Assembly (NCBI RefSeq): GCF_026125785.1
Contig: NZ_JAHCKL010000005.1
Span: forward strand, 165,398-229,397
Reading direction: 5' to 3'
DNA: 64,000 nt
Source of the DNA: Hydrogenophaga sp.
Lineage (GTDB): Bacteria; Pseudomonadota; Gammaproteobacteria; Burkholderiales; Burkholderiaceae_C
Positions 1-64,000 of the stretch are shown here, piece after piece; position 1 is the stretch's first letter; each line of letters opens with the position of its first letter. The notes beneath the pieces were generated by a model. That model did no database searches. It saw only the letters and a program-made list of their open reading frames with translations, and was not told the origin of the DNA. Made by a program: the position numbers and the translations under genes.

Positions 1-611
1 TCTGGGGCCTGCCGCACGAGCCCACGCCGCGCGAGAAGATCGCGGCCGGCTGCGACGTGGTGACCTTCAGCGGCGACAAGCTGCTGGGCGGACCGCAGGC
101 TGGCCTCATCGTGGGCAGCAAGGAGGCGGTGGGCCGCATCCGCAAGTTCCCGATGAAGCGCGCCTTGCGCATGAGCAAGCTGCCGCTGGCCGCGCTGGAG
201 GCCACGCTGATGCTCTACCTGCGGCCCGAACGCCTGGCGCAGGATCTGCCGACGCTGCGGCTGCTCACGCGCACGGCCGAGGCCATCCGCGAGCAGGCCG
301 ACAGCCTGCTCGCGGATGTGCAGAGCGCCGTGGCGCCGCGCTTCTCGGTGGAGGTGAAGGACATGCTGGGCCAGATCGGCTCGGGCTCGCTGCCGGTGGA
401 GCGCCTGCCATCGGCCGGCCTGGCGCTGGCGCCGGTTGGCAAGAAGGGCGCGGGACGCGCCCTGGACGAACTCGCTGCGGCGCTGCGCGCGCTGCCGCGC
501 CCCGTGATCGGGCGCGTGGCCGAAGACCGGCTGCTGCTCGACCTGCGCTGCCTTGAAGACAGCGCGGCCTTCGTGGCGCAGTTGCCTGCCCTGCGGCAGG
601 CGCTGGGCTGA
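1..611 (+). CDS. selA: L-seryl-tRNA(Sec) selenium transferase, 3' part
   Basis: SelA is the PLP enzyme that converts Ser-tRNA(Sec) to Sec-tRNA(Sec) using selenophosphate. The gene enters the window already in frame (codons run from base 3), so only the C-terminal ~200 residues are seen and the start lies outside. The segment FSGDKLLGGPQAG is the SelA signature around the PLP lysine (K in GDKLLG). LKRALR-type and LAALEATL-type motifs follow (here MKRALRMSKLPLAALEATL), as in bacterial SelA. The next gene begins 36 bp downstream on the same strand. selB and tRNA-Sec lie further down the same run of genes, which supports the identification. Nothing suggests a pseudogene in the visible part. Confidence 0.95.
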   Translation, partial: WGLPHEPTPREKIAAGCDVVTFSGDKLLGGPQAGLIVGSKEAVGRIRKFPMKRALRMSKLPLAALEATLMLYLRPERLAQDLPTLRLLTRTAEAIREQADSLLADVQSAVAPRFSVEVKDMLGQIGSGSLPVERLPSAGLALAPVGKKGAGRALDELAAALRALPRPVIGRVAEDRLLLDLRCLEDSAAFVAQLPALRQALG

Positions 612-647
612 CCGTTCCCCCACCCCAGGACAAGAGGAGCCTCGACG

Positions 648-1763
648 ATGAACACGCTGGATGCCCTGCAACCCATCATCACCGACACCTTGGAGCCGTT
701 GGCATTGCGCACCGATGCCGAGGCCCGTTTTCCTCGAGAGATGATCTCGGCACTGGGCCAGGCCGGGCTGCTCGGCCTGGTCAGCGCGGTGTCGGTGGGC
801 GGGCAGGGCAAGGGCCTGCGCGAGGCGGTCGACGTGGTGTCCCGCATCGCGCAGACCTGCCCATCCACGGCCATGGTGGTGTGCATGCACTACTGCGCCA
901 CCGCCGTCATCGAGGCGTTCGGGGCGGAGCCGGTGCGCCGCGCCATCGCGCAGGGGCAGCACCTGAGCACGCTGGCCTTTTCCGAGGCGGAATCGCGCAG
1001 CCACTTCTGGGCGCCTGTGGGGACGGCCAGCGCCGAGGGCGACGCCGTGGTGCTGGACGCGCGCAAGAGCTGGGTTACGTCCGCCTTTGAGGCCGACAGC
1101 TACGTCTGGTCCAGCAAGCCGCTGGCGGCCGAGGGTGCCAGCTCGCTGTGGCTGGTCGACGCGAAACTGCCAGGGTTGAGCCAGCCTGGTCATTTCGATG
1201 GCCTGGGCCTGCGTGGCAATGCGTCCACGCCCATCACCGCGAAAGGCGTGCGCGTGAAGGCCGGTGACCGCCTGGGCGAGGATGGCAAGGGCTTTGACAC
1301 CATGATGGGCGTGGTGCTGCCCTGGTTCGTGTCGCTGAGCGCGGCCTGCTCGGTTGGGATCATGGAAGGCGCCATCGCGCGTGCCGCCGGCCATGCCGGC
1401 GGAACCCGGCACCAGCACCTGGGTTCGTCGCTGGCCGATCTGCCCACCATCCGCGCCTACCTTGCGCGCGCCCGCATCAAGGCGGACATGTCGCGCGCGC
1501 TGCTCGACGACACCGTGGCCGCGATCGGCGCGGGCCGGCCGGACACCATGCTGCGGGTCCTGGAGGTCAAGGCCGCGGCGGCGGAGCACGCGCTGGAGGT
1601 CACCGACATCGCCATGCGGGTGTGCGGCGGCGCGGCGTTCCGCAAGGAAGCCGGCATCGAGCGTCTGTTCCGCGATGCGCGCGCCTCCAGCGTGATGGCG
1701 CCGACTTCCGATGTGCTGTACGACTTCATCGGCAAGGCCGTCACCGGCCTGCCGCTGTTCTAG
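648..1763 (+). CDS. Acyl-CoA dehydrogenase-fold flavoprotein, probably not a dehydrogenase
   Basis: This 371-residue protein has the acyl-CoA dehydrogenase fold throughout: an N-terminal helical domain, a beta domain around TLAFSEAESRSHFWAP, and a C-terminal helical domain ending in RLFRDARASSVMAPTSD. In true acyl-CoA dehydrogenases the last motif reads like YEGT, with Glu as the catalytic base. Here the aligned residue is Ala351. Loss of that Glu is typical of the flavin-dependent monooxygenase branch of the fold (DszC and SfnB type), which acts on organosulfur compounds. A strong AGAGGAG site lies 12 bp before the ATG. It follows selA by 36 bp and precedes a PhnD-like gene by 11 bp. An oxidative role on an organoselenium or organosulfur substrate is inferred from context only. 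Confidence 0.75.
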   Translation: MNTLDALQPIITDTLEPLALRTDAEARFPREMISALGQAGLLGLVSAVSVGGQGKGLREAVDVVSRIAQTCPSTAMVVCMHYCATAVIEAFGAEPVRRAIAQGQHLSTLAFSEAESRSHFWAPVGTASAEGDAVVLDARKSWVTSAFEADSYVWSSKPLAAEGASSLWLVDAKLPGLSQPGHFDGLGLRGNASTPITAKGVRVKAGDRLGEDGKGFDTMMGVVLPWFVSLSAACSVGIMEGAIARAAGHAGGTRHQHLGSSLADLPTIRAYLARARIKADMSRALLDDTVAAIGAGRPDTMLRVLEVKAAAAEHALEVTDIAMRVCGGAAFRKEAGIERLFRDARASSVMAPTSDVLYDFIGKAVTGLPLF

Positions 1764-1774
1764 GGGGTACCCAC

Positions 1775-2635
1775 ATGACCCGTGACACGCTGCTGATGGG
1801 GGCTGTGGCCTACGCGCCCAAGGTGGTCACCATCTGGGAGGGCTTCAAGGCGCACTTCCACCGCCACGGCCTGGCCTTCGACTACGTGCTGTATTCCAAC
1901 TACGAACGCCAGGTGCAGGCGCAGTTCGAAGGGGCCATTCACCTCGCCTGGAATTCGCCATTGGCCTGGGTGCGCGCCGAGCGCATCGCGCGCCACCGTG
2001 GGCAGACGGTGGCGGCGGTGGCCATGCGCGACACCGACTGCGACCTGCGCTCGCTGGTGGTGGTGCGGGCCGACAGCGCGGTGCAGTCGCTGGCCGACCT
2101 GCGTGGGCGCACCGTGGGTGTGGGCGCGATCGATTCGCCACAGGCCACGCTGATCCCCCTGGGCCAGTTCCGCGCCGAGGGCCTGGTGCCCGGCCGGGAC
2201 TTCACCGTGCGCCGCTTCGACGTGCTTGGCGGCAAGCATGGCGACCACATCGGCGGCGAGCGCGATGCCGCGACCGCGCTGATGGCCGGGGAGGTGGATG
2301 CGTGCTGCCTGATCGATGGCAATCACCTGGCCTTCGGCCTCGATGGCACGCTGCCGCCGGGAGCCACCCGCATCGTGGCGCGCACGGGGGCATACGACCA
2401 CTGCAACTTCACCACCAGCCCGGACGCGCCCCAGGCGCTGGTCGATCGCTTCGTGGCCCTGCTGATGGCCATGCGCTGGGACGATCCGCAGGTACGACCC
2501 TTGCTGGAACTGGAGGGCCTGCGCGAGTGGCGCTGCGGCCGCACCAGTGGCTATGCGTTGCTGGAGCGCGCGGTCGACGACGAGGGGTTCTACAGCCATG
2601 ATGGCGACATCCTCCCGGCCGACTATCGGTATTGA
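1775..2635 (+). CDS. PhnD-like (phosphonate-type) binding protein without signal peptide
   Basis: This is a 286-residue periplasmic-binding-protein-fold protein of the PhnD/phosphite-phosphonate group. Typical segments are AWNSPLAWVRA, DLRGRTVGVGAIDSPQATLIPL and GEVDACCLIDGNH. The ATG at 1775 is chosen because it starts 11 bp after the preceding stop and leaves a complete domain; longer in-frame starts would lie inside the upstream gene. The N-terminus (MTRDTLLMGAVAYAPK) runs straight into the first beta strand, with no signal peptide or membrane segment, so the protein should stay in the cytoplasm. That is unusual for this family, and the operon encodes a second, exported PhnD-like protein. 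It could be an intracellular ligand sensor or carrier, or a diverged enzyme; I cannot tell which. Confidence 0.7.
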   Translation: MTRDTLLMGAVAYAPKVVTIWEGFKAHFHRHGLAFDYVLYSNYERQVQAQFEGAIHLAWNSPLAWVRAERIARHRGQTVAAVAMRDTDCDLRSLVVVRADSAVQSLADLRGRTVGVGAIDSPQATLIPLGQFRAEGLVPGRDFTVRRFDVLGGKHGDHIGGERDAATALMAGEVDACCLIDGNHLAFGLDGTLPPGATRIVARTGAYDHCNFTTSPDAPQALVDRFVALLMAMRWDDPQVRPLLELEGLREWRCGRTSGYALLERAVDDEGFYSHDGDILPADYRY

Positions 2636-3803
2636 GGCGCTGGGCCTGGACCAGGGCGCGCTGCTGCTGATCCGCCGTGCGCTGGCGCGGGTGCCGGCGG
2701 GTGGCGAACTGGTGGTGTACGGCCACGCGCCAGGCTGGTACGACCACCTGGCCGCCTGGTGCCGCCAGACCGGCCATGGCCTGCGCATGGAGGCCGGGCA
2801 GGCGGTGGTGACCCGCGGCGCGCAGGCCGAAGGGCGCTGGCGCGGCGCCCTGGACAGTGGCCCCGCGCGCGTGGATGCCACACACCCGCCTGCGCAGGAG
2901 GCCCAGGCCTGCTGGGGGCTGGCCGCGCGCGGCGCGCGGGTGGAGGCGGGCAGCCCGGCATGGGCCTTTGCGCTGCGCCGCCGCCATGAGCTGTGGGCCG
3001 AGACGGCGGGAGAGCTGCACCGCCAGGCCATGGCCGCGCAATGGGACCCGCAGACCGCGATCGACTGGGAGGAGCCGTTCACGCTGGACGACGAGGTCGA
3101 GGACGCGGTGGTGCAGGTGATGACCTACCTGATCGAGAACGAGAACGCGGCGCTGCTGGTGCCCGCGCGCCACCTGGGCCAGATCCATCCCCACTACCGC
3201 GAGGTGCTGCAGTGCCTGGCGCAGCAGTGTGCCGACGAAGCCCGCCATGTGGAGGTGTTCACCCGCCGCGCGCTGCTGCGCGGGCGTGCGCCCGCACTGT
3301 CCACTGCGGGCGGGCAGGCCTCGCTGCAGACCTTGTTCGACGCGCCCGATTTTTCGGTGGCGACGTTTCTGCTCGGTGTGTTGGGCGAAGGCAGTTTCGT
3401 CAACCTGCTCAACTTCCTGCATGAGCATGCGCCCGATCCGGTCACGCGCCAGATCGCCCGCCTGACCGCGCGCGACGAGGCCCGCCATGTCGCGTTCGGC
3501 ATGGCCCACCTGGAGTACCGGCTCTCGGTGGAGCCCGGCTTTCAGACGCGCCTTCGCAACGCCGTGGAACTGCGCTACGACGCCCTGGCAGGCACCGCCG
3601 GACTCAACGAGGAGGTCTTCGATGCGCTGGTGCTGCTGGCGGCGGGCGCGCTGTCGCCGCAGGCCATCGCGCGCGGCCACGCCGCCGTGCAGGACCTCAA
3701 GGCCGAAATGGCCACCGGCCGGCGCGCACGCCTGGCGCGCCTGGGTTTTGCCCGCGAGGAGGCGCAGCGCCTGGCGGATCTGCACACGCGCAACTTCATG
3801 TGA
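2601..3803 (+). CDS. TusA-like domain fused to di-iron ferritin-like domain
   Basis: This 400-residue two-domain protein starts at either of two adjacent ATG codons (2598 or 2601), overlapping the upstream gene by about 35 bp. Residues ~10-72 align with TusA/SirA: ALGL, then a helix, then an AGGELVVYG strand, then AAWCRQTGHGL. The sulfur-carrying Cys of the TusA CPxP motif is replaced (ALGLDQG, Gln18), while the second TusA-type Cys is kept (Cys54). Residues ~150-390 form a four-helix ferritin-like di-iron domain with Glu179/181, EARH at 213-216, Glu263 and DEARH at 292-296. TusA-family proteins carry sulfur, and YedF is a selenium-linked member. Ferritin-like domains of this type bind oxygen-activating iron pairs. 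The fusion and its place in a sel operon suggest oxidative handling of selenium or sulfur; the reaction is unknown. Confidence 0.75.
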   Translation: MATSSRPTIGIEALGLDQGALLLIRRALARVPAGGELVVYGHAPGWYDHLAAWCRQTGHGLRMEAGQAVVTRGAQAEGRWRGALDSGPARVDATHPPAQEAQACWGLAARGARVEAGSPAWAFALRRRHELWAETAGELHRQAMAAQWDPQTAIDWEEPFTLDDEVEDAVVQVMTYLIENENAALLVPARHLGQIHPHYREVLQCLAQQCADEARHVEVFTRRALLRGRAPALSTAGGQASLQTLFDAPDFSVATFLLGVLGEGSFVNLLNFLHEHAPDPVTRQIARLTARDEARHVAFGMAHLEYRLSVEPGFQTRLRNAVELRYDALAGTAGLNEEVFDALVLLAAGALSPQAIARGHAAVQDLKAEMATGRRARLARLGFAREEAQRLADLHTRNFM

Positions 3804-3855
3804 CCCCGTGACGACGCGCCGATTTTTCCCGCAACCACAAAGAAGGAGACCCGCC

Positions 3856-5211
3856 ATGAGCCTTGATCGCCGCCATTTCCTCGCAGCCGGTGCCGGTGCC
3901 GCCGGTGCACTGCTCGCCGGCTGCGCTTCCACAGGGCCAGCCGCATCCCGCCCCGCGCAGCCGTTCTTCATTGGCAGCCCCGCGCAGATGCTGATGCCCA
4001 AGGGCAAGGCACCCCGCGTGGTGGTGTGTGGCGGCGGCTGGGGCGGCCTCACCACGGCCAAGTACCTGCGCCAGCTTGCACCCTCGGCCGAGGTGGTGCT
4101 GCTGGAGCGCAACCCGGTGTTCTTCTCCTGCCCGATCAGCAACAAGTGGCTGGTCGACATGGTGGACACCAGCTTCATCACGCACGACTACCTGCGCGTG
4201 TCGGCCCAGCACGGCTACCGCTTCGTGCAGTGCGAGGTGCTGGAGATCGACCGCGGCGCCCGGCGCGTGGTGACCAGCCAGGGCGCGCTGGACTACGACT
4301 ACCTGGTGATCGCGCCCGGCATCCGCTACAACTACGAAGCCTGGTTCGGCAACGACCGCGCCATCGCGGACGCCACCCGCACGCGCTTTCCGGCCGCCTA
4401 CGTGAGCAACGCCGAACACTTTGCCCTGAAGAAGGCCTTGCACGGCTTCAAGGGCGGTGACTGGGTGATGACGCTGCCGCCGCCACCGCAGCGCTGCCCG
4501 CCTTCGCCCTATGAACGGGCCTGCATGGTGGCTTGGTACTTCAAGGCCAACAAGATCAAGGGCCGGGTCACCATCCTGGACCACAAGGACGGTGTGCGCC
4601 CCATCGGCCCGGGTTTCAGGGCCGCCTTCACCGAGCTCTACAAGGACTACATCACCTACGTGCCCAATGCGCACGTGCAGTCCATAGACCCGTTCAAGAA
4701 GGAAATCAAGACCGATGCGGGCGACATGAAGTTCGACCATGCCGTGCTGATGGCGCCCCACCAGGCCGGCGACCTGGCCTGGAAGGCCGACGCCATCGGC
4801 CTGAACTCCCAGGGCAAGTACACCGGCTGGGCCGACGTCGACCCGCTGATGCTGAACCTCAAGAACGACCCGAACGTCTACGTGATCGGCGACGCCGTGG
4901 GCTTCGTCTCGCCGCAGTTCGCCTTCTACCCCAAGAGCGCCCACGTGGCCAACCAGCATGGGCACATCGTCGCGGCCTACATCGCCGAACGCGTGGCTGG
5001 CCGCAGCCCCAAGGCCACGCTGCCCGACAACCTCTGCTACATGATGGTCAACGGCGATCCGCGCGAGGCCATCAGCGTGCAGTTCGACTACAAGGTCAAC
5101 GCCCAGGGCGTGATCGAGCAGACGCAGATCGACATCAACCAGCGCAGCGCGGACCTGGTGCGCGAGAACTTCCGCTGGGCCGGTCTGAAGTTCGACGACA
5201 TGTTCTCCTGA
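3856..5211 (+). CDS. Exported FccB/sulfide dehydrogenase-like FAD oxidoreductase
   Basis: This 451-residue flavoprotein of the flavocytochrome c sulfide dehydrogenase (FccB/SoxF) group oxidises sulfide-like substrates outside the cytoplasm in known members. The N-terminus carries a twin-arginine motif (DRRHFL) and a lipobox-like LAGC (Cys23), so a Tat-exported lipoprotein is possible. The FAD-binding GGGWGG lies at 59-64 and the second nucleotide-binding stretch VYVIGDAVGF near 341-350. The family motif RCPPSPYER carries Cys214, one half of the redox disulfide known from FccB. The partner Cys, usually within a GWCPVD-type motif, is Ala326 here (GWADVD). The ATG at 3856 sits 8 bp behind AGAAGGAGA. 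Substrate may be sulfide or selenide; the lost Cys argues for altered chemistry. Confidence 0.8.
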   Translation: MSLDRRHFLAAGAGAAGALLAGCASTGPAASRPAQPFFIGSPAQMLMPKGKAPRVVVCGGGWGGLTTAKYLRQLAPSAEVVLLERNPVFFSCPISNKWLVDMVDTSFITHDYLRVSAQHGYRFVQCEVLEIDRGARRVVTSQGALDYDYLVIAPGIRYNYEAWFGNDRAIADATRTRFPAAYVSNAEHFALKKALHGFKGGDWVMTLPPPPQRCPPSPYERACMVAWYFKANKIKGRVTILDHKDGVRPIGPGFRAAFTELYKDYITYVPNAHVQSIDPFKKEIKTDAGDMKFDHAVLMAPHQAGDLAWKADAIGLNSQGKYTGWADVDPLMLNLKNDPNVYVIGDAVGFVSPQFAFYPKSAHVANQHGHIVAAYIAERVAGRSPKATLPDNLCYMMVNGDPREAISVQFDYKVNAQGVIEQTQIDINQRSADLVRENFRWAGLKFDDMFS

Positions 5212-5257
5212 TTCACCGCCTCCCCACCCCGCAACCTCACCTGAAAGGCTCCACCAC

Positions 5258-6133
5258 ATGAACTCCATCCTCCACCGCGTCGCCCGTCGGGCGCGCCTGC
5301 TGACCGCCGTGGCGGCCTTGTCTTTGTGTGCGGGCGCGCATGCGCAGGCCAGCTTCAAGGTCACCACCATCCCGGAAGAGGCGGCCTCGGAGCAGATCCG
5401 CAAGTTCGGCCCGATGGTGAAGTACCTGGAGCGCAGCCTGGGCACCAAGGTGGAGTTCGTGCCCGTCAGCGATTACCCCGCAGCCGTGGAGGCGCTGGTG
5501 AACAAGCAGGTGGACCTGGTCTGGTTCGGCGGCTTTACCTTCGTGCAGGCCAAGCTGCGCTCCGGCGACAAGGTGGTGCCGCTGGTGCAGCGCGAGGAAG
5601 ACACACAGTTCCGCTCCGTGTTCATCACGCAGAAGGACTCGGGCATCAAAACCCTGGCCGACCTCAAGGGCAAGCAGGTGAGCTTCGGTTCGGCCTCCAG
5701 CACCTCCGGCCACCTCATGCCGCGCAGCTTCCTGCTGGAGGCGGGCATCGAGCCCGAGCGCGACTTCAAGCGCGTGGCCTTCTCCGGCGCGCACGACGCC
5801 ACCATCGCCTCGGTGGTCAGCGGCCGTGTGGACGCCGCCGCGCTGGACATCACGGTCTGGCGCAAGTTCGTGAGCGAGAACAAAGTCGACACGAGCAAGG
5901 TGGACGTGTTCTACACCACGCCGCCGTACTTCAACTACAACTGGTCGGTGCATGCGGACATGCCAGCGGCGCAGCGCGAGAAGGTGACAAAGGCCCTGCT
6001 GGCGCTGAGCACAGACAACCCCGAGGGCAAGGAGGTCCTGGGGCTGGCGCGCGCCACGCGCTACGTGCCCACCAAACCCGAAAACTACAAGGGGCTGGAG
6101 GCCGCGGGCCGCAGCGCGGGCCTGATCAAATGA
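5258..6133 (+). CDS. Periplasmic PhnD-type binding protein, putative selenium-compound importer
   Basis: This 291-residue substrate-binding protein of the phosphate/phosphonate (PhnD) family has an N-terminal signal peptide (RRARLLTAVAALSLCAGAHA, cleavage after AHA). Family segments visible are LVNKQVDLVWFGGFTFVQA, DLKGKQVSFGSASSTSGHL and VVSGRVDAAALDITVW. A GAAAGG site precedes the ATG. The stop overlaps the start of the ATPase gene (ATGA), and both permeases follow, so this is the binding component of the importer. A PhnD-related group in genomes with Sec machinery is annotated as putative selenate ABC transporter binding protein; that is recalled, not checked. The context between selA and selB fits, but phosphonate, phosphite or an organoselenium ligand remains possible. 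Confidence 0.85.
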   Translation: MNSILHRVARRARLLTAVAALSLCAGAHAQASFKVTTIPEEAASEQIRKFGPMVKYLERSLGTKVEFVPVSDYPAAVEALVNKQVDLVWFGGFTFVQAKLRSGDKVVPLVQREEDTQFRSVFITQKDSGIKTLADLKGKQVSFGSASSTSGHLMPRSFLLEAGIEPERDFKRVAFSGAHDATIASVVSGRVDAAALDITVWRKFVSENKVDTSKVDVFYTTPPYFNYNWSVHADMPAAQREKVTKALLALSTDNPEGKEVLGLARATRYVPTKPENYKGLEAAGRSAGLIK

Positions 6134-6969
6134 GTGGTCTGGCGGTCGAGCTCGATCGCCTGGGCGTGAGGCATCCGGCCGCACGCGACGGTGCCGCGCC
6201 CGCGCTGGCGGACTTGAGCGTGCGGGTGGCGCCCGGCGAACAGGTGGTGGTGATCGGCCCCTCGGGGGCTGGCAAGACCACGCTGTTGCATGCGCTGGGC
6301 TGTGCCCTGCCACCTTCGGCTGGCAGCCTGCGCCTGGATGGGCAAGACCCCTGGACACTGGGCGCGGCGGACCTGCGCCGCCTGCGCGCACGGCTGTTTC
6401 TGGCGCCGCAGACGCCACCGCTGCCTCCGCGCCAGCGCGTGGTGACTTCGGTGCTGGCGGCGCGGCTGCCGCAGATGGGGCTGTGGGCCAGCCTGGCCTC
6501 GCTGGTGCATCCGCGCGGTGCGCCGCAGGCGCATGCGGCGCTGGAGCGCTTCGATCTGGGCGACAAACTGTGGGAGCGGGTGGACAGGCTTTCCGGCGGC
6601 GAGCGCCAGCGCGTGGGCCTGGCCCGTGCGCTGCTCGCGCCGGCCGCGCTGTGGCTGATCGACGAACCGCTCTCGGCCCTGGATCCGGCGCGCGCCACCC
6701 TGGCGCTGCGCGCGCTCACGCAAGTGGCGCGGGAGCGGGGCGTGACCCTGTTGGCCACCCTGCACCAGGTGGACCTGGCGCTGGCGAACTTTCCGCGCGT
6801 GCTGGGTCTGCGCGATGGCAGGCTCGCGTTCGACCTGCCTGCGGAGCAGGTGACGCCGGCTCTGCTGGCCGAGCTCTACGCCAGCTTCGAACACGAGCTG
6901 CAGGGGCTGGCGCCGCAGGCCGAGGCCCCTGTGGCCGGTACGGCGGCCGCACCCGCCATGCACTGTTGA
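6130..6969 (+). CDS. PhnC-type ABC transporter ATP-binding protein
   Basis: This 279-residue ABC ATPase couples ATP hydrolysis to import through the two permeases encoded downstream. Walker A is GPSGAGKT at 43-50, the ABC signature LSGGERQ at 154-160 and Walker B LWLIDEP at 174-180. The start at 6130 overlaps the preceding stop by 4 bp (ATGA), which implies translational coupling to the binding-protein gene; longer in-frame starts inside the upstream gene are not credible. The closest family is PhnC, the ATPase of phosphonate-type importers. The C-terminus has a short Ala/Pro-rich tail after the catalytic core. Confidence 0.9.
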   Translation: MSGLAVELDRLGVRHPAARDGAAPALADLSVRVAPGEQVVVIGPSGAGKTTLLHALGCALPPSAGSLRLDGQDPWTLGAADLRRLRARLFLAPQTPPLPPRQRVVTSVLAARLPQMGLWASLASLVHPRGAPQAHAALERFDLGDKLWERVDRLSGGERQRVGLARALLAPAALWLIDEPLSALDPARATLALRALTQVARERGVTLLATLHQVDLALANFPRVLGLRDGRLAFDLPAEQVTPALLAELYASFEHELQGLAPQAEAPVAGTAAAPAMHC

Positions 6970-6978
6970 GTCCGCCGC

Positions 6979-7809
6979 ATGGGCACGCACGCGATCAACA
7001 TCCACCGCGACCCGGCCTGGCGCGGCCGTGTGTTCTGGACCCTGGCCGCCGCCGCGCTGCTGGGGCCCGCGCTGGTGGCGGTGGAGTTCAAGGTCTGGCT
7101 GCTGTTCGCGCCCGACAACCTGCGTGTCACCCTGCGTTTCCTCGGCGACTTTCTGCCGCCGGCCATGTCGGCCGAGTTCCTCTCGATGGTGCTGCGCGAA
7201 ACCTGGCGCACCGTTGCCATCGCTTCGGCGGCCATGGTGCTGGCGCTGCTGCTGGCGGTTCCACTGACGCTGCTGTCGAGCGCGGCGCTCTCGGTGTCTT
7301 CGCTTTCGGGCCGCATGCACCCTCTGGCCTGGGCGGTGCGGCAGGCCGTGCGCCTGTTGCTGGTGGTGCTGCGCAGCGTGCCGGAGCTGGTGTGGGCTCT
7401 GGTGTTCGTGCGCGTGGTCGGCCTGGGACCCAGCGCGGGTGTGCTGGCGATCGCACTCACCTACGCAGGCATGCTGGGCAAGGTGTACGGGGAGATCCTG
7501 GAGAGCGGCGACCTGCATCCCACACGCTCGCTGCTGCGCAACGGCAGCGGCCGCCTGCAGGCGTTTCTCTATGCGTTGCTGCCCGGCAATTCGCGCGAAC
7601 TCACCAGCTACACCGTGTACCGCTGGGAGTGCGCGATCCGATCATCGGCGGTGCTGGGCTTCGTCGGCGCTGGCGGCCTGGGTCAGCAGCTCGACGCGTC
7701 GATGAAGATGTTCAACGGCGGCGAGGTGGCCACCATCCTCGTGGCTTTCGTGCTGCTGGTGGCGCTGGCCGATGCGGTCAGCGCGCAACTGCGCAAGGCC
7801 CTGGGTTGA
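6979..7809 (+). CDS. PhnE-type ABC transporter permease 1
   Basis: This is a 276-residue inner-membrane permease with several hydrophobic segments, including one near residues 10-35 and one near 75-95 (IASAAMVLALLLAVPLTLLSS). The PhnE-type signature FVGAGGLGQQL near residue 230 and the EAA-like cytoplasmic loop (YALLPGNSRELTSYTVYRWE) place it in the phosphonate-type permease family. The gene starts 9 bp after the ATPase stop. It is followed 11 bp later by a second permease with the same motifs, so the importer channel is probably a heterodimer. Confidence 0.88.
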   Translation: MGTHAINIHRDPAWRGRVFWTLAAAALLGPALVAVEFKVWLLFAPDNLRVTLRFLGDFLPPAMSAEFLSMVLRETWRTVAIASAAMVLALLLAVPLTLLSSAALSVSSLSGRMHPLAWAVRQAVRLLLVVLRSVPELVWALVFVRVVGLGPSAGVLAIALTYAGMLGKVYGEILESGDLHPTRSLLRNGSGRLQAFLYALLPGNSRELTSYTVYRWECAIRSSAVLGFVGAGGLGQQLDASMKMFNGGEVATILVAFVLLVALADAVSAQLRKALG

Positions 7810-7820
7810 AGGGGCGCTCC

Positions 7821-8630
7821 ATGAACGCGAGACAACCGACCCTGCCGCCCCAGCCGCCCCGTGCCTGGGGTGTGCGGCTGTTGCTCCTGGGCATGGTGGT
7901 GCTGGCGGTCGCCAGCTTCGTCGAGGTCGGGGTGGACTGGGGGCGCCTGTTCTCGGTGGATGCCGCGCAGAAGATGGGTCGCTTCCTGGGCGAGATGGCT
8001 CAGCCTGCCATGGAGCCCGCGTTCCTGGCGCGGCTGGGCATCGCGACACTGGAGACGCTGGCCATGTCGGCCGTAGGCACTTTGCTGGCGGCCGTGTTCG
8101 GTCTGCTGCTGGCCTTGCCGGCCAGCCGCCTGCCAGGCCAGACCGCAGGGCTGTGGCGTGCGCCCACGCGCTGGTTGCTCAATGTGTTGCGCTCCATTCC
8201 TGAACTGGTGTGGGCCGCGCTGCTGCTCATCTCGGCAGGGCTCGGACCGCTCGCGGGCACATTGGCGCTGGCGCTGCACACCACCGGTGTCCTGGGGCGT
8301 CTCTTTGCCGAAGTGATCGAGAACGCGCCCGATGGACCGGCGTTCGCGTTGCGCGTGCAGGGCGTGCCCGGCGGCCGGGCCTTTCTCTATGCCACCTTTC
8401 CGCTGGCACTGCCGCAGTTGCTGTCCTACACGCTCTACCGCTGGGAAAACAACATCCGTGCGGCGGCGGTGCTCGGCGTCGTGGGCGGCGGCGGCCTGGG
8501 CCAGATGCTGTCCTACCACATGGGGTTGTTCCATATGCGCGAGACTGGCGGCATTCTGTTGGCCACCATCCTGCTGGTGGCCTTGGTGGACCTGCTGTCC
8601 ACCGTCGCGCGAAAGGTACTCAACCCATGA
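7821..8630 (+). CDS. PhnE-type ABC transporter permease 2
   Basis: This 269-residue inner-membrane permease is homologous to the preceding one: [33 protein letters not shown] and [11 protein letters not shown] match its LRSVPELVWALVF, YALLPGNSRELTSYTVYRWE and FVGAGGLGQQL. The ATG at 7821 follows the upstream stop by 11 bp and gives a normal PhnE-like length. Its stop codon overlaps the selB start (ATGA at 8627-8630). That overlap is the best sequence evidence that the transporter and the Sec elongation factor belong to one transcript. Confidence 0.88.
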
Positions 8631-10552
8631 TCGTCGGAACGGCCGGCCACATCGACCACGGAAAGACCACGCTGGTGCGCGCGCTCACCGGCGTGGACAC
8701 CGATCGCCTGCCGGAGGAAAAGCAGCGCGGCGTGTCCATCGAACTGGGCTATGCCTTCACCGATGCGCCGGACGGCCAGCGCATCGGCTTCATCGATGTG
8801 CCAGGCCACGAGCGCCTGGTCCACACCATGCTGGCCGGTGCCACCGGCATCGATTTCGCCCTGCTGCTCGTCGCCGCCGACGACGGTGTGATGCCGCAGA
8901 CGCGCGAGCATCTGGCCGTGCTGTCCCTGCTGGGCCTGCGGCGGGGCGTGGTGGCCCTGACCAAGTGCGACCGGGCGGATGCGGCGCGCCTGCGGTCCGT
9001 GGCCGATGACGTGGCCGCGCTGCTCGAAGGCACCTCGCTGGCGGGGGTGCCGGTGCTGCCCGTGTCGGCCCAGACCGGCGAAGGTATCGAAGCCCTCAAG
9101 GACGTGCTGTTCCAGGCCGCGCGAGAGACCGGCGCGCATGCGCGCCTGAACGAGTCTTTCCGCCTCGCGGTGGACCGCGCGTTCACGCTCGACGGCGTGG
9201 GCACCGTGGTCACCGGGACCGTGCACGCAGGCCAGGTGCGGGTGGGCGACGAACTCCAGCTCGTGCCAGGCGAACGGCGGGCGCGTGTGCGCAGCCTGCA
9301 CGCGCAGAACCGCGCCGTCGCCACGGCGCAGGCCGGCCAGCGCTGCGCGGTGGCACTGGCGGGCGTGGAGCGGCAAGAGATCGAGCGCGGCCAGTGGCTG
9401 TGCCTGCCGGCCATGGCCATGGCGAGCGAGCGCGTGGACGTGCAGTTGACGCTCTGGCAAGGCGAGGCGCGGCCGCTGCGCTCCGGCGCGAGCGTGCACG
9501 TGCACCTGGGCTCGGCATCGGTGTTGGGCACGGTGGCGGTGCTGGACCCACCGGCGCTGGAGCCCGGCCAGAGCGGGCGCGTGCAACTTGTGTTGCGCAA
9601 GCCGCTGGGCGTGTGGCATGGCGACCGTGTGGTGCTGCGCGACGCATCGGCCTCGCGCACGCTGGCCGGTGGCCGTGTGCTGGACCCGTGCGCGCCGGTG
9701 CGCTACCGACGCACGCCGCAGCGCCTGGCCGAACTCGATGCCCTGAGCCAGCCAGACGCGCGCTCGCGTCTGGCGGCGCTGCTCGCCGTGGCGCCTCAAG
9801 GCCTGGACCTGCGCCGCTTCGCGGCCGCGCAAGGCCAGGCGGTGGTGGACGAACTGCCCGCTGGCGCGCTGCGCCACAGCGATGCGCACGCGGACGTGGC
9901 GCTGGGCGCGGCGCAGACCGAGCAGGCCGAGGCGCGTGTCGTCCAGGTGCTGGCCGACTACCACGCGCGCCACACCGAGGAACTGGGGCCGGACAGTGCG
10001 CGGCTGCGCCGCCTGGCTCTGCCGCGCCTGTCCGAGCCGCTGTGGCGCGCCTTGCTGGCGCGCCTGCAGGCGGCCGCGCGGGTGCAGGTGCGTGGTGCGT
10101 TCGTGCACCTGCCCGAACATGGCGTGCGCCTGTCGGCCACCGAGGAACGCCTGGCGCAGAAGGTGGCCGCACCGTTGCTGGCGGCTGGCTTCGAGGGGGC
10201 GTGGGTGCGCGACCTGGCGCGCGACAGTGGCGAGCCTGAAGCGCTGATGCGTGTCACGCTCGTTCGGCTGTCGCAGCGCGGCGAGCTCTACCAGGTGGTC
10301 AAGGACCTCTACTACCCGCCGGCCACCATGGCTCGGCTGGCCGTCATCGCGCGCACCGTGGCTGCCGGGCAGGGCGGAGCGGTGGCGGCCGCCGCGTTCC
10401 GCGACGCGACCGGCCTGGGCCGCAAGCGCGCAATACAGATACTGGAGCACTTCGACCGCATCGGCCTGTTGCGCCGTGTGGGCGATGCGCATTGGCTGCG
10501 TGCCGACAGTCAGCTTTTCCTGGACGACGCGCGGGCGGAGGCACCGCTATGA
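8627..10552 (+). CDS. selB: Selenocysteine-specific elongation factor SelB
   Basis: SelB is the GTPase that delivers Sec-tRNA(Sec) to UGA codons followed by a SECIS hairpin. The 641-residue protein opens directly with the G1 motif ([13 protein letters not shown]), then has DVPGHERLV (G3) and TKCD (G4). Domains II/III come next, then the C-terminal winged-helix repeats that bind SECIS RNA (the last ~250 residues, including [16 protein letters not shown] and [22 protein letters not shown]). Length is normal for SelB. The start codon overlaps the stop of the upstream permease gene. The tRNA-Sec gene follows after 19 bp, so decoding factor and tRNA sit together as in many selB-selC loci. Confidence 0.97.
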
Positions 10553-10571
10553 TCGGCCAGTCGGTTTTTGC

Positions 10572-10667
10572 GGAGGGGAAACGATCCTGGTGGGTCGGCC
10601 GGGCTTCAAACCCGGTGGGTGGCGCCATGCGTCGCCGGGTGGGTTCGACTCCCATTCTCCTCCGCCA
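10572..10667 (+). tRNA. selC: tRNA-Sec (UCA anticodon)
   Basis: The RNA is 96 nt including an encoded CCA. The 8-bp acceptor stem pairs GGAGGGGA with TCTCCTCC (one G-U pair), longer than the 7 bp of ordinary tRNAs and typical of bacterial tRNA-Sec. The anticodon stem CCGGG/CCCGG encloses CTTCAAA, giving anticodon TCA at 10606-10608. A long variable arm contains GGCG/CGCC. The T arm carries GGTTCGACTCC. Discriminator base G precedes CCA. The overall pattern matches E. coli selC by recall. Confidence 0.97.
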
Positions 10668-10739
10668 CTGGATGACGCTCTCCTCTGCGCGGTGTTCCTG
10701 GATGCGACCCGTGCGCTCTTGGCCGAACCCTTGTTGAAC

Positions 10740-11183
10740 ATGGACCGCTTCTTGGCCGACTTTCCTGCCGGTTTGCTCTACCACGTCGAGCACCAGGTGT
10801 GGGCGCGGGTGGAGGCGCCCGACGTCGTGACCGTGGGCATCACGGCCCTGGGCATCAAGCTCTCGGGTGAAATCTACATGTGCCGCGCCCGGCCACTGGG
10901 CACGGTGGTGGAGCAGGGCCGCTCGATCGGGGTGGTGGAGCTGGCCAAGTCCATCGTGTCGGTGAAGGCGCCGCTGTCGGGCACGGTGATCGAGGCCAAC
11001 CCGGTGCTGGCGCAGCGGCCCGAGCGCGTGCACGAGGACCCGTATGGCGAGGGCTGGATCGCTCGCCTGCGACCCTCGGCGCTGGAGGCCGAGCGCGCGG
11101 CCTTGCTCCAAGGCGAAGCCGTGTTCGCGGCCATGGCGGAACACGCGCGCCTGCACCGCATCCAGATCGAACACCATGCCTGA
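10740..11183 (+). CDS. GcvH-like lipoyl-carrier protein
   Basis: This 147-residue protein has the glycine-cleavage H-protein/lipoyl-domain fold. The segment VVELAKSIVSVKAPLSGTVIEAN aligns with the lipoylation site of GcvH (AVESVKAASDIYAPVSG), placing the lipoyl lysine at Lys70. No other glycine-cleavage genes are nearby. GcvH-like proteins outside the gcv operon include the lipoate-binding proteins (LbpA) of sulfur-oxidising sHdr systems, where they work with TusA and DsrE proteins. A DsrE-like gene overlaps the 3' end here and a TusA-like fusion is encoded upstream. A role as a lipoyl carrier of reduced sulfur or selenium is therefore an attractive inference. A stray H-protein paralogue is the alternative. 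Confidence 0.8.
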   Translation: MDRFLADFPAGLLYHVEHQVWARVEAPDVVTVGITALGIKLSGEIYMCRARPLGTVVEQGRSIGVVELAKSIVSVKAPLSGTVIEANPVLAQRPERVHEDPYGEGWIARLRPSALEAERAALLQGEAVFAAMAEHARLHRIQIEHHA

Positions 11184-11568
11184 CACGCACGAGGCCAGCG
11201 GCATTGCCATCCTGCTGTGGGCGGCCGAACCCGAGGCCCCGCACCGGCTGGCCACACCTTTCTTCCATGCCGCTGCTGCTGCCGCCATGGACGTGCCGGT
11301 GGAAATCTATTTCACGGCCCGCAGCGTGCACCTGCTGGTGCCGGGCGTGGCCCAGGGCCTGCGGGCCAGCGAACGGTTCGACAAGACCGTGCTCGATGCC
11401 ATGCGGGAAGCGGTGTCGCATGGCGCGCGCCTGCTGGCCTGCACCGATGCGCTGCACGCGCAGGGCATCGATCCGCGCGGACTGATCCCCGAGTGCAGCG
11501 GCCATGGTGGCGCGGTGCAGTTCATGGCCCGCGCGTCAGATCTGCGCTGGCGCACACTGGTTTTCTGA
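11176..11568 (+). CDS. DsrE-family protein
   Basis: This 130-residue protein has a DsrE/YchN-type alpha-beta fold: an IAILLWAAEPEAPHRLATPF strand-helix start, a FTARSVHLL strand, a SHGARLLACTDALHAQGI segment with one Cys, and a C-terminal strand. DsrE-family proteins pass persulfide sulfur in thiosulfate- and sulfide-oxidising pathways. The Cys in LLACTDAL is in the usual active region, and a second lies in IPECSG. The ATG at 11176 overlaps the stop of the GcvH-like gene by 8 bp, so the two are translationally coupled. The nitroreductase gene follows after 2 bp. Chalcogen transfer is the inferred role. Confidence 0.75.
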   Translation: MPDTHEASGIAILLWAAEPEAPHRLATPFFHAAAAAAMDVPVEIYFTARSVHLLVPGVAQGLRASERFDKTVLDAMREAVSHGARLLACTDALHAQGIDPRGLIPECSGHGGAVQFMARASDLRWRTLVF

Positions 11569-11570
11569 CG

Positions 11571-12149
11571 ATGTCCACTGCCGACGCGCGCTCCTCCATC
11601 CTGGCCAACCTGAACAGCCGTTTCTCGGTCGGTGCCAAACACCTGGCCGAGCCCGCACCCTCGCCGCAGGACCTGCAAGGCATGGCACAGGCCGCTTTGC
11701 GCGCTCCCGACCACGCGGGCCTGGTGCCGTTTCGCTTCGCAATCGTCCGCGGCGCGGCGCGAGAACGCCTGGCCGACCTGTTCGAGCAGGCCGCCGTGCA
11801 GGCCGGAAAGACCGCCGACGAAGCCGTGCTCGACCGCCGCCGCGCGCTCGAACCGCCGCTGCTGGTGGCGGTGATCGCGCGCATCGACACCGGCCACCCC
11901 GTGGCCAGCGTGCACGAACAATGGATGACCGTGGGCGGCGCGCTCACCAATTTCCTCAACGCGGCCCACGCGCTGGGCTACGCCGGCAAGATGCTGTCGG
12001 GTGCCAAGGTGCGCGCCGCACCCATCGTGGCCGCGTTCTGCGGCCCCGGCGAAAGCCTGGTGGGCTGGGTGGTGATGGGCACCGCGCGCAAGATCGGCAC
12101 ACCAAAATTCCAGAAGCCCGGACCGGACGAGGTGCTGCGCGACTGGTGA
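11571..12149 (+). CDS. Nitroreductase-family flavoprotein
   Basis: This 192-residue protein is of the FMN-dependent nitroreductase family. It has an N-terminal RFSVGAKHLAEPAPS segment, a central LLVAVIARI strand, WMTVGGALTNFLNAAHALGYAGKM (the family dimer/FMN helix) and C-terminal GWVVMGTARK. Family members reduce nitro compounds, quinones or flavins with NAD(P)H. It is the last gene of the rightward run. An 84-bp hairpin repeat starts 14 bp past the stop and probably ends transcription. Reductive handling of a selenium oxyanion or supply of reduced flavin to the monooxygenase-like protein are context-based guesses. Confidence 0.85.
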   Translation: MSTADARSSILANLNSRFSVGAKHLAEPAPSPQDLQGMAQAALRAPDHAGLVPFRFAIVRGAARERLADLFEQAAVQAGKTADEAVLDRRRALEPPLLVAVIARIDTGHPVASVHEQWMTVGGALTNFLNAAHALGYAGKMLSGAKVRAAPIVAAFCGPGESLVGWVVMGTARKIGTPKFQKPGPDEVLRDW

Positions 12150-12163
12150 CCGCAGGCCAGTGC

Positions 12164-12387
12164 AGCGTGGGGGCCACAGACCCCGCCGCCGGGCCGCCCC
12201 AAGGCGGGGTCAGCCCCCTCGGGGGGCAGCGACCCGCGCAGCGGCGGAGCGTGGGGGCCACAGACCCCGCCGCCGGGCCGCCCCAAGGCGGGGTCAGCCC
12301 CCTCGGGGGGCAGCGACCCGCGCAGCGGTGGAGCGTGGGGGCAACAGACCCCACCGCCGGGCCGCCCCAAGGCGGGGTCAGACCCCC
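12164..12387. repeat. 84-bp tandem repeat, 2.7 copies, hairpin-forming
   Basis: Two full 84-bp units (starting at 12164 and 12248) and a shorter third (12332) are nearly identical. Each unit holds two GC-rich hairpins: CCGCC-CCAA-GGCGG and GCCCCC-TCG-GGGGGC. The array sits between convergent genes (nitroreductase and the ModE-like regulator), so it may act as a bidirectional terminator. Similar GC-rich hairpin sequences are frequent between genes in Comamonadaceae, by recall. Confidence 0.9.
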
Positions 12388-13509
12388 TCACCCCCACCAC
12401 GGCAGCAGGCGCTTCATGGCCGTGATGTCGCCGCAGTGGTCGGCCGCGTAGCCGGGCAGGGCGTTGAGCTGTTCCTGCCACGCGCGGCTGCGCAGGCGCC
12501 GCACCAGGTACTGCGCGGGTGTGCGCTCCAGGGTGCTCTTGAGGCAGGCGAGCACGTAGCGTTCCTCGGTCAGGGGCACGAAGTCCAGTCCGTGCGCGCT
12601 GGCCGCGTATTCGGTGCCCAGGCCCGCATCGGCCGTGCCGCAGGCCACGCTCAGGGCCACGGCGGCGTGCGTGGGCTCCACGCGCGAGTGGCCGTCGATG
12701 GCCTGGGGCTGCACACCGGCCTGGGCCAGCAGTTCGTCGAACAGCAGACGGGTCCCGGTGCCGATGCCGCGGTTGACGAAGCGTGCCCGCTTCTGTGCCA
12801 GGTCGGCGACGGTGCGCAGGCCCAGTGGGTTGCCTGGCGCCACCAGCAGTCCCTGGACACGCTGCGCGAAACCGATGAGCTTGTGCAGCCCCGGCTTGAG
12901 CAGAGGCCGGTGGCTGCGTGCGCTCAGGCTGCCTGCGGTGGCGAAGGACTGGGTGTGAAAGCCCGCCACATCGCAGCGCCCCTCGCTCAGGCTGCGGATC
13001 GCGTCCGTGCTGCCGCAGTAGCGGATGTCCAGGTGCAACGGCGGTGCGGGACTGCGTCCGCGCACGGGTTGGCTGCAGTGCTGCTGAAACACCCCCAACG
13101 CGAGGTCGTGGCTGGCGCACAGTGTGAGGTGGTTGCCAAGTGTCGCGTCTTCGTCAATGGCTTGTTCGTACGCGCGCGCCAGCGTGGTCTGCAACTGTTC
13201 GAGCTGCGGGGCCAGCCGCGCCTGGGCCATGCGTTCGGCCAGCAGCAGCCGCTCTCCGAAAGGCGTAAGCCGCGCGGCCTGCCCACGCTCCCAGAAAACC
13301 AGCGGCTGGCCCAATGGTCCTTCCCAAGCCTTGAGCTGGCCCCAGACATGGCGGTAGGACAGGCCCAGCGCACGCGCCGCACCCGAGATGGAGCCACTGG
13401 CATGCAACGCCTGCAACAGGTCCTGCATGGGGTTGCGCAGCAATGGTCCTTGTGCACTGTCGGGGTGGGCACCCGCGGTGTGGGTGTAGGAGAGCTCGAT
13501 CTTGCGCAT
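12388..13509 (-). CDS. ModE-like HTH regulator with substrate-binding domain
   Basis: This 373-residue regulator has an N-terminal winged helix of the ModE/LysR type (LQALHASGSISGAARALGLSYRHVWGQLKAWE, near residues 30-60). A periplasmic-binding-protein-like domain follows (LTLCASHDLALGVFQ through LPGYAADHCGDI, PF12727 type). Proteins of this layout often regulate molybdate or formate dehydrogenase genes. The ATG at 13509 (MRKIELSYTH) is preferred over longer in-frame starts because the domain begins soon after it. It converges on the selenium operon. A molybdenum-hydroxylase operon lies to its right, so molybdate or a related oxyanion is a reasonable ligand guess. Confidence 0.8.
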   Translation of the reverse strand: MRKIELSYTHTAGAHPDSAQGPLLRNPMQDLLQALHASGSISGAARALGLSYRHVWGQLKAWEGPLGQPLVFWERGQAARLTPFGERLLLAERMAQARLAPQLEQLQTTLARAYEQAIDEDATLGNHLTLCASHDLALGVFQQHCSQPVRGRSPAPPLHLDIRYCGSTDAIRSLSEGRCDVAGFHTQSFATAGSLSARSHRPLLKPGLHKLIGFAQRVQGLLVAPGNPLGLRTVADLAQKRARFVNRGIGTGTRLLFDELLAQAGVQPQAIDGHSRVEPTHAAVALSVACGTADAGLGTEYAASAHGLDFVPLTEERYVLACLKSTLERTPAQYLVRRLRSRAWQEQLNALPGYAADHCGDITAMKRLLPWWG

Positions 13510-13639
13510 GGGCTTCGAGTGTGCATGAAACGGTTCGCCCGGGCTTGCCCTGATCGCCGATCTGTGGGCATACTGGGCCGGCACATGCCCGCCATGTCAC
13601 CTCATCGTTCCACAACACAACACCATCAAGGAGTCTTCC

Positions 13640-14056
13640 ATGGGAATCTTCAGCAACATCCTCGAAAAGCTTGGCATGGGCTCCCCCAAGGTCGTGCCGC
13701 AGCCGCCCGCTGCCGCCCCCGCGCCAGCCGCAACCGTGGCCGCCCCGCCTGCTGCGCCCCCCGCCGCCGCGCCGGCACCCGTGGCCTCCATCACCATGGT
13801 CGACGTCATGGCCCTGATGGAAAAGAAAGCCGCGGCCAATCCGCAGAAACTCAACTGGCGCACTTCCATCGTGGACCTGCTCAAGCTGCTCGACCTCGAC
13901 AGCAGCCTGGCTGCACGCAAGGAGCTGGCGAAGGAGCTCTATTGCCCTGACGAACTGATGGGTGATTCGGCGCAGATGAACATGTGGCTGCACAAGAACG
14001 TGCTGGCCCACATCGCGGCCAACGGCGGCAACATCCCGAAGGAGCTGCTCGACTGA
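13640..14056 (+). CDS. DUF3597-family protein
   Basis: This 138-residue protein of unknown function starts MGIFSNILEKLG and continues with a Pro/Ala-rich linker (residues ~20-48). The conserved C-terminal DUF3597 domain follows (VDVMALMEKKAAANPQKLNWRTSIVDLLKLLDLD and NMWLHKNVLAHIAANGG). The domain is annotated in many proteobacteria, and some relatives contain LysM-like neighbours. No signal peptide or membrane segment is visible. A GGAG site precedes the ATG. It stands alone between a divergent regulator and a small secreted protein, and nothing nearby suggests a function. Confidence 0.85.
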   Translation: MGIFSNILEKLGMGSPKVVPQPPAAAPAPAATVAAPPAAPPAAAPAPVASITMVDVMALMEKKAAANPQKLNWRTSIVDLLKLLDLDSSLAARKELAKELYCPDELMGDSAQMNMWLHKNVLAHIAANGGNIPKELLD

Positions 14057-14142
14057 TGGGCGCCCGGCCGCCGGGCCGGGGCGGGTCTTGACACGGGTGG
14101 GGGTATCACCTCCAATGCGCTTGTCCACCTCTGGAGAAACGC

Positions 14143-14391
14143 ATGCGCAAGACAGTTCTGTGTTCCCTGGCCATGGCGGTGCTGCTGCCCGTCGCGGCGC
14201 TGGCCGATGGCCCCACCTGCAACGCCGCTTCGGCCGAGAAGAAGCTCGCCGGCGCTGCCAAGACGTCGTTCCTGAAGAAGTGCGAGAAGGACGCCGCCGC
14301 AACCTGCGATGCGAGCGCGACCGAGAAGAAGCTGCATGGCGCCGCGCGCACGAGCTTCACCAAGAAGTGCGTCAAGGACGCGGTGGGCTGA
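14143..14391 (+). CDS. PsiF-repeat small periplasmic protein
   Basis: This 82-residue protein has a signal peptide (MRKTVLCSLAMAVLLPVAALA) followed by two PsiF repeats: CNAASAEKKLAGAAKTSFLKKC and CDASATEKKLHGAARTSFTKKC. PsiF of E. coli is induced by phosphate starvation; its function is unknown. The four Cys residues of the repeats could pair. CTGGAG precedes the ATG. The gene converges with the GAF/Fis regulator, whose end lies 25 bp away. Confidence 0.85.
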   Translation: MRKTVLCSLAMAVLLPVAALADGPTCNAASAEKKLAGAAKTSFLKKCEKDAAATCDASATEKKLHGAARTSFTKKCVKDAVG

Positions 14392-14415
14392 CGGCGAGCC
14401 TGTTTCGCCGGTCGC

Positions 14416-15606
14416 TCAGCGCGGCTGGCGCGCACCCAGCTTGCGGTAGACCGTGGCGCGGCTGATGCCCAGTGCGCGCGCGGCTTCCATGACGTTGCCA
14501 CGCGCATCTTCCACCGCCTTGCGGATGAGGGCGGTTTCCACGTCCTTGAGCGGTACGCCATGGCTGGGGCCGTGAATGGCCGCCATGCTGTGCTCGCTGG
14601 TGCGGTTCATGCGCGCGAGCACACTCAGGCGCAGGCCGGACCACAAAGGCACTTCCAGTGCGCCGCGCTGGGCGCGCGCGGCGTCGAAGAAGGTCTGCAT
14701 GGGCACGGCAAAGAGATCGTCGCAATGGTCGGGCGCCATGCCCGGGGCGATGCCCAGCATGTCCGCGGCGGGCCTGTTGAGCGCGGTGACCTGTCCTTCA
14801 CCATCCAGGCAGACCAGTCCGTCGCTGTCGTCGCCGTGTACGCGGCCGGGCCAGTTCAGGCACAGCAGCAGGCGGTGGGGCCGGCCGAGCGCGAGTGCGT
14901 TTTCGATGCTGCGCGCCGACTGGGTGACGAGGTGCTTGAGCGCAGGCTGTTCCACGACGTTGACGCCCGTGAGATCGAGCATGCCAACACAACGCCCGTC
15001 CGGCCCCCAGATGGGCGCGCCGGCGCAGCTGTAGACACTGGTGTCGTCGTAGAAATGCTCACCGCGGTGCAGCCAGACCGGTTGCAGTTCGGCCAGGGTG
15101 GTGCCGATGGCGGTGGTGCCCACGGCGCGCTCTGAGAGGTCCACGCCCACGCGCGCGATGTTGGCCGCCAGCGGGTCGTGCCGGTCCACCGGGCCGTTGA
15201 CGTCGATCACCACGCCTTGCGCGTCGGTCAGGATGGCGAAGTAGCGCGTGTGCGCCATGGCACGCGAAAGCGACTGGATCACCGGCGCGGCCGCGCGCAG
15301 CAGGGGCTGGCTGGCCTCGATGGCGCGTGTCATGGCCTGGTCGCTGACCGCGTCGAAGGCGATGTGGCGTTGGGGTTCGAAGCCGAGATCCAGGCAGCGG
15401 CGCCAGGAGCGCTCCACCCAGGGCGCCAACAGAGGCTGCGTCGCAGGCGCGTGGTCTTTGAGCAGCGTTCGCCGGGCCCGCTCGATCAGTGCGAGGCGGT
15501 GCTGCTGCGGAACCGTGGGTGGGGACTGGGGTGTCGTCACGATCGGCTGCTGTGGTGGGCTTCGTGGGCTGGCGCCTTGGCCGTACCCGGCCGAGGCTCT
15601 CGACAT
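14416..15606 (-). CDS. GAF-Fis transcriptional regulator lacking an AAA+ domain
   Basis: This 396-residue regulator is laid out like AcoR-type sigma-54 activators but without the central ATPase. The N-terminal region (LLAPWVERSWRRCLDLGFEPQ) and GAF domain (FAILTDAQGVVIDVNG through GVNVVEQPALKHLVTQSARSIENAL) are followed by a PAS-like segment (GLVCLDGEGQVTALNRPAADMLG). A C-terminal Fis-type helix-turn-helix ends the protein (ETALIRKAVEDARGNVMEAARALGISRATVYRKLG). No GESGTGKE or GAFTGA motif is present. The chosen ATG at 15606 precedes a Pro-rich leader. It follows MocA by about 30 bp and is probably the last gene of the molybdenum-hydroxylase operon. Confidence 0.82.
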   Translation of the reverse strand: MSRASAGYGQGASPRSPPQQPIVTTPQSPPTVPQQHRLALIERARRTLLKDHAPATQPLLAPWVERSWRRCLDLGFEPQRHIAFDAVSDQAMTRAIEASQPLLRAAAPVIQSLSRAMAHTRYFAILTDAQGVVIDVNGPVDRHDPLAANIARVGVDLSERAVGTTAIGTTLAELQPVWLHRGEHFYDDTSVYSCAGAPIWGPDGRCVGMLDLTGVNVVEQPALKHLVTQSARSIENALALGRPHRLLLCLNWPGRVHGDDSDGLVCLDGEGQVTALNRPAADMLGIAPGMAPDHCDDLFAVPMQTFFDAARAQRGALEVPLWSGLRLSVLARMNRTSEHSMAAIHGPSHGVPLKDVETALIRKAVEDARGNVMEAARALGISRATVYRKLGARQPR

Positions 15607-15637
15607 TAGAGCAGCGTTTCGGCGCTGGTGCCAGGCC

Positions 15638-16276
15638 CTAACCAGGCCAACGCCAGGTCCAGCGCGTTTCCCGTGCCAGCACGTGCAGGTCCTGCGGCGT
15701 GTCCAGATCCCTTGTGTAGTGCGGGTTGTCCACCACCCACAGCCGCACCGCCGCGGGATGCGCGGCACGCCATTGCCGCAGGGTGTGCTGCATGGGGCCC
15801 AGCAGGTCGTCGCGCACCTGGGCGTCGAACACCACGGGGTGGCCGGGCTGCCCATGGACCATGGGGACCTGCACGCGCACACCCGGGTCGCGGGAGTCGT
15901 AGGCCTGCAGGGCGGCGCGCACGTCGTCCTGGTTGACGAGCGGTTGGTCGGCCAGCAGCACCACGATGCGCTCCACGTCGCTGGCCAGCGCGCGCAGTCC
16001 GGTGCGCAGCGAGGAGGCGGTGTCGTCCTCCGGGCGCGGGTTGATGACGCTCAGCGGCGCGATGTCCTCGGGCAGGCTGGTCACGTGGGCCTGTATGTCC
16101 TTGGCGTGGTGGCCGAGCACGAGCACCAGGTCGTGCCGTGCCGGGCCGCGCAGCGGCTGCAACTGGCGCAGCAGCCGTTCCAGCAGGCTTTGGCCATCGA
16201 GTTCAAGCAGGCACTTGGCTACCCCGCCCATGCGACGGCCGGCGCCTGCGGCAAGGATGATGAAACCGGTTTTCAC
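15638..16276 (-). CDS. MocA-like molybdenum cofactor cytidylyltransferase
   Basis: This 212-residue NTP-transferase-fold protein starts FIILAAGAGRRMGGVAKCLLELDGQSLLERLL. It carries the LAAGAGRRMGG nucleotide-binding loop and the VVLLADQPLVNQDDV metal-binding region found in MocA/MobA. MocA adds CMP to the molybdopterin cofactor for xanthine-oxidase-type enzymes, which the neighbouring coxL product should be. The start is GTG, and GTGA overlaps the XdhC stop, so the two genes are translationally coupled. Substrate specificity (CTP rather than GTP) is inferred from the neighbours. Confidence 0.85.
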   Translation of the reverse strand: MKTGFIILAAGAGRRMGGVAKCLLELDGQSLLERLLRQLQPLRGPARHDLVLVLGHHAKDIQAHVTSLPEDIAPLSVINPRPEDDTASSLRTGLRALASDVERIVVLLADQPLVNQDDVRAALQAYDSRDPGVRVQVPMVHGQPGHPVVFDAQVRDDLLGPMQHTLRQWRAAHPAAVRLWVVDNPHYTRDLDTPQDLHVLARETRWTWRWPG

Positions 16277-17352
16277 GAAGGGCTGAAACAGGTGGGTGCC
16301 GAAGGTGGCATGGTCTCGGAGAGGGTGTTCTTGGCATGGGCCACAGCCATGTCGCGCGGCAAGGGCACGGCGTTCTTGACCGCCAGCACCTCGGCCATGA
16401 CGCTGACGGCGATCTCGGCCGGGGTCTTGCTGCCGATGTAGATACCGATCGGCCCGCGCAGACGCGCCAGGCTTTGGGGTGTCTGGTCAAAGTGCTCGAT
16501 CATGCGCGCGTGGCGGGCTTCGTTGTTGCGCCGCGAGCCGATGGCGCCGACGTAGAAGGCTTCGGTCTCCAGGGCCTCCAGCAGCGCGAGATCGTCGAGC
16601 TTGGGATCGTGCGTGAGCGCGATCACGCAGGTGCGTCGGTCCACGTGGAAGGCTCGCACCACATCGTCGGGCATCTCGGTCAGCAAGGTGACGTTGGGCA
16701 CGGCCCAGGCGCTGCGGTACTCCTCGCGCGGGTCGCAGACCGTGACCGCGAAGCCGCAGAACAGCGCCATGGTGGACAGGTATTCGGTGAGCTGGCCCGC
16801 GCCGATCAGCAGCATGCGGTACTCGGGGCCGAAGGTGTTGCTCAACCACTGGCCGTCTTCGGCCAGGGCGGCCGGCGTGGCCGCGGCGCGCAGTTCCACA
16901 CGGCCCGTGGCCAGCTCGGTGCGCCGCTCCACCAGGTGGCCCTCTGACAGGCTTTGCACCAGCTCGGCCAGCGAGGCGGCGTCGGGGTTGAACTCCAGCA
17001 CCAGTTCCAGCGTGCCGCCGCAGGGCAGGCCGAAGCGGTGCGCCTCATCGGCACTCACCCCGTATTTCACCCGTTCGGGGGGTCCCTGCGGGATGTCGTG
17101 CGTGATGCCAGGCGTGGCGGATGTTCCGGGTGCCGGCTGGTGCGCGCGGCTGTAGCGGTAGATCAGGTCGTCCTCGATGCAACCGCCCGAGACCGAGCCG
17201 ACCACCGCACCGTTCTCGCACAGCGCCATGACGGACCCGACTGGGCGCGGTGACGAGCCCCAGGTGCGCACCACCGTGGCCAGCAACGCCCGCCGGCCCT
17301 GGGTACGCCAGCCTTGCAGGCTGCGCAGGACGGTGACGTCGAGGTTTTCCAT
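16273..17352 (-). CDS. XdhC/CoxF-family cofactor-insertion protein
   Basis: This 359-residue protein of the XdhC/CoxI family is a chaperone that sulfurates and inserts the molybdenum cofactor into xanthine-dehydrogenase-type enzymes. The N-terminal XdhC segment reads LLATVVRTWGSSPRPVGSVMALCENGAVVGSVSGGCIED. The C-terminal Rossmann-like domain has LLIGAGQLTEYLSTMALFCGFAVTVCDPR and YVGAIGSRRNNEARHARM. The Cys in SGGCIED is the conserved family cysteine. It lies 5 bp after coxG and overlaps mocA, matching the maturation half of cox-type operons. Confidence 0.9.
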   Translation of the reverse strand: MENLDVTVLRSLQGWRTQGRRALLATVVRTWGSSPRPVGSVMALCENGAVVGSVSGGCIEDDLIYRYSRAHQPAPGTSATPGITHDIPQGPPERVKYGVSADEAHRFGLPCGGTLELVLEFNPDAASLAELVQSLSEGHLVERRTELATGRVELRAAATPAALAEDGQWLSNTFGPEYRMLLIGAGQLTEYLSTMALFCGFAVTVCDPREEYRSAWAVPNVTLLTEMPDDVVRAFHVDRRTCVIALTHDPKLDDLALLEALETEAFYVGAIGSRRNNEARHARMIEHFDQTPQSLARLRGPIGIYIGSKTPAEIAVSVMAEVLAVKNAVPLPRDMAVAHAKNTLSETMPPSAPTCFSPS

Positions 17353-17357
17353 GGCAT

Positions 17358-17936
17358 TCAGCTCCGCATGGCCAGGTAGATGCCCAGCGCGACGGCCGCC
17401 GCAATGGCGCCCCAGACCCAGGCCGGCATGCCCCCGCCGCCGCTGGTCTGCTGGGGTGGGGGCGGGGCAGTGTCCGCGCCAGTGGCCGGGGGATGGCGGC
17501 GCAGCAGCTCTTCCTCGAAACGGCGGAAGAAATCTTCGGCCAGGGACTTGGCCGCGCCGTCGATCAGGCGCTGGCCGAGCTGTGCGACCTTGCCGCCCAC
17601 CGTGGCGTGCACCGTGTAGTTGAGTTCGCAACCGGTGTCGGCGGGCGTGAGCCGCACCGCCGATTCACCCTTGCCGAATCCGGCCACGCCGCCCTGGGCG
17701 TCGAAACCGATCTTGTACGACTCGGGCGGTTGTATGTCGGACAGCAGAACGCGGCCGTTGAAGCGCGCCGACACGGGGCCGATCTTGACGGCGGTCGTCA
17801 CGGCGTAGGTGTTGGCTTCGGTCAGTTCGAATTTCTCGCAACCCGGGATGCAGGTCTTGAGGACGTCGGGGTCGTTCAGGGCGTCCCAGGCCTGCTGCTG
17901 GCTCACGGGGAGCGTGCGGCTTCCTTGCATGTCCAC
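17358..17936 (-). CDS. coxG: CoxG-family protein (SRPBCC fold) with C-terminal membrane anchor
   Basis: This 192-residue protein has a CoxG/SRPBCC domain over residues 1-145 (MDMQGSRTLPVSQQQAWDALNDPDVLKTCIPGCE is the typical start). A Pro/Gly-rich linker and a single C-terminal transmembrane helix follow (MPAWVWGAIAAAVALGIYLAM). CoxG anchors carbon-monoxide-dehydrogenase-type enzymes to the membrane in the family's best-known case. The start is GTG at 17936, spaced 8-9 bp from AGGAGA; an ATG two codons in is the alternative. It lies between the VWA gene and xdhC in the leftward operon. Confidence 0.88.
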   Translation of the reverse strand: MDMQGSRTLPVSQQQAWDALNDPDVLKTCIPGCEKFELTEANTYAVTTAVKIGPVSARFNGRVLLSDIQPPESYKIGFDAQGGVAGFGKGESAVRLTPADTGCELNYTVHATVGGKVAQLGQRLIDGAAKSLAEDFFRRFEEELLRRHPPATGADTAPPPPQQTSGGGGMPAWVWGAIAAAVALGIYLAMRS

Positions 17937-17984
17937 GGTGGTTTCTCCTGTCAGGTTCGTTGGATGGTGTGTGAAACGTGGTGT

Positions 17985-19163
17985 TCAGGCGCGCCGCATC
18001 AGGGCGGCCATGGCGCGCGCGAGGTCTTCCAGGTGGCTGAGGTTGTGCACCGCGAGCATGCCGTGGGCGTGCCGGTGCAGGACGGCCGCGCCGGTGGCCA
18101 GAGGGGCGTAGCCGTCGTAGCGCAACAGGGGGTTGAGCCAGAGCAGTTGCCGGCTGTGCCGGCCCAGCCAACGCAGTTCTTCTTCCAGCGTCTCGGGCGC
18201 TCCGGTGTCCAGGCCGTCGCTGATGAGCAAGACCACGGTGCGCCGGCCCACCAGACAGCGGGCGTGGTGGCGGCGCAGTTCGGCCAGCGCCTCGCCCAGC
18301 CGCGTACCACCGGCAAAGTCGGCAATGGCCGCATTGGCGGTCTCCAGCATCTGGTCGGTGTCGCTCAGGCGGAATGCGGCGCGCAGGTCCGTCAGGGTGG
18401 TGCCAAAGGCGAACGCGGTGCGCGGCGTGCCGCGCGTGGCCTGGTGCAGGAAGGCCAGCAACAGGCGTGCGTAGCGTTCCATGGAGCCGGAGATGTCGAC
18501 CAGGATCAGCAGCGGCAAGGGTTGCGTGCGGCGCGACAGACGTGGCAGCAGCAGCAGTTCGCCACCGTGTCGCCGGGCCTGGTGCAGTGCGCGTGGCCAG
18601 TCGGGCCGATGACCGCGGAGCAGGCCGGCCTGTTCCCGGCGCGCGCGCACCGGCGGCAGAGGCAGGGGGATTTCTCGCACCAGCCGTTCGACCAGACGGA
18701 ACTCGCTGGCCGACAGGCCGGCGAAGTCGGCATGGCGCAGCCGCTGCTGGTCGCTGGCCGTCATCGCGGCATCGAACTTCAGTTCCGCTTCGCCCTGGTT
18801 GGGCTGCGCGGCCTTGAGGCCGGCCACGCTCAGGGCTTCCTGCACGCGCGCCTTGCGCCGCGCCGGATGGGCCTTGGCGGCCTTGGGCAGCATCTGGGCG
18901 AGCAACTGCTGGGCGAGCTCGGGATTGCGAAACAAGGCCTCGAACATGTCATCAAACACGGCCATATCCTGCTGGCGGCTCACCAGCACGGCCTCCAGGG
19001 CGGATCGCAGGTCGTCGCGCCGGTCCACGCCCACGGCCTGCGCGGCGCTGATGGCCAGCGCGATGCGGCTGCTGTCCACCGGCACGCCGGCGCGGCGCAG
19101 GGCACGTCCGAAGGCGGTGATGTGGTCTGGCAGCTTGCCGCTGCGTGCGTCGCCGAGGATCAT
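17985..19163 (-). CDS. VWA-domain protein, CoxE type
   Basis: This 392-residue CoxE-like protein carries a von Willebrand A domain near residues 205-370. The MIDAS motif reads LVDISGSMERYARL (DxSxS), with later LISDGLDTG. The N-terminal half has the family segment VDSSRIALAISAAQAVGVDRRDDL. In cox operons CoxD (MoxR ATPase) and CoxE act together to mature the metal centre of the hydroxylase. Its partner ATPase gene lies upstream, but 330 bp away because of an intervening minisatellite. The ATG at 19163 is supported by a GAGGAGATAT site. Confidence 0.88.
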   Translation of the reverse strand: MILGDARSGKLPDHITAFGRALRRAGVPVDSSRIALAISAAQAVGVDRRDDLRSALEAVLVSRQQDMAVFDDMFEALFRNPELAQQLLAQMLPKAAKAHPARRKARVQEALSVAGLKAAQPNQGEAELKFDAAMTASDQQRLRHADFAGLSASEFRLVERLVREIPLPLPPVRARREQAGLLRGHRPDWPRALHQARRHGGELLLLPRLSRRTQPLPLLILVDISGSMERYARLLLAFLHQATRGTPRTAFAFGTTLTDLRAAFRLSDTDQMLETANAAIADFAGGTRLGEALAELRRHHARCLVGRRTVVLLISDGLDTGAPETLEEELRWLGRHSRQLLWLNPLLRYDGYAPLATGAAVLHRHAHGMLAVHNLSHLEDLARAMAALMRRA

Positions 19164-19196
19164 GGGGATATCTCCTCAACCTCGGGGCTGCTCGCC

Positions 19197-19252
19197 CTGA
19201 GCCTGTTGACGGGCCGGGGGGAGGGGGTTGGCCGGGGCTTCGACAGGCTCAG
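19197..19252. repeat. REP-like inverted repeat (CTTCGNCAGGCTCAG family)
   Basis: CTGAGCCTGTTGA at 19197-19209 pairs with TCGACAGGCTCAG at 19240-19252 with one mismatch. The 15-bp core CTTCGNCAGGCTCAG recurs near 28172 in the TRAP operon. The right arm has been expanded into the adjacent 21-bp array. Related short palindromes are dispersed in many beta- and gammaproteobacterial genomes, by recall. Confidence 0.7.
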
Positions 19253-19476
19253 CCCGAACGGAGGGGGGCTCAGCCCGAACGGAGGGGGGCTCAGCCCGAA
19301 CGGAGGGGGGCTCAGCCCGAACGGAGGGGGGCTCAGTCCGGACGGAGGGGTGCTCAGTCCGCACGGAGGGGGGCTCAGCCCGAATGGAGGGGTGCTCAGT
19401 TCGAACGGAAGGGCGCTTGGCCCGAATGGAGAGGTGCCACCCCTGCATGGTGGGTTGCTCAGCCGGAACGGCGTCG
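19246..19476. repeat. 21-bp minisatellite, 11 units
   Basis: Tandem units of GGCTCAGCCCGAACGGAGGGG start every 21 bp. The first four are identical; later ones diverge progressively (for example CAGTCCGGACGG, CAGTTCGAACGG), and units 9-11 are badly degraded. It fills the 330-bp gap between the MoxR and VWA genes, inside a leftward operon, so it should be transcribed. The period of 21 keeps frame on both strands, which creates spurious repetitive open frames; I do not consider these genes. Confidence 0.92.
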
Positions 19477-19493
19477 GGCGGCACTGGAACGGG

Positions 19494-20389
<896 letters not shown>

Positions 20390-20393
<4 letters not shown>

Positions 20394-21181
20394 CCATTGG
20401 CCTGGCGCACCGCAGCCTGGGTCTGCACCGTGACCAGGTGCGCGCGGTAGGCGGCGCTGGCATGCAGGTCGCCATTGATGTCGCTGGCGTCGATGGCCAC
20501 GCCTTGCACCGCTTCGGGCGTGAAGCTCTTGCCCAGGGCGGTCTCCAGTCCCTTGTGGCGGAACACGCCATTGCCAGCACCGGTGATGGCCACGCGCGCG
20601 CCGCTGCCGGTGAGCGCCACGAACACGCCCACGAGCGCGAAACGCGAGGCTGGCTGGCGGAACTTGGCGTAGGCGGCCTTGGTGGGAATGGGAAAGCGGA
20701 TGGCGGTGATGATCTCGCCCGGCTCCAGGGCGGTGGTGTAGAGACCCTGGAAGAAGTCGTCGGCGGCGATCTGTCGGCGGTCGGTGACGACCGTGGCACC
20801 GAGGCCGAGCACCGCGCTGGGGTAGCAGGCGGCGGGATCGTTGTTGGCCACCGATCCGCCGATGGTGCCGCGCGCGCGGACCTGGCGGTCGCCAATGCCG
20901 CCGGCCAGTGCGGCGAGGCCGGGAATGTGCTTGCGCACATCGGCGTTGTCGGCCACGTCCTGGTGGCAGGTCATGGCGCCAATGACCAGGTGCTGGCCAT
21001 CGACCTTGATGCCGCGCAGTTCGGCCACCCGGCCCAGGTCGACCAGGTTCTCGGGGCGCAGCAGCCGCTGCTTCATGGAGGCGATCAGGGTCTGGCCGCC
21101 GGCCAGGGGTTGCGCGCCGCCGCCCGCGATGCGCTTGACGTCGGCCAGGGAGGTGGGCTGTTCCAGCGTGAATGCGTACAT
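20390..21181 (-). CDS. coxM: Molybdenum hydroxylase FAD-binding subunit
   Basis: This 263-residue medium subunit of a cox/xanthine-dehydrogenase-type enzyme binds FAD. It carries the family motifs PLAGGQTLIASMKQRL (near 26-40) and RARGTIGGSVANNDPAA (near 102-118). It passes electrons from the iron-sulfur subunit to the acceptor. The gene follows coxL by 18 bp with a GGAGAA site before the ATG and overlaps the MoxR gene at its end. Confidence 0.92.
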
Positions 21182-21199
21182 GTCGGGTTCTCCTTCTGC

Positions 21200-23581
21200 T
21201 TACTTCCTGGCGCCCTGGATGGCTTGCCAGACACGGTGCGGACTGGCGGGCATGTCCAGGTCTTTCACACCCAATGGCGCGAGGGCGTCGAGCACGGCGT
21301 TGATCACCGCTGGCGGCGAGCCGATGGCGCCGGCCTCGCCGCAGCCCTTGGTGCCCAGCGGGTTGGTGGTGCAGGGCGTGACCACGTGGCCCAGTTGGAA
21401 GTCCGGGATGTCGTCGGCGCGTGGCATGGCGTAGTCCATGAAGGAGCCGGTCACCAGTTGGCCCGTGTCACGGTCATACACGCAGTGTTCCAGCAGCGCC
21501 TGGCCTATGCCTTGTGCCAGGCCGCCGTGCACCTGGCCCTCGACGATCATCGGATTGATGATGGTGCCGAAGTCGTCCACCGCGGTGAAACGGTCGATGC
21601 GCACCACCCCGGTGTTGGGGTCCACCTCGACCTCGCAGATGTAGGTGCCGGCCGGGAAGGTGAAGTTGGTCGGGTCGTAGAAAGCGGTCTCGTTCAGGCC
21701 GGGCTCCAGCTTGTCCAGCGGGTAGTTGTGTGGCACGTAGGCGGTCAGCGCGACCTGGCCGAACGTGACCTTCTTGTCGGTGCCCTTGACGGTGAACTCG
21801 CCGTTGGCGAAGTCCACGTCGGCGTCGCTGGCCTCCATCAGGTGGGCCGCGATCTTCTTGGCCTTGGCCTCGATCTTGTCGAGAGCGCGCATGATGGCCG
21901 CGCCGCCCACCGAGATGGAGCGCGAGCCGTACGTGCCCATGCCGAAGGGCACGCGGCCGGTGTCGCCGTGCACGATGTCTACCTGCGACGGGTCCAGTCC
22001 CAGGCGCGAGGCCACCACCTGCGCGAAGGTGGTTTCGTGGCCCTGGCCGTGGCTGTGCGAGCCGGTGAACACGGTCACGCTGCCGGTGGGGTGAACCCGC
22101 ACCTCGCCGCACTCGAACAGGCCGGCGCGCGCGCCGAGCGCCCCGGCGATGTTGCTGGGCGCGAGGCCGCAGGCCTCGATGTAGCTGCTGTAGCCCACAC
22201 CGCGCAGCAGGCCTTTGGCTTTGGAGGCTTCCTTGCGCTGTGCCAGGCCGGCCACGTTGGCCATCTCGTTGGCCTTGCTCAGGCAGGCGCCGAAGTCGCC
22301 GGTGTCGTACTGCAGCGCCACCGGCGTCTGGTAGGGAAAGGCCGTGATGAAGTTGCGGCGGCGGATCTCGTCCTGAGGCAGCCCGGTTTCCCAGGCGGCG
22401 CGGCTGACGATGCGCTCCAGCAGGTAGGTGGCTTCAGGCCGGCCAGCGCCCCGGTAGGCGTCCACGGGGGCGGTGTTGGTGAACCAGGCGTCGACCTCCA
22501 CATAGACCTGCGGCGTGGTGTACTGGCCGGCGAGCAGGGTCGCGTACAGGATGGTGGGCACCGCCGTGGAGAAGGTGGAGAGGTAGGCGCCGAGGTTGGC
22601 GTCGGTATGCACCTTCAGCGCGAGGAACTTGCCGTCCTTGTCCAGCGCGAGTTCGGCATGGCTGACGTGGTCTCGGCCATGGGCGTCGCACAGGAAGGCC
22701 TCCGAACGGTCGCAGGTCCATTTGATGGCGCAGTTGAGTTTCTTCGACGCCCAGGTGAGGCAGACGTCCTCGGCGTAGAGATAGATCTTGGCGCCAAAGC
22801 CACCGCCCACGTCGGGCGCGATCACGCGCACCTTGTGCTCGGGCAGCCCCATCACGAAGGCGGTCATGAGCAGCCGCTCGACGTGCGGATTCTGGTTCGC
22901 CACGTAGAGTGTGTAGTCGTCGCCAGCGCGGTTGTAGGTCGCGATGGCCGCGCGCGGCTCCATGGGGTTGGGCGCGAGCCGGTTGTTGATGAGGTCGAGC
23001 TTGGTCACGTGCGCGGCCTTGGCGAAGGCCGCGTCCACCTGGGACTTGTCACCGATGGCCCACTTGTAGCAGTGGTTGTCCGGCGCCGCATCGTGCAGCG
23101 TGGGCGCGCCCGACTTCATGGCGTCGCGCACGTCCACCACCGCGTCCAGCGGCTCGTAGTCCACGTCCACCAGCTCGGCCGCGTTGCGGGCGTTCTCTAC
23201 CGTGTCGGCGACCACCATGACCACATGGTCGCCCACGTAGCGCACCTTGCCGTGGGCCAGGATGGGGTGGGGCGGCTCCTTCATGGGCTGGCCGTCGGTG
23301 CCGGTGATCAGCCAGCCGCAGGGCAGGCCGCCTATCTTGTCGGCCGCCACGTCCTCGCCGTCGAGAACGCCGATGACGCCCGGTGCCTTGAGCGCTGCGC
23401 TCTTGTCGATCTTGCGGATCTTCGCGTGGGCATGCGGCGAGCGCACGAACACCGCGTGGTGCATGTTGGGCAGCACGATGTCGTCGGTGTACTGGCCCGC
23501 GCCGGTGAGAAAGCGGTAGTCCTCCTTGCGCTTGAGGGATTCGCCGATGTGTGGCAGCTTGGAAAAGTCGGATGCACCCAT
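21200..23581 (-). CDS. coxL: Molybdenum hydroxylase large subunit, form-II CoxL-like
   Basis: This 793-residue molybdopterin-binding large subunit contains DIVLPNMHHAVFVRSPHAHAKI near the N-terminus, DVGGGFGAKIYLYAEDV and the C-terminal GCGEAGAIGSPPAVINA with the catalytic Glu region. The active-site loop reads AYRGAGR (residues 375-381). True form-I CO dehydrogenase has AYRCSFR with the copper-binding Cys, so this is form II; its substrate is probably an aldehyde, purine or other carbon compound, not CO. The ATG (MGASDFSKLPHIG) was chosen for the normal family N-terminus. An open frame continues upstream toward coxS but lacks similarity. Confidence 0.93.
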   Translation of the reverse strand: MGASDFSKLPHIGESLKRKEDYRFLTGAGQYTDDIVLPNMHHAVFVRSPHAHAKIRKIDKSAALKAPGVIGVLDGEDVAADKIGGLPCGWLITGTDGQPMKEPPHPILAHGKVRYVGDHVVMVVADTVENARNAAELVDVDYEPLDAVVDVRDAMKSGAPTLHDAAPDNHCYKWAIGDKSQVDAAFAKAAHVTKLDLINNRLAPNPMEPRAAIATYNRAGDDYTLYVANQNPHVERLLMTAFVMGLPEHKVRVIAPDVGGGFGAKIYLYAEDVCLTWASKKLNCAIKWTCDRSEAFLCDAHGRDHVSHAELALDKDGKFLALKVHTDANLGAYLSTFSTAVPTILYATLLAGQYTTPQVYVEVDAWFTNTAPVDAYRGAGRPEATYLLERIVSRAAWETGLPQDEIRRRNFITAFPYQTPVALQYDTGDFGACLSKANEMANVAGLAQRKEASKAKGLLRGVGYSSYIEACGLAPSNIAGALGARAGLFECGEVRVHPTGSVTVFTGSHSHGQGHETTFAQVVASRLGLDPSQVDIVHGDTGRVPFGMGTYGSRSISVGGAAIMRALDKIEAKAKKIAAHLMEASDADVDFANGEFTVKGTDKKVTFGQVALTAYVPHNYPLDKLEPGLNETAFYDPTNFTFPAGTYICEVEVDPNTGVVRIDRFTAVDDFGTIINPMIVEGQVHGGLAQGIGQALLEHCVYDRDTGQLVTGSFMDYAMPRADDIPDFQLGHVVTPCTTNPLGTKGCGEAGAIGSPPAVINAVLDALAPLGVKDLDMPASPHRVWQAIQGARK

Positions 23582-23685
23582 GTCAATTGCTCCATTGCGC
23601 GCCGCGAGCATGGCGGCGCTAGAAAGATGTGAACCAAGTGGCACCGCGGAACCGGCTTTGCCGGGCCGCAGGTGGCGCCTCCTCT

Positions 23686-24147
23686 TCAGGCCGTGCTCAT
23701 GCCCTGCTGCACCGCCTTGACGATGTTCTGGTAGCCGGTGCAGCGGCACAGGTTGCCTTCGAGCGATTCGCGGATCTCGGTCGCGCTCGCGCCAGGCTTC
23801 TGCTTGCACAGGGCCACGGAGCTCATGACCATGCCTGGGGTGCAGAAGCCGCATTGCAGGCCGTGGCACTCCTTGAAGGCAGCCTGCATCGGGTGCATGG
23901 TGCCGTCGGCGGCGGCCAGGCCTTCGATGGTGGTGACCTGGGTGCCGGCGGCCTGGGCCAGCAGCATGTTGCACGACTTCACCGCGCGGCCATCGAGCAA
24001 GACGGTGCAGGCGCCGCATTGCGCGGTGTCGCAGCCAACGTGCGTGCCGGTGAGTCGGAGGTGTTCGCGGATCGCCTGGACCAGCAGGGTGTGCGGCGGC
24101 GCGTCGATCGTCACGGGCTTGCCGTTGACCGTGAGTTGGACCTGCAT
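23686..24147 (-). CDS. coxS: Molybdenum hydroxylase [2Fe-2S] subunit
   Basis: This 153-residue small subunit carries two [2Fe-2S] clusters. The plant-type cluster is formed by CDTAQCGAC with a later Cys in AVKSC; the second uses CGFCTPGMV and CRCTG. It is the first gene of the leftward operon and is followed by coxL after ~104 bp. The start is the ATG beginning MQVQLTVNGKPV, preceded by AAGGAGACA; a longer in-frame start adds nine unlikely residues. A 30-bp perfect palindrome lies 53 bp upstream of the start. Confidence 0.93.
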   Translation of the reverse strand: MQVQLTVNGKPVTIDAPPHTLLVQAIREHLRLTGTHVGCDTAQCGACTVLLDGRAVKSCNMLLAQAAGTQVTTIEGLAAADGTMHPMQAAFKECHGLQCGFCTPGMVMSSVALCKQKPGASATEIRESLEGNLCRCTGYQNIVKAVQQGMSTA

Positions 24148-24199
24148 GCTTGTCTCCTTGTTGTGGTGGGGCACAGCAAGTGGAGCATGGGCCTCGGGC

Positions 24200-24229
24200 C
24201 CGGTTTTGAGGGTTAACCCTCAAAACCGG
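24200..24229. promoter_or_regulatory. 30-bp perfect palindrome upstream of coxS
   Basis: The left arm CCGGTTTTGAGGGTT is followed directly by its exact complement AACCCTCAAAACCGG, with no spacer and no mismatch. It sits 53 bp upstream of the coxS start, in the promoter region of the molybdenum-hydroxylase operon. As DNA it could be a dimeric operator; as RNA it would make a stable hairpin. Perfect symmetry over 30 bp is far beyond chance for an intergenic of this size. Confidence 0.75.
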
Positions 24230-24246
24230 CGGAGGGCTTCAATCAT

Positions 24247-24259
24247 TCTCAAATTGAGA
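24247..24259. promoter_or_regulatory. 13-bp palindrome TCTCAAATTGAGA, likely operator
   Basis: TCTCAA-A-TTGAGA is symmetric around a single base and lies 17 bp beyond the larger palindrome, 100 bp upstream of coxS and 145 bp upstream of osmC. It could serve either divergent gene. The GAF/Fis protein of the cox operon is a candidate binder, which is inference only. Confidence 0.5.
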
Positions 24260-24403
24260 CAGGGGCTGCGGACCGTGCCCTTTGTCAGCGCTCACCTGCG
24301 CGTTTCTTCGGGCTTGATGTGGGTCAAGCAGCCAGCCTGTATTCCGTGCGATCGTTGCCAGGTGCAGGTTCCCGGCACAGTGTTCCCACAAGGGTTGTCT
24401 CTC

Positions 24404-24850
24404 ATGAGTGAAAACGTTTCCGTCTCCATCACCCGCCAGTCGGGCTACCAGTTCCTGGTCGATTTCGGCGCCGGTATCGCGCCGCTGCCGGTGGACGAAC
24501 CCTCGCCACTGGGTCAGGGCGAAGGCCCCGCACCGCAGCACCTGCTGCTGGCCTCCGTGGCCAACTGCCTGAGTGCCAGCCTGCTCTTTGCCTTGCAGAA
24601 ATTCAAGCAGGACCCGGGCGAGCTTCGCGCCACGGCCACTGCGGAACTGGGGCGCAACGAAGAGAAGCGCTTGCGGGTCACAGGGATCGGCGTACGCATC
24701 GAACTCGGGCGCGCGGCGGCCGACATCGAACACCTGGACCGCGTGCTGGCACAGTTCGAGGACTTCTGCACCGTCTCGATGAGTGTGCGCCAGGGCATAC
24801 CTATCCAGGTGTCTGTGCGGGACGGCGCTGGCGCGACGCTCAAAGGTTGA
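24404..24850 (+). CDS. OsmC-family protein
   Basis: This 148-residue OsmC/Ohr-fold protein has the paired redox cysteines of the family: one in VANCLSASLLFAL (helix) and one in EDFCTVSMSVRQGIP. OsmC-family proteins are thiol peroxidases for organic hydroperoxides. The ATG at 24404 (MSENVSVSITRQSG) gives a standard length; longer frames upstream run into the divergent cox promoter. It stands as a single gene divergent from coxS and convergent with crcB, about 25 bp from the crcB end. Confidence 0.85.
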   Translation: MSENVSVSITRQSGYQFLVDFGAGIAPLPVDEPSPLGQGEGPAPQHLLLASVANCLSASLLFALQKFKQDPGELRATATAELGRNEEKRLRVTGIGVRIELGRAAADIEHLDRVLAQFEDFCTVSMSVRQGIPIQVSVRDGAGATLKG

Positions 24851-24875
24851 GGCGGTCGGCCCTCCCGGGGCTGGC

Positions 24876-25259
24876 TCAGTGCCTGGCCATCCACCACGTC
24901 AGCGTCTGCATGCCCGCCACCGTCAGAAGCAGCGAGCCCAGCAGGTGCAGGGCGCTGGTGCCGGTGGCCAGCAGCCAGCGGCCGTGCTGCAGCATGGCCA
25001 CCACCTCCACGGAGAACGACGAGAACGTGGTGAGGGCGCCCAGAAAGCCGGTGATGATGGCCAGTCGCCAGACCGGGTCGATCTGCGTCTGGCTCTGGAA
25101 AAAAGCCACGGTCAGGCCGATGGCGTAGGCCCCGATCCAGTTCGCCGCCAGCGTGCCCCATGGCAGCAGGCTGCCCGGCGTGCTCAGCCACAGGCCCAGC
25201 CGCCAGCGCAGCAGCGCACCCAGGCAGGCGCCGATGCAGATGGCGAGCACGGAGATCAT
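24876..25259 (-). CDS. crcB: Fluoride channel CrcB/Fluc
   Basis: This 127-residue protein has four transmembrane helices and the Fluc motifs GACLGALLRW near the N-terminus, LAANWIGAYAIG and TGFLGALTTFSSFSVEV. Fluc channels work as dual-topology dimers that let fluoride leave the cell. The start overlaps the rdgC stop (TGATGA), so it is co-transcribed with rdgC. No fluoride riboswitch-like leader is possible at this overlapping start. Confidence 0.93.
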   Translation of the reverse strand: MISVLAICIGACLGALLRWRLGLWLSTPGSLLPWGTLAANWIGAYAIGLTVAFFQSQTQIDPVWRLAIITGFLGALTTFSSFSVEVVAMLQHGRWLLATGTSALHLLGSLLLTVAGMQTLTWWMARH

Positions 25260-26203
25260 CAGAAGGGTGGCCCTTCATCCGCCAGCACGGGAGGCGCCGA
25301 GCCGGGCTGCATCTCGCCGCCCAGTGCGGCGATCAGCGCGTCCAGCATGCCGCCGATCTCGCCCGTGCCGATGGCGACATTGCTGTCGAAGGTCTCTTCT
25401 TCGCTGTCGGTGCCTTCGCTGAAGACGCCTTCGAGAAAGCTGATTTTCTTGATCGTCAGACCTTCGGTGAGGGTGAAACCCACGCGCCCTTCCCAACTCA
25501 GAGCCAGGCGGGTGGGCAGTTTGCCCTCGCTGATGTGCTTGCGAACCTCTTCCGTGGCCAGGTTGTGGCGGGTGAAGCGAACCACCGACTTCTCTTCGTC
25601 GCCGGACTTGAGCTCGCATTCGCGTTCCACCGCGAAACCTTCGGGCCATTCCTCGTGCGAGGTGGCCGAAAGCCATTGCGTCATCGCCACCTGGGGACTG
25701 ACCTCGGTCTGCAACAGGGTGATGGCCAGGCCGTCGAAGGCCCGCACCAGCGCCGTCACCACCTCGTCGAGCTTGCCCTGGCTGCCGGCGTCGGTGATGA
25801 GCAGTCCCCGGGCCATGTCGATCCATACCCATACGGCCGATTGGCGTTCGAAAGCCTGTGGCAGCAGGGCCAGCAGAGCGTCCTCGCGCAGGGCCTTGGT
25901 TTCCTTCTTGCCGGGCTTGCGGCCGGTGGTGGCCTCGATGTGGTCAGCGGCCTCCTGGGCCTTCCTGCGCACCACGGCGCCGGGGACGCCCTTGGTTTCC
26001 ATCTGCAGCTTGAGAATGCGCTGGCCCGCCACCGACTCCACCAGCGCACCATGGGCTTCGCCGCGCGGCGCGACCCACCCCACCGATTTTTCCTGCGTGG
26101 CGCCGCAGGGCACGAAACGGGCCGCATCCAGCGCGGCTTCCATGGTCTCCAACGTCGCCGCCCAGCCGGGGGCGATGCGGTAGATCGTCACATTCTTGAA
26201 CAC
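25259..26203 (-). CDS. rdgC: Recombination-associated protein RdgC
   Basis: This 314-residue RdgC starts MFKNVTIYRI with the characteristic FVPCGATQEKSVGWVAPRG near residue 30. RdgC forms a ring-shaped dimer on double-stranded DNA and restrains RecA. The start codon is GTG (GTGTTCAAG) with only a weak ribosome-binding site, a point often missed in automated starts. It lies just left of a strong leftward terminator that closes the TRAP operon, so it should have its own promoter in the ~10 bp plus terminator region or depend on readthrough. Confidence 0.95.
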   Translation of the reverse strand: MFKNVTIYRIAPGWAATLETMEAALDAARFVPCGATQEKSVGWVAPRGEAHGALVESVAGQRILKLQMETKGVPGAVVRRKAQEAADHIEATTGRKPGKKETKALREDALLALLPQAFERQSAVWVWIDMARGLLITDAGSQGKLDEVVTALVRAFDGLAITLLQTEVSPQVAMTQWLSATSHEEWPEGFAVERECELKSGDEEKSVVRFTRHNLATEEVRKHISEGKLPTRLALSWEGRVGFTLTEGLTIKKISFLEGVFSEGTDSEEETFDSNVAIGTGEIGGMLDALIAALGGEMQPGSAPPVLADEGPPF

Positions 26204-26213
26204 GGGCTACTTT

Positions 26214-26249
26214 CCAAAAAAACAAACCCTGCTCGCACCGAGCAGGGTT
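26214..26249 (-). terminator. Rho-independent terminator of the TRAP operon
   Basis: Arms AACCCTGCTCG and CGAGCAGGGTT (26225-26249, 3-nt loop) pair perfectly. On the minus strand they are followed by TTTGTTTTTTT. It lies between the dctM stop and the rdgC start. Confidence 0.92.
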
Positions 26250-26256
26250 GGCATCT

Positions 26257-26279
26257 TAGGGCCTGTTCACCCTATTTTT
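26257..26279 (+). repeat. Short palindrome TAGGGCCTGTTCACCCTA with T-tract
   Basis: TAGGG/CCCTA arms enclose CCTGTTCA and are followed by TTTTT on the plus strand. Almost the same 18-mer (one base different) occurs at 53363-53380 just after a pseudouridine-synthase gene, so it looks like a dispersed element or terminator family. Confidence 0.55.
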
Positions 26280-26323
26280 CCAAGATGCGTTGCGGATCAA
26301 AAAGGCCCTGGAGGATGGCGGAC

Positions 26324-27619
26324 CTACATCCGCGACGGCAGCCAGTTGACCAAACCCGGGAACCACCACAGCAGCACCAGCGCCAGCACCATGAGAAAGA
26401 AGTAGGGCATGCAGACGCGGGCGATCCAGGTGATCTCCCGCTTGGTCATGCCTTGCAGCACGAACAGGTTGAAGCCCACGGGGGGCGTGATCTGCGCCAT
26501 TTCCACCACGATGACAATGAAGATGCCGAACCAGATCAGGTCGATGCCGGCGGCGTTGACCGTGGGCAGGATCACGCCCATGGTGAGCACGATCATGGAG
26601 ATGCCATCGAGGAAGCAACCGAGCACGATGTAGAACACGGCCAAGGCGATCAGCAGCATGCCCGGCGAGAGACCCAGCCCGCCGACCCATTCGGCCAGAT
26701 GGCGCGGCAGCCCGATGTAGCCCATGGCCAAGGTCAGGAAGGCGGCGCCGGCCAGGATCAGCGCGATCATGCAGTACAGGCGTGTGGCGCCCAGCAGCGC
26801 ATCGCGGAAGCTGGCCCGGGTCAGCGAGCCCTGCGATGCCGAGAGCACCAGCGCGCCGACCACGCCGATCGCCGCCGCTTCGGTGGCGGTGGCGATCCCG
26901 CTGTAGATGGCGCCGATCACGCCGCCGATCAGCACCACCACTGGGATCAGGTGGCGCGCCTCGCGGATCTTCTGGCCCAGGCTCAGGCTCGCGTCGGCGC
27001 TGGGAACCTTGTCGGGATTGAGCAGGGCCCAGACCACGATGGCGCCGCTGAACAGCAGGGCCAGCATCAGCCCGGGCAGCACGCCAGCGACGAACAGCTT
27101 GGCGATGGAGACCTCCGCCGCCACGCCGTAGACGATCATGATGATGGATGGCGGAATGAGCAGGCCCAGCGTGCTGGCCCCGCCCAGCGAACCCACGATG
27201 CGCTCGGGCGGGTAGCCGCGGCGCGTGAGCTCGGGAATGGTCATCTTGCCGATGGTGGCGCAGGTGGCGGCGGAGGAGCCGGAGACGGCGGCGAAGATGG
27301 TGCTGCCCAGGATGTTGGTGTGCAGCAGCCGCCCCGGCAGCGCGTTCACCCACGGCGCCAGGCCCCGGAACATGCTCTCCGACAGGCGGGTGCGAAAGAG
27401 GATCTCCCCCATCCACACAAACAGCGGCAGCGCAGTCAGCGTCCAACTGCTGGCCGATCCCCAGATGGTGAGCGCCATGGCGTCGCCCGCAGGCCGGGAT
27501 GAGAACAGCTCCATGCCGATCCAGGCCACGCCCGCGAGCGTGAGGCCGATCCACACACCGCTGCCCAGCAGCAGGAACAGCGAGACGATGAGCAGGGTGG
27601 TGACGACGAATTCATTCAT
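26324..27619 (-). CDS. TRAP transporter large permease (DctM type)
   Basis: This 431-residue protein with about a dozen hydrophobic helices is the DctM/SiaM-type ion-coupled permease of a tripartite ATP-independent transporter. Family stretches visible are LPLFVWMGEILFRTRLSESMFRGLAPWV, GSTIFAAVSGSSAATCATIGKMTIPEL and GLLIPPSIIMIVYGVAAEVSI. It overlaps the small-permease gene by 8 bp and ends before a strong terminator. The substrate is set by the binding protein encoded first in the operon. Confidence 0.93.
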   Translation of the reverse strand: MNEFVVTTLLIVSLFLLLGSGVWIGLTLAGVAWIGMELFSSRPAGDAMALTIWGSASSWTLTALPLFVWMGEILFRTRLSESMFRGLAPWVNALPGRLLHTNILGSTIFAAVSGSSAATCATIGKMTIPELTRRGYPPERIVGSLGGASTLGLLIPPSIIMIVYGVAAEVSIAKLFVAGVLPGLMLALLFSGAIVVWALLNPDKVPSADASLSLGQKIREARHLIPVVVLIGGVIGAIYSGIATATEAAAIGVVGALVLSASQGSLTRASFRDALLGATRLYCMIALILAGAAFLTLAMGYIGLPRHLAEWVGGLGLSPGMLLIALAVFYIVLGCFLDGISMIVLTMGVILPTVNAAGIDLIWFGIFIVIVVEMAQITPPVGFNLFVLQGMTKREITWIARVCMPYFFLMVLALVLLWWFPGLVNWLPSRM

Positions 27620-28115
27620 GGCGCGTGTCTCCCTCGGCGTGTGAGCGCTTTCCGCGCAGTTCCAGCACCCATTCGTCGACCATTGCCACCAGCAGCACTG
27701 TGCAGCCGACCGCCATCAGGATCTGTGGAATCCAGAGGGGCGTGGCATCGGCGGCCGTGGAGATGTCGTGGAACTGGTGCGACTGCCACACCAGGCGCCA
27801 GGAAAACCAGGCCAGCAGCCCGCTCATCAGCGCAGCGATCGACAGCGCCCACAGTTCCAGACCCCGCCGCGCGCCGCCGGTGAGCCGCCCGATGATCAGC
27901 GTCACGCGGATGTGTTCGTTGTGCTTTAGGGTGTGCGCGAGGGCAAGGAAGCCCGCACCTGCCATGGCATAGCCGGCGTAGGCATCGGTACCCGGTACGT
28001 AGAAGTTGGCCAGCCGGCTGATGATGGTGAGCATCACCATCACCAGCACACCGATCATGAACAGCGCGGCCAGCCAGCCGGCGCCGAGGTAGAGAGCGTC
28101 AAGCGTTTTGCGCAT
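27612..28115 (-). CDS. TRAP transporter small permease (DctQ type)
   Basis: This 167-residue membrane protein has four predicted helices: GAGWLAALFMIGVLVMVMLTII, AGYAMAGAGFLALAH, LWALSIAALMSGLLAWFSWRLVW and IPQILMAVGCTVLLVAMV. That is the pattern of DctQ subunits. The ATG at 28115 (MRKTLDALYLG) is chosen; upstream in-frame sequence runs through a REP-like repeat and is not protein-like. It follows dctP by 120 bp and overlaps dctM. Confidence 0.88.
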   Translation of the reverse strand: MRKTLDALYLGAGWLAALFMIGVLVMVMLTIISRLANFYVPGTDAYAGYAMAGAGFLALAHTLKHNEHIRVTLIIGRLTGGARRGLELWALSIAALMSGLLAWFSWRLVWQSHQFHDISTAADATPLWIPQILMAVGCTVLLVAMVDEWVLELRGKRSHAEGDTRHE

Positions 28116-28163
28116 CTGAAACTTCAGTGGCGTGCCGGGCAACGCGACCCGGTGGCCTACCCG

Positions 28164-28194
28164 GACCTGCCCTTCGCCAGGCTCAGGACAGGTC
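28164..28194. repeat. REP-like element between dctP and dctQ
   Basis: GACCTG and CAGGTC flank CTTCGCCAGGCTCAG, the same core as the element at 19238. It could form a hairpin in the TRAP mRNA that lowers expression of the permeases relative to the binding protein; that effect is inference. Confidence 0.6.
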
Positions 28195-28235
28195 GCAGGT
28201 GCCACCCATGGCGGGCGCGAAGCGCGGCGGTGTGC

Positions 28236-29210
28236 TTACTTCTTGTAGGCGTCGATCAACTGCTGGCCTTCGGGCCCGGCCTTGGCGGCCCACTCCTGCA
28301 GCATGGTCGCGCCCACTTTCTGCAGGTCCGCCTTGAGCGTGGCCGACGGAGCCTCCACGGTCATGCCATTGGCCTTGAGGGTGTTGAGCGTATCGGTGTT
28401 GACCTTCTCCGATTCCGCCCAACCACGCGTCTCCGCTTCCGCAGCGGCCTTCATCAGGGCGTCCTGGGTGGGTTTGTCCAGTGCGTCGAAGGCGCGCTTG
28501 TTGGCGAGCACGGCGTTCTTCGGCAGCCAGGCTTGCACGTCGTAGTAGTACTTCAGGTGCTCGTAGAGCTTGCTGTCGACACCGGTGGCGCCGGAGGTCA
28601 TGTTGTTTTCCACCACGCCGGTGGCCAGGGCCTGCGACAGTTCCGCGGCCTGCACCGTCACGGGTTGCGCGCCGACCAGTTCGGCGATCCGCGATGTGGA
28701 CGGGCTGTAGGCGCGCCACTTGCTGCCCTTGAGGTCGGCCGCGCTGGCCACGGCCTTCTTGCTGTAGAGGCCTTGCGGTGGCCACGCCACCGCGTAGAGC
28801 AGGACCATGCCCTGCTCAGCCAGCTTCTTCTGCAGGAAGGGCTTCTGTGCGGCATACAGCTTCTTGGAATCGGCGTAGCTGGTGGCCAGGAAGGGGATGC
28901 CGTCCACGCCGAAGATCTGCCACTCGTTCTGGAAGTTGGCCAGCAGCACCTCGCCGGCCTGCGCCTGCCCGCCTTGCACGGCGCGCTTGATCTCAGGCGC
29001 CTTGAACAGCGAGGCGCCGGGATGCACGGTGATCTTGAGCTTGCCGCCCGAGGCCTTCTCCACGTCGGCGGCGAAGGCCGCCAGGTTGACCGAATGGAAG
29101 TTGGTCGCAGGATAGGCGGCGGGCAGATCCCAGGTGGTCTGAGCCAGTGCGGGCAGGCTCGCGGCCAGCGCGGTGGCGGCCACGGTGAGGCTGAACAGGC
29201 GACGTTTCAT
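28236..29210 (-). CDS. TRAP transporter substrate-binding protein (DctP type)
   Basis: This 324-residue periplasmic protein has a signal peptide (MKRRLFSLTVAATALAASLPALA) and DctP-fold motifs: FAADVEKASGGKLKITVHPGASLFKAPEIKRAVQGGQAQAGEVLL, DLKGSKWRAYSPSTSRIAELVGAQPV and NNMTSGATGVDSKLYEH. The conserved Arg of the family that binds carboxylates is likely within KWRAYSP. The gene is divergent from a winged-helix regulator and a fused oxoprolinase, which suggests a cyclic amide, lactam or carboxylate ligand. The start ATG at 29210 gives the signal peptide. Confidence 0.92.
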   Translation of the reverse strand: MKRRLFSLTVAATALAASLPALAQTTWDLPAAYPATNFHSVNLAAFAADVEKASGGKLKITVHPGASLFKAPEIKRAVQGGQAQAGEVLLANFQNEWQIFGVDGIPFLATSYADSKKLYAAQKPFLQKKLAEQGMVLLYAVAWPPQGLYSKKAVASAADLKGSKWRAYSPSTSRIAELVGAQPVTVQAAELSQALATGVVENNMTSGATGVDSKLYEHLKYYYDVQAWLPKNAVLANKRAFDALDKPTQDALMKAAAEAETRGWAESEKVNTDTLNTLKANGMTVEAPSATLKADLQKVGATMLQEWAAKAGPEGQQLIDAYKK

Positions 29211-29311
29211 GTGGGGGACTCCAGGTTGGGTGGGCAGGTCGTGCTGCGTGTCAGGCGGCACGTTGGACTCTATCGGCGAGCGGATGAAGTGTGATCGGTA
29301 TTTTCCCTTGA

Positions 29312-29330
29312 TGTCAACAAATTGTTGGCA
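29312..29330. promoter_or_regulatory. 19-bp palindromic operator TGTCAACAAATTGTTGGCA
   Basis: Nine-base arms TGTCAACAA and TTGTTGGCA pair with one mismatch around a central A. The site lies about 100 bp from dctP and 57 bp from the regulator start, in the only intergenic shared by the two divergent units. It is the natural binding site for the winged-helix protein encoded next to it (inference). Confidence 0.65.
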
Positions 29331-29386
29331 AAACGTCAGCATAACGCCTAAACTCCCGTGCACCGAAACGACGCAGTCCTCTTCCC

Positions 29387-29926
29387 ATGGCCCGTTCCAA
29401 AGCAAGTGCCAAGCCAGCCGTGCCGGCGCCTCCCATCGTCTCTTCCGCGCACCTCGTCTCTCCCCGCAGCGCGGAGATGAGCGAGTTCGAGTTTGGCCTC
29501 ATCGTGGCGGGCAACGCCTTTCACCGGTGGGTGGTGCACTGCATGAGCGCGGCCGGTCTCAAGGACCTCACGGCGCTGGACGTGCTGGTGCTGCACCACG
29601 TCACGCACCGTGCGCGCGACAAGCGTCTGGCCGACATCGCCTTCATCATGAACGTCGAGGACACGCACCTGATCAACTACGCGCTCAAGAAGCTGCAGGG
29701 CCTGGGCATGGTGGAGTCCAGCAAGAACGGCAAGGACGTGACGTATGCGCCGACCGAGGCCGGCAAAGGCTATGTGGCCCGCTACCGCGAGATCCGCGAG
29801 AGCTGCCTGATCGATGCGCTCAAGGCCGACGACGCGCTCAACCACGACATCGGCCAACTGGCCAGGCTGTTGCGCGTGCTCTCCGGCATCTACGACCAGG
29901 CCGCGCGGTCGGCCGCCTCTCTTTGA
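29387..29926 (+). CDS. Winged-helix (MarR-like) transcriptional regulator
   Basis: This 179-residue protein has a winged-helix DNA-binding domain: [73 protein letters not shown] shows the recognition helix and wing. It most resembles the HTH_27/MarR group. The N-terminus has an Ala/Pro-rich leader of about 30 residues. It is divergent from the TRAP operon and 7 bp upstream of the oxoprolinase gene, so it probably regulates both, with the adjacent 19-bp palindrome as operator. Confidence 0.85.
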
Positions 29927-29933
29927 ACTTCGC

Positions 29934-32900
29934 ATGGACACTACGACGCACACCAGCCGCTGGCAGTTCTGGATCGACCGTGGGGGCACCTTCACCGACA
30001 TCGTGGCCCGCAGGCCCGATGGATCGCTGCTGACGCACAAGCTGCTGTCCGAGAATCCCGAGCAGTACCGGGACGCGGCGGTGGCCGGCATCCGTCATCT
30101 GCTGGGCCTAAGCCAGGGGGACCCCGTCACACCCGCACTGGTGGAGTGCGTGAAGATGGGCACCACGGTGGCCACCAACGCATTGCTTGAACGCAAGGGC
30201 GAGCCCACGCTGCTGGTGACCACGCGTGGCTTTCGCGATGCGTTGCGCATCGCCTACCAGAACCGGCCACGCCTGTTCGATCGCCACATCGTGCTGCCCG
30301 AGCTGCTGTACGAGGCGGTGATCGAGGCCGACGAGCGCGCCGACGCGCAGGGTGGCGTTCTGCAACCGCTGGACGAAGCGCATCTGCGCAAGCAGTTGCA
30401 TGCCGCGCACGCGGTCGGTCTGCGCAGTGTGGCCATCGTGTTCCTGCATGGCTACCGCTTCACGGCGCACGAGCAGGCCGCCGCCCGGCTGGCGCGTGAA
30501 GCGGGGTTCACGCAGGTGAGCACGTCGCACGAGACCAGCCCCATGATGAAATTCGTCAGCCGGGGCGACACGACGGTCGTTGACGCCTATCTGTCGCCTA
30601 TCCTGCGCCGCTATGTGGACCAGGTGGCCGGCGAAATGCCCGGCGTGCCCTTGTTCTTCATGCAGTCCAGCGGCGGCCTGACCGATGCGCGACGCTTCCA
30701 GGGCAAGGACGCCATTCTCTCGGGGCCGGCCGGTGGCATTGTGGGAATGGCACGCACCGCCACCCTGGCGGGCCACGACCGCGTCATCGGTTTCGACATG
30801 GGCGGAACCTCCACCGATGTCTCGCACTACGCGGGTGCTTTCGAGCGCGAGTTCGAGACCCAGGTGGCCGGTGTGCGCATGCGAGCACCCATGATGAGCA
30901 TCCACACGGTGGCCGCGGGCGGCGGCTCCATCCTGGGCTTCGACGGTTCGCGCTTTCGCGTCGGTCCGGAAAGCGCGGGAGCCAACCCGGGCCCCGCGAG
31001 CTACCGGCGCGGCGGGCCCCTGGCGGTGACCGACGCCAATGTCATGCTTGGCAAGATCCAGCCGGCCTATTTCCCCAGGGTGTTTGGCCCGGGTGCGGAC
31101 GAGGCGCTGAGTGCCGAAGCAGTGCGCGAGCGGTTCGATGCGCTGGCCCAGGAGACCGGCATGCGCGCGGAGGAGGTTGCCGAGGGGTTCATTCGCATCG
31201 CGGTGCAGCAGATGGCCAACGCGATCAAGAAGATCTCCGTGGCACGCGGGTACGACGTGACGCGCTACACCCTGCAGTGCTTTGGCGGCGCGGGAGGGCA
31301 GCACGCCTGCCTGGTGGCGGATGCGCTGGGCATGGCCCGCGTGTTTGTGCACCCCCTGGCCGGTGTGCTGAGCGCCTACGGCATGGGGCTTGCTGACCAG
31401 AACGTGATCCGTGAGCAGGCGGTGGAAAGCCTGCTGGACGAGCAGGCCATCGAGGGCATTGCTGCTCAACTGGATGCGTTGGCGCAGGCCGCGTCCGACG
31501 AATTGCGTGCGCAGCAGGTAGGGCAGGCCGGCGTGCAGGTGCACCGCCGGGTGCATGTGCGTTACGAGGGCAGCGATGCCGCGCTCATCGTTCCCTTCGG
31601 CTCCCTGGATGCCATCGAGACGGCTTTCGAGTCGGCCTACCGGCAGCGTTTTGCTTTCCTCATGCCGGGCAAGAGGCTGATGGCCGAAGCGGTGTCGGTC
31701 GAGGCCGTGGTGGCCGGGGACGCGCCGGCGGAACCCCGCCACCCGCTGCACGAGCCTCGCGAGGTGCCCCGGCGAGACACAGTGCGCATGTATGCGGAGG
31801 GGCAATGGCTCGACGCCGCACTCGTGGTGCGCGAGGACCTGCGGCCGGGCGACCACATCCCCGGACCGGCCATCATCGCGGAGAAGAACGCGACAACGGT
31901 GGTGGAGCCCGGCTGGGAGGCCGAACTCACCGCGCTGGACCACCTGGTGCTGGAGCGCAGGGTGCCGCGGGTTGCCCGGCATGCAGCCGGCACCACGGTG
32001 GACCCGGTGCTGCTCGAGGTGTTCAACAACCTCTTCATGAACATCGCCGAACAGATGGGGCTGCAGCTCCAGAACACCGCCTATTCGGTGAACATCAAGG
32101 AGCGCCTGGATTTCTCGTGCGCGCTGTTCGACGCCGAAGGCAACCTGATTGCCAACGCGCCGCACATGCCGGTTCACCTGGGCTCCATGGGCGAGAGCAT
32201 CAAGACCGTGATCCGGGACAACGCCGGCCGCATGCAGCCGGGTGATGTGTATGTGCTCAACGACCCGTACCACGGCGGCACACACCTGCCCGACGTGACG
32301 GTGATCACGCCCGTGTACCTGGACGTGCCACGTGAAGGTGCCCTCGCTCAACGCCCAGCGCTCAACGCCCAGCCTCTTTTCTACGTGGGCAGCCGGGGCC
32401 ATCACGCCGACATTGGCGGTACCACGCCGGGCTCGATGCCGCCGTTCTCGACACGCATCGAGGAAGAGGGCGTGCAGATCAACAACGTCAAGCTGGTCGA
32501 CCGTGGTGTGCTGCGGGAGGCGGAGATGCTGGCCCTTCTGCAAAGTGGTGAACACCCGTCGCGCAACCCCCAGCAGAACATGGCGGATCTCAAGGCGCAG
32601 ATCGCCGCGAACGAGAAGGGTGTTCAGGAACTGCGCAAGATGGTCGAGCAGTTTGGTCTGGACGTGGTGCAGGCTTACATGCGGCACGTTCAGGACAACG
32701 CGGAAGAGTCGGTGCGCCGCGTGATCACCAGTCTGCGCGATGGCCAGTACACGCTGCCGTTGGACAATGGCGCGCAGATCCGGGTGGCGGTGCGCGTGAA
32801 CACGCAGGACCGCAGCGCGGAGATCGACTTCACGGGCACCTCCGCGCAGCAGGTCAACAACTTCAATGCCCCCACGGCGGTCTGCATGGCGGCCGTGCTC

Positions 32901-33563
32901 TATGTGTTCCGCTCGCTGGTGAACGACGACATTCCGCTGAATGCGGGTTGCCTCAAGCCGCTGAAGGTGGTCATCCCACCCGGCTCCATGCTGAATCCGA
33001 ACCCTCCCGCTTCGGTGGTCGCTGGCAATGTGGAGACGTCGAGTTGCATCACCAACGCCTTGTACGGTGCGCTCGGCATCATGGCCGCGAGCCAGTGCAC
33101 CATGAACAACTTCACCTTCGGCAACCGCTCGCACCAGTATTACGAGACGATCTCGGGTGGCAGCGGTGCGGGAGACGGCTTTGATGGCACCAGCGTGGTT
33201 CAGACCCACATGACCAATTCGCGCCTCACCGATCCCGAGGTGCTGGAGTTCCGCTTCCCGGTGCGCCTGGAAAGCTACGAGATCCGCAAGGGCTCTGGCG
33301 GTGCCGGCCGCTGGCGGGGCGGCGACGGCGGTGTGCGGCGGGTGCGCTTTCTGGAAGACATGACCGCCAGCATTCTCTCCAACGGACGCGTGCACGGCGC
33401 TTTCGGCATGGTTGGCGGTCAGCCTGGCCAAGTGGGCATCAACCGCGTGGTGCGCGCCGATGGCCGCACCGAGGATCTGGGACACATCGGCCAGGCCGAG
33501 ATGCGGGCGGGTGACATCTTTGAGATCCACACGCCCGGGGGAGGAGGGTATGGAGAACCCTGA
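29934..33563 (+). CDS. Fused hydantoinase/5-oxoprolinase (HyuA-HyuB)
   Basis: This 1209-residue ATP-dependent cyclic-amide hydrolase has both halves in one chain. The N-terminal HyuA half shows [37 protein letters not shown] and [17 protein letters not shown] (ASKHA ATPase). The HyuB half from about residue 680 shows [38 protein letters not shown] and [19 protein letters not shown], and ends [15 protein letters not shown]. Fused enzymes open 5-oxoproline; separate HyuA/HyuB act on hydantoins or acetophenone-type substrates. An insertion encoded by a 14-bp tandem repeat ([10 protein letters not shown]) precedes [14 protein letters not shown]. It probably processes the TRAP substrate. Confidence 0.92.
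32345..32372 (+). repeat. 14-bp tandem duplication inside the oxoprolinase gene
   Basis: CGCTCAACGCCCAG occurs twice in a row, within the coding sequence. The same CGCTCAACGCC core appears as an arm of the inverted repeat at 35455-35508, which suggests a dispersed element that entered the gene in a way that keeps the frame. Confidence 0.6.
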
Positions 33564-33605
33564 CGAGCACCGCGGCCTCCCGACCCGCAACGGCGCAGAG
33601 GTGGG

Positions 33606-34751
33606 TCAGATCTCTTCGACCCGCCGCGCCGGGTAGCTGTCCCATGCCTGGCAGCCAGGGCACTGCCAGAAGTGCTGACGTGCCTCGAAGCCGCAGGCTG
33701 CGCACCGGTAGCGCCGCAATGGCGCACTGGCTTGCTCCAGCGAAAGGGTCACGCGCTCCTGCGCCACAGGACTGGAGAGCGTTTCTCCGGCCAGCCAGCG
33801 CGATGCAATGACCAGCGAGGGCTCGCGCTCCAGATGGGCCAGATAGTGCGCGCGGGCCTGCGCAGGTGACGTGCTCAGGCTGGCCAGCGCCTCTGTGATG
33901 TCGATGCAGGGCGCATGCACCTGGGCCTGCTGCAGCAGTGCAGTGGCCTCGGCTTCTCGGCCCGTCTGCCGCGCCAACTGCGCCAGCGGACCCGCCGCCA
34001 GTGGCAAGGCTTGCGGTGCGTGCTGATGGAGCTTGAGCAATGCCTCGTATGCGCCCTGTGCGTCGTCGCCCGCGGCCTTCAGCGCCGAGAGTGACATCCA
34101 GCCGCGCGCCAGTTGTGGCGCGCGCTGCACTGCCTCTTCAAGTCGGGCCAGCGCCGTGCCGTGGTCCCCGGCGCGCTGCGCCAGGTCCGCTTCTTCGCAC
34201 AGGTAGTGCGCGAGCCGGGCCGAGAAACTGCCCTGCTCGACGCTGTCCAGCCGTTGCGCGATCTCCTTGGCGCGAGGCCAGTCGCGGGACCTCTCGTAGA
34301 TCCCCAGCAGCGCCAGCAAGGCTTCGCTCTCGAACGCGGACCCATCCAGTTTTTGCAAGGCCGCCTCCGCCCGGTCCAGCAGACCGGCCTTGAGGAAGTC
34401 CAGGGCCAGTGCGTGTTGCGCGCGGTCGCGGTCCTTGCGGCTGAGATCCGCGCGCGACAGCAGGTGCTCGTGCACGCGCACCGCGCGGTCATAGTCGCCA
34501 CGGCGGCGGAAAAGATTGCCCAACGCGAAGTGCAATTCGGCCGTGTCCGGGTCGCCCTGCACGGCCTCGATGAAGGCGTCGATGGCCTGGTCCTGCTGCT
34601 CGTTGAGCAGGTGGTTCAGTCCGCGGAAGTAGGCCTTGGGTGCCTGCCTGCTCTCGATGCGCCACTGGCGCAGGTCGAGCCGGGACGCGACCCAACCCAG
34701 GGCGAAGGCCAGGGGCAGGCCCCAGAGCAGCCAGGTAAAGTCAAAGTCCAT
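33606..34751 (-). CDS. lapB: LapB/YciM-type TPR protein
   Basis: This 381-residue protein has an N-terminal membrane helix (FTWLLWGLPLAFALGWVAS), a long TPR array (PDTAELHFALGNLFRRRGDYDRAVRVHEHLL and following repeats) and a C-terminal rubredoxin-like metal site CAACGF...CPGC. LapB tethers the protease FtsH to LpxC and so controls lipopolysaccharide synthesis. Its start overlaps lapA by 11 bp, the usual lapA-lapB arrangement. The gene converges with the oxoprolinase gene at a 42-bp gap with no clear terminator. Confidence 0.95.
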   Translation of the reverse strand: MDFDFTWLLWGLPLAFALGWVASRLDLRQWRIESRQAPKAYFRGLNHLLNEQQDQAIDAFIEAVQGDPDTAELHFALGNLFRRRGDYDRAVRVHEHLLSRADLSRKDRDRAQHALALDFLKAGLLDRAEAALQKLDGSAFESEALLALLGIYERSRDWPRAKEIAQRLDSVEQGSFSARLAHYLCEEADLAQRAGDHGTALARLEEAVQRAPQLARGWMSLSALKAAGDDAQGAYEALLKLHQHAPQALPLAAGPLAQLARQTGREAEATALLQQAQVHAPCIDITEALASLSTSPAQARAHYLAHLEREPSLVIASRWLAGETLSSPVAQERVTLSLEQASAPLRRYRCAACGFEARQHFWQCPGCQAWDSYPARRVEEI

Positions 34752-35052
34752 GCCGTCGGTCGTGGTTCGGATCGTTCAGCAGCGTGGAATCGGCGTCAAA
34801 GGCCATGCTCGCCAGGGTGGAGTTGCCGGCCGCCTGGCGTCGCGCGCGCTTGGCGCGCAGCCACAGCGGCAACATGACCGCCACACCCAGGAACACCCCG
34901 ACCACGAGCGCCACGAGGATCACCAGCACCAGCGGTGCCTGCCAACTCGCTCCGAAGAAGAGGTGCAGCGTCACACTGTCCTGGTTGTTGAGCGCGAACG
35001 CGAACAACACAAAAAAAATGGCTGCATTGAGCAGCCACATCAGGTATTTCAC
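34741..35052 (-). CDS. lapA: LapA-domain membrane protein
   Basis: This 103-residue protein has two transmembrane helices (LMWLLNAAIFFVLFAFALNN and PLVLVILVALVVGVFLGVAVMLPLWL) and a basic cytoplasmic segment RAKRARRQ. It belongs to the LapA/DUF1049 family that acts with LapB in envelope assembly. The start is GTG (GTGAAATACCTGATG). It lies between ihfB and lapB in the conserved core cluster. Confidence 0.92.
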   Translation of the reverse strand: MKYLMWLLNAAIFFVLFAFALNNQDSVTLHLFFGASWQAPLVLVILVALVVGVFLGVAVMLPLWLRAKRARRQAAGNSTLASMAFDADSTLLNDPNHDRRHGL

Positions 35053-35111
35053 ATCGTCCCCTTTGTGGTGGGGCGATTGTAGCGATCAGGTCGCCAGCGC
35101 GGTGCCAGGCC

Positions 35112-35432
35112 TCATGTGGGCCCGGCAGGGTTGCGGCCCAGGATCTCGGCGGTCTTCGCGTCCACCTGTTCGCGCAGGGCCTTGCCCGGCTTGAAATGCG
35201 GCACCCGTTTCTCGGGGATCATCACGCTCTCGCCCGAACGCGGATTGCGCCCGATCCGAGGGGAGCGGCGATTGACCGAAAAGCTGCCAAAGCCCCGGAT
35301 CTCGATCCGGTGTCCTTTGACCAGGGCATCGCCCATGGCGTCGAGGATGGCCTTGACGGCGAATTCGGCGTCGCGGTGCGTGAGCTGGCTGAAGCGGCTG
35401 GCCAGGGCTTCAACGAGGTCGCTTCGGGTCAT
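35112..35432 (-). CDS. ihfB: Integration host factor subunit beta
   Basis: This 106-residue DNA-bending protein of the HU/IHF family starts [31 protein letters not shown] and carries the DNA-intercalating arm [28 protein letters not shown]. Together with IhfA it bends DNA at sigma-54 promoters, origins and phage sites. It follows rpsA in the order rpsA-ihfB found in most proteobacteria. The 101-bp gap to rpsA contains an 11-bp inverted repeat. Confidence 0.97.
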
Positions 35433-35454
35433 AGGGGGTGTGCCTTGGGCGTTC

Positions 35455-35508
35455 GGCGTTGAGCGTACAGCGAGGGGAGTTGTCCGGGTGGGTCACCCGC
35501 TCAACGCC
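35455..35508. repeat. Inverted repeat between rpsA and ihfB
   Basis: GGCGTTGAGCG (35455-35465) is the exact complement of CGCTCAACGCC (35498-35508). Further partial copies extend to 35527 (ACGCTGAACGCTCAGCG). It would form a hairpin in the rpsA-ihfB transcript and shares its core with the duplication in the oxoprolinase gene. Confidence 0.7.
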
Positions 35509-35533
35509 CGACGCTGAACGCTCAGCGACGAGA

Positions 35534-37219
35534 TCAGCGACCGTTGTTGCTGTTGTCCAGCTTGGCGCGCAGCAGGGCGCCCAGGCTGGTGGTACCGGCG
35601 TTGCCCGCGTTCTGGCTCAGGCTGGCCATGGCTTCCTGCTGGTCGGCAGCGTCCTTGGCCTTGATCGAGAGCTGGATGTTGCGGGTCTTGCGGTCCACGT
35701 TCACCACCACGGCAGTGACTTCGTCGCCTTCCTTGAGCACGTTGCGCGCGTCTTCCACGCGGTCACGGCTGATCTCGGAGGCACGCAGGTAACCCAGCAC
35801 GTCTTCACCCAGGTCGATCTCGGCGCCCTTGGCGTCCACGGTCTTGACCTTGCCGGTCACGATGGAACCCTTGTCGTTCACCGACACGAAGGTGGTGAAC
35901 GGATCGCCGTCGAGTTGCTTGATGCCCAGGGAGATGCGCTCGCGCTCCACGTCGATGGCCAGCACGATGGCTTCGACTTCCTGGCCCTTCTTGTAGTTGC
36001 GCACGGCGGTTTCGCCGGGCTCGTTCCAGGACAGGTCGGAGAGGTGCACCAGGCCGTCGATGCCGGCAGCCAGGCCCACGAACACGCCGAAGTCGGTGAT
36101 GGACTTGATCGGACCCTTGACGCGGTCGCCGCGCTTGGTGGCCTCGGCGAATTCGTGCCAGGGGTTGGCACGGCACTGCTTCATGCCCAGGGAGATGCGG
36201 CGCTTGTCCTCGTCGATGTCGAGCACCATGACCTCGACTTCGTCGCCCAGGGACACCAGCTTGCTGGGGGCCACGTTCTTGTTGGTCCAGTCCATTTCAG
36301 AGACGTGCACCAGACCCTCGATGCCAGGCTCGAGTTCCACGAACGCGCCGTAGTCGGCGATGTTGGTGATCTTGCCGAACATGCGGGTGCCTTGCGGGTA
36401 GCGGCGCGACACGCCCAGCCAGGGGTCGTCACCCATCTGCTTGAGACCCAGCGAAACGCGGTGCTTCTCGGTGTCGAACTTGAGGATCTTGGCGGTGATT
36501 TCCTGACCGGCCTGCACCACCTCGCTGGGGTGGCGCACGCGGCGCCAGGCCATGTCGGTGATGTGCAGCAGGCCGTCGATGCCGCCGAGGTCCACGAACG
36601 CACCGTACTCGGTGATGTTCTTGACCACGCCGTGCACGATGGCGCCTTCCTTCAGGGTGTCCATCAGCTTGGCGCGCTCTTCGCCCATGGAGGCTTCCAC
36701 CACGGCGCGGCGGCTCAGCACCACGTTGTTGCGCTTGCGGTCAAGCTTGATGACCTTGAATTCCAGGGTCTTGTTTTCGTAGGGGGTGAGGTCCTTGGTG
36801 GGACGGCTGTCGACCAGCGAGCCCGGCAGGAAGGCGCTGATGCCGTTGACCATGACCTTGAGGCCGCCCTTGACCTTGCTGGAGGTGGTGCCGGTGACGA
36901 ATTCGCCGGATTCCAGGGCCTTTTCCAGGGACATCCAGGAGGCCAGGCGCTTGGCCTTGTCGCGCGACAGCAGGGTGTCGCCGAAGCCGTTTTCGACGGA
37001 GTCGATGGCCACGGCGACGAAATCGCCCACCTGCACTTCGAGTTCGCCCTGGTCGTTCTTGAATTCGGACAGCGGCACATAGGCCTCCGACTTCAGTCCG
37101 GCGTTGACCACCACGTGGTTGTGTTCGATGCGAACGACCTCGGCGGTGATGACTTCGCCCGAGCGCATTTCAGCGCGCTTGAGGGACTCTTCGAACAGGG
37201 CGGCAAAAGATTCAGACAT
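35534..37219 (-). CDS. rpsA: 30S ribosomal protein S1
   Basis: This 561-residue protein has six S1 RNA-binding repeats. It starts [29 protein letters not shown] and includes repeats such as [26 protein letters not shown] and [14 protein letters not shown]1 brings mRNA to the small subunit. The ATG at 37219 is the usual N-terminus; the 186-bp space to the upstream aroA-cmk gene should hold the rpsA promoter and leader. Length is typical for betaproteobacteria. Confidence 0.98.
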
Positions 37220-37405
37220 TGGGTTTCCTAGGACCACCCGGCATCGGCGCATCCACCGCGGATCTGCGGCAGGGCGTTGACGACAGCTGAGTGGTGTTGA
37301 CGTTGCGGCTCGGTAAGCCGCGGGGTTGGTTGAAAGAACCATCGGGCCTGCGGGCTGGGAACGCCCGGCGGTGCCGTCTGGGCCAGTGGTTTGTGCACTC
37401 GCCCC

Positions 37406-39460
37406 TCAGTGGGTCGAGAACACCGTTCTGCCTTCCCACCAGTCAACCACCTGCTGCACCGATTGCTCGATGTCCAGCCCGGAGTTGTCCAGAAGCAAGG
37501 CATCTTCGGCTGGCCTGAGCGGGGCGTGCAGCCGGGAAGCATCCCGCTGGTCGCGCGCCTTCAGATCCGCCAAAAGACCGTGGATGTTAGCAGCAATTCC
37601 CTTTGAAATCAACTGCTTATGACGCCGCTCGGCCCTTTGCTCGGCCGATGCGGTGAGGAAGACCTTGAGCGGTGCATCGGGGAAGATCACGGTGCCCATG
37701 TCGCGCCCGTCGGCCACCAGGCCAGGCAGGCGCCGCATGCCGTGCTGCAGGCCGATCAGCGCCTGGCGCACGGCGGGAACGGCCGAGACGCGCGAGGCGG
37801 CCATGCCCGAGGCCTCGCTGCGCAGCTCTTCGGTGACGTCCTGGCCGTCCAGCCAGGTGCGCAGCCCCTCGAAGCGCACGCGCAGGGTGGCCGCGATCTG
37901 CCCCAGGCGCTCGGCGAGCGCGGGGTCCTGAAGATCTTCGTCGGAGGTGGACAGGCCCAGGCGCGCAGCGGCCAGTCCCACCAGACGGTACAGCGCACCC
38001 GAATCGAGCAGGTGGTACCCCAGCCGGCCTGCCACCTCGGCGGACAGCGTGCCCTTGCCGGAGGCGGTGGGCCCGTCCACGCAGATCACCGGGATGTGTC
38101 GGGCTTGAGCCCGGCAGACCTCGAAGAGCGTCTCGAAGTAGTCGGGAAAGGTCTTGCCCACGCACTTGGGGTCTTCGATGCGGATGGGCAGTTCGCCCGG
38201 GTTGAAGGCGGCCAGCGAGAAGCACATGGCCACGCGGTGGTCGTCGTAGGTGTGGATCGCGGCGCTGCGCCATTGCGCCGGCCCGGCCGGCGGCGTGATG
38301 CGGATGAAGTCGACCCCTTCTTCCACCGTGGCGCCCAGCTTGCGGCACTCCTTGGCCATGGCCGCAATGCGGTCGGTCTCCTTCACACGCCAACTGGCGA
38401 TGTTGCGCAGCGTGGTGGTGCCTTGCGCGTAGAGCGCCATGACCGCCAGCGTCATGGCCGCGTCCGGGATGTGGTTGCAGTCCAGGTCGATGGCCTTCAG
38501 CGGCCATGCGCCACGGCGTATGTGCAGTCGGTTGGCTTCGCCCGTGACCACAGCGCCCATCTGGCGTGCCGCCTCGACGAAACGGATGTCTCCCTGGATG
38601 GAGGACAGCCCGACGCCTTCGATGGTGATGCCCTCGTCGGCGCCAGGCGCGGCGGGCGCGATGGCGCCCAGCGCGATGAAGTAGCTGGCCGAGGACGCAT
38701 CGCCTTCGACGGCGATCTCTCCCGGCGACTGGTAGCGGCAGCCGGCCGGGATGGTGAACCGTTGCCAGCCCTGGCGCTGCACTTGCACGCCGAAGCGCGC
38801 CAGCAGATTGAGCGTGATCTCGATGTAAGGCCGGGAGATCAGTTCGCCCACGACATCGATGACGATGTCCTGCGTCTGTGCCACCAGCGGCAGGGCCAGC
38901 AGCAGGGCGGTCAGGAACTGGCTGGAGACGTCGCCTCGCACGCGGATGGGTTGCACCAGCGACAGGGCATGCACCTGTCCGTCGCCCAGCCGCAGCGGAG
39001 GAAAGCCCTCGTGTGCCAGGTATTGCACCGGACAGCCCAACTGGCGCAACGCGTCCACCAGATCACCAATGGGGCGCTCGTGCATGCGCGGGATACCGCT
39101 GAGTTCGAAGCTGCCGCCATGGCATGCGGCCAGCAGCGCGAGTGATGCGGTGAGCGGCCGCATGGCGGTGCCGGCATTGCCCAGGAACAGGCTGGCCTGG
39201 CGCACCGGCAACTGGCCGCCGAGGCCGTGCACGCGCAGCACACCGGAGGCCGGGTGTTCGATGCGGCAGCCCAGCATAGCCAGCGCTTCCAGCATCACGC
39301 GGGTGTCGTCGGAATCCAGCAGATCCAGGACGTCGGTGTGGCCATGGCTCAGTGCGGCCAGCAGCAGCACACGGTTGGAAATGCTCTTGGAGCCAGGCAG
39401 GCGGACGCATCCACCGGCGCTGCTCAAGGGAGGGATGTCGAGATGGTCGATGGCAAACAT
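37406..39460 (-). CDS. aroA-cmk: Fused EPSP synthase / cytidylate kinase
   Basis: This 684-residue bifunctional protein has residues ~1-440 as EPSP synthase (AroA, shikimate pathway): [35 protein letters not shown] and [15 protein letters not shown] are its signatures. Residues ~455-684 are cytidylate kinase: [35 protein letters not shown] (P-loop) and [25 protein letters not shown]. The genes are separate in E. coli but adjacent in many proteobacteria, and fusion is known in Comamonadaceae by recall. It sits between tyrA and rpsA, the standard position of aroA and cmk. Confidence 0.97.
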
Positions 39461-39491
39461 GCGCGCTTGGACTCGGGCGGCAGAACGCCGC

Positions 39492-40370
39492 TCAACTGCG
39501 GGGTTTGACGGCCGTCATGCGCCAGCGCGCCCGGGCTCCGCTGGCCTGTTCGATCAGCGCTTCCAGGGCATCGGGGTTGTCGGCGTTGATGGCGGTTTCC
39601 AGGGCGTGCAGGGCGCGCTGGAAATGGCGGGACTGGGCCAGCAACTCTTCGCGGTTGGACATGAGGATGTCGCGCCACACCGCCGGGTCGCTGGCCGCAA
39701 TGCGGGTGAAGTCGCGGAAACCAGGGCCTGCCAGGGAGAGAAAATCCGCGCCACTGGCCTGGCCCTGGATCGCGTTCATCAGGGCGAAAGCGACCAGATG
39801 CGGCAGGTGGCTCACGGCCGCGTAGGCCGCGTCGTGGTTCTCCGGCGTCATGATCTTGACCTGGCTGCCCAGCGCTGTCCACAGCTGCTGCGCTTTCTCC
39901 AGTTGCGGCGCCAGTGTGCGTTCGATCGGCGTCAGGATGACCTGGCGCCCCTGGTACAGGTCGGCGTCGGCATGGTCCACGCCGGCGACCTCCTTGCCAG
40001 CGATGGGATGCGCCGGTACGAACACGCCGACCTGGTCGCGCAGCACGCGCCGGGCGGCATCGATCACTTCGCGCTTGGTCGACCCTACGTCCATGATGAG
40101 CACATTGCCACGCACCAGGTGCCGTATGGCCTTGAAGGTGGCTTCGGTGGCCGCCACCGGTACAGCGAGCAGCACCAGATCGGCGCCCGAGACCGCCAGC
40201 AACGCGGACGGGGCTTCGACGTCGATGACGCCCAGTTGGCGCGCACGCTCGGTGGTGGAGGGCGACTTGCTGTAGCCCACCACGCGTTTGACCAGGCCGG
40301 CGCGCTTGAGCGCCAGCGCGAAAGAGCCGCCCATCAGGCCGCAGCCAATCAGTCCCAGTTGCTCGAACAT
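39492..40370 (-). CDS. tyrA: Prephenate dehydrogenase
   Basis: This 292-residue NAD(P)-dependent enzyme of tyrosine synthesis begins [26 protein letters not shown] (Rossmann loop) and contains [13 protein letters not shown] and [18 protein letters not shown] with the catalytic His. Two ATG codons are adjacent (40373, 40370) and the first overlaps the pheA stop, so the genes are coupled. The hisC gene often found between pheA and tyrA in other betaproteobacteria is absent. Confidence 0.95.
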
Positions 40371-41467
40371 CATTCCGTCACCGGGTAGGCACCCAGCACC
40401 TTGTAGAAGGCACACAGGCTACGGAGTTCCTGCAGGGCAGCCGCCACGTGGGGCTCCGACGGGTGGCCCGCCAGGTCGATGTAGAAGTAGTACTCCCACT
40501 GGCCCGACTTGGCCGGGCGCGATTCGAACCGGGTCATGGATACGCCGTTGTTCTTCAAGGGCACCAGCAGGTCGTGCACGGCGCCGGGCCGGTTGGGCAC
40601 CGAGACCACGAGGCTCGTGCAGTCGCGCCCGGAGGCCGGCGGCATGGCAAGCGTCTGCGGCAAGGTGATGACGGCAAAACGCGTGCGGTTGTAGGCCTCA
40701 TCCTGGATGGCATGAGCGACGATGTGCAGACCGAACTGCGCGGCGGCGCGCTCGCTCGCCAACCCCGCCCATGCCGGGTTGGTGGCAGCCAGGCGGGCCC
40801 CTTCGGCGTTGCTGGAGACTGCGCGGCGCTCCGCGTGGGGCAGGTGTTGGGACAGCCAGTTCTGGCACTGGGCCAGTGCCTGCGGGTGCGCCATCACGAC
40901 CTCGATGCCGTCGAGTGCGTTGACCTGGCGCAGCAGGTTGTGGCGGATCAGCAGGCTGACTTCACCGACCACATGCACCGGTGAGCGCAGGAACAGATCC
41001 AGCGAACGCGCGACCACGCCTTCGGTGGAGTTCTCCACGCCGACCACGCCAAATTGCGCGGTGCCCGCCGCTGTGGCGTGGAAGACCTCGTCGAAGTCGG
41101 CGCAATAGATCATGTTGGCCGCGCTGCCGAAGAACTCGATGGCCGCCTGCTCGCAGAAGGTCCCCTGCGGCCCGAGCACGGCCACGCGCTGCGGCGCTTC
41201 CAGTGCCAGGCAGGCCGACATGATCTCGCGCCAGATGGACGCCACGTGCTGGTTGAGCAACGGACCCTGGTTGGCGTTCTGGATCTTTTCGATCACCTGG
41301 GCGACGCGGTCCGGCCGGAAGAAGGGCGACCCTTCCTGGCGTTTGATGTCGCCCACCTGTTCGGCCACATGGGCGCGTTGGTTGAGCAGGGAGAGCAACT
41401 GCTGGTCCAGCGCGTCTATCTGCACGCGCAGGGCCGCCAGCGCTTCGGACTGGGTGGGTTGGGTCAT
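40370..41467 (-). CDS. pheA: Chorismate mutase/prephenate dehydratase
   Basis: This 365-residue P-protein has an N-terminal AroQ chorismate mutase (LRVQIDALDQQLLSLLNQRAHVAEQVGDIKR), a central prephenate dehydratase (VAVLGPQGTFCEQAA; catalytic TRF in NRTRFAVITLP) and a C-terminal ACT domain (GAVHDLLVPLKNNGVSMTRFESRP) that binds phenylalanine. It catalyses two steps from chorismate to phenylpyruvate. It follows serC closely and overlaps tyrA. Confidence 0.97.
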   Translation of the reverse strand: MTQPTQSEALAALRVQIDALDQQLLSLLNQRAHVAEQVGDIKRQEGSPFFRPDRVAQVIEKIQNANQGPLLNQHVASIWREIMSACLALEAPQRVAVLGPQGTFCEQAAIEFFGSAANMIYCADFDEVFHATAAGTAQFGVVGVENSTEGVVARSLDLFLRSPVHVVGEVSLLIRHNLLRQVNALDGIEVVMAHPQALAQCQNWLSQHLPHAERRAVSSNAEGARLAATNPAWAGLASERAAAQFGLHIVAHAIQDEAYNRTRFAVITLPQTLAMPPASGRDCTSLVVSVPNRPGAVHDLLVPLKNNGVSMTRFESRPAKSGQWEYYFYIDLAGHPSEPHVAAALQELRSLCAFYKVLGAYPVTE

Positions 41468-41471
41468 GGGC

Positions 41472-42577
41472 TCAGGCCTGTGTTTGTTCGAATTGCCGCA
41501 TGTACTCGACCAGCGCCTGCACACCTTCCAGTGGCATGGCGTTGTAGATGCTTGCACGCATGCCGCCCACCGACTTGTGGCCCTTGAGCTGCAGCAGGCC
41601 GGCCGCCTTGGCGCCGGCGAGGAAGGCTTCGTTGCGCGACTCGTCGCGCAGGAAGAACGGCACATTCATGCGGGAGCGGCAACTGGCCGCCACCTTGTTT
41701 ACATAGAACTGCGAACGGTCGATGAAGTCGTAGAGCAGCGCAGCCTTTGCGACGTTGCGCGCCTCCATGGCCGCGATGCCCCTGAGTGCACCCTCGGTTT
41801 GCCGCTTGAGCCACTGGAAGGTCAGGCCTGCCATGTAGATCGCGTAGGTCGGCGGCGTGTTGTACATCGACCGGTTGTCCGCCACAGTCTTGTAGTCGAA
41901 GGCACTCGGGCAGATTGCCAGCGCGTGGCCGATCAGGTCCTCCCGGACGACCACCAGCGTGAGGCCCGCGGGCCCCAGGTTCTTCTGCGCACCGCCGAAG
42001 GCCAGGCCCACGCGGGACCAATCTACCGGTCGCGATGCCACGTGCGAGGAGAAGTCGATCACCAACGGTGCATCGGATCCGAGCGCGCGCAGGTCGGGCA
42101 ATTCATGGACTTCGATGCCGTTGATGGTCTCGTTGCTGCACAGATGCACATAGCTCGCCCCACGCGTGAGCTGCCAACCGGCCGGATCGGGCAGGGTGGT
42201 ATGGCCATCGGCCTCGTTGCTCGCGGCGAGGTTCGGTTGGCAGTAGCGGCGGGCTTCCTTGAGCGACTTCTGGCTCCAACTGCCCGTGACGACGAAATCC
42301 ACCACCTGCCCGCGCGACAGATTCAGCGGAACGATGGCGTTCTCGCCAAGACCGCCGCCCTGCATGAACAGAATGCGGAAATGCCCGGGGACGGCCAGCA
42401 GTTCGCGCAGGTCGGCCTCCGCAGCTTCCAGGATGCGACCGAACTCCTGCCCGCGATGGCTCATCTCCATCACGCTCATGCCGCTGCCGTGCCAGTCCAG
42501 CATCTCGGCCGCGGCCTGCTCCAGCACTTCAGCCGGCATGGCCGCAGGACCTGCGGAAAAGTTGTAGGGCCGCCGCA

Positions 42578-42578
<1 letters not shown>
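41472..42578 (-). CDS. serC: Phosphoserine aminotransferase
   Basis: This 368-residue PLP enzyme of serine and pyridoxine synthesis starts [28 protein letters not shown], with MEMSHRG and FMQGGG binding motifs. The PLP lysine lies in [21 protein letters not shown]. The ATG at 42578 shares a base with the gyrA stop (TGATG); a GTG one codon earlier is possible. It has the usual place between gyrA and pheA. Confidence 0.97.
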
Positions 42579-45223
<2,645 letters not shown>

Positions 45224-45485
45224 GTGCGATGGCTCGGTGGCGGGGATGGATCCCGAAGGCAACAGGCGATTTTAAGGTGTGCGCTCACCAGCCTCTGGTG
45301 AGGTCTTTTGTTGTGTATCGACAACGAATATCGCAACGGGGTGTTAAGCCAGCCAAAGGCGCTCCAGGGCTGCGGGTTGGGGGTATCCGAGCTTGTGGCA
45401 CAATCGTTTCCAGCGTTTTAGTGGTGGTCACTACAAGCGTCCTTCTCGTTTCGCAGATCGTCTGCGGCTTATATAGAGGAAAACC

Positions 45486-46139
45486 ATGAAAAAACTCAAC
45501 AAAGTGGCAATGCTGTTCGCAACCGCCGCCATGGCAACGGCCGCCGGCGCACAAACCATCGACAACTGGCGCAATGGCACCGGCGAGTCGGTCTGGAAGA
45601 ACGGCACGAACGAACTCTGCTGGCGCGATGCCAACTGGACGCCTGCCACCGCTGCCCAAGGTTGCGACGGCGCCATCGTTCCCAAGGCTGCTCCTGCGCC
45701 CGCACCTGCCCCGGCGCCGGCTCCGGCTGCTGCCCCGGCTCCCGCCCCGGCACCTGCTCCTGCACCCGCCCCGGCTCCCGTTGCATCCAAGGTGACCTAC
45801 GCCGCCGACGCCTTCTTCGACTTCGACAAGGCTGTGCTCAAGCCCGAAGGCAAGGCCAAGCTGGACGACCTCGCCAGCAAGGTGTCCGGTATCGCTCTGG
45901 AAGTCGTGATTGCCGTCGGCCACACCGACTCCACCGGTGCCGCCACCTACAACCAGAAGCTGTCGGTGCGCCGTGCCGAAGCCGTGAAGGCCTACCTGGT
46001 GAGCAAGGGCATCGAAAGCAACCGCATCTACACCGAAGGCAAGGGCCTGACCCAACCGGTGGCCGACAACGCTACCCGTGAAGGCCGCGCCAAGAACCGT
46101 CGCGTGGAAGTGGAAGTGGTCGGTACCCGCAAGAACTGA
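45486..46139 (+). CDS. OmpA-family outer-membrane/periplasmic protein
   Basis: This 217-residue protein has a signal peptide ([22 protein letters not shown]), a short mature N-terminus with two Cys, an Ala-Pro repeat linker (residues ~68-100) and a C-terminal OmpA peptidoglycan-binding domain ([54 protein letters not shown]-type NRRVEVEV). No beta-barrel is present, so it should be periplasmic and bound to peptidoglycan. AGAGGA precedes the start. It matches the OmpA gene found beside gyrA in other Burkholderiales and ends at a strong terminator. Confidence 0.93.
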
Positions 46140-46163
46140 TCGCACTTCAGCGTCATCCCAGAA

Positions 46164-46187
46164 AACCGCGCCTCGGCGCGGTTTTTT
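46164..46187 (+). terminator. Rho-independent terminator after the OmpA-family gene
   Basis: AACCGCGCC-TC-GGCGCGGTT followed by TTTTGTT, 24 bp past the stop codon. Confidence 0.95.
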
Positions 46188-46216
46188 GTTGCCTTGCGAC
46201 GGGCGATAATTTGCCC

Positions 46217-46924
46217 ATGAGCCCACACGTCAATGCCGATCCTGCCGAACTGGCCAAATTCTCCGATCTTGCCCATCGCTGGTGGGATCCTGAAAGCGAA
46301 TTTCGTCCGCTGCATCAGATCAATCCGCTGAGGCTGGACTGGATAGACAACCTCTCGCCGCTGGCGGGAAAAACGGTGCTGGACGTTGGCTGCGGCGGAG
46401 GGATACTGTCCGACGCCATGGCTCGAAAGGGGGCAAACGTGCTGGGCATCGACCTGTCGGTGAAGGCGTTGAAGGTGGCGCAACTGCACGCGCTGGAGGC
46501 TGGTACCACCCAGGTTCGTTACGAGGAGATCAGTGCCGAAGCGCTGGCAGCCGAACGGCCGGGTGAGTTTGACGTTGTCACCTGCATGGAGATGCTGGAG
46601 CACGTGCCCGACCCGGCCTCAGTGGTTCGCGCCTGTCATGGCCTGGTGAAACCGGGCGGTTGGGTGTTCTTCTCCACCATCAACCGCAACGCCAAGGCCT
46701 TTCTGTTTGCCATTCTGGGGGCCGAATACGTGCTGCAGCTATTGCCCAAGGGAACCCACGAGTACGCGAAATTCATCCGTCCGAGTGAGTTGGCGGCATA
46801 CTGCCGCGCCACCGGCCTGGACCTGCAACAGACCCGCGGTATGGAGTACAACCCCCTGACTCGTCGCTATTGGCTCAGTGCAGACACCAGCGTCAATTAC
46901 CTGCTGGCCACCCGCCGTCCATGA
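46217..46924 (+). CDS. ubiG: Ubiquinone biosynthesis O-methyltransferase
   Basis: This 235-residue SAM-dependent methyltransferase does two O-methylations in ubiquinone synthesis. It carries [22 protein letters not shown] (UbiG N-terminal signature) and the SAM-binding motif [30 protein letters not shown]. The ATG at 46217 is preferred over a TTG two codons earlier. Its stop overlaps the gph start (ATGA). The order ompA-ubiG-gph next to gyrA is conserved in Burkholderiales. Confidence 0.96.
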
Positions 46925-47601
46925 GCGCGGCGCGTCTCTTCCGGGGGGTGCGGGCGGTTCTGTTCGATCTGGATGGCACGCTGATCGACAGCGCCCCGGA
47001 TCTTGGGGCCGCCGCCGATGGCATGCGGGTGCAGCGGGGCCTGCCATCGCTGCCACTGGATCGCTATCGACCCCATGCGGGCGCGGGGGCTCGCGGCATG
47101 TTGCGCGCTGCCTTCGACATCACACCCGGGCATGAGGACTACGAGCCTTTGCGCGAGGAGTTTCTGCAGGCCTATGCCCGGTGCTTGCTGGAGCGCACGC
47201 GTCCTTTCGATGGTGTGGCGGAGTTGTTGGCGTCGTTGCAGGCTCGGGGTCTTGTCTGGGGTGTGGTCACCAACAAGGCTCAGCGCTTCACCGTGCCGAT
47301 CACGCAGGCCATGGGCCTGTTTTCGACGGCTTCGGCCATTGTCAGCGGCGACACCACGCCCCACGCCAAGCCGCATCCGGCGCCTTTGCTGGAGGCCGCG
47401 CGACGCTTGTCCCTGGCGCCATCGCAGTGCATCTACGTCGGTGACGATGAGCGCGATATCCTGGCGGGCCGCGCTGCGGGCATGACCACCGTCGCCGCGC
47501 GCTATGGCTACCTGGGGGTGGATGCGGATGTGACGGCCTGGGCCGCTGATGCAGAGGTGACTTCTCCGGACGAGATCTTGAAATGGCTGGATGTGCCTTA
47601 A
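46921..47601 (+). CDS. gph: Phosphoglycolate phosphatase (HAD family)
   Basis: This 226-residue HAD phosphatase has the nucleophile motif [17 protein letters not shown] near residue 14, motif II VVTNKA, motif III lysine in HAKPHPAPL and motif [19 protein letters not shown]. Gph removes 2-phosphoglycolate formed during DNA-end repair. The start overlaps ubiG. The ssrA gene follows the stop by 13 bp. Confidence 0.94.
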
Positions 47602-47614
47602 ACTACGTCGCCTT

Positions 47615-47991
47615 GGGGCTGCACTGGTTTCGACGTGGGTTCGGACACGCAGCAGGGCATGTCGAGGTTCTGTCACCTCGTTAATCAGCAGAAACACAGT
47701 AACTGCAAACGACGAACGTTTCGCACTCGCCGCTTAAACACCGGTGAGCCTCGCAACAGCAGGCCGATGGGCTGGGCAAGGGGGTCGCAAGACCTCCCGG
47801 CTGCGAGGGCATTCACATCGGCTGGCTTCGTGTCGGGCATCTTGGCGCGGGGTGAGATTCAAGGATGCTGGCTTGCCGGGTAGCGTGCCGCTGCGCGACC
47901 CGGAGGGCGAGACCCAAACCAGACGGCTACACATGTAGAACTGCGCGAAGAAGGCTTGCGGACGGGGGTTCAAATCCCCCCAGCTCCACCA
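47615..47991 (+). ncRNA. ssrA: tmRNA (ssrA)
   Basis: The RNA begins GGGGCTGCACTGGTTTCGAC and ends GTTCAAATCCCCCCAGCTCC followed by ACCA, so the tRNA-like acceptor pairs GGGGCT with AGCTCC. The tag frame at 47705-47737 reads ANDERFALAA then TAA, with a GCA resume codon. It rescues stalled ribosomes. A terminator lies just past the 3' end. Confidence 0.97.
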
Positions 47992-48000
47992 CCGATGACA

Positions 48001-48029
48001 AACCCCGGCTCCGTGGGCCGGGGTTTTTC
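48001..48029 (+). terminator. Terminator of ssrA
   Basis: AACCCCGGC and GCCGGGGTT arms around TCCGTGG, followed by TTTCTT. Confidence 0.93.
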
Positions 48030-48058
48030 TTGTGCCTCGGCTTTGTTCCATACGTCGC

Positions 48059-48089
48059 TTGACTCCGTGGCCGCTACAGGGTTTCCAAT
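48059..48089 (+). promoter_or_regulatory. MerR-family-type metal promoter of the P-type ATPase gene
   Basis: A -35 box TTGACT is followed by a 19-bp spacer and TCCAAT, the long spacing typical of MerR-family promoters. The spacer holds an imperfect dyad, ACTCCGTG...TACAGGGT, closely like the PbrR/CadR operator (ACTCTATAG...CTAGAGGGT, by recall). No merR-type gene is adjacent, so the activator is encoded elsewhere. Transcription would start near 48097, which rules out the upstream ATG at 48088 as start codon. Confidence 0.75.
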
Positions 48090-48123
48090 GGCGTCATACC
48101 CAACGACCCAGATGGAATCTGTC

Positions 48124-50397
48124 ATGCACGCACATCGTCGCGACCAAGACAACGATCACGACCACTCAGGCCACGGTCATGATGCCTGCTGCGCCCACGG
48201 CACCGGGCTACGCAGTGATGGGGCTGCGGCGTCTGTTGCCGCTTCAGCCTCCACCGGTGCGCAAACCTTTCGCATTCCAACGATGGACTGCGCGGCGGAG
48301 GAGGGCGAGATTCGGCACGCGCTGGCGGATCTCCCGGGTCTGAAGGGCCTGCACTTCCAGTTGGGCGCGCGCACCTTGACCATCGATGCGCCAGCTGACT
48401 CCATGCCTGACGCGTTGACACTGATCCGCCGGGCGGGCTTCAAGCCCGAGGCGCTTGCGCCTTTGGAAGGCGGGCCCGCGCATGCCCTGGACGATGGCCA
48501 TGACCACGCCAACCCTCAGGGTGGCTGGCGAGGGCTGACGCGCTATGTGCTGGCCTTGGTGCTGGCCGCGGGCGCCGAGTTGATCGCCTACCTGGCACCG
48601 CCGGGGTGGCTGGCTTCTGTCTCGGGCATGGCGCTGGCGGCCGCAGCGATCGCGCTCGCCGGCTTCTCCACCTATGTGAAGGGGCTGGCCGCGTTGCGCC
48701 GCCTGCGGTTGAACATCAACGCGTTGATGACGGTGGCGGTGACCGGCGCGTTTCTCATCGGCCAATGGCCGGAGGCAGCGATGGTGATGGCGCTGTACGC
48801 CATTGCCGAGTTGATCGAGGCGCGGTCGATAGACCGTGCGCGCAACGCGATCAAGGGTTTGCTGGACATGACGCCCGAGACGGCCGACGTGCGGCAGGCG
48901 GATGGCAGCTGGCTTCGGTCGGACGCCAAGACGGTGGCGGTTGGCGCCATCGTGCGGGTCAAGCCTGGTGAGCGGGTGCCGCTGGATGGCGTGGTGGTGT
49001 CGGGGACGACGGCGATCGACCAGGCGGCTGTCACGGGCGAAAGCATCCCGGTGGACAAGGCGGTCGGGGACCCTGTGTTCGCGGGCACCATCAATGCCAC
49101 CAGTGCCTTTGAACTGCGTGTGAGCGCACCCGCGAACAACACTTTGCTGGCGCGCATCATCCATGCAGTCGAGCAGGCGCAGGGGTCGCGCGCGCCGACA
49201 CAGCAGTTCGTGGACCGTTTCGCGGCGGTGTACACGCCCGCGGTGTTCGTGCTGGCGCTGGCGGTCTGCCTGCTGGCGCCGCCCTTGCTGGGCTGGACTT
49301 GGCTGCAGGCGGTCTACAAGGCCCTGGTGCTGCTGGTCATTGCCTGCCCTTGCGCGCTGGTGATTTCCACGCCGGTCACGGTCGTCAGCGGGCTGGCCGC
49401 CGCGGCGCGGCGGGGCATCCTGATCAAAGGAGGCGTCCATCTGGAGAACGCGCGGCGTATACGGGCCGTAGCCCTGGACAAGACGGGCACGATCACCGAG
49501 GGCAAGCCCCGGCTGGTGGCGGTGGAGGTACTGGCTTCGAGCCAGCCTGAAGCGCAGGTGCGGTCCTGGGCCGCGCAATTGGCTGGCTATTCGGATCATC
49601 CGGTTTCCAGGGCGATAGCGCAGGGGCTGGGGGAGCCGCAGACCGGCGTGTTGGACGGGTTTACGGTGCTGGCCGGCCGTGGTGTGCAGGCCCGTGTGGA
49701 AGACGCGGATCTCGTCCTGGGCAATCACCGTCTGATCGAAGAGCGTGGTCTGTGCAGCCCCGAGATCGAGGCGCGGCTGGCCGTGCACGAGGCGCAAGGC
49801 CGTACCCTGACCATGCTGGCTTCGCCGCAGGAGGTGCTGGCGATCTTCGCGGTGGCCGACACCATCAAGGAGAGTTCCCGCGAAGCCCTGGCGGAGCTGC
49901 ACGCACTGGGCGTGGCGTCGGTGATGCTGACGGGTGACAACCCCGCCACGGCTGCGGCCATTGCGCGTGAGGCGGGCATAGACGACGCGCGTGGCAATCT
50001 CCTGCCCGAAGACAAGCTGAACGCCATCGAGGGCTTGCAGGCGCAGCATGGCTTTGTGGCGATGACCGGCGACGGCATCAACGACGCGCCCGCGCTGGCC
50101 CGGGCCGACATGGGGTTTGCCATGGGGGGCAGCGGAACCGACACCGCGATGGAGGCCGCCGATGTCGTCATCATGAACGACGACTTGCGGCGCATTCCGC
50201 AGACCATCCGGCTTTCGCGGCGCACGCAGGCGATCCTGGTGCAGAACATCAGCCTTGCACTGGGCATCAAAGGCGTCTTCCTGGTGTTGGCCGTGCTGGG
50301 CAGCGCGAGCATGTGGATGGCGGTTTTCGCCGATATGGGCGCGAGCCTGCTGGTGGTTGCCAACGGGCTTCGCGTCCTGCGTGGCCGGCCTTCCTGA
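48124..50397 (+). CDS. cadA: Cd/Zn/Pb-type P1B ATPase
   Basis: This 757-residue heavy-metal exporter has a His-rich N-terminus (HDHSGHGHDACCAHG) and one metal-binding domain with MDCAAEE (Cys56, CxxE type). The membrane motif CPC lies at 408-410, the phosphorylation site DKTGTITEG at 452, the HP motif SDHPVSRAI follows, and the hinge is GDGINDAPALARADMGFAMG. The CPC plus CxxE pattern fits Zn/Cd/Pb exporters (CadA/ZntA/PbrA). The ATG at 48124 is chosen because the promoter places the transcript start after the in-frame ATG at 48088. The gene converges with the dsbA-like gene. Gene name is by family, and the exact metal is unknown. Confidence 0.93.
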   Translation: MHAHRRDQDNDHDHSGHGHDACCAHGTGLRSDGAAASVAASASTGAQTFRIPTMDCAAEEGEIRHALADLPGLKGLHFQLGARTLTIDAPADSMPDALTLIRRAGFKPEALAPLEGGPAHALDDGHDHANPQGGWRGLTRYVLALVLAAGAELIAYLAPPGWLASVSGMALAAAAIALAGFSTYVKGLAALRRLRLNINALMTVAVTGAFLIGQWPEAAMVMALYAIAELIEARSIDRARNAIKGLLDMTPETADVRQADGSWLRSDAKTVAVGAIVRVKPGERVPLDGVVVSGTTAIDQAAVTGESIPVDKAVGDPVFAGTINATSAFELRVSAPANNTLLARIIHAVEQAQGSRAPTQQFVDRFAAVYTPAVFVLALAVCLLAPPLLGWTWLQAVYKALVLLVIACPCALVISTPVTVVSGLAAAARRGILIKGGVHLENARRIRAVALDKTGTITEGKPRLVAVEVLASSQPEAQVRSWAAQLAGYSDHPVSRAIAQGLGEPQTGVLDGFTVLAGRGVQARVEDADLVLGNHRLIEERGLCSPEIEARLAVHEAQGRTLTMLASPQEVLAIFAVADTIKESSREALAELHALGVASVMLTGDNPATAAAIAREAGIDDARGNLLPEDKLNAIEGLQAQHGFVAMTGDGINDAPALARADMGFAMGGSGTDTAMEAADVVIMNDDLRRIPQTIRLSRRTQAILVQNISLALGIKGVFLVLAVLGSASMWMAVFADMGASLLVVANGLRVLRGRPS

Positions 50398-50403
50398 TGC
50401 GCG

Positions 50404-51066
50404 TTACTTCTGCGGTGCTGTCCTGGCCACTTCCTGCGCGACCAGCGCAGCGAGTTGCTCGGGTCCAAAGCTGGGCAGAGGCCGGCCGTTGACGAAGAAG
50501 GTCGGCGTGCGGGTGACCTTGAGTGCAGTGAGGTCTTCGATGTCCTGTTGAAGCAGGGCCTGCATCTCCGGGCGCTGCATGTCCGCGCTGGCGCGGTCCA
50601 CGTCGAGCCCCGCCTGGACCGCCGCGGGTAGGGCCAGTGCCGGATCGGGCTGGCCATGGTCGGCCCAACGGGGCTGGGCTTCCAGCACGGCCTCGAGCAC
50701 CGCCTGGTAGCGGCCCTGTTTGCGGGCGGCCTCCAGCAGCTTGACGACCTGGTCCGAGCCAGGGTGGAAAGGTGCGTAGCGGATGACCAGTTTCACCTGG
50801 GTCGGGTACCGGGCCAGGAGGTCCTTGACGATGGGGTAGAAGGCTCGACACGTTTCGCAGGCTGGGTCGAAGAACTCCACGATGGTGACGGGCGCCATCT
50901 GCGGACCGATGACCGGCGAGTGCATGCGGACCAGGCGTTCTCGTTCGATCTGGACTTGCTCTTCCTGTGCGGCCTGTTCGCGCTTCTGGTAGGTGTTCAT
51001 GCCGAGAAAGAAGAAGGCCAGCAGGACGGCCAGCAGGCCGAGCACGGCGATTTTCTTGGTGTTCAT
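50404..51066 (-). CDS. DsbA-like thiol:disulfide oxidoreductase
   Basis: This 220-residue membrane-anchored or exported thioredoxin-fold protein has an N-terminal helix IAVLGLLAVLLAFFFLGM, active site CETC in VEFFDPACETCRAFYPIVKDLL and cis-Pro in KVTRTPTFFVNG. It should introduce or isomerise disulfides in the periplasm. The start overlaps the dsbB gene end by 4 bp, so the two form a pair. The position next to a metal ATPase and a His/Cys-rich secreted protein suggests thiol maintenance under metal stress. Confidence 0.9.
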   Translation of the reverse strand: MNTKKIAVLGLLAVLLAFFFLGMNTYQKREQAAQEEQVQIERERLVRMHSPVIGPQMAPVTIVEFFDPACETCRAFYPIVKDLLARYPTQVKLVIRYAPFHPGSDQVVKLLEAARKQGRYQAVLEAVLEAQPRWADHGQPDPALALPAAVQAGLDVDRASADMQRPEMQALLQQDIEDLTALKVTRTPTFFVNGRPLPSFGPEQLAALVAQEVARTAPQK

Positions 51067-51497
51067 GAGCGGGTCTTTCGGAGGTAGGTGATCAAAAGGA
51101 GCGTGATGGCGAGAAAGGCCACCAGGGACAGCCAGGGAATCTGGATGCCATCGAGGATGTCGAGCTTCTGGCGTGCGCACGAGGGGCCCGTGCCGCACGG
51201 TACCCACCACGCCGGAACCCAGCCGGCCACGAGGGCGGTGTGGTAGGCCGCCAGCGCTGTGCCCGAGGCGGCCAGGGGCAGTGCGTAGAGGGCGCCTTGC
51301 CGTTCACCCCGGTATGCCGCCATACCGAGCATGACCGCCAGGGGGAACATGCAGATGCGCTGGTACCAGCACAGCAGGCAGGGCGTCATGCCCATGACCT
51401 CACCGATGAACAGCGCGGCCAGCGTGGACAGGAGGGCGATGGCCCAGGCGGCCGTGAGCCACCCCCAGGCCCGCGTCGGGATGTGTGTTGTTGGCAT
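51063..51497 (-). CDS. dsbB: Disulfide bond formation protein DsbB
   Basis: This 144-residue inner-membrane protein has four helices. The first Cys pair lies in MTPCLLCWYQRICMF and the second in PCGTGPSCARQKLD, matching DsbB, which reoxidises DsbA with quinone. It is encoded directly before the DsbA-like partner, with ATG start and an 87-bp gap from the His/Cys-rich gene upstream. Confidence 0.92.
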   Translation of the reverse strand: MPTTHIPTRAWGWLTAAWAIALLSTLAALFIGEVMGMTPCLLCWYQRICMFPLAVMLGMAAYRGERQGALYALPLAASGTALAAYHTALVAGWVPAWWVPCGTGPSCARQKLDILDGIQIPWLSLVAFLAITLLLITYLRKTRS

Positions 51498-51584
51498 GGA
51501 ATGCAGCCTTGTTTCGGAAACGGTGCAGTGGTTGCCCGCGGTGCGCGGGCAATCCGTTCGAACAGGCCGGCGCGGAGGGGCAGG

Positions 51585-51938
51585 TCAGGTGCGTGCCTGC
51601 CACAGCGCGCCGGCTTGGCGGCGCCACTGCGGGCGCTCCGGCGGTGCCTGCCATGGTGAGGGCAGGTTGGGCGCTGCGCGCGCAAGAAGCCGCGTGGCCG
51701 GGCCGGTGGGGAGCGCAGGGGGTCCGTCCGGCAATGTCGCCATGCAGTTGGCATGGCACGCGCTGCAGTCGAGATCCACGGTGTCCGCTGCGACGGTGCC
51801 GTGTGCGCAATGACCCGGATTGGAGGACGGGCTGCTGGCGCCGTGGGACAGCGTTGCGTGAGAGGCGCATGCCATCGCCGCTGCCATCGTGAATGACAAC
51901 AGGATCAGCAGCAACAACAAGACAGAGCGCACACGCAT
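51585..51938 (-). CDS. Small secreted His/Cys-rich protein (CzcI/DUF2946-like)
   Basis: This 117-residue protein has a signal peptide (RVRSVLLLLLILLSFTMAAAMA) followed by a His/Cys-rich stretch ASHATLSH...HCAHG...DCSACHANC. The pattern resembles CzcI/DUF2946 proteins found with metal-efflux genes. The rest is basic and Pro-rich with no domain I can name. Its neighbours (DsbB, DsbA and a Cd/Zn/Pb ATPase) support a metal-related periplasmic role. Binding of metal by the Cys/His residues is inferred. Confidence 0.65.
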   Translation of the reverse strand: MRVRSVLLLLLILLSFTMAAAMACASHATLSHGASSPSSNPGHCAHGTVAADTVDLDCSACHANCMATLPDGPPALPTGPATRLLARAAPNLPSPWQAPPERPQWRRQAGALWQART

Positions 51939-51947
51939 GACGCGATT

Positions 51948-52562
51948 CTAAGAAGGGTCCTGTGTGGGAGGGCGCGTATTCCTCGGGGGCTCGGACCGTG
52001 CACGCAGGCGTTTTCGGCGCACCCAGCGCGTTCGCAGTACCCACAGGCCGTTGGTGATGAAGAAGGCCGCAAGGCCGCCGACGGTGGCCATCAATGCCAG
52101 GCCGAGCGCCAGTGGCTTGCCCACGTTGCCGAACCGGTGCCACCAGAGGGACAGGCGTTCGCCCAGGCTTCTCGACTGGGCCGCCTCAGGCTCTTGGTGA
52201 ACGGCCTGCAACTGTTGCATGGCCACATCGTCAGGCGCAGGGGCTTCGCCCAGCAACGCCTTTCCCAGCCGGTAGGCAGCGTAGTAGACCGGGCCGAACG
52301 TCACTGGGTTCGTCACCAGTGTGCTGGCCACGGCGACGGGCAGGTTGGCGCGCAACGCCACCGCCAGCGCGGCCGAAGCGGGGATCTGCGCAAACGGAAT
52401 CAACAGACCAAAAAAGATCCCCAGTGCCAGCCCCAGGGCAACACCTTTGCGGTTGAGATGCCAGAGCCGGGGGTGATGGATGACCGGGCCCATCCAGCGC
52501 AGCCAGCGGTTGCGTTGCAGGGTTTCGGGGCTGGGCAACCAGCGTCCAAGTCGTTCTTTCAT
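51948..52562 (-). CDS. DUF2062-family membrane protein
   Basis: This 204-residue protein has the DUF2062 pattern: W-rich N-terminus (LWHLNRKGVALGLALGIFFGLLIPFAQI), then PASAALAVALRANLPVAVASTLVTNPVTFGPVYYAAYRLG, and a last helix ALGLALMATVGGLAAFFITNGLW with a basic tail. Function is unknown; it is widespread beside translation or cell-envelope genes. Its stop is 10 bp from the start of the His/Cys-rich gene, and it is divergent from the pseudouridine synthase by ~56 bp. Confidence 0.85.
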   Translation of the reverse strand: MKERLGRWLPSPETLQRNRWLRWMGPVIHHPRLWHLNRKGVALGLALGIFFGLLIPFAQIPASAALAVALRANLPVAVASTLVTNPVTFGPVYYAAYRLGKALLGEAPAPDDVAMQQLQAVHQEPEAAQSRSLGERLSLWWHRFGNVGKPLALGLALMATVGGLAAFFITNGLWVLRTRWVRRKRLRARSEPPRNTRPPTQDPS

Positions 52563-52618
52563 GAGGTGTTTTTCAGCTCGCCTGAGGCGTAGGGTGCAGC
52601 AGCGACAATCGGGCCACC

Positions 52619-53365
52619 ATGATGCAGTTGCAGGACATCCTTTTTTCTCAGGGCTTCGGGACGCGCCGCATATGCAGCGGCCTGGTTCAGCAGGGACTGG
52701 TCAGTGTGGGCGATGAGGCTTCGCCATGTACCGATCCGACGGCTCTTTTCGAGGAAAAGGGCCTATGTTTTCGCGTGCAGGGCGAGTCCTGGCAATACCA
52801 GTTGCGTGCCTATCTGATGCTGAACAAGCCTGCAGGTTTCGAGTGTTCGCACAAACCGGGCGCGCATCCGAGCGTTTATACGCTGCTGCCAGCGCCGCTG
52901 CGTGCGCGCGGAGGCGGCGCGGCAGCCGGTGTCCAGGCCGTGGGCCGCCTGGATCACGACACGACGGGCCTCTTGCTGCTGTCCGACGATGGCCAGTTCA
53001 TCCACCGCATGACCTCTCCGCGCCACCATGTACCCAAGGTCTACGAGGCACAGGTGAAACACCCGCTGGATGCACGTCAGGTGCGCCGGCTTCTGGACGG
53101 CGTGGTTCTTGACGACGATCCCGCCGCGGTGCGGGCGCAGGACTGCGTGGCGGTGAACGAACACCATCTGCGCATGACGCTCACCGAGGGCAAGTACCAC
53201 CAGGTCAAGCGCATGGTGGCAGCGGTCGGCAACCGTGTGGAGGGATTGCACCGCAGCGCGATCGGGACGCTGGTGCTGACCCCGGAACTGCCCGAAGGGC
53301 AGTGGCGCTGGCTGACGCCGGACGAGGTGCTTGCGCTCACGCGCAAGCGTGAGAAGGCCGCTTAG
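52619..53365 (+). CDS. RsuA-family rRNA pseudouridine synthase
   Basis: This 248-residue enzyme has an S4-like N-terminus (LQDILFSQGFGTRRICSGLVQQGLVSV) and the RsuA-family catalytic motif GRLDHDTTGLLLLSDDG with Asp in RLDxDTxG. RsuA makes pseudouridine 516 in 16S rRNA; related RluB/RluE act on 23S. The downstream YHQVKRMVAAVGNRVEGLHRSAIG is typical of RsuA. The stop codon overlaps the start of a short palindrome shared with 26257. Confidence 0.9.
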   Translation: MMQLQDILFSQGFGTRRICSGLVQQGLVSVGDEASPCTDPTALFEEKGLCFRVQGESWQYQLRAYLMLNKPAGFECSHKPGAHPSVYTLLPAPLRARGGGAAAGVQAVGRLDHDTTGLLLLSDDGQFIHRMTSPRHHVPKVYEAQVKHPLDARQVRRLLDGVVLDDDPAAVRAQDCVAVNEHHLRMTLTEGKYHQVKRMVAAVGNRVEGLHRSAIGTLVLTPELPEGQWRWLTPDEVLALTRKREKAA

Positions 53366-53380
53366 GGCCTGTTCGCCCTA
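53363..53380. repeat. Second copy of the TAGGGCCTGTTCRCCCTA palindrome
   Basis: TAGGGCCTGTTCGCCCTA differs at one position from the copy at 26257-26274. It begins with the TAG stop of the pseudouridine synthase gene and reaches into the 3' end of the convergent DUF2726 gene. Confidence 0.6.
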
Positions 53381-54124
53381 GAGAAGGTCGCCCTTGCGGC
53401 TGTCCAGCGGCATGAGGAAAGAGTTCTCCGGCCACTGCGAGTTGAAGTCGCTGCGCGGGAAATCGCTGCGCGGGTCTCCGCCGGTGGTGCTGTTGGGCCA
53501 GTTGGACAACGGGCCGAAATCGCTGTTGCGGCTGCTGCGCTGGCGTGTGAGGGCGGTGCGCAGGTTGGCCTGAGCGGCGATGATGGCGCGCTCTTCCATT
53601 TCGCGCTCGCGCATCGCCTGGCTGAGGGTCGACTCACCCAGGAATTCACCCCGAATCTCGGCCACCGTGGGCAGGCTGTTGGAGCGCACCACCCAGTAGG
53701 GCAGTCCACATTGGGTGAGCAGAGAGTGCTTGAGCGCGCGCGTGCTGCGCGGCAAGCCCGCGCTGCCCGGCACGTCCAGGCAACCGAGCACGCGGCCGTC
53801 TGAGCGACAGACCGTGAAGGTGCAGTACACGCCGCCCAGCAACTTGTACCACTCCATGCCTTGTTCCTTGTTGCGCGGCAGGGTGAAGCGCGTGACCGGC
53901 AGCTTGATCATGACGTGGTGGTCGTAGAACGCTCGCGCCAGCCAGTGCCAGACCCGGGCCTCCTCGCTGTTGGCCAGGGCGCGCGTGCTCAGTGGCCAGT
54001 GTTTGGGGATGCGTCGCCGCTCACGGGCCTGCCTGTCCGTCCACCAGCGGTGCGCCAGCGCCCCCAGCGCCAGCAGGGCGGGGGCGAGCAGGGCAAGCAG
54101 CCAGGGGTTGTTCCATTCGATCAT
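53378..54124 (-). CDS. DUF2726 protein with N-terminal membrane helix
   Basis: This 248-residue protein has an N-terminal transmembrane segment (WLLALLAPALLALGALAHRWW) and a DUF2726-type domain related to restriction-endonuclease-like folds (WHWLARAFYDHHVMIKLPVTRFTL, FTVCRSDGRVLGCLDVPGS, LTQCGLPYWVVRSNSLPTVAEIRGEFL). The C-terminal 60 residues are low-complexity, rich in Ser, Asn and Phe. DUF2726 proteins have no settled function. ATG at 54124; a possible alternative start lies 11 codons upstream. Confidence 0.75.
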   Translation of the reverse strand: MIEWNNPWLLALLAPALLALGALAHRWWTDRQARERRRIPKHWPLSTRALANSEEARVWHWLARAFYDHHVMIKLPVTRFTLPRNKEQGMEWYKLLGGVYCTFTVCRSDGRVLGCLDVPGSAGLPRSTRALKHSLLTQCGLPYWVVRSNSLPTVAEIRGEFLGESTLSQAMREREMEERAIIAAQANLRTALTRQRSSRNSDFGPLSNWPNSTTGGDPRSDFPRSDFNSQWPENSFLMPLDSRKGDLL

Positions 54125-54307
54125 GGTGACGGGCAGTGGGGAGGGAATTTGTATCAAAGTGTAGGTGTTTGCCGCGAAAACGGCGAATGCTGTCGCTTGT
54201 CCGCACGAGCCGGGCGTGAATTCCTTGGGGTTTGTACGAAGTTTGCGAAGTTTGACAGGGTGTCCGTCGGCATTTGATGGCTGACCTGGCCCCTCGCCGT
54301 GTCGCAG

Positions 54308-55132
54308 TCAGTCCACTGTCTCGAGGAATGTGCGCAACGCGGCCGTCGCCGCGTCCGGCTGGTCCGTATGTGGGCTGTGGCCGCAGTCGGGGAGTCCGGT
54401 GATGCACGCCTGGGGAGCGGCCGCTTCGATCGCGCGCAACTGGGCCATCGTGCCGTATTCGTCGCCCAGACCCTGGACGAGGCACAGCGGTGCCCGGATC
54501 CGGCCGCATTCGCCGCGGATGTCGTAGGCCGCGAACGCCGGGTCCAGCCAGATATCGTTCCACTGCCAGAAGGCGTTGTCGACGTCCGCGTGGTAGCGGG
54601 CGAGCCGGGCGCGCAGCCCCGCAGGGCTGTCGCCCCCGCTCAGATACAGATCCCGGGCCTGCGAGATGGCGCGCAGAGAGACGTCTTCCACGATGACGTG
54701 CGGGGCCATGGCAATGCAGGCCGCCACCGGGTGCTGGCTGGCATGGAGCAGTGAGATCGTCGCGCCGTCGGAGTGGCCCACCAGCACCGGTGGCCGCGTC
54801 ACACCCAGCGCGGCCAGCACGGCGGGCAACACGCGCCAGGCCTCGCGGTGCATGTAGTCAGGCAGGTGCCGGCCGCTGGACCAGAAGCCCAGATCCACGG
54901 GGTCGCCGCGCACATCGGGAATTGGGTCCGATTGGCCATAGCCCCGACGCGAATACAGCCAGCCGGTCCGGCCGCTGGCTTCACAGAGTTCGCGTGGCCA
55001 GTGTCTGCCGCGCTGCTGCCACATGGCCACGCTGCCCAGGCCTTCGTGCAGGAAGATCAGTGGCGCCCGGTCGTTGGGCCCCGGAATGTGGGCGACTTCC
55101 AGCCCCACGCCCTCGATCTCTATGCGGTTCAT
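54308..55132 (-). CDS. Alpha/beta hydrolase
   Basis: This 274-residue alpha/beta hydrolase has an oxyanion segment FLHEGLGSVAMW, nucleophile elbow VGHSDGATISLL (Ser), acid region LVQGLGDEYG (Asp) and catalytic His in LPDCGHSPHTDQP. It fits small-ester or C-C-bond hydrolases. It is divergent from the EI24 gene, and nothing nearby fixes the substrate. The 183 bp between its end and the DUF2726 gene contain no gene I can see. Confidence 0.9.
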   Translation of the reverse strand: MNRIEIEGVGLEVAHIPGPNDRAPLIFLHEGLGSVAMWQQRGRHWPRELCEASGRTGWLYSRRGYGQSDPIPDVRGDPVDLGFWSSGRHLPDYMHREAWRVLPAVLAALGVTRPPVLVGHSDGATISLLHASQHPVAACIAMAPHVIVEDVSLRAISQARDLYLSGGDSPAGLRARLARYHADVDNAFWQWNDIWLDPAFAAYDIRGECGRIRAPLCLVQGLGDEYGTMAQLRAIEAAAPQACITGLPDCGHSPHTDQPDAATAALRTFLETVD

Positions 55133-55201
55133 GCCACCGATCGTAACGGGCTCGCTGTCTGGCGACAGCGGGGGCCTTGCGTTGCCTGTATTCTTGCCGC
55201 C

Positions 55202-56107
55202 ATGTCGCAGCTCTTCGACTCCTTCTGGCGCGCGGTGATGTACTGCGTGCATCCGCGCGTGATCGCGCTGTCTTTCCTCCCCCTGATTCTCATGGTGGCC
55301 TTGTCTTTTGGACTCGGTTACTTCTTCTGGGACAGCGCGGTGGCATCGGTCACTTCCTGGCTGGAGGCCTTCGATCTGGTGCAAGCCTTTCTGGGCTGGC
55401 TGGACCGGGTGGGCGCGGGTTCCCTGCGGGTGGTGTTCGCTCCGTTGCTGGTGCTGGTGCTGGCCACGCCCATCATCGTCCTGCTGTGCTTGCTGCTGGT
55501 CGCCATGTTCATGACGCCTGCCATGGTGGAACTGGTCGGCCAGCGGCGCTTTCCCACTCTGGAGCGCAAGCACGGCGGTTCGCTGGTGGTGAGCGTGCTG
55601 TGGTCCTTGGGGTCCACCCTGCTGGCGGTGGTGGTGCTGGTGCTGTCCATGCCGCTGTGGCTGGTGCCGCCCTTGGTGCTCATCCTGCCACCCCTGATCT
55701 GGGGCTGGCTGACCTACCGGGTGTTCGCCTTCGACGCCTTGGCCACCCACGCGAGCAGCGAGGAGCGCAAGCTCATCCTGCGCGAGAACCGTGGCAGCCT
55801 GCTGCTCATGGGCGTGCTCAGCGGCTATCTGGGTGCTGCGCCCAGCCTGTTGTGGGCATCGGGTGCCATGTTCATCGCGCTGGCGCCGGTCCTGGTGCCC
55901 GTGGCCATCTGGATCTACACGCTCGTGTTCGCGTTCTCCTCGCTGTGGTTCGCGCACTACGCATTGACGGCACTGCAGCGCCTGCGCGCGCGAGTGCCTG
56001 TTGAAGTCGTGGACGAGGCCCCGCTGGCGCCGGACTTGGGCGCGCAGGCACCTGAACTTCCCGCGCCCGGCCCGGCCCCCTCCCATCCGCCCCTTCCGAA
56101 CCCATGA
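55202..56107 (+). CDS. EI24/CysZ-family membrane protein
   Basis: This 301-residue membrane protein of the EI24 family (related to the sulfate permease CysZ) has at least five hydrophobic helices, such as VIALSFLPLILMVALSFGLGYFF, VVFAPLLVLVLATPIIVLLCLLLVAMF and ALAPVLVPVAIWIYTLVFAF. Typical EI24 pieces are FFWDSAVASVTSW and WGWLTYRVFAFDALATHAS. A Pro/Ala-rich C-terminus follows. The stop overlaps the CinA-like gene (ATGA). Confidence 0.85.
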   Translation: MSQLFDSFWRAVMYCVHPRVIALSFLPLILMVALSFGLGYFFWDSAVASVTSWLEAFDLVQAFLGWLDRVGAGSLRVVFAPLLVLVLATPIIVLLCLLLVAMFMTPAMVELVGQRRFPTLERKHGGSLVVSVLWSLGSTLLAVVVLVLSMPLWLVPPLVLILPPLIWGWLTYRVFAFDALATHASSEERKLILRENRGSLLLMGVLSGYLGAAPSLLWASGAMFIALAPVLVPVAIWIYTLVFAFSSLWFAHYALTALQRLRARVPVEVVDEAPLAPDLGAQAPELPAPGPAPSHPPLPNP

Positions 56108-56919
56108 CACCCGCATTCGGCCTGATCATCATTGGCGACGAGATCCTCTCCGGCAAGCGCAGCGACAAGCATCTTTCCAAGGTGATCGAGCTGTTGTCGC
56201 AGCGGGGGCTCTCGCTGGCCTGGGCCCGTTTTGTGGGCGATGAGCGCGAGCGCATCACCGGCACGCTGCGCGAGGCCTTCGCGGGGAGCGACGTCGTGTT
56301 CAGTTGTGGCGGCATTGGCGCCACGCCCGATGACCATACGCGCCAGTGCGCTGCTGCCGCGCTGGGGCTGGAATTGGCCCTGCACCCGCAGGCGCGCGAT
56401 CTCATCGAATCCCGCATGCGTGACATGGCCGCGGAGCGGGGGGAGGTGTTCGAGCCGACGCGGCCGGACAACGTGCACCGCTACAACATGGGGGTGTTTC
56501 CGGTGGGCTCGCGCATCATCGAGAACCCCTACAACAAGATTCCCGGCTTCAGCTGTGACGGACCGGGTGGCGGGACGGTGCACTTTTTACCAGGCTTTCC
56601 CGTTATGGCCTGGCCCATGATCGAGGGTGTGCTGGATCGCCAATACGCCCACCTGGGACGTCGGGGGGCGTGGATGGAGCGATCGGTGATCGTCTTCGGT
56701 GCCATGGAGGCCACCCTCACGCCCCTGATGGAGCAGATCGAACGGGCCCATCCGGTGAAGGTGTTCAGCCTGCCCAGTGTCGACCATCCCGAGTACGGCC
56801 GCCACATCGAACTGGGCGTCAAGGGTGGCCCGGACGCGGTGGCTGCCGCCTACCCTGAACTGCTGGCGGGGCTGCAAGCCCATGGTGCACAAACTGGCCC
56901 CGAAATGGTGCGTTCCTGA
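56104..56919 (+). CDS. CinA-like molybdopterin-binding-domain protein
   Basis: This 271-residue protein has the MoCF/CinA N-terminal domain (FGLIIIGDEILSGKRSDKHLSKVIELLSQRGLSLAW; GSDVVFSCGGIGATPDDHTRQCAAAALG). It lacks the C-terminal nicotinamide-nucleotide deamidase domain of full CinA. Such short versions are common and are often annotated as competence/damage-inducible protein A. The function may be in NMN/ADP-ribose or cofactor recycling, but this is uncertain. It is coupled to the EI24 gene. Confidence 0.85.
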   Translation: MTPAFGLIIIGDEILSGKRSDKHLSKVIELLSQRGLSLAWARFVGDERERITGTLREAFAGSDVVFSCGGIGATPDDHTRQCAAAALGLELALHPQARDLIESRMRDMAAERGEVFEPTRPDNVHRYNMGVFPVGSRIIENPYNKIPGFSCDGPGGGTVHFLPGFPVMAWPMIEGVLDRQYAHLGRRGAWMERSVIVFGAMEATLTPLMEQIERAHPVKVFSLPSVDHPEYGRHIELGVKGGPDAVAAAYPELLAGLQAHGAQTGPEMVRS

Positions 56920-56948
56920 GCCTTGTCTCCGGTGCTTCACACTGTGAA

Positions 56949-56965
56949 TGCACTGTTGTAGTGCA
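56949..56965. promoter_or_regulatory. NtrC binding site upstream of glnA
   Basis: TGCACT-GTTGT-AGTGCA is symmetric and fits the NtrC consensus TGCACC-N5-GGTGCA closely. It lies about 140 bp upstream of the sigma-54 promoter, a normal enhancer distance. Confidence 0.85.
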
Positions 56966-57105
56966 TTTTGTGGTCTGAGAATGCGGCTTGGTGCGCGCTT
57001 GCTGGAAAACGGGGCTGGGTCCTGCCACGCCGAACCTTTGTGGCGCATGGACTGCGCCATAATCCGGGGCGCCCTTTGCCAGGGGCATACCGATGGACCC
57101 GACGG

Positions 57106-57121
57106 TGGCACAAATACTGCT
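57106..57121 (+). promoter_or_regulatory. Sigma-54 promoter of glnA
   Basis: TGGCACAAATACTGCT has the -24 GG and -12 GC separated by exactly 10 bp, matching the sigma-54 consensus TGGCAC-N5-TTGC. It lies 60 bp before the glnA ATG and downstream of an NtrC box. Confidence 0.85.
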
Positions 57122-57180
57122 TCATTGCAGCGTCGTTTTCGTTTTCAATTCCCCAACTCATCCAGCTACAGGAGTATTTG

Positions 57181-58596
57181 ATGGCCAAGACCGTCGCAGA
57201 CGTCATGCAACTGGTGAAGGACAACGAAGTCAAGTTTGTCGACTTCCGCTTCACCGACACCCGAGGCAAGGAACAGCACGTGACCGTGCCGATTTCCGCC
57301 TTCGACGAGGACAAGTTCACCTCGGGCCATGCGTTCGACGGTTCCTCGGTGGCGGGCTGGAAGGGCATCGAAGCCTCGGACATGCAGCTCATGCCCGACC
57401 CGAATACCGCCAACATCGATCCGTTCTTCGAAGAGACCACCCTGTTCCTGCAGTGCGACGTCATCGAGCCGGGCGACGGCAAGGCCTATGACCGCGATCC
57501 GCGCTCCATCGCCAAGCGTGCAGAGGCCTATCTCAAGGCTTCCGGCCTGGGCGATACCGCCTACTTCGGACCGGAGCCCGAGTTCTTCATCTTCGACGGC
57601 GTGCGCTTCAGCAACGAGCCCGGCCGCGTGTTCTTCGAGATCGAGGAGTACGAGGCTCCCTGGAACAGCGGCGCCAAGCTCGAAGGCGGCAACCGCGGTC
57701 ACCGCCCCACCGTCAAGGGTGGCTACTTCCCGGTTCCCCCGGTCGACAGCACGCAGGACATGCGTGCCGAGATGTCCCTGATTCTGGAGTCCTTGGGCAT
57801 TCCGGTCGAAGTGTTCCACCACGAAGTGGCGGGCGCTGGCCAGAACGAAATCGGCACCAAGTTCTCCACCCTGGTGGAGCGCGCCGACTGGACCCAGGTC
57901 CTGAAGTACGTGGTGTGGAACGTGGCCAATGCCTATGGCAAGACCGCCACTTTCATGCCCAAGCCCTACGCTGGCGACAACGGCTCGGGCATGCACGTGC
58001 ACCAGTCCATCTGGAAGGACGGCAAGAACCTGTTCGCCGGTGACGGCTACGCGGGCCTGTCCGACTTCGCGCTGTACTACATCGGCGGCGTGATCAAGCA
58101 TGCCCGCGCGCTCAACGCCATCACCAACCCTGGCACCAACAGCTACAAGCGCCTGGTGCCTGGCTTCGAAGCCCCGGTGAAACTGGCCTACAGCTCGCGC
58201 AACCGCTCGGCCTCCATCCGCATCCCGTATGTGGCCAACCCCAAGGGCCGCCGCATCGAAGCGCGCTTCCCCGATCCTTCGGCCAACCCCTACCTGGCTT
58301 TCTCGGCCCTGATGATGGCTGGCCTGGACGGCGTGGAAAACAAGATCCATCCTGGCGAAGCCGCCACCAAGGATCTCTACCACCTGCCTCCCGAGGAGGA
58401 CAAGCTGGTTCCCACCGTCTGCAGCAGCCTGGACCAGGCTCTGGAGTACCTCGACAAGGACCGCGCCTTCCTGACCAAGGGCGGCGTGTTCACCGACTCC
58501 ATGCTGGATGCCTACATCGACCTCAAGATGCAGGAGGTCACGCGCTTCCGCATGGCGCCGCACCCGGTCGAGTACGAGATGTACTACAGCCTGTGA
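57181..58596 (+). CDS. glnA: Glutamine synthetase type I
   Basis: This 471-residue glutamine synthetase assimilates ammonia. It has the N-terminal [22 protein letters not shown], active-site [17 protein letters not shown] and HVHQSIW segments, and the adenylylation region [28 protein letters not shown] with the conserved Tyr in LYHLPPEE. It is a type I beta, adenylylatable enzyme. Promoter elements show NtrC/sigma-54 control. A terminator follows, then the ntrB-ntrC genes after one small gene. Confidence 0.98.
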
Positions 58597-58641
58597 TGGA
58601 TCCCTGGCCCGGCGATGCCGGGCCAGAGATTCCGCGCCACG

Positions 58642-58669
58642 AAAGGACCGCTGTTGCGGTCCTTTTTTT
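58642..58669 (+). terminator. Terminator of glnA
   Basis: AAAGGACCGC-TGTT-GCGGTCCTTT followed by TTTT, 46 bp past the stop. Confidence 0.95.
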
Positions 58670-58795
58670 GTGGCCCCGGCGGCTCAGAAGCACCGTTCGC
58701 GCTCGCGGGCACTTTTTTGTGGCGTTTTCGGTCATACTGGCCCGCGCCTTTCCGAGCCCCTGCACCGGGGGCAGCCGCGTTTCGCTGGAGTTGCC

Positions 58796-59338
58796 GTGTC
58801 GTCCTTTCCCCTGATCTTTCGCACCACCCGTGTCCTGACCATCGCCGCCGTGGCGCTGGGCTCTCTGGCCGTGGCCCAGGCCCAGATCTTCCGCTGTGGA
58901 AACGAGTACACGAACGACCCTCAGGTGGCCAAGAGCAAGGGTTGCACGCAAATGCAGGGCGGCAACATCACCATCATCGAAGGCACGCGCGTGGCGCCGC
59001 CCGCGCGCAGCGCGCCGGCCACATCGAGCCGCAGCGGCAGTGACCGCGTGGACTCCTCGGCGCAGCGTGCCCGGGACAGCGATGCGCGCGCCATCCTGGA
59101 GGCCGAACTGCGCAAGGCCGAGGAACGCCTGGCGCAGGCCCGCAAGGAATACGCCAATGGCGAGCCCGAGAAGCAGGGCATCGAGTCGCGCAACTACCAG
59201 CGCTACCTGGACCGCGTGGCCGAACTCAAGGCCGCCGTCACGCGTGCCGAGAGCGACGTCGCCAGCATCCAGCGTGAACTGGGCCGCCTGGGCGGCGGCG
59301 CTCCATCCGCCAATGCTTCGGGTTCTGCCGCAAAATAG
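58796..59338 (+). CDS. Secreted protein with C-terminal coiled coil
   Basis: This 180-residue protein starts with GTG (no ATG is in a workable position; GGAG lies 7 bp before). A signal peptide (VLTIAAVALGSLAVAQA) is followed by a Cys-containing domain IFRCGNEYTNDPQVAKSKGCTQMQGGNITIIEG, resembling DUF4124-like proteins. A helical, charged segment (ARAILEAELRKAEERLAQARKEY, then RYLDRVAELKAAVTRAESDVASIQREL) is likely coiled coil. Function is unknown. It sits between glnA and ntrB, 5 bp from the ntrB start. Confidence 0.8.
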   Translation: MSSFPLIFRTTRVLTIAAVALGSLAVAQAQIFRCGNEYTNDPQVAKSKGCTQMQGGNITIIEGTRVAPPARSAPATSSRSGSDRVDSSAQRARDSDARAILEAELRKAEERLAQARKEYANGEPEKQGIESRNYQRYLDRVAELKAAVTRAESDVASIQRELGRLGGGAPSANASGSAAK

Positions 59339-59343
59339 GCGGC

Positions 59344-60456
59344 TTGAAAAAGACCTCGCCGCCCATCTCCCCTGCCGCCGCCGATCCGGACGACCCGTCC
59401 TCGGCGTTCTCCCGGTTCCAGTCCCTGGACCTGCTGGCCACGCTGGTGGCCGTGGTCGACGAGCAGGGCGTCGTGCAGTACGCGAACGCCGCGCTGGAGG
59501 ACGCGCTGGGCATGTCCCGTCGCAGCATCACGGGTACCCGGTTTCAGGACTGCTTTACCGATCCGTCGCTGCTGGAAGGCGCCTTGCACGGAGCAAGGGG
59601 CAACCATTTCGCCGCACTGCGCTACGACGCCTGGCTCAAGCGGCTCAACCACGATGCCTTGCCGGTACACGTGGTGGTGGCGCAGACCGACGTGCCTGGC
59701 GAGGCGGTCGTTGAGCTGTTGCCGTTGGAGCAGCAGGCGCGCCAGGAGCGAGAGGAGCGGTTGATTGACCAGGCGCAGGCCAACAAGGAACTGATCCGCA
59801 ACCTGGCGCACGAGATCAAGAACCCCCTGGGCGGCATTCGGGGCGCGGCCCAGCTGCTGCAGATGGAGCTCGATTCGCGTGAACTCATCGAGTACACCCA
59901 GGTCATCATCCACGAGGCGGATCGGCTGCAGTCGCTGGTGGATCGCCTGCTGGCGCCCCACCGCCGACCTCACGTGGTGGGAGACGTCAACATCCATGAG
60001 GTCTGCGAACGTGTGCGCTCCCTCATCCTGGCCGAGTTTCCCAAGGGCCTGAAGGTGATCCGTGACTACGACACGTCCATTCCCGAGTTTCGCGGCGATC
60101 GCGAGCAGCTCATTCAAGCGGTGCTCAATATCGCCCACAACGCGGCCCAGGCGCTGCACGAACGCATGGCTGCGGGCGATGCGCGCATCGTGTTCCGCAC
60201 CCGCGTTGGCCGGCAGGTGACCTTTGGCAAGCAGCGCTACCGGTTGGCACTGGAATTGCATGTGATCGACAACGGGCCCGGTGTGCCGGACTCGATCAAG
60301 GACCGCATTTTCTTCCCGCTGGTGTCGGGGCGCGACGGCGGCTCCGGCCTGGGGCTGACACTGGCGCAGACGTTCGTACAGCAGCACCATGGCCTGATCG
60401 AGTGCGAGAGCGTGCCGGGGGAGACGGATTTCAAGATCCTGATCCCGCTGCCCTAG
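59344..60456 (+). CDS. glnL: Nitrogen regulation sensor kinase NtrB
   Basis: This 370-residue PAS-containing sensor kinase has PAS LLATLVAVVDEQGVVQYANAALEDALG, H-box NLAHEIKNPLGGIRGAAQLL with the phosphorylated His, N-box NIAHNAAQAL and G-boxes DNGPGVPDSI and GGSGLGLTLAQT. NtrB phosphorylates NtrC under nitrogen limitation. The start is TTG (TTGAAAAAGACC); no ATG is near, and the secreted-protein stop is 5 bp upstream. ntrC follows after 57 bp. Confidence 0.95.
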   Translation: MKKTSPPISPAAADPDDPSSAFSRFQSLDLLATLVAVVDEQGVVQYANAALEDALGMSRRSITGTRFQDCFTDPSLLEGALHGARGNHFAALRYDAWLKRLNHDALPVHVVVAQTDVPGEAVVELLPLEQQARQEREERLIDQAQANKELIRNLAHEIKNPLGGIRGAAQLLQMELDSRELIEYTQVIIHEADRLQSLVDRLLAPHRRPHVVGDVNIHEVCERVRSLILAEFPKGLKVIRDYDTSIPEFRGDREQLIQAVLNIAHNAAQALHERMAAGDARIVFRTRVGRQVTFGKQRYRLALELHVIDNGPGVPDSIKDRIFFPLVSGRDGGSGLGLTLAQTFVQQHHGLIECESVPGETDFKILIPLP

Positions 60457-60513
60457 TCCGACAACCGACTCACGCCAGCGACCGCCGCGCCACAAGAAAG
60501 GGAAGACATCTAC

Positions 60514-62064
60514 ATGAAGCCGATCTGGATAGTGGACGACGATCAATCGATCCGCTTCGTGCTCGAGAAAGCGCTGCTGCGCGAGAACCTGCCTACCCGC
60601 AGCTTTACCAACCCGCAGGATGTGCTGCGCGCCCTGACGGAGACCCCCGAGAGCGAGGGGCCCCAGATCCTGGTGAGCGATATCCGCATGCCCGGCGGCT
60701 CGGGCCTGGAACTGCTGGAGAAGGTCAAGGAGCGCTTGCCCGGCCTGCCCGTGATCATCATGACCGCCTTCTCCGATCTGGACAGTGCGGTGTCGGCCTT
60801 TCAGGGGGGGGCTTTCGAGTACCTCCCCAAGCCGTTTGACCTGCCCAAGGCGGTGGAGCTCATTCGCCGCGCGGTGGAGGAGAGTCAGCGCGAGGAGGTG
60901 GCCGAGGAGCGCATGACCGCGGCCCCTGAAATGCTCGGCCAGGCGCCCGCCATGCAGGATGTGTTCCGCGCCATCGGGCGGCTGAGCCAGAGCCAGGTTA
61001 CGGTGCTGATCACGGGCGAATCCGGCTCCGGCAAGGAACTGGTGGCGCGCGCCCTGCACAAGCACTCGCCGCGCGCCAGCGGGCCATTCGTGGCCATCAA
61101 CACGGCCGCGATTCCCAAGGATCTGCTGGAGTCCGAGCTGTTCGGCCACGAGCGTGGCGCCTTCACTGGCGCGCAGACCATGCGCCGCGGCCGTTTCGAG
61201 CAGGCCGATGGCGGCACGCTGTTCCTCGATGAAATCGGGGACATGCCGTTTGACCTGCAGACGCGCCTGCTGCGCGTGCTCTCGGATGGCCACTTCTACC
61301 GCGTGGGAGGCCACAGCGCCGTGCGCGCCAATGTGCGCGTGATTGCCGCCACCCACCAGAACCTGGAGCAACGCGTCAAGGAAGGCGTGTTCCGGGAGGA
61401 CCTTTTCCACCGCCTGAACGTGATACGCCTGCGCCTGCCGGCGTTGCGCGAGCGGCGTGAGGATGTGCCCATGCTCACGCGCTTCTTCCTGCAGCAGAGC
61501 GCCCGTCAATTGGGCGTGGAGCCCAAGCGCATCTCGGAAGCCGCGCTGCGTCTGCTCAGTGGCTTCGACTTTCCCGGCAACGTGCGCCAGCTCGAGAACG
61601 TGTGCCACTGGCTCACGGTCATGGCGCCGGCTCAGGTCATTGAAGTGAAGGACCTGCCTCCCGAGGTGCTGTCCTCCAGCGGGACCGTGCTGCCGCCTGC
61701 GGTGGCGGCTCCCTTGCAGGCGCCGCCGTCTGCCGTGGCGCCCGCCGCGCCGTTGGCTCCGGCGGCCGAGCCCTTGCTGTCAGGCGATGCGCTTGCCGCT
61801 CAGGGTGAAGAGGCGCCAGCGGCCGCACAAGCCCCCGCGGGGGCTGGCGCGCTGGCCTGGGAGAGTGGCCTGCAGGCCGAGGCCCTGACGCTGCTGGAGG
61901 AAGGTCGCACAGATGTGTGGGACGTGCTTACGCGCCGTTTCGAGACGCGCCTGATCCAGACCGCGCTGGCCAATACGCGCGGACGCCGCATCGAGGCGGC
62001 TCACAAGCTGGGCATTGGTCGCAACACCATCACCCGCAAGATCCAGGAACTCAATCTAGAGTGA
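60514..62064 (+). CDS. glnG: Nitrogen regulation response regulator NtrC
   Basis: This 516-residue sigma-54 activator has a receiver domain with phospho-acceptor Asp56 (LVSDIRMPGG), an AAA+ domain with GESGSGKE at 168-175 and GAFTGA at 215-220, and a C-terminal Fis HTH (RRIEAAHKLGIGRNTITRKIQEL). An Ala/Pro-rich linker of about 60 residues (roughly 390-450) separates AAA+ and HTH. Its targets should include the glnA promoter in this window. It converges on xth with a 14-bp overlap. Confidence 0.97.
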   Translation: MKPIWIVDDDQSIRFVLEKALLRENLPTRSFTNPQDVLRALTETPESEGPQILVSDIRMPGGSGLELLEKVKERLPGLPVIIMTAFSDLDSAVSAFQGGAFEYLPKPFDLPKAVELIRRAVEESQREEVAEERMTAAPEMLGQAPAMQDVFRAIGRLSQSQVTVLITGESGSGKELVARALHKHSPRASGPFVAINTAAIPKDLLESELFGHERGAFTGAQTMRRGRFEQADGGTLFLDEIGDMPFDLQTRLLRVLSDGHFYRVGGHSAVRANVRVIAATHQNLEQRVKEGVFREDLFHRLNVIRLRLPALRERREDVPMLTRFFLQQSARQLGVEPKRISEAALRLLSGFDFPGNVRQLENVCHWLTVMAPAQVIEVKDLPPEVLSSSGTVLPPAVAAPLQAPPSAVAPAAPLAPAAEPLLSGDALAAQGEEAPAAAQAPAGAGALAWESGLQAEALTLLEEGRTDVWDVLTRRFETRLIQTALANTRGRRIEAAHKLGIGRNTITRKIQELNLE

Positions 62065-62815
62065 GCACCACCGGCGCGTGATCGCTGGGACGCTCGTTCT
62101 TGCGCGGTGTCTTGTCGACAGCGCAGGCGCTGGCGCGCGCCTTGAGTGCCTCGCTGATGAGGATGTGATCGATGCGCAGGCCCCGGTTGCGGCGGAAGGC
62201 CAGATCCCGGTAATCCCACCAGCTGTAGTTCTTGGGAGGCTGCTCGAACAGCCGCACCGCATCGCTCAGGCCCAGTCCGATGAGCGACTGCAGTTGCGCC
62301 CGCTCCTCGGGCGTGCAATGGATGGTGCCCGCCAGGCCGACCGGATCCCATACGTCCAGGTCATCAAAGGTGATGTTGTAGTCGCCCATGAGCACCAGCT
62401 TTTCGTGGGCTGCCATCTCGTCGCGCACCCATTCGCGCAGCGCGTCCAGCCAGCGCATCTTGTAGGCGAACTTGTCGCTGTCCGGCGCCTGGCCATTGGG
62501 AAAGTAGGCGCCGATCACGCGCACGCCGTCTATGGTGGCGCCCAGCACGCGTGCCTGGTCGTCTTCGAAGCCTGGAATGTTGCGCACCACCTCGGTGGCC
62601 GGTGTGCGGCTGAGCAAGGCCACGCCGTTGTAGGTCTTCTGCCCGAACCACACCGCCTGGTAACCGGCTTCGGCAAAGGCCTGCGCAGGAAACTTGTCGT
62701 CGGTGAGCTTGAGTTCCTGCAAGGCCAGCACGTCCACCGGCTGTACAGCCAGCCAGTCGAGTACCTGGGGCAGGCGCACGGTGAGGGAGTTGATGTTCCA
62801 GGTGGCGAGTTTCAT
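62051..62815 (-). CDS. xth: Exodeoxyribonuclease III
   Basis: This 254-residue AP endonuclease/3' exonuclease of the ExoIII family has MKLATWNINSLTVRLPQVLDWL, ALQELKLTD (catalytic Glu), GDYNITFDDLDV (Asp-Asn) and SDHAPVVLTL (catalytic Asp-His). It cleaves at abasic sites in base-excision repair. The 3' end overlaps the ntrC 3' end. A perfect FNR-type box lies 16 bp before the start. Confidence 0.95.
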   Translation of the reverse strand: MKLATWNINSLTVRLPQVLDWLAVQPVDVLALQELKLTDDKFPAQAFAEAGYQAVWFGQKTYNGVALLSRTPATEVVRNIPGFEDDQARVLGATIDGVRVIGAYFPNGQAPDSDKFAYKMRWLDALREWVRDEMAAHEKLVLMGDYNITFDDLDVWDPVGLAGTIHCTPEERAQLQSLIGLGLSDAVRLFEQPPKNYSWWDYRDLAFRRNRGLRIDHILISEALKARASACAVDKTPRKNERPSDHAPVVLTLD

Positions 62816-62830
62816 TGTTTTTATAACCTA

Positions 62831-62844
62831 TTGATTTATATCAA
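62831..62844. promoter_or_regulatory. FNR/ANR-type box TTGATTTATATCAA
   Basis: TTGAT-N4-ATCAA is a perfect match to the FNR consensus. The flanking DNA is AT-rich, unlike the rest of the window. It is too close to the xth start (16 bp) to activate xth as a class II site, but could repress it. Alternatively it may serve a transcript on the plus strand. Confidence 0.6.
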
Positions 62845-62996
62845 ATAATGTTCGAATCAGTGTTTCTGTTACCCGCCTCGTTACCCGCATTCTCCTGGCG
62901 CTGAGTTTTGCGCGGCACGTGAGCTTGCCGGTTCCTGAAAAGTCGTGCCATCGGCAGTTCGACATCCTCGATTTCGAGGGGGAACAAAAAACTCAT
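62841..62996 (-). CDS. Short hypothetical ORF, 51 aa
   Basis: An ATG-started frame encodes MSFLFPLEIEDVELPMARLF and continues to 51 residues. It is basic and Gln/Asn-rich at the C-terminus. The ribosome-binding site is weak and I recognise no domain. It overlaps the FNR-type box at its 3' end. It may be a fragment of a mobile-element gene or non-coding; it is listed because it fills an otherwise empty stretch. Confidence 0.25.
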   Translation of the reverse strand: MSFLFPLEIEDVELPMARLFRNRQAHVPRKTQRQENAGNEAGNRNTDSNII

Positions 62997-63196
62997 AGCG
63001 ATCAGCCGCTATTTTGACGCTATGCCAGATCGTCCAAGATCGTGCAGTTGCTTCCTATACTGTTGTGGACGCTGTCAGCGGCCAACTGGCTTTTCGCGTA
63101 CCCGGCGAGTAGTCGGCAGGTAGATTTCGATTCGGCATGCTCATCACGAGTGGCCACGAGGCAAGTCATCTTCAATCCTCCGGGTGGAGATTTCTC

Positions 63197-63388
63197 GTGT
63201 ATCAAGAAAATGACAAGCTGCTGCGTCTTCCAGACGTGTTGGCACGCATCCCCGTTTGCCGCGCGACCTGGTATGCCGGCGTCCGGTCTGGTCGCTTCCC
63301 GGCCTCTGTGAGCTTGGGGGGGCGCAGCGTTGCGTGGCGTGCCAGCGAGATCGACAGCGTAGTGGCCGGAACTTGGGTTTTTGCCTGA
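63197..63388 (+). CDS. AlpA-family phage/integrative-element regulator
   Basis: This 63-residue protein has the AlpA helix-turn-helix pattern: KLLRLPDVLARIPVCRATWYAGVRSGRFPASVSLGGRSVAWRASEID. It starts at GTG (GTGTATCAAG) with a GGTGGAGA site 7 bp before; an earlier ATG in the same frame is 60 bp upstream but lacks a good site. AlpA proteins activate excision-integrase genes of cryptic prophages and islands. No integrase is in the window, so it probably lies downstream of the window end or has been lost. Confidence 0.8.
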   Translation: MYQENDKLLRLPDVLARIPVCRATWYAGVRSGRFPASVSLGGRSVAWRASEIDSVVAGTWVFA

Positions 63389-63567
63389 GCTGGGGCGCTG
63401 GCTGATTTGCGCCAGCGAAGAGAATCGCTCGACGACAGTGGGTGATTTTTGCCGGTGAGGAGTTGGCTGCCATGCGCTACTAGATGCGCTATACGGTGGT
63501 GAAGGTCAGTAGTTTGCTTCTGCGGGCCTTCGCCTCTTCATGTGGTAGTTGTGTTTCCTCTACTCTT

Positions 63568-63596
63568 GCCCGGACCTCGTGTCCGGGCTTTTTTTT
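63568..63596 (+). terminator. Rho-independent terminator downstream of alpA
   Basis: GCCCGGAC-CTCGT-GTCCGGGC followed by eight T. It closes either the alpA transcript or an unannotated small RNA starting after 63388. Confidence 0.95.
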
Positions 63597-63695
63597 GCGT
63601 CTTTCGCTTCAACAAAGCGAGTCGGTTGCGCTATACCCCAATGAGGGTCGCGAGCCGATCCTTGTTTCCTCTTGGATTGGAAGAGGTTTCCACTC

Positions 63696-63727
63696 GGCCC
63701 CGACGCCTTCGGCCTCGGGGCCGTTTT
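63696..63727 (+). terminator. Second terminator-like hairpin
   Basis: GGCCCCGA and TCGGGGCC around CGCCTTCGGCC, followed by GTTTTA. The T-run is short, so confidence is moderate. Confidence 0.6.
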
Positions 63728-63815
63728 ACGCATGCGGCGTCGTCAGATGCGTACGCACGCTGCAGCGCGTGTGCAGGCCCACAAGGGGCCTGCCCGGGGG
63801 AGCCGCCTTGATGGG

Positions 63816-63857
63816 CCACGACGACGAGCCCGAAGCGCAGCGTAGTTGTCGTCGTGG
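63816..63857. repeat. Inverted repeat CCACGACGAC / GTCGTCGTGG
   Basis: Exact 10-bp arms at 63816-63825 and 63848-63857 with a 22-bp loop, in the GC-rich right-hand accessory stretch. Confidence 0.8.
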
Positions 63858-63909
63858 AGCCAGCGAGGTGGGGGCGTGAGCCCCGGGCCGGCTGCGGCCG
63901 GTGGGGGAG

Positions 63910-63973
63910 CCGACGAGTTTTGACGGACGAGCCAGGGCCGCGCAGCGGACCAGGTCCGGCAAAAGCTCGTCGG
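63910..63973. repeat. Inverted repeat CCGACGAG-TTTTG / CAAAA-GCTCGTCGG
   Basis: Arms at 63910-63922 and 63960-63973 match except for one extra base. The loop contains the smaller palindrome GGACCAGGTCC. The structure could be a folded single-strand site such as a transfer or recombination origin. Confidence 0.75.
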
Positions 63974-64000
63974 GGGCAAAGCCCCGCCTCTCGAACCCGG

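What the first reader, a model, noticed from the sequence alone, without database searches (positions are those of the whole stretch)
1..12149. Selenium operon with an embedded ABC importer and redox module between selA and selB
The sequence shows selA, then eight genes, then selB and tRNA-Sec, all on one strand with short gaps and three ATGA overlaps, including permease 2/selB. Known sel loci usually have selA next to selB. The inserted set (flavin monooxygenase-like, leaderless and exported PhnD-like proteins, TusA-ferritin fusion, FccB-like, PhnC and two PhnE) makes sense as import and redox processing of a selenium compound that feeds Sec synthesis. A PhnD-like selenate-type binding family has been proposed before, by recall; the combined module is not one I know to be described.
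Basis: partly seen in the sequence, partly recalled or inferred. Interest (0 to 1): 0.88.

Follow-up and report, generated by a model that had tools for sequence, protein, structure and literature searches.

The report
Selenium uptake operon inside selenocysteine genes
Between two genes for making the amino acid selenocysteine, this bacterium carries an importer and three unstudied redox-type genes that in many other bacteria also sit beside selenium genes, which suggests a dedicated route for taking up and processing selenium.

Summary
In detail: selA, eight same-strand genes, selB and tRNA-Sec inside a larger fdh-sel operon, with two ATGA overlaps, not three. The eight genes are three separable units: an ACAD-like / leaderless PhnD-like / TusA-diiron "trio", an FccB-like lipoprotein, and a PhnDCEE importer whose binding protein passes NCBI's "putative selenate ABC transporter" model. 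Each recurs beside selenium genes. Of 80 trio loci read (of at least 359), 28 have selA, selB or selD in the flanks, in arrangements needing at least 10 changes on the tree. Of 48 searched trio genomes without such neighbours, 44 have selD, 40 selU and only 22 a clear tRNA-Sec, so the trio is not Sec-specific. The importer lies within 20 kb of selD or selB in at least 13 of 66 genomes. Best reading: a selenium acquisition system feeding SelD, in which an oxyanion-type importer works with a redox trio. NCBI had already proposed the importer's role; I found no report of the trio's selenium link (ten searches, open-licence papers only). Substrate and chemistry are untested.

The parts
3..611 (+). 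selA, 3' part (rest lies upstream of the window)
   Evidence: NCBIfam TIGR00474, 202.9 bits over the C-terminal 202 aa, below its cut-off of 267.9 because cut; full gene seen in L002
648..1763 (+). ACAD-fold flavoprotein (trio gene 1), without the acyl-CoA dehydrogenase catalytic Glu; closest NCBIfam is Rv1679/FadE16, below its cut-off
1775..2635 (+). leaderless PhnD-like protein (trio gene 2, 'SBPcyt'); closest NCBIfam is Rv1680 SBP-like, below its cut-off
   Evidence: model pLDDT 94 matches PhnD/PtxB/HtxB/ArrX
2598..3803 (+). TusA-like domain fused to an AurF/R2lox/ADO-like diiron domain (trio gene 3, 'TusFer'); the start codon is uncertain
3856..5211 (+). FccB-like flavoprotein with twin-arginine signal and lipobox
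   Evidence: PF21706 and PF07992; PDB match 5n1t; Cys 92, 214, 394; signal read by eye from the sequence
5258..6133 (+). exported PhnD-like binding protein, TIGR04553 'putative selenate ABC transporter substrate-binding protein'
   Evidence: 359.9 bits, cut-off 250
6130..6969 (+). PhnC-like ABC ATPase
   Evidence: TIGR02315 180 bits, cut-off 266.1
6979..7809 (+). PhnE-like permease 1
   Evidence: TIGR01097 202.9 bits, cut-off 216.7
7821..8630 (+). PhnE-like permease 2
   Evidence: TIGR01097 232.1 bits, cut-off 216.7
8627..10552 (+). selB
   Evidence: TIGR00475 473.7 bits
10571..10667 (+). selC, tRNA-Sec (anticodon TCA)
10740..11183 (+). GcvH-like (lipoyl-domain) protein, recurrent sel-locus companion
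   Evidence: PF01597; downstream of selB in L042, L044, L045, L046, L083, L084, L094
11176..11568 (+). DsrE-like protein, recurrent sel-locus companion
   Evidence: PF02635; within 2.3 kb of selB in 14 genomes, window included
11571..12149 (+). nitroreductase-family protein, syntenic in Hydrogenophaga flava L084 and Roseateles L094
   Evidence: PF00881

Best explanation
This is a selenium acquisition and processing set built into a formate dehydrogenase-selenocysteine operon. SHOWN: gene order, families and recurrent linkage of each unit to selA, selB or selD in other lineages. INFERRED: PhnD with PhnC and two PhnE imports a small selenium oxyanion or alkyl-selenium acid (three-oxygen selenite resembles phosphite in shape, so selenite or an alkylseleninate is at least as plausible as selenate). 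In the cytoplasm, the ACAD-fold flavoprotein and the TusA-diiron protein act oxidatively on a selenium compound that the leaderless PhnD-like protein binds or presents, and they release selenium in a form that reaches SelD. SelD then serves SelA here, and SelU in genomes that lack Sec. The FccB-like Tat lipoprotein handles selenide or sulfide outside the membrane.
For: Trio: 28 of 80 loci have selA, selB or selD in flanks averaging 17 kb in sum. Twelve are selA-trio-selB, four lie downstream of selB, eight lie within 1.2 kb before selD, four are other arrangements. The Se-linked label needs at least 10 changes on the trio tree and occurs on both sides of its (midpoint) root and in both large groups beyond it. 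selD is over cut-off in 44 of 48 searched trio genomes without neighbouring sel genes, against 215 of 300 in the order (p 0.0014, not matched for taxonomy). A trio-type ACAD-SBP pair (56-63% id) lies about 6-7 kb from selD-selA-selB in the actinobacterium Miltoncostaea. Importer: TIGR04553 over cut-off in 66 of 300 genomes, 60 of which have selD by E-value, against 155 of 234 others (one-sided Fisher p 2.5e-5, kinship not corrected); at least 13 of 66, window included, lie within 20 kb of selD or selB; mnmH-ABC-selD in Sphaerotilus. FccB-like: between selA and selB in L044, L045; beside PhnE2 and fdhA in L069; next to selA in Azoarcus.
Against: No substrate, expression or phenotype data. 52 of 80 trio loci have no sel gene within the flanks, and 4 of 48 searched genomes show no selD over cut-off (three are MAG records, G301, G323, G329, and one the draft Ideonella azotifigens, G341; G301 does have tRNA-Sec). 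Trio presence against selD is weak inside single groups: 5 of 5 against 210 of 295 (p 0.19) and 5 of 6 against 78 of 173 (p 0.08). 33 of 66 TIGR04553 genomes lack selB and 6 of 66 lack selD over cut-off. The more distant Rv1679-Rv1680-like pairs on a Mycolicibacterium and a Rhodococcus plasmid have no sel genes in the stretches read. In Aeromonas caviae L174 PhnDCEE has none of the sel or fdh genes tested within about 8 kb. PhnD relatives at under 60% identity are on 696 plasmid records, 568 of them Klebsiella, mostly not read. The SBPcyt loop is DSPQAT where the exported PhnD has SSTSG, so they need not share a ligand.
Confidence: 0.6

Rival explanations
1. The trio is a selenium homeostasis or damage-control set: it disposes of toxic or mis-made selenium species (methylselenol, selenols, excess selenite) and is co-expressed with selenium users, while PhnDCEE alone supplies selenium.
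For: The importer's PhnD is not within the flanks in 72 of 80 trio loci (some flanks are short). The trio proteins look oxidative rather than reductive (inference). It tracks selD rather than Sec.
Against: A position between selA and selB or just before selD (20 of 80 loci) fits supply better than disposal; this is an argument, not a test.
Confidence: 0.2
2. PhnDCEE imports phosphite or phosphonate and the sel linkage is incidental.
For: The family is PhnD/PtxB-like and its closest solved structures are named for phosphonate, phosphite or phosphate binding. PhnE2 passes the PhnE cut-off.
Against: PhnD, PhnC and PhnE1 miss the phosphonate cut-offs while TIGR04553 is passed. selD or selB is nearby in at least 13 of 66 genomes. 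None of the genes scanned between 3 and 14056 matched a phosphonate or phosphite breakdown family.
Confidence: 0.07
3. The trio protects or matures the oxygen-sensitive Sec enzyme (formate dehydrogenase) or its cofactor, and has no selenium substrate.
For: In the window and in 12 of 80 loci the trio lies between selA and selB, as a rule in an fdh-sel run.
Against: It sits just before selD with no fdh, selA or selB in the flanks in 8 of 80 loci, and 26 of 48 searched genomes have no clear tRNA-Sec.
Confidence: 0.08
4. The genes were inserted by chance or ride on an active promoter, with no functional link to selenium.
For: The insert is absent in a same-family genome (L042), so it is a gain or a loss in this lineage.
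Against: Repeated linkage in different arrangements. With three selenium loci per 4.5 Mb assumed, about 1 of 80 would be expected, 28 seen (kinship ignored).
Confidence: 0.05

Closest known systems
TIGR04553 putative selenate ABC transporter (NCBIfam)
   Same: Binding protein passes the model; PhnD-PhnC-PhnE-PhnE order recurs in 20 of 20 fetched TIGR04553 loci
   Different: Here it is inside selA-selB with the trio and an FccB-like gene; the substrate was only proposed by NCBI
Rv1679-Rv1680-Rv1681 of mycobacteria (NF049984, NF049985, NF049973)
   Same: ACAD-like gene followed by a leaderless PhnD-like gene
   Different: Scores lie below both cut-offs; the third gene is radical SAM there and a TusA-diiron fusion here; no sel genes among the features read in the M. 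vanbaalenii stretch
Ssu/Tau/Sfn sulfur acquisition operons (recalled)
   Same: ABC importer for a small oxyanion acid plus flavin or iron oxygenases that free the chalcogen
   Different: ACAD-like protein scores 68 bits against SfnB's cut-off of 431; linkage here is to selenium genes
DszC/DszB (recalled)
   Same: ACAD-fold monooxygenase beside a leaderless binding-protein-fold enzyme
   Different: ACAD-like protein scores 48 bits against DszC's cut-off of 850; no DszB row among the 50 structure rows shown, which does not exclude it
SirA/TusA-like and YedE/YedF selenium candidates (PMC2432076, PMC5322559; passages)
   Same: TusA/SirA-like and DsrE domains linked to selD
   Different: The TusA-like domain here is fused to a diiron domain and lacks the CPxP Cys; the word 'ABC' does not occur in the main text of either paper
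Flavocytochrome c sulfide dehydrogenase FccB
   Same: Fold and family, Cys pattern
   Different: No cytochrome FccA gene directly beside it in the window; Tat lipoprotein in a sel operon

Membership tests
Selenocysteine decoding locus | selA, selB and selC present, selD in the genome | tested here: met
Selenocysteine decoding locus | UGA-containing selenoprotein gene | tested here: met
   fdhA open in one frame on both sides of an in-frame TGA, upstream of fdhB; SECIS not modelled
TIGR04553 putative selenate importer | score over the curated cut-off | tested here: met
   359.9 bits, cut-off 250
TIGR04553 putative selenate importer | binds or transports a selenium compound | not testable with these tools
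   needs binding and uptake assays
Phosphonate transporter PhnDCE | PhnD, PhnC and PhnE over NCBIfam cut-offs | tested here: not met
   PhnD 177.2 (cut-off 261.1), PhnC 180 (266.1), PhnE1 202.9 (216.7); PhnE2 alone passes, 232.1
Rv1679/Rv1680 pair | score over NF049984 and NF049985 cut-offs | tested here: not met
   405.2 (cut-off 600) and 227.8 (cut-off 400)
Acyl-CoA dehydrogenase | catalytic Glu in the C-terminal loop | tested here: not met
   SCAD IYEGTSEI aligns with VMAPTSDV; that this Glu is the catalytic base is recalled
TusA sulfurtransferase | Pfam TusA over gathering score and CPxP Cys | tested here: not met
   17.6 bits, gathering 28.6; no Cys at that place in 5 aligned proteins; motif recalled
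AurF-like diiron oxygenase | family score and conserved ExxH carboxylate pattern | tested here: met
   PF11583 32.8 bits, gathering 29.6; E180, E214-xx-H217, E264, E294-xx-H297 invariant in 42 rows (ligand roles recalled); diiron or Mn/Fe folds as best matches
AurF-like diiron oxygenase | binds metal and activates oxygen | not testable with these tools
   needs purified protein
Flavocytochrome c FccB | FCSD domain and cysteines | tested here: met
   PF21706 84.1 bits, gathering 27, Cys 92, 214, 394 (role recalled)
Flavocytochrome c FccB | partner cytochrome subunit gene adjacent | tested here: not met
   direct neighbours are the TusA-diiron and PhnD genes; the rest of the genome was not searched for it

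The most novel reading that the evidence does not exclude
A dedicated, aerobic selenium assimilation route: a high-affinity ABC importer for selenite or an alkyl-selenium acid, followed by oxidative cleavage of a carbon-selenium bond by an ACAD-fold monooxygenase and a TusA-diiron oxygenase with a cytoplasmic selenium-binding protein, delivering selenium to SelD. It would be the selenium counterpart of the Ssu/Tau sulfur systems.
Probability: 0.35. Interest if true: 0.9.

Novelty: new variant of a known kind. Interest (0 to 1): 0.72.

Why it matters
Reviews of 2022 and 2026 state that no (specific) high-affinity selenium transport system has been identified (PMC9312934, PMC13188914; passages). 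The co-localised importer and trio give named genes, cultured genera (Variovorax, Hydrogenophaga flava) and a simple readout (formate dehydrogenase activity, 75Se labelling) to test that open question. The trio would add three uncharacterised protein families to selenium metabolism, and its link to selD without Sec points to a general selenium supply role.

Tried and rejected
Rejected: that the eight genes are one conserved module (searches show three separable units). Rejected: strict Sec specificity of the trio. Rejected: TusA-type sulfur transfer by the N-terminal domain, because the CPxP Cys is absent. Rejected: acyl-CoA dehydrogenase activity. Led nowhere: clustering of other neighbours of the trio gave mostly antisense ORFs of high-GC genes, the sel and fdh genes, and clusters confined to near relatives; I saw no further widely shared partner, and my simple gene caller missed many genes (its TusA-diiron cluster held 48 of 80 loci). 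A DszB-like match for SBPcyt was looked for in the 50 rows shown in each and not seen; this does not exclude it. Papers: searches gave, in listings and passages, nothing on the trio and selenium, nor on TIGR04553 by accession; only open-licence PMC papers are covered. Promoter and terminator scan: no promoter-like site; 13 terminator-like sites against 5.3 expected in shuffles; those on the + strand lie inside genes, so I drew nothing from them.

Of the 52 loci without sel genes in the flanks, 49 were handed to and 48 searched (L136 not held); the other three (L101, L141, L144) are the contigs of G141, G133 and G257, whose selD is. In one search, 19 of 300 genomes matched; I counted the 5 full-length ones (E 1e-145 or lower, or near it) and left out one broken copy (G084, which has selD) and 13 weak matches. 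In one search, 43 of 179 matched; I counted the 6 strong ones (G331 is cut by a contig end). selD presence was read from best E-values (1e-80 or lower), since its table of places was cut; for the same reason 13 of 66 is a lower bound. Of the 20 importer loci fetched, 9 were chosen because searches already showed sel genes near; of the other 11, two have selD (70-71% identity) within 10 kb (L079, L080) and one a 35% SelD-like match (L075). The tree left out L144 (frame) and L153 (short).


Full report
What is there. The window begins inside selA (3-611). Eight genes follow on the same strand (648-8630), then selB (8627-10552) and tRNA-Sec (10571-10667), then a GcvH-like gene, a DsrE-like gene and a nitroreductase-family gene up to 12149. 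Gaps are 9-52 nt within the block. PhnD/PhnC and PhnE2/selB overlap by ATGA, the leaderless binding protein and the TusA-diiron gene overlap by 38 nt, and the GcvH-like and DsrE-like genes overlap by 8 nt. Upstream of the window, on the same strand, lie fdhA with an in-frame TGA, fdhB, fdhE and the rest of selA. selD is elsewhere in the genome. So the block sits inside a long fdh-sel run.

What the proteins are. The first gene has the ACAD fold, but the loop that holds the dehydrogenase glutamate reads MAPTSD instead of YEGTSE; its nearest curated family is Rv1679/FadE16 at 405 bits, cut-off 600. The second is a PhnD-like protein without signal peptide, nearest to Rv1680 SBP-like (228 bits, cut-off 400). 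Its model (pLDDT 94) matches PhnD, PtxB, HtxB and ArrX, but the loop that reads SSTSG in the exported PhnD reads DSPQAT here, and D120-S121-P122-Q123-A124, K154-H155-G156-D157-H158 and D208-H209-C210 are invariant in 42 homologues. The third joins a TusA-like domain without the usual Cys to a diiron-type helical domain (AurF family 32.8 bits, gathering 29.6; best structure matches R2-like oxidases, aldehyde-deformylating oxygenases and azoxy synthase VlmB). The fourth is FccB-like with a twin-arginine signal and lipobox. The last four are PhnD (TIGR04553, 360 bits, cut-off 250), PhnC, PhnE and PhnE. Names of catalytic motifs are recalled.

The block is a composite. A same-family genome has fdhA-fdhB-fdhE-selA-selB-selC-GcvH-DsrE with no insert (L042, 62-91% identity). 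Hydrogenophaga flava has selA-trio-selB-GcvH-DsrE-nitroreductase-regulator, in the order of the window but without FccB-PhnDCEE (L084). Elsewhere FccB-like genes lie between selA and selB without trio or importer (L044, L045) and between PhnE2 and fdhA (L069).

The importer is selenium-linked. TIGR04553 is over cut-off in 66 of 300 genomes of the order, selB in 85 of 300, both in 33 (Fisher p 2e-5). selD is over cut-off in 215 of 300, and by E-value in 60 of the 66. At least 13 of the 66 carry it within 20 kb of selD or selB: G179, G102, G298, G269, G049, G058, G280, G171, G166 (selD) and G000 (the window), G184, G064, G218 (selB). On a Sphaerotilus plasmid the order is mnmH-ATPase-permease-binding protein-selD. 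Kinship was not corrected for in the Fisher tests. Against this, 33 of 66 lack selB and 6 lack selD, and an Aeromonas PhnDCEE (L174) has none of the tested sel genes within about 8 kb.

The trio is selenium-linked too. 69 have the ACAD-like gene and 77 the leaderless PhnD-like gene in the stretch held. In 28 of 80, selA, selB or selD lies in the flanks: selA-trio-selB in 12 (Variovorax, Hydrogenophaga flava, Rhizobacter, Roseateles, Pseudacidovorax), seven of which continue with selD and a divergent PhnDCEE; downstream of selB in 4 (Methyloversatilis, Hylemonella, Ideonella); just before selD in 8 (Xenophilus, Hydrogenophaga, Lampropedia, ALPHA2B); other arrangements in 4 (Azoarcus, Peristeroidobacter, Luteimonas). 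On a tree of 79 rows the linked state needs at least 10 changes, so the linkage was made or lost many times.

But the trio is not tied to Sec. G323, G329 and G341 lack selD, selU and a clear tRNA-Sec (G341 has one 47.5-bit match); G301 lacks selD but has tRNA-Sec. Inside single groups the trio-selD association is weak for want of numbers: 5 of 5 in the order (baseline 215 of 300, p 0.19) and 5 of 6 in the Caulobacteraceae sample (baseline 83 of 179, p 0.08).

Distant kin. In Miltoncostaea oceani, an actinobacterium, an ACAD-PhnD-like pair (56% and 63% identity) lies about 6-7 kb from selD-selA-selB, with other genes between. In Mycolicibacterium vanbaalenii a more distant pair of the Rv1679-Rv1680 families stands with a radical SAM gene (Rv1681 family) and near a deiodinase-like gene, and in Rhodococcus opacus a similar pair stands near a DoxX-family gene; no sel genes were among the features read there. 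So the pair may be the core, and the third partner varies.

How it most likely works. I infer that PhnDCEE brings in a small selenium acid and that the trio acts oxidatively on a selenium compound to make selenium available to SelD. The importer step is the better supported. The trio's chemistry rests on fold and on neighbours only. A homeostatic or clearing role for the trio is the main rival.

What is known. NCBI already names the binding protein family a putative selenate transporter. Comparative papers name YedE, YedF, DUF3343, LysR_Se and SirA-like proteins (passages of PMC5322559, PMC9312934, PMC2432076), and an ABC ATPase near orphan selD (passages of PMC5029168). None of the passages or listings that I saw names the trio. 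Two reviews say that no (specific) high-affinity selenium transport system has been identified (passages).

Noticed in passing
10740-11568: A GcvH-like and a DsrE-like gene follow tRNA-Sec. DsrE relatives lie within 2.3 kb of selB in 14 genomes (window included) of 61 with a DsrE match among 296 searched, and the four best matches (the query itself among them) are all there. This may be an unrecognised accessory pair of the Sec locus, reminiscent of lipoate-protein/DsrE sulfur relays (recalled).
   Followed up: partly
12388-13584 (-): Regulator with a LysR/ModE-like DNA-binding part and a PBP-like domain, 65% identical in Hydrogenophaga flava L084 at the same place and 38% beside fdhA in L050.
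   Followed up: partly
12164-12389: Tandem array, 84-bp unit, 2.7 copies, 97% matches, just after the nitroreductase gene.
   Followed up: no
L175 (Sphaerotilus sulfidivorans plasmid) 2421-7871: mnmH, ABC ATPase, a permease-subunit gene, a binding protein named putative selenate transporter and selD in one same-strand run.
   Followed up: yes
L173 (Mycolicibacterium vanbaalenii plasmid) 911-9264: Rv1679/Rv1680/Rv1681-family genes near a deiodinase-like gene, a glutaredoxin-domain gene, CcdA and a disulfide oxidoreductase.
   Followed up: partly
L145 and L154 (Lampropedia) about 11.2-13.4 kb: A second ACAD-like gene (55% identity) lies between the TusA-diiron gene and selD.
   Followed up: no
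G305, G308, G370 and others: selD in open frames of about 750-865 aa, possibly fusions to another domain.
   Followed up: no
plasmids collection: Relatives of the exported PhnD at under 60% identity are on 696 plasmid records, 568 of them Klebsiella and 530 records typed conjugative; 13 of the 15 rows shown are annotated 'putative selenate ABC transporter substrate-binding protein'. The Klebsiella contexts were not read.
   Followed up: no
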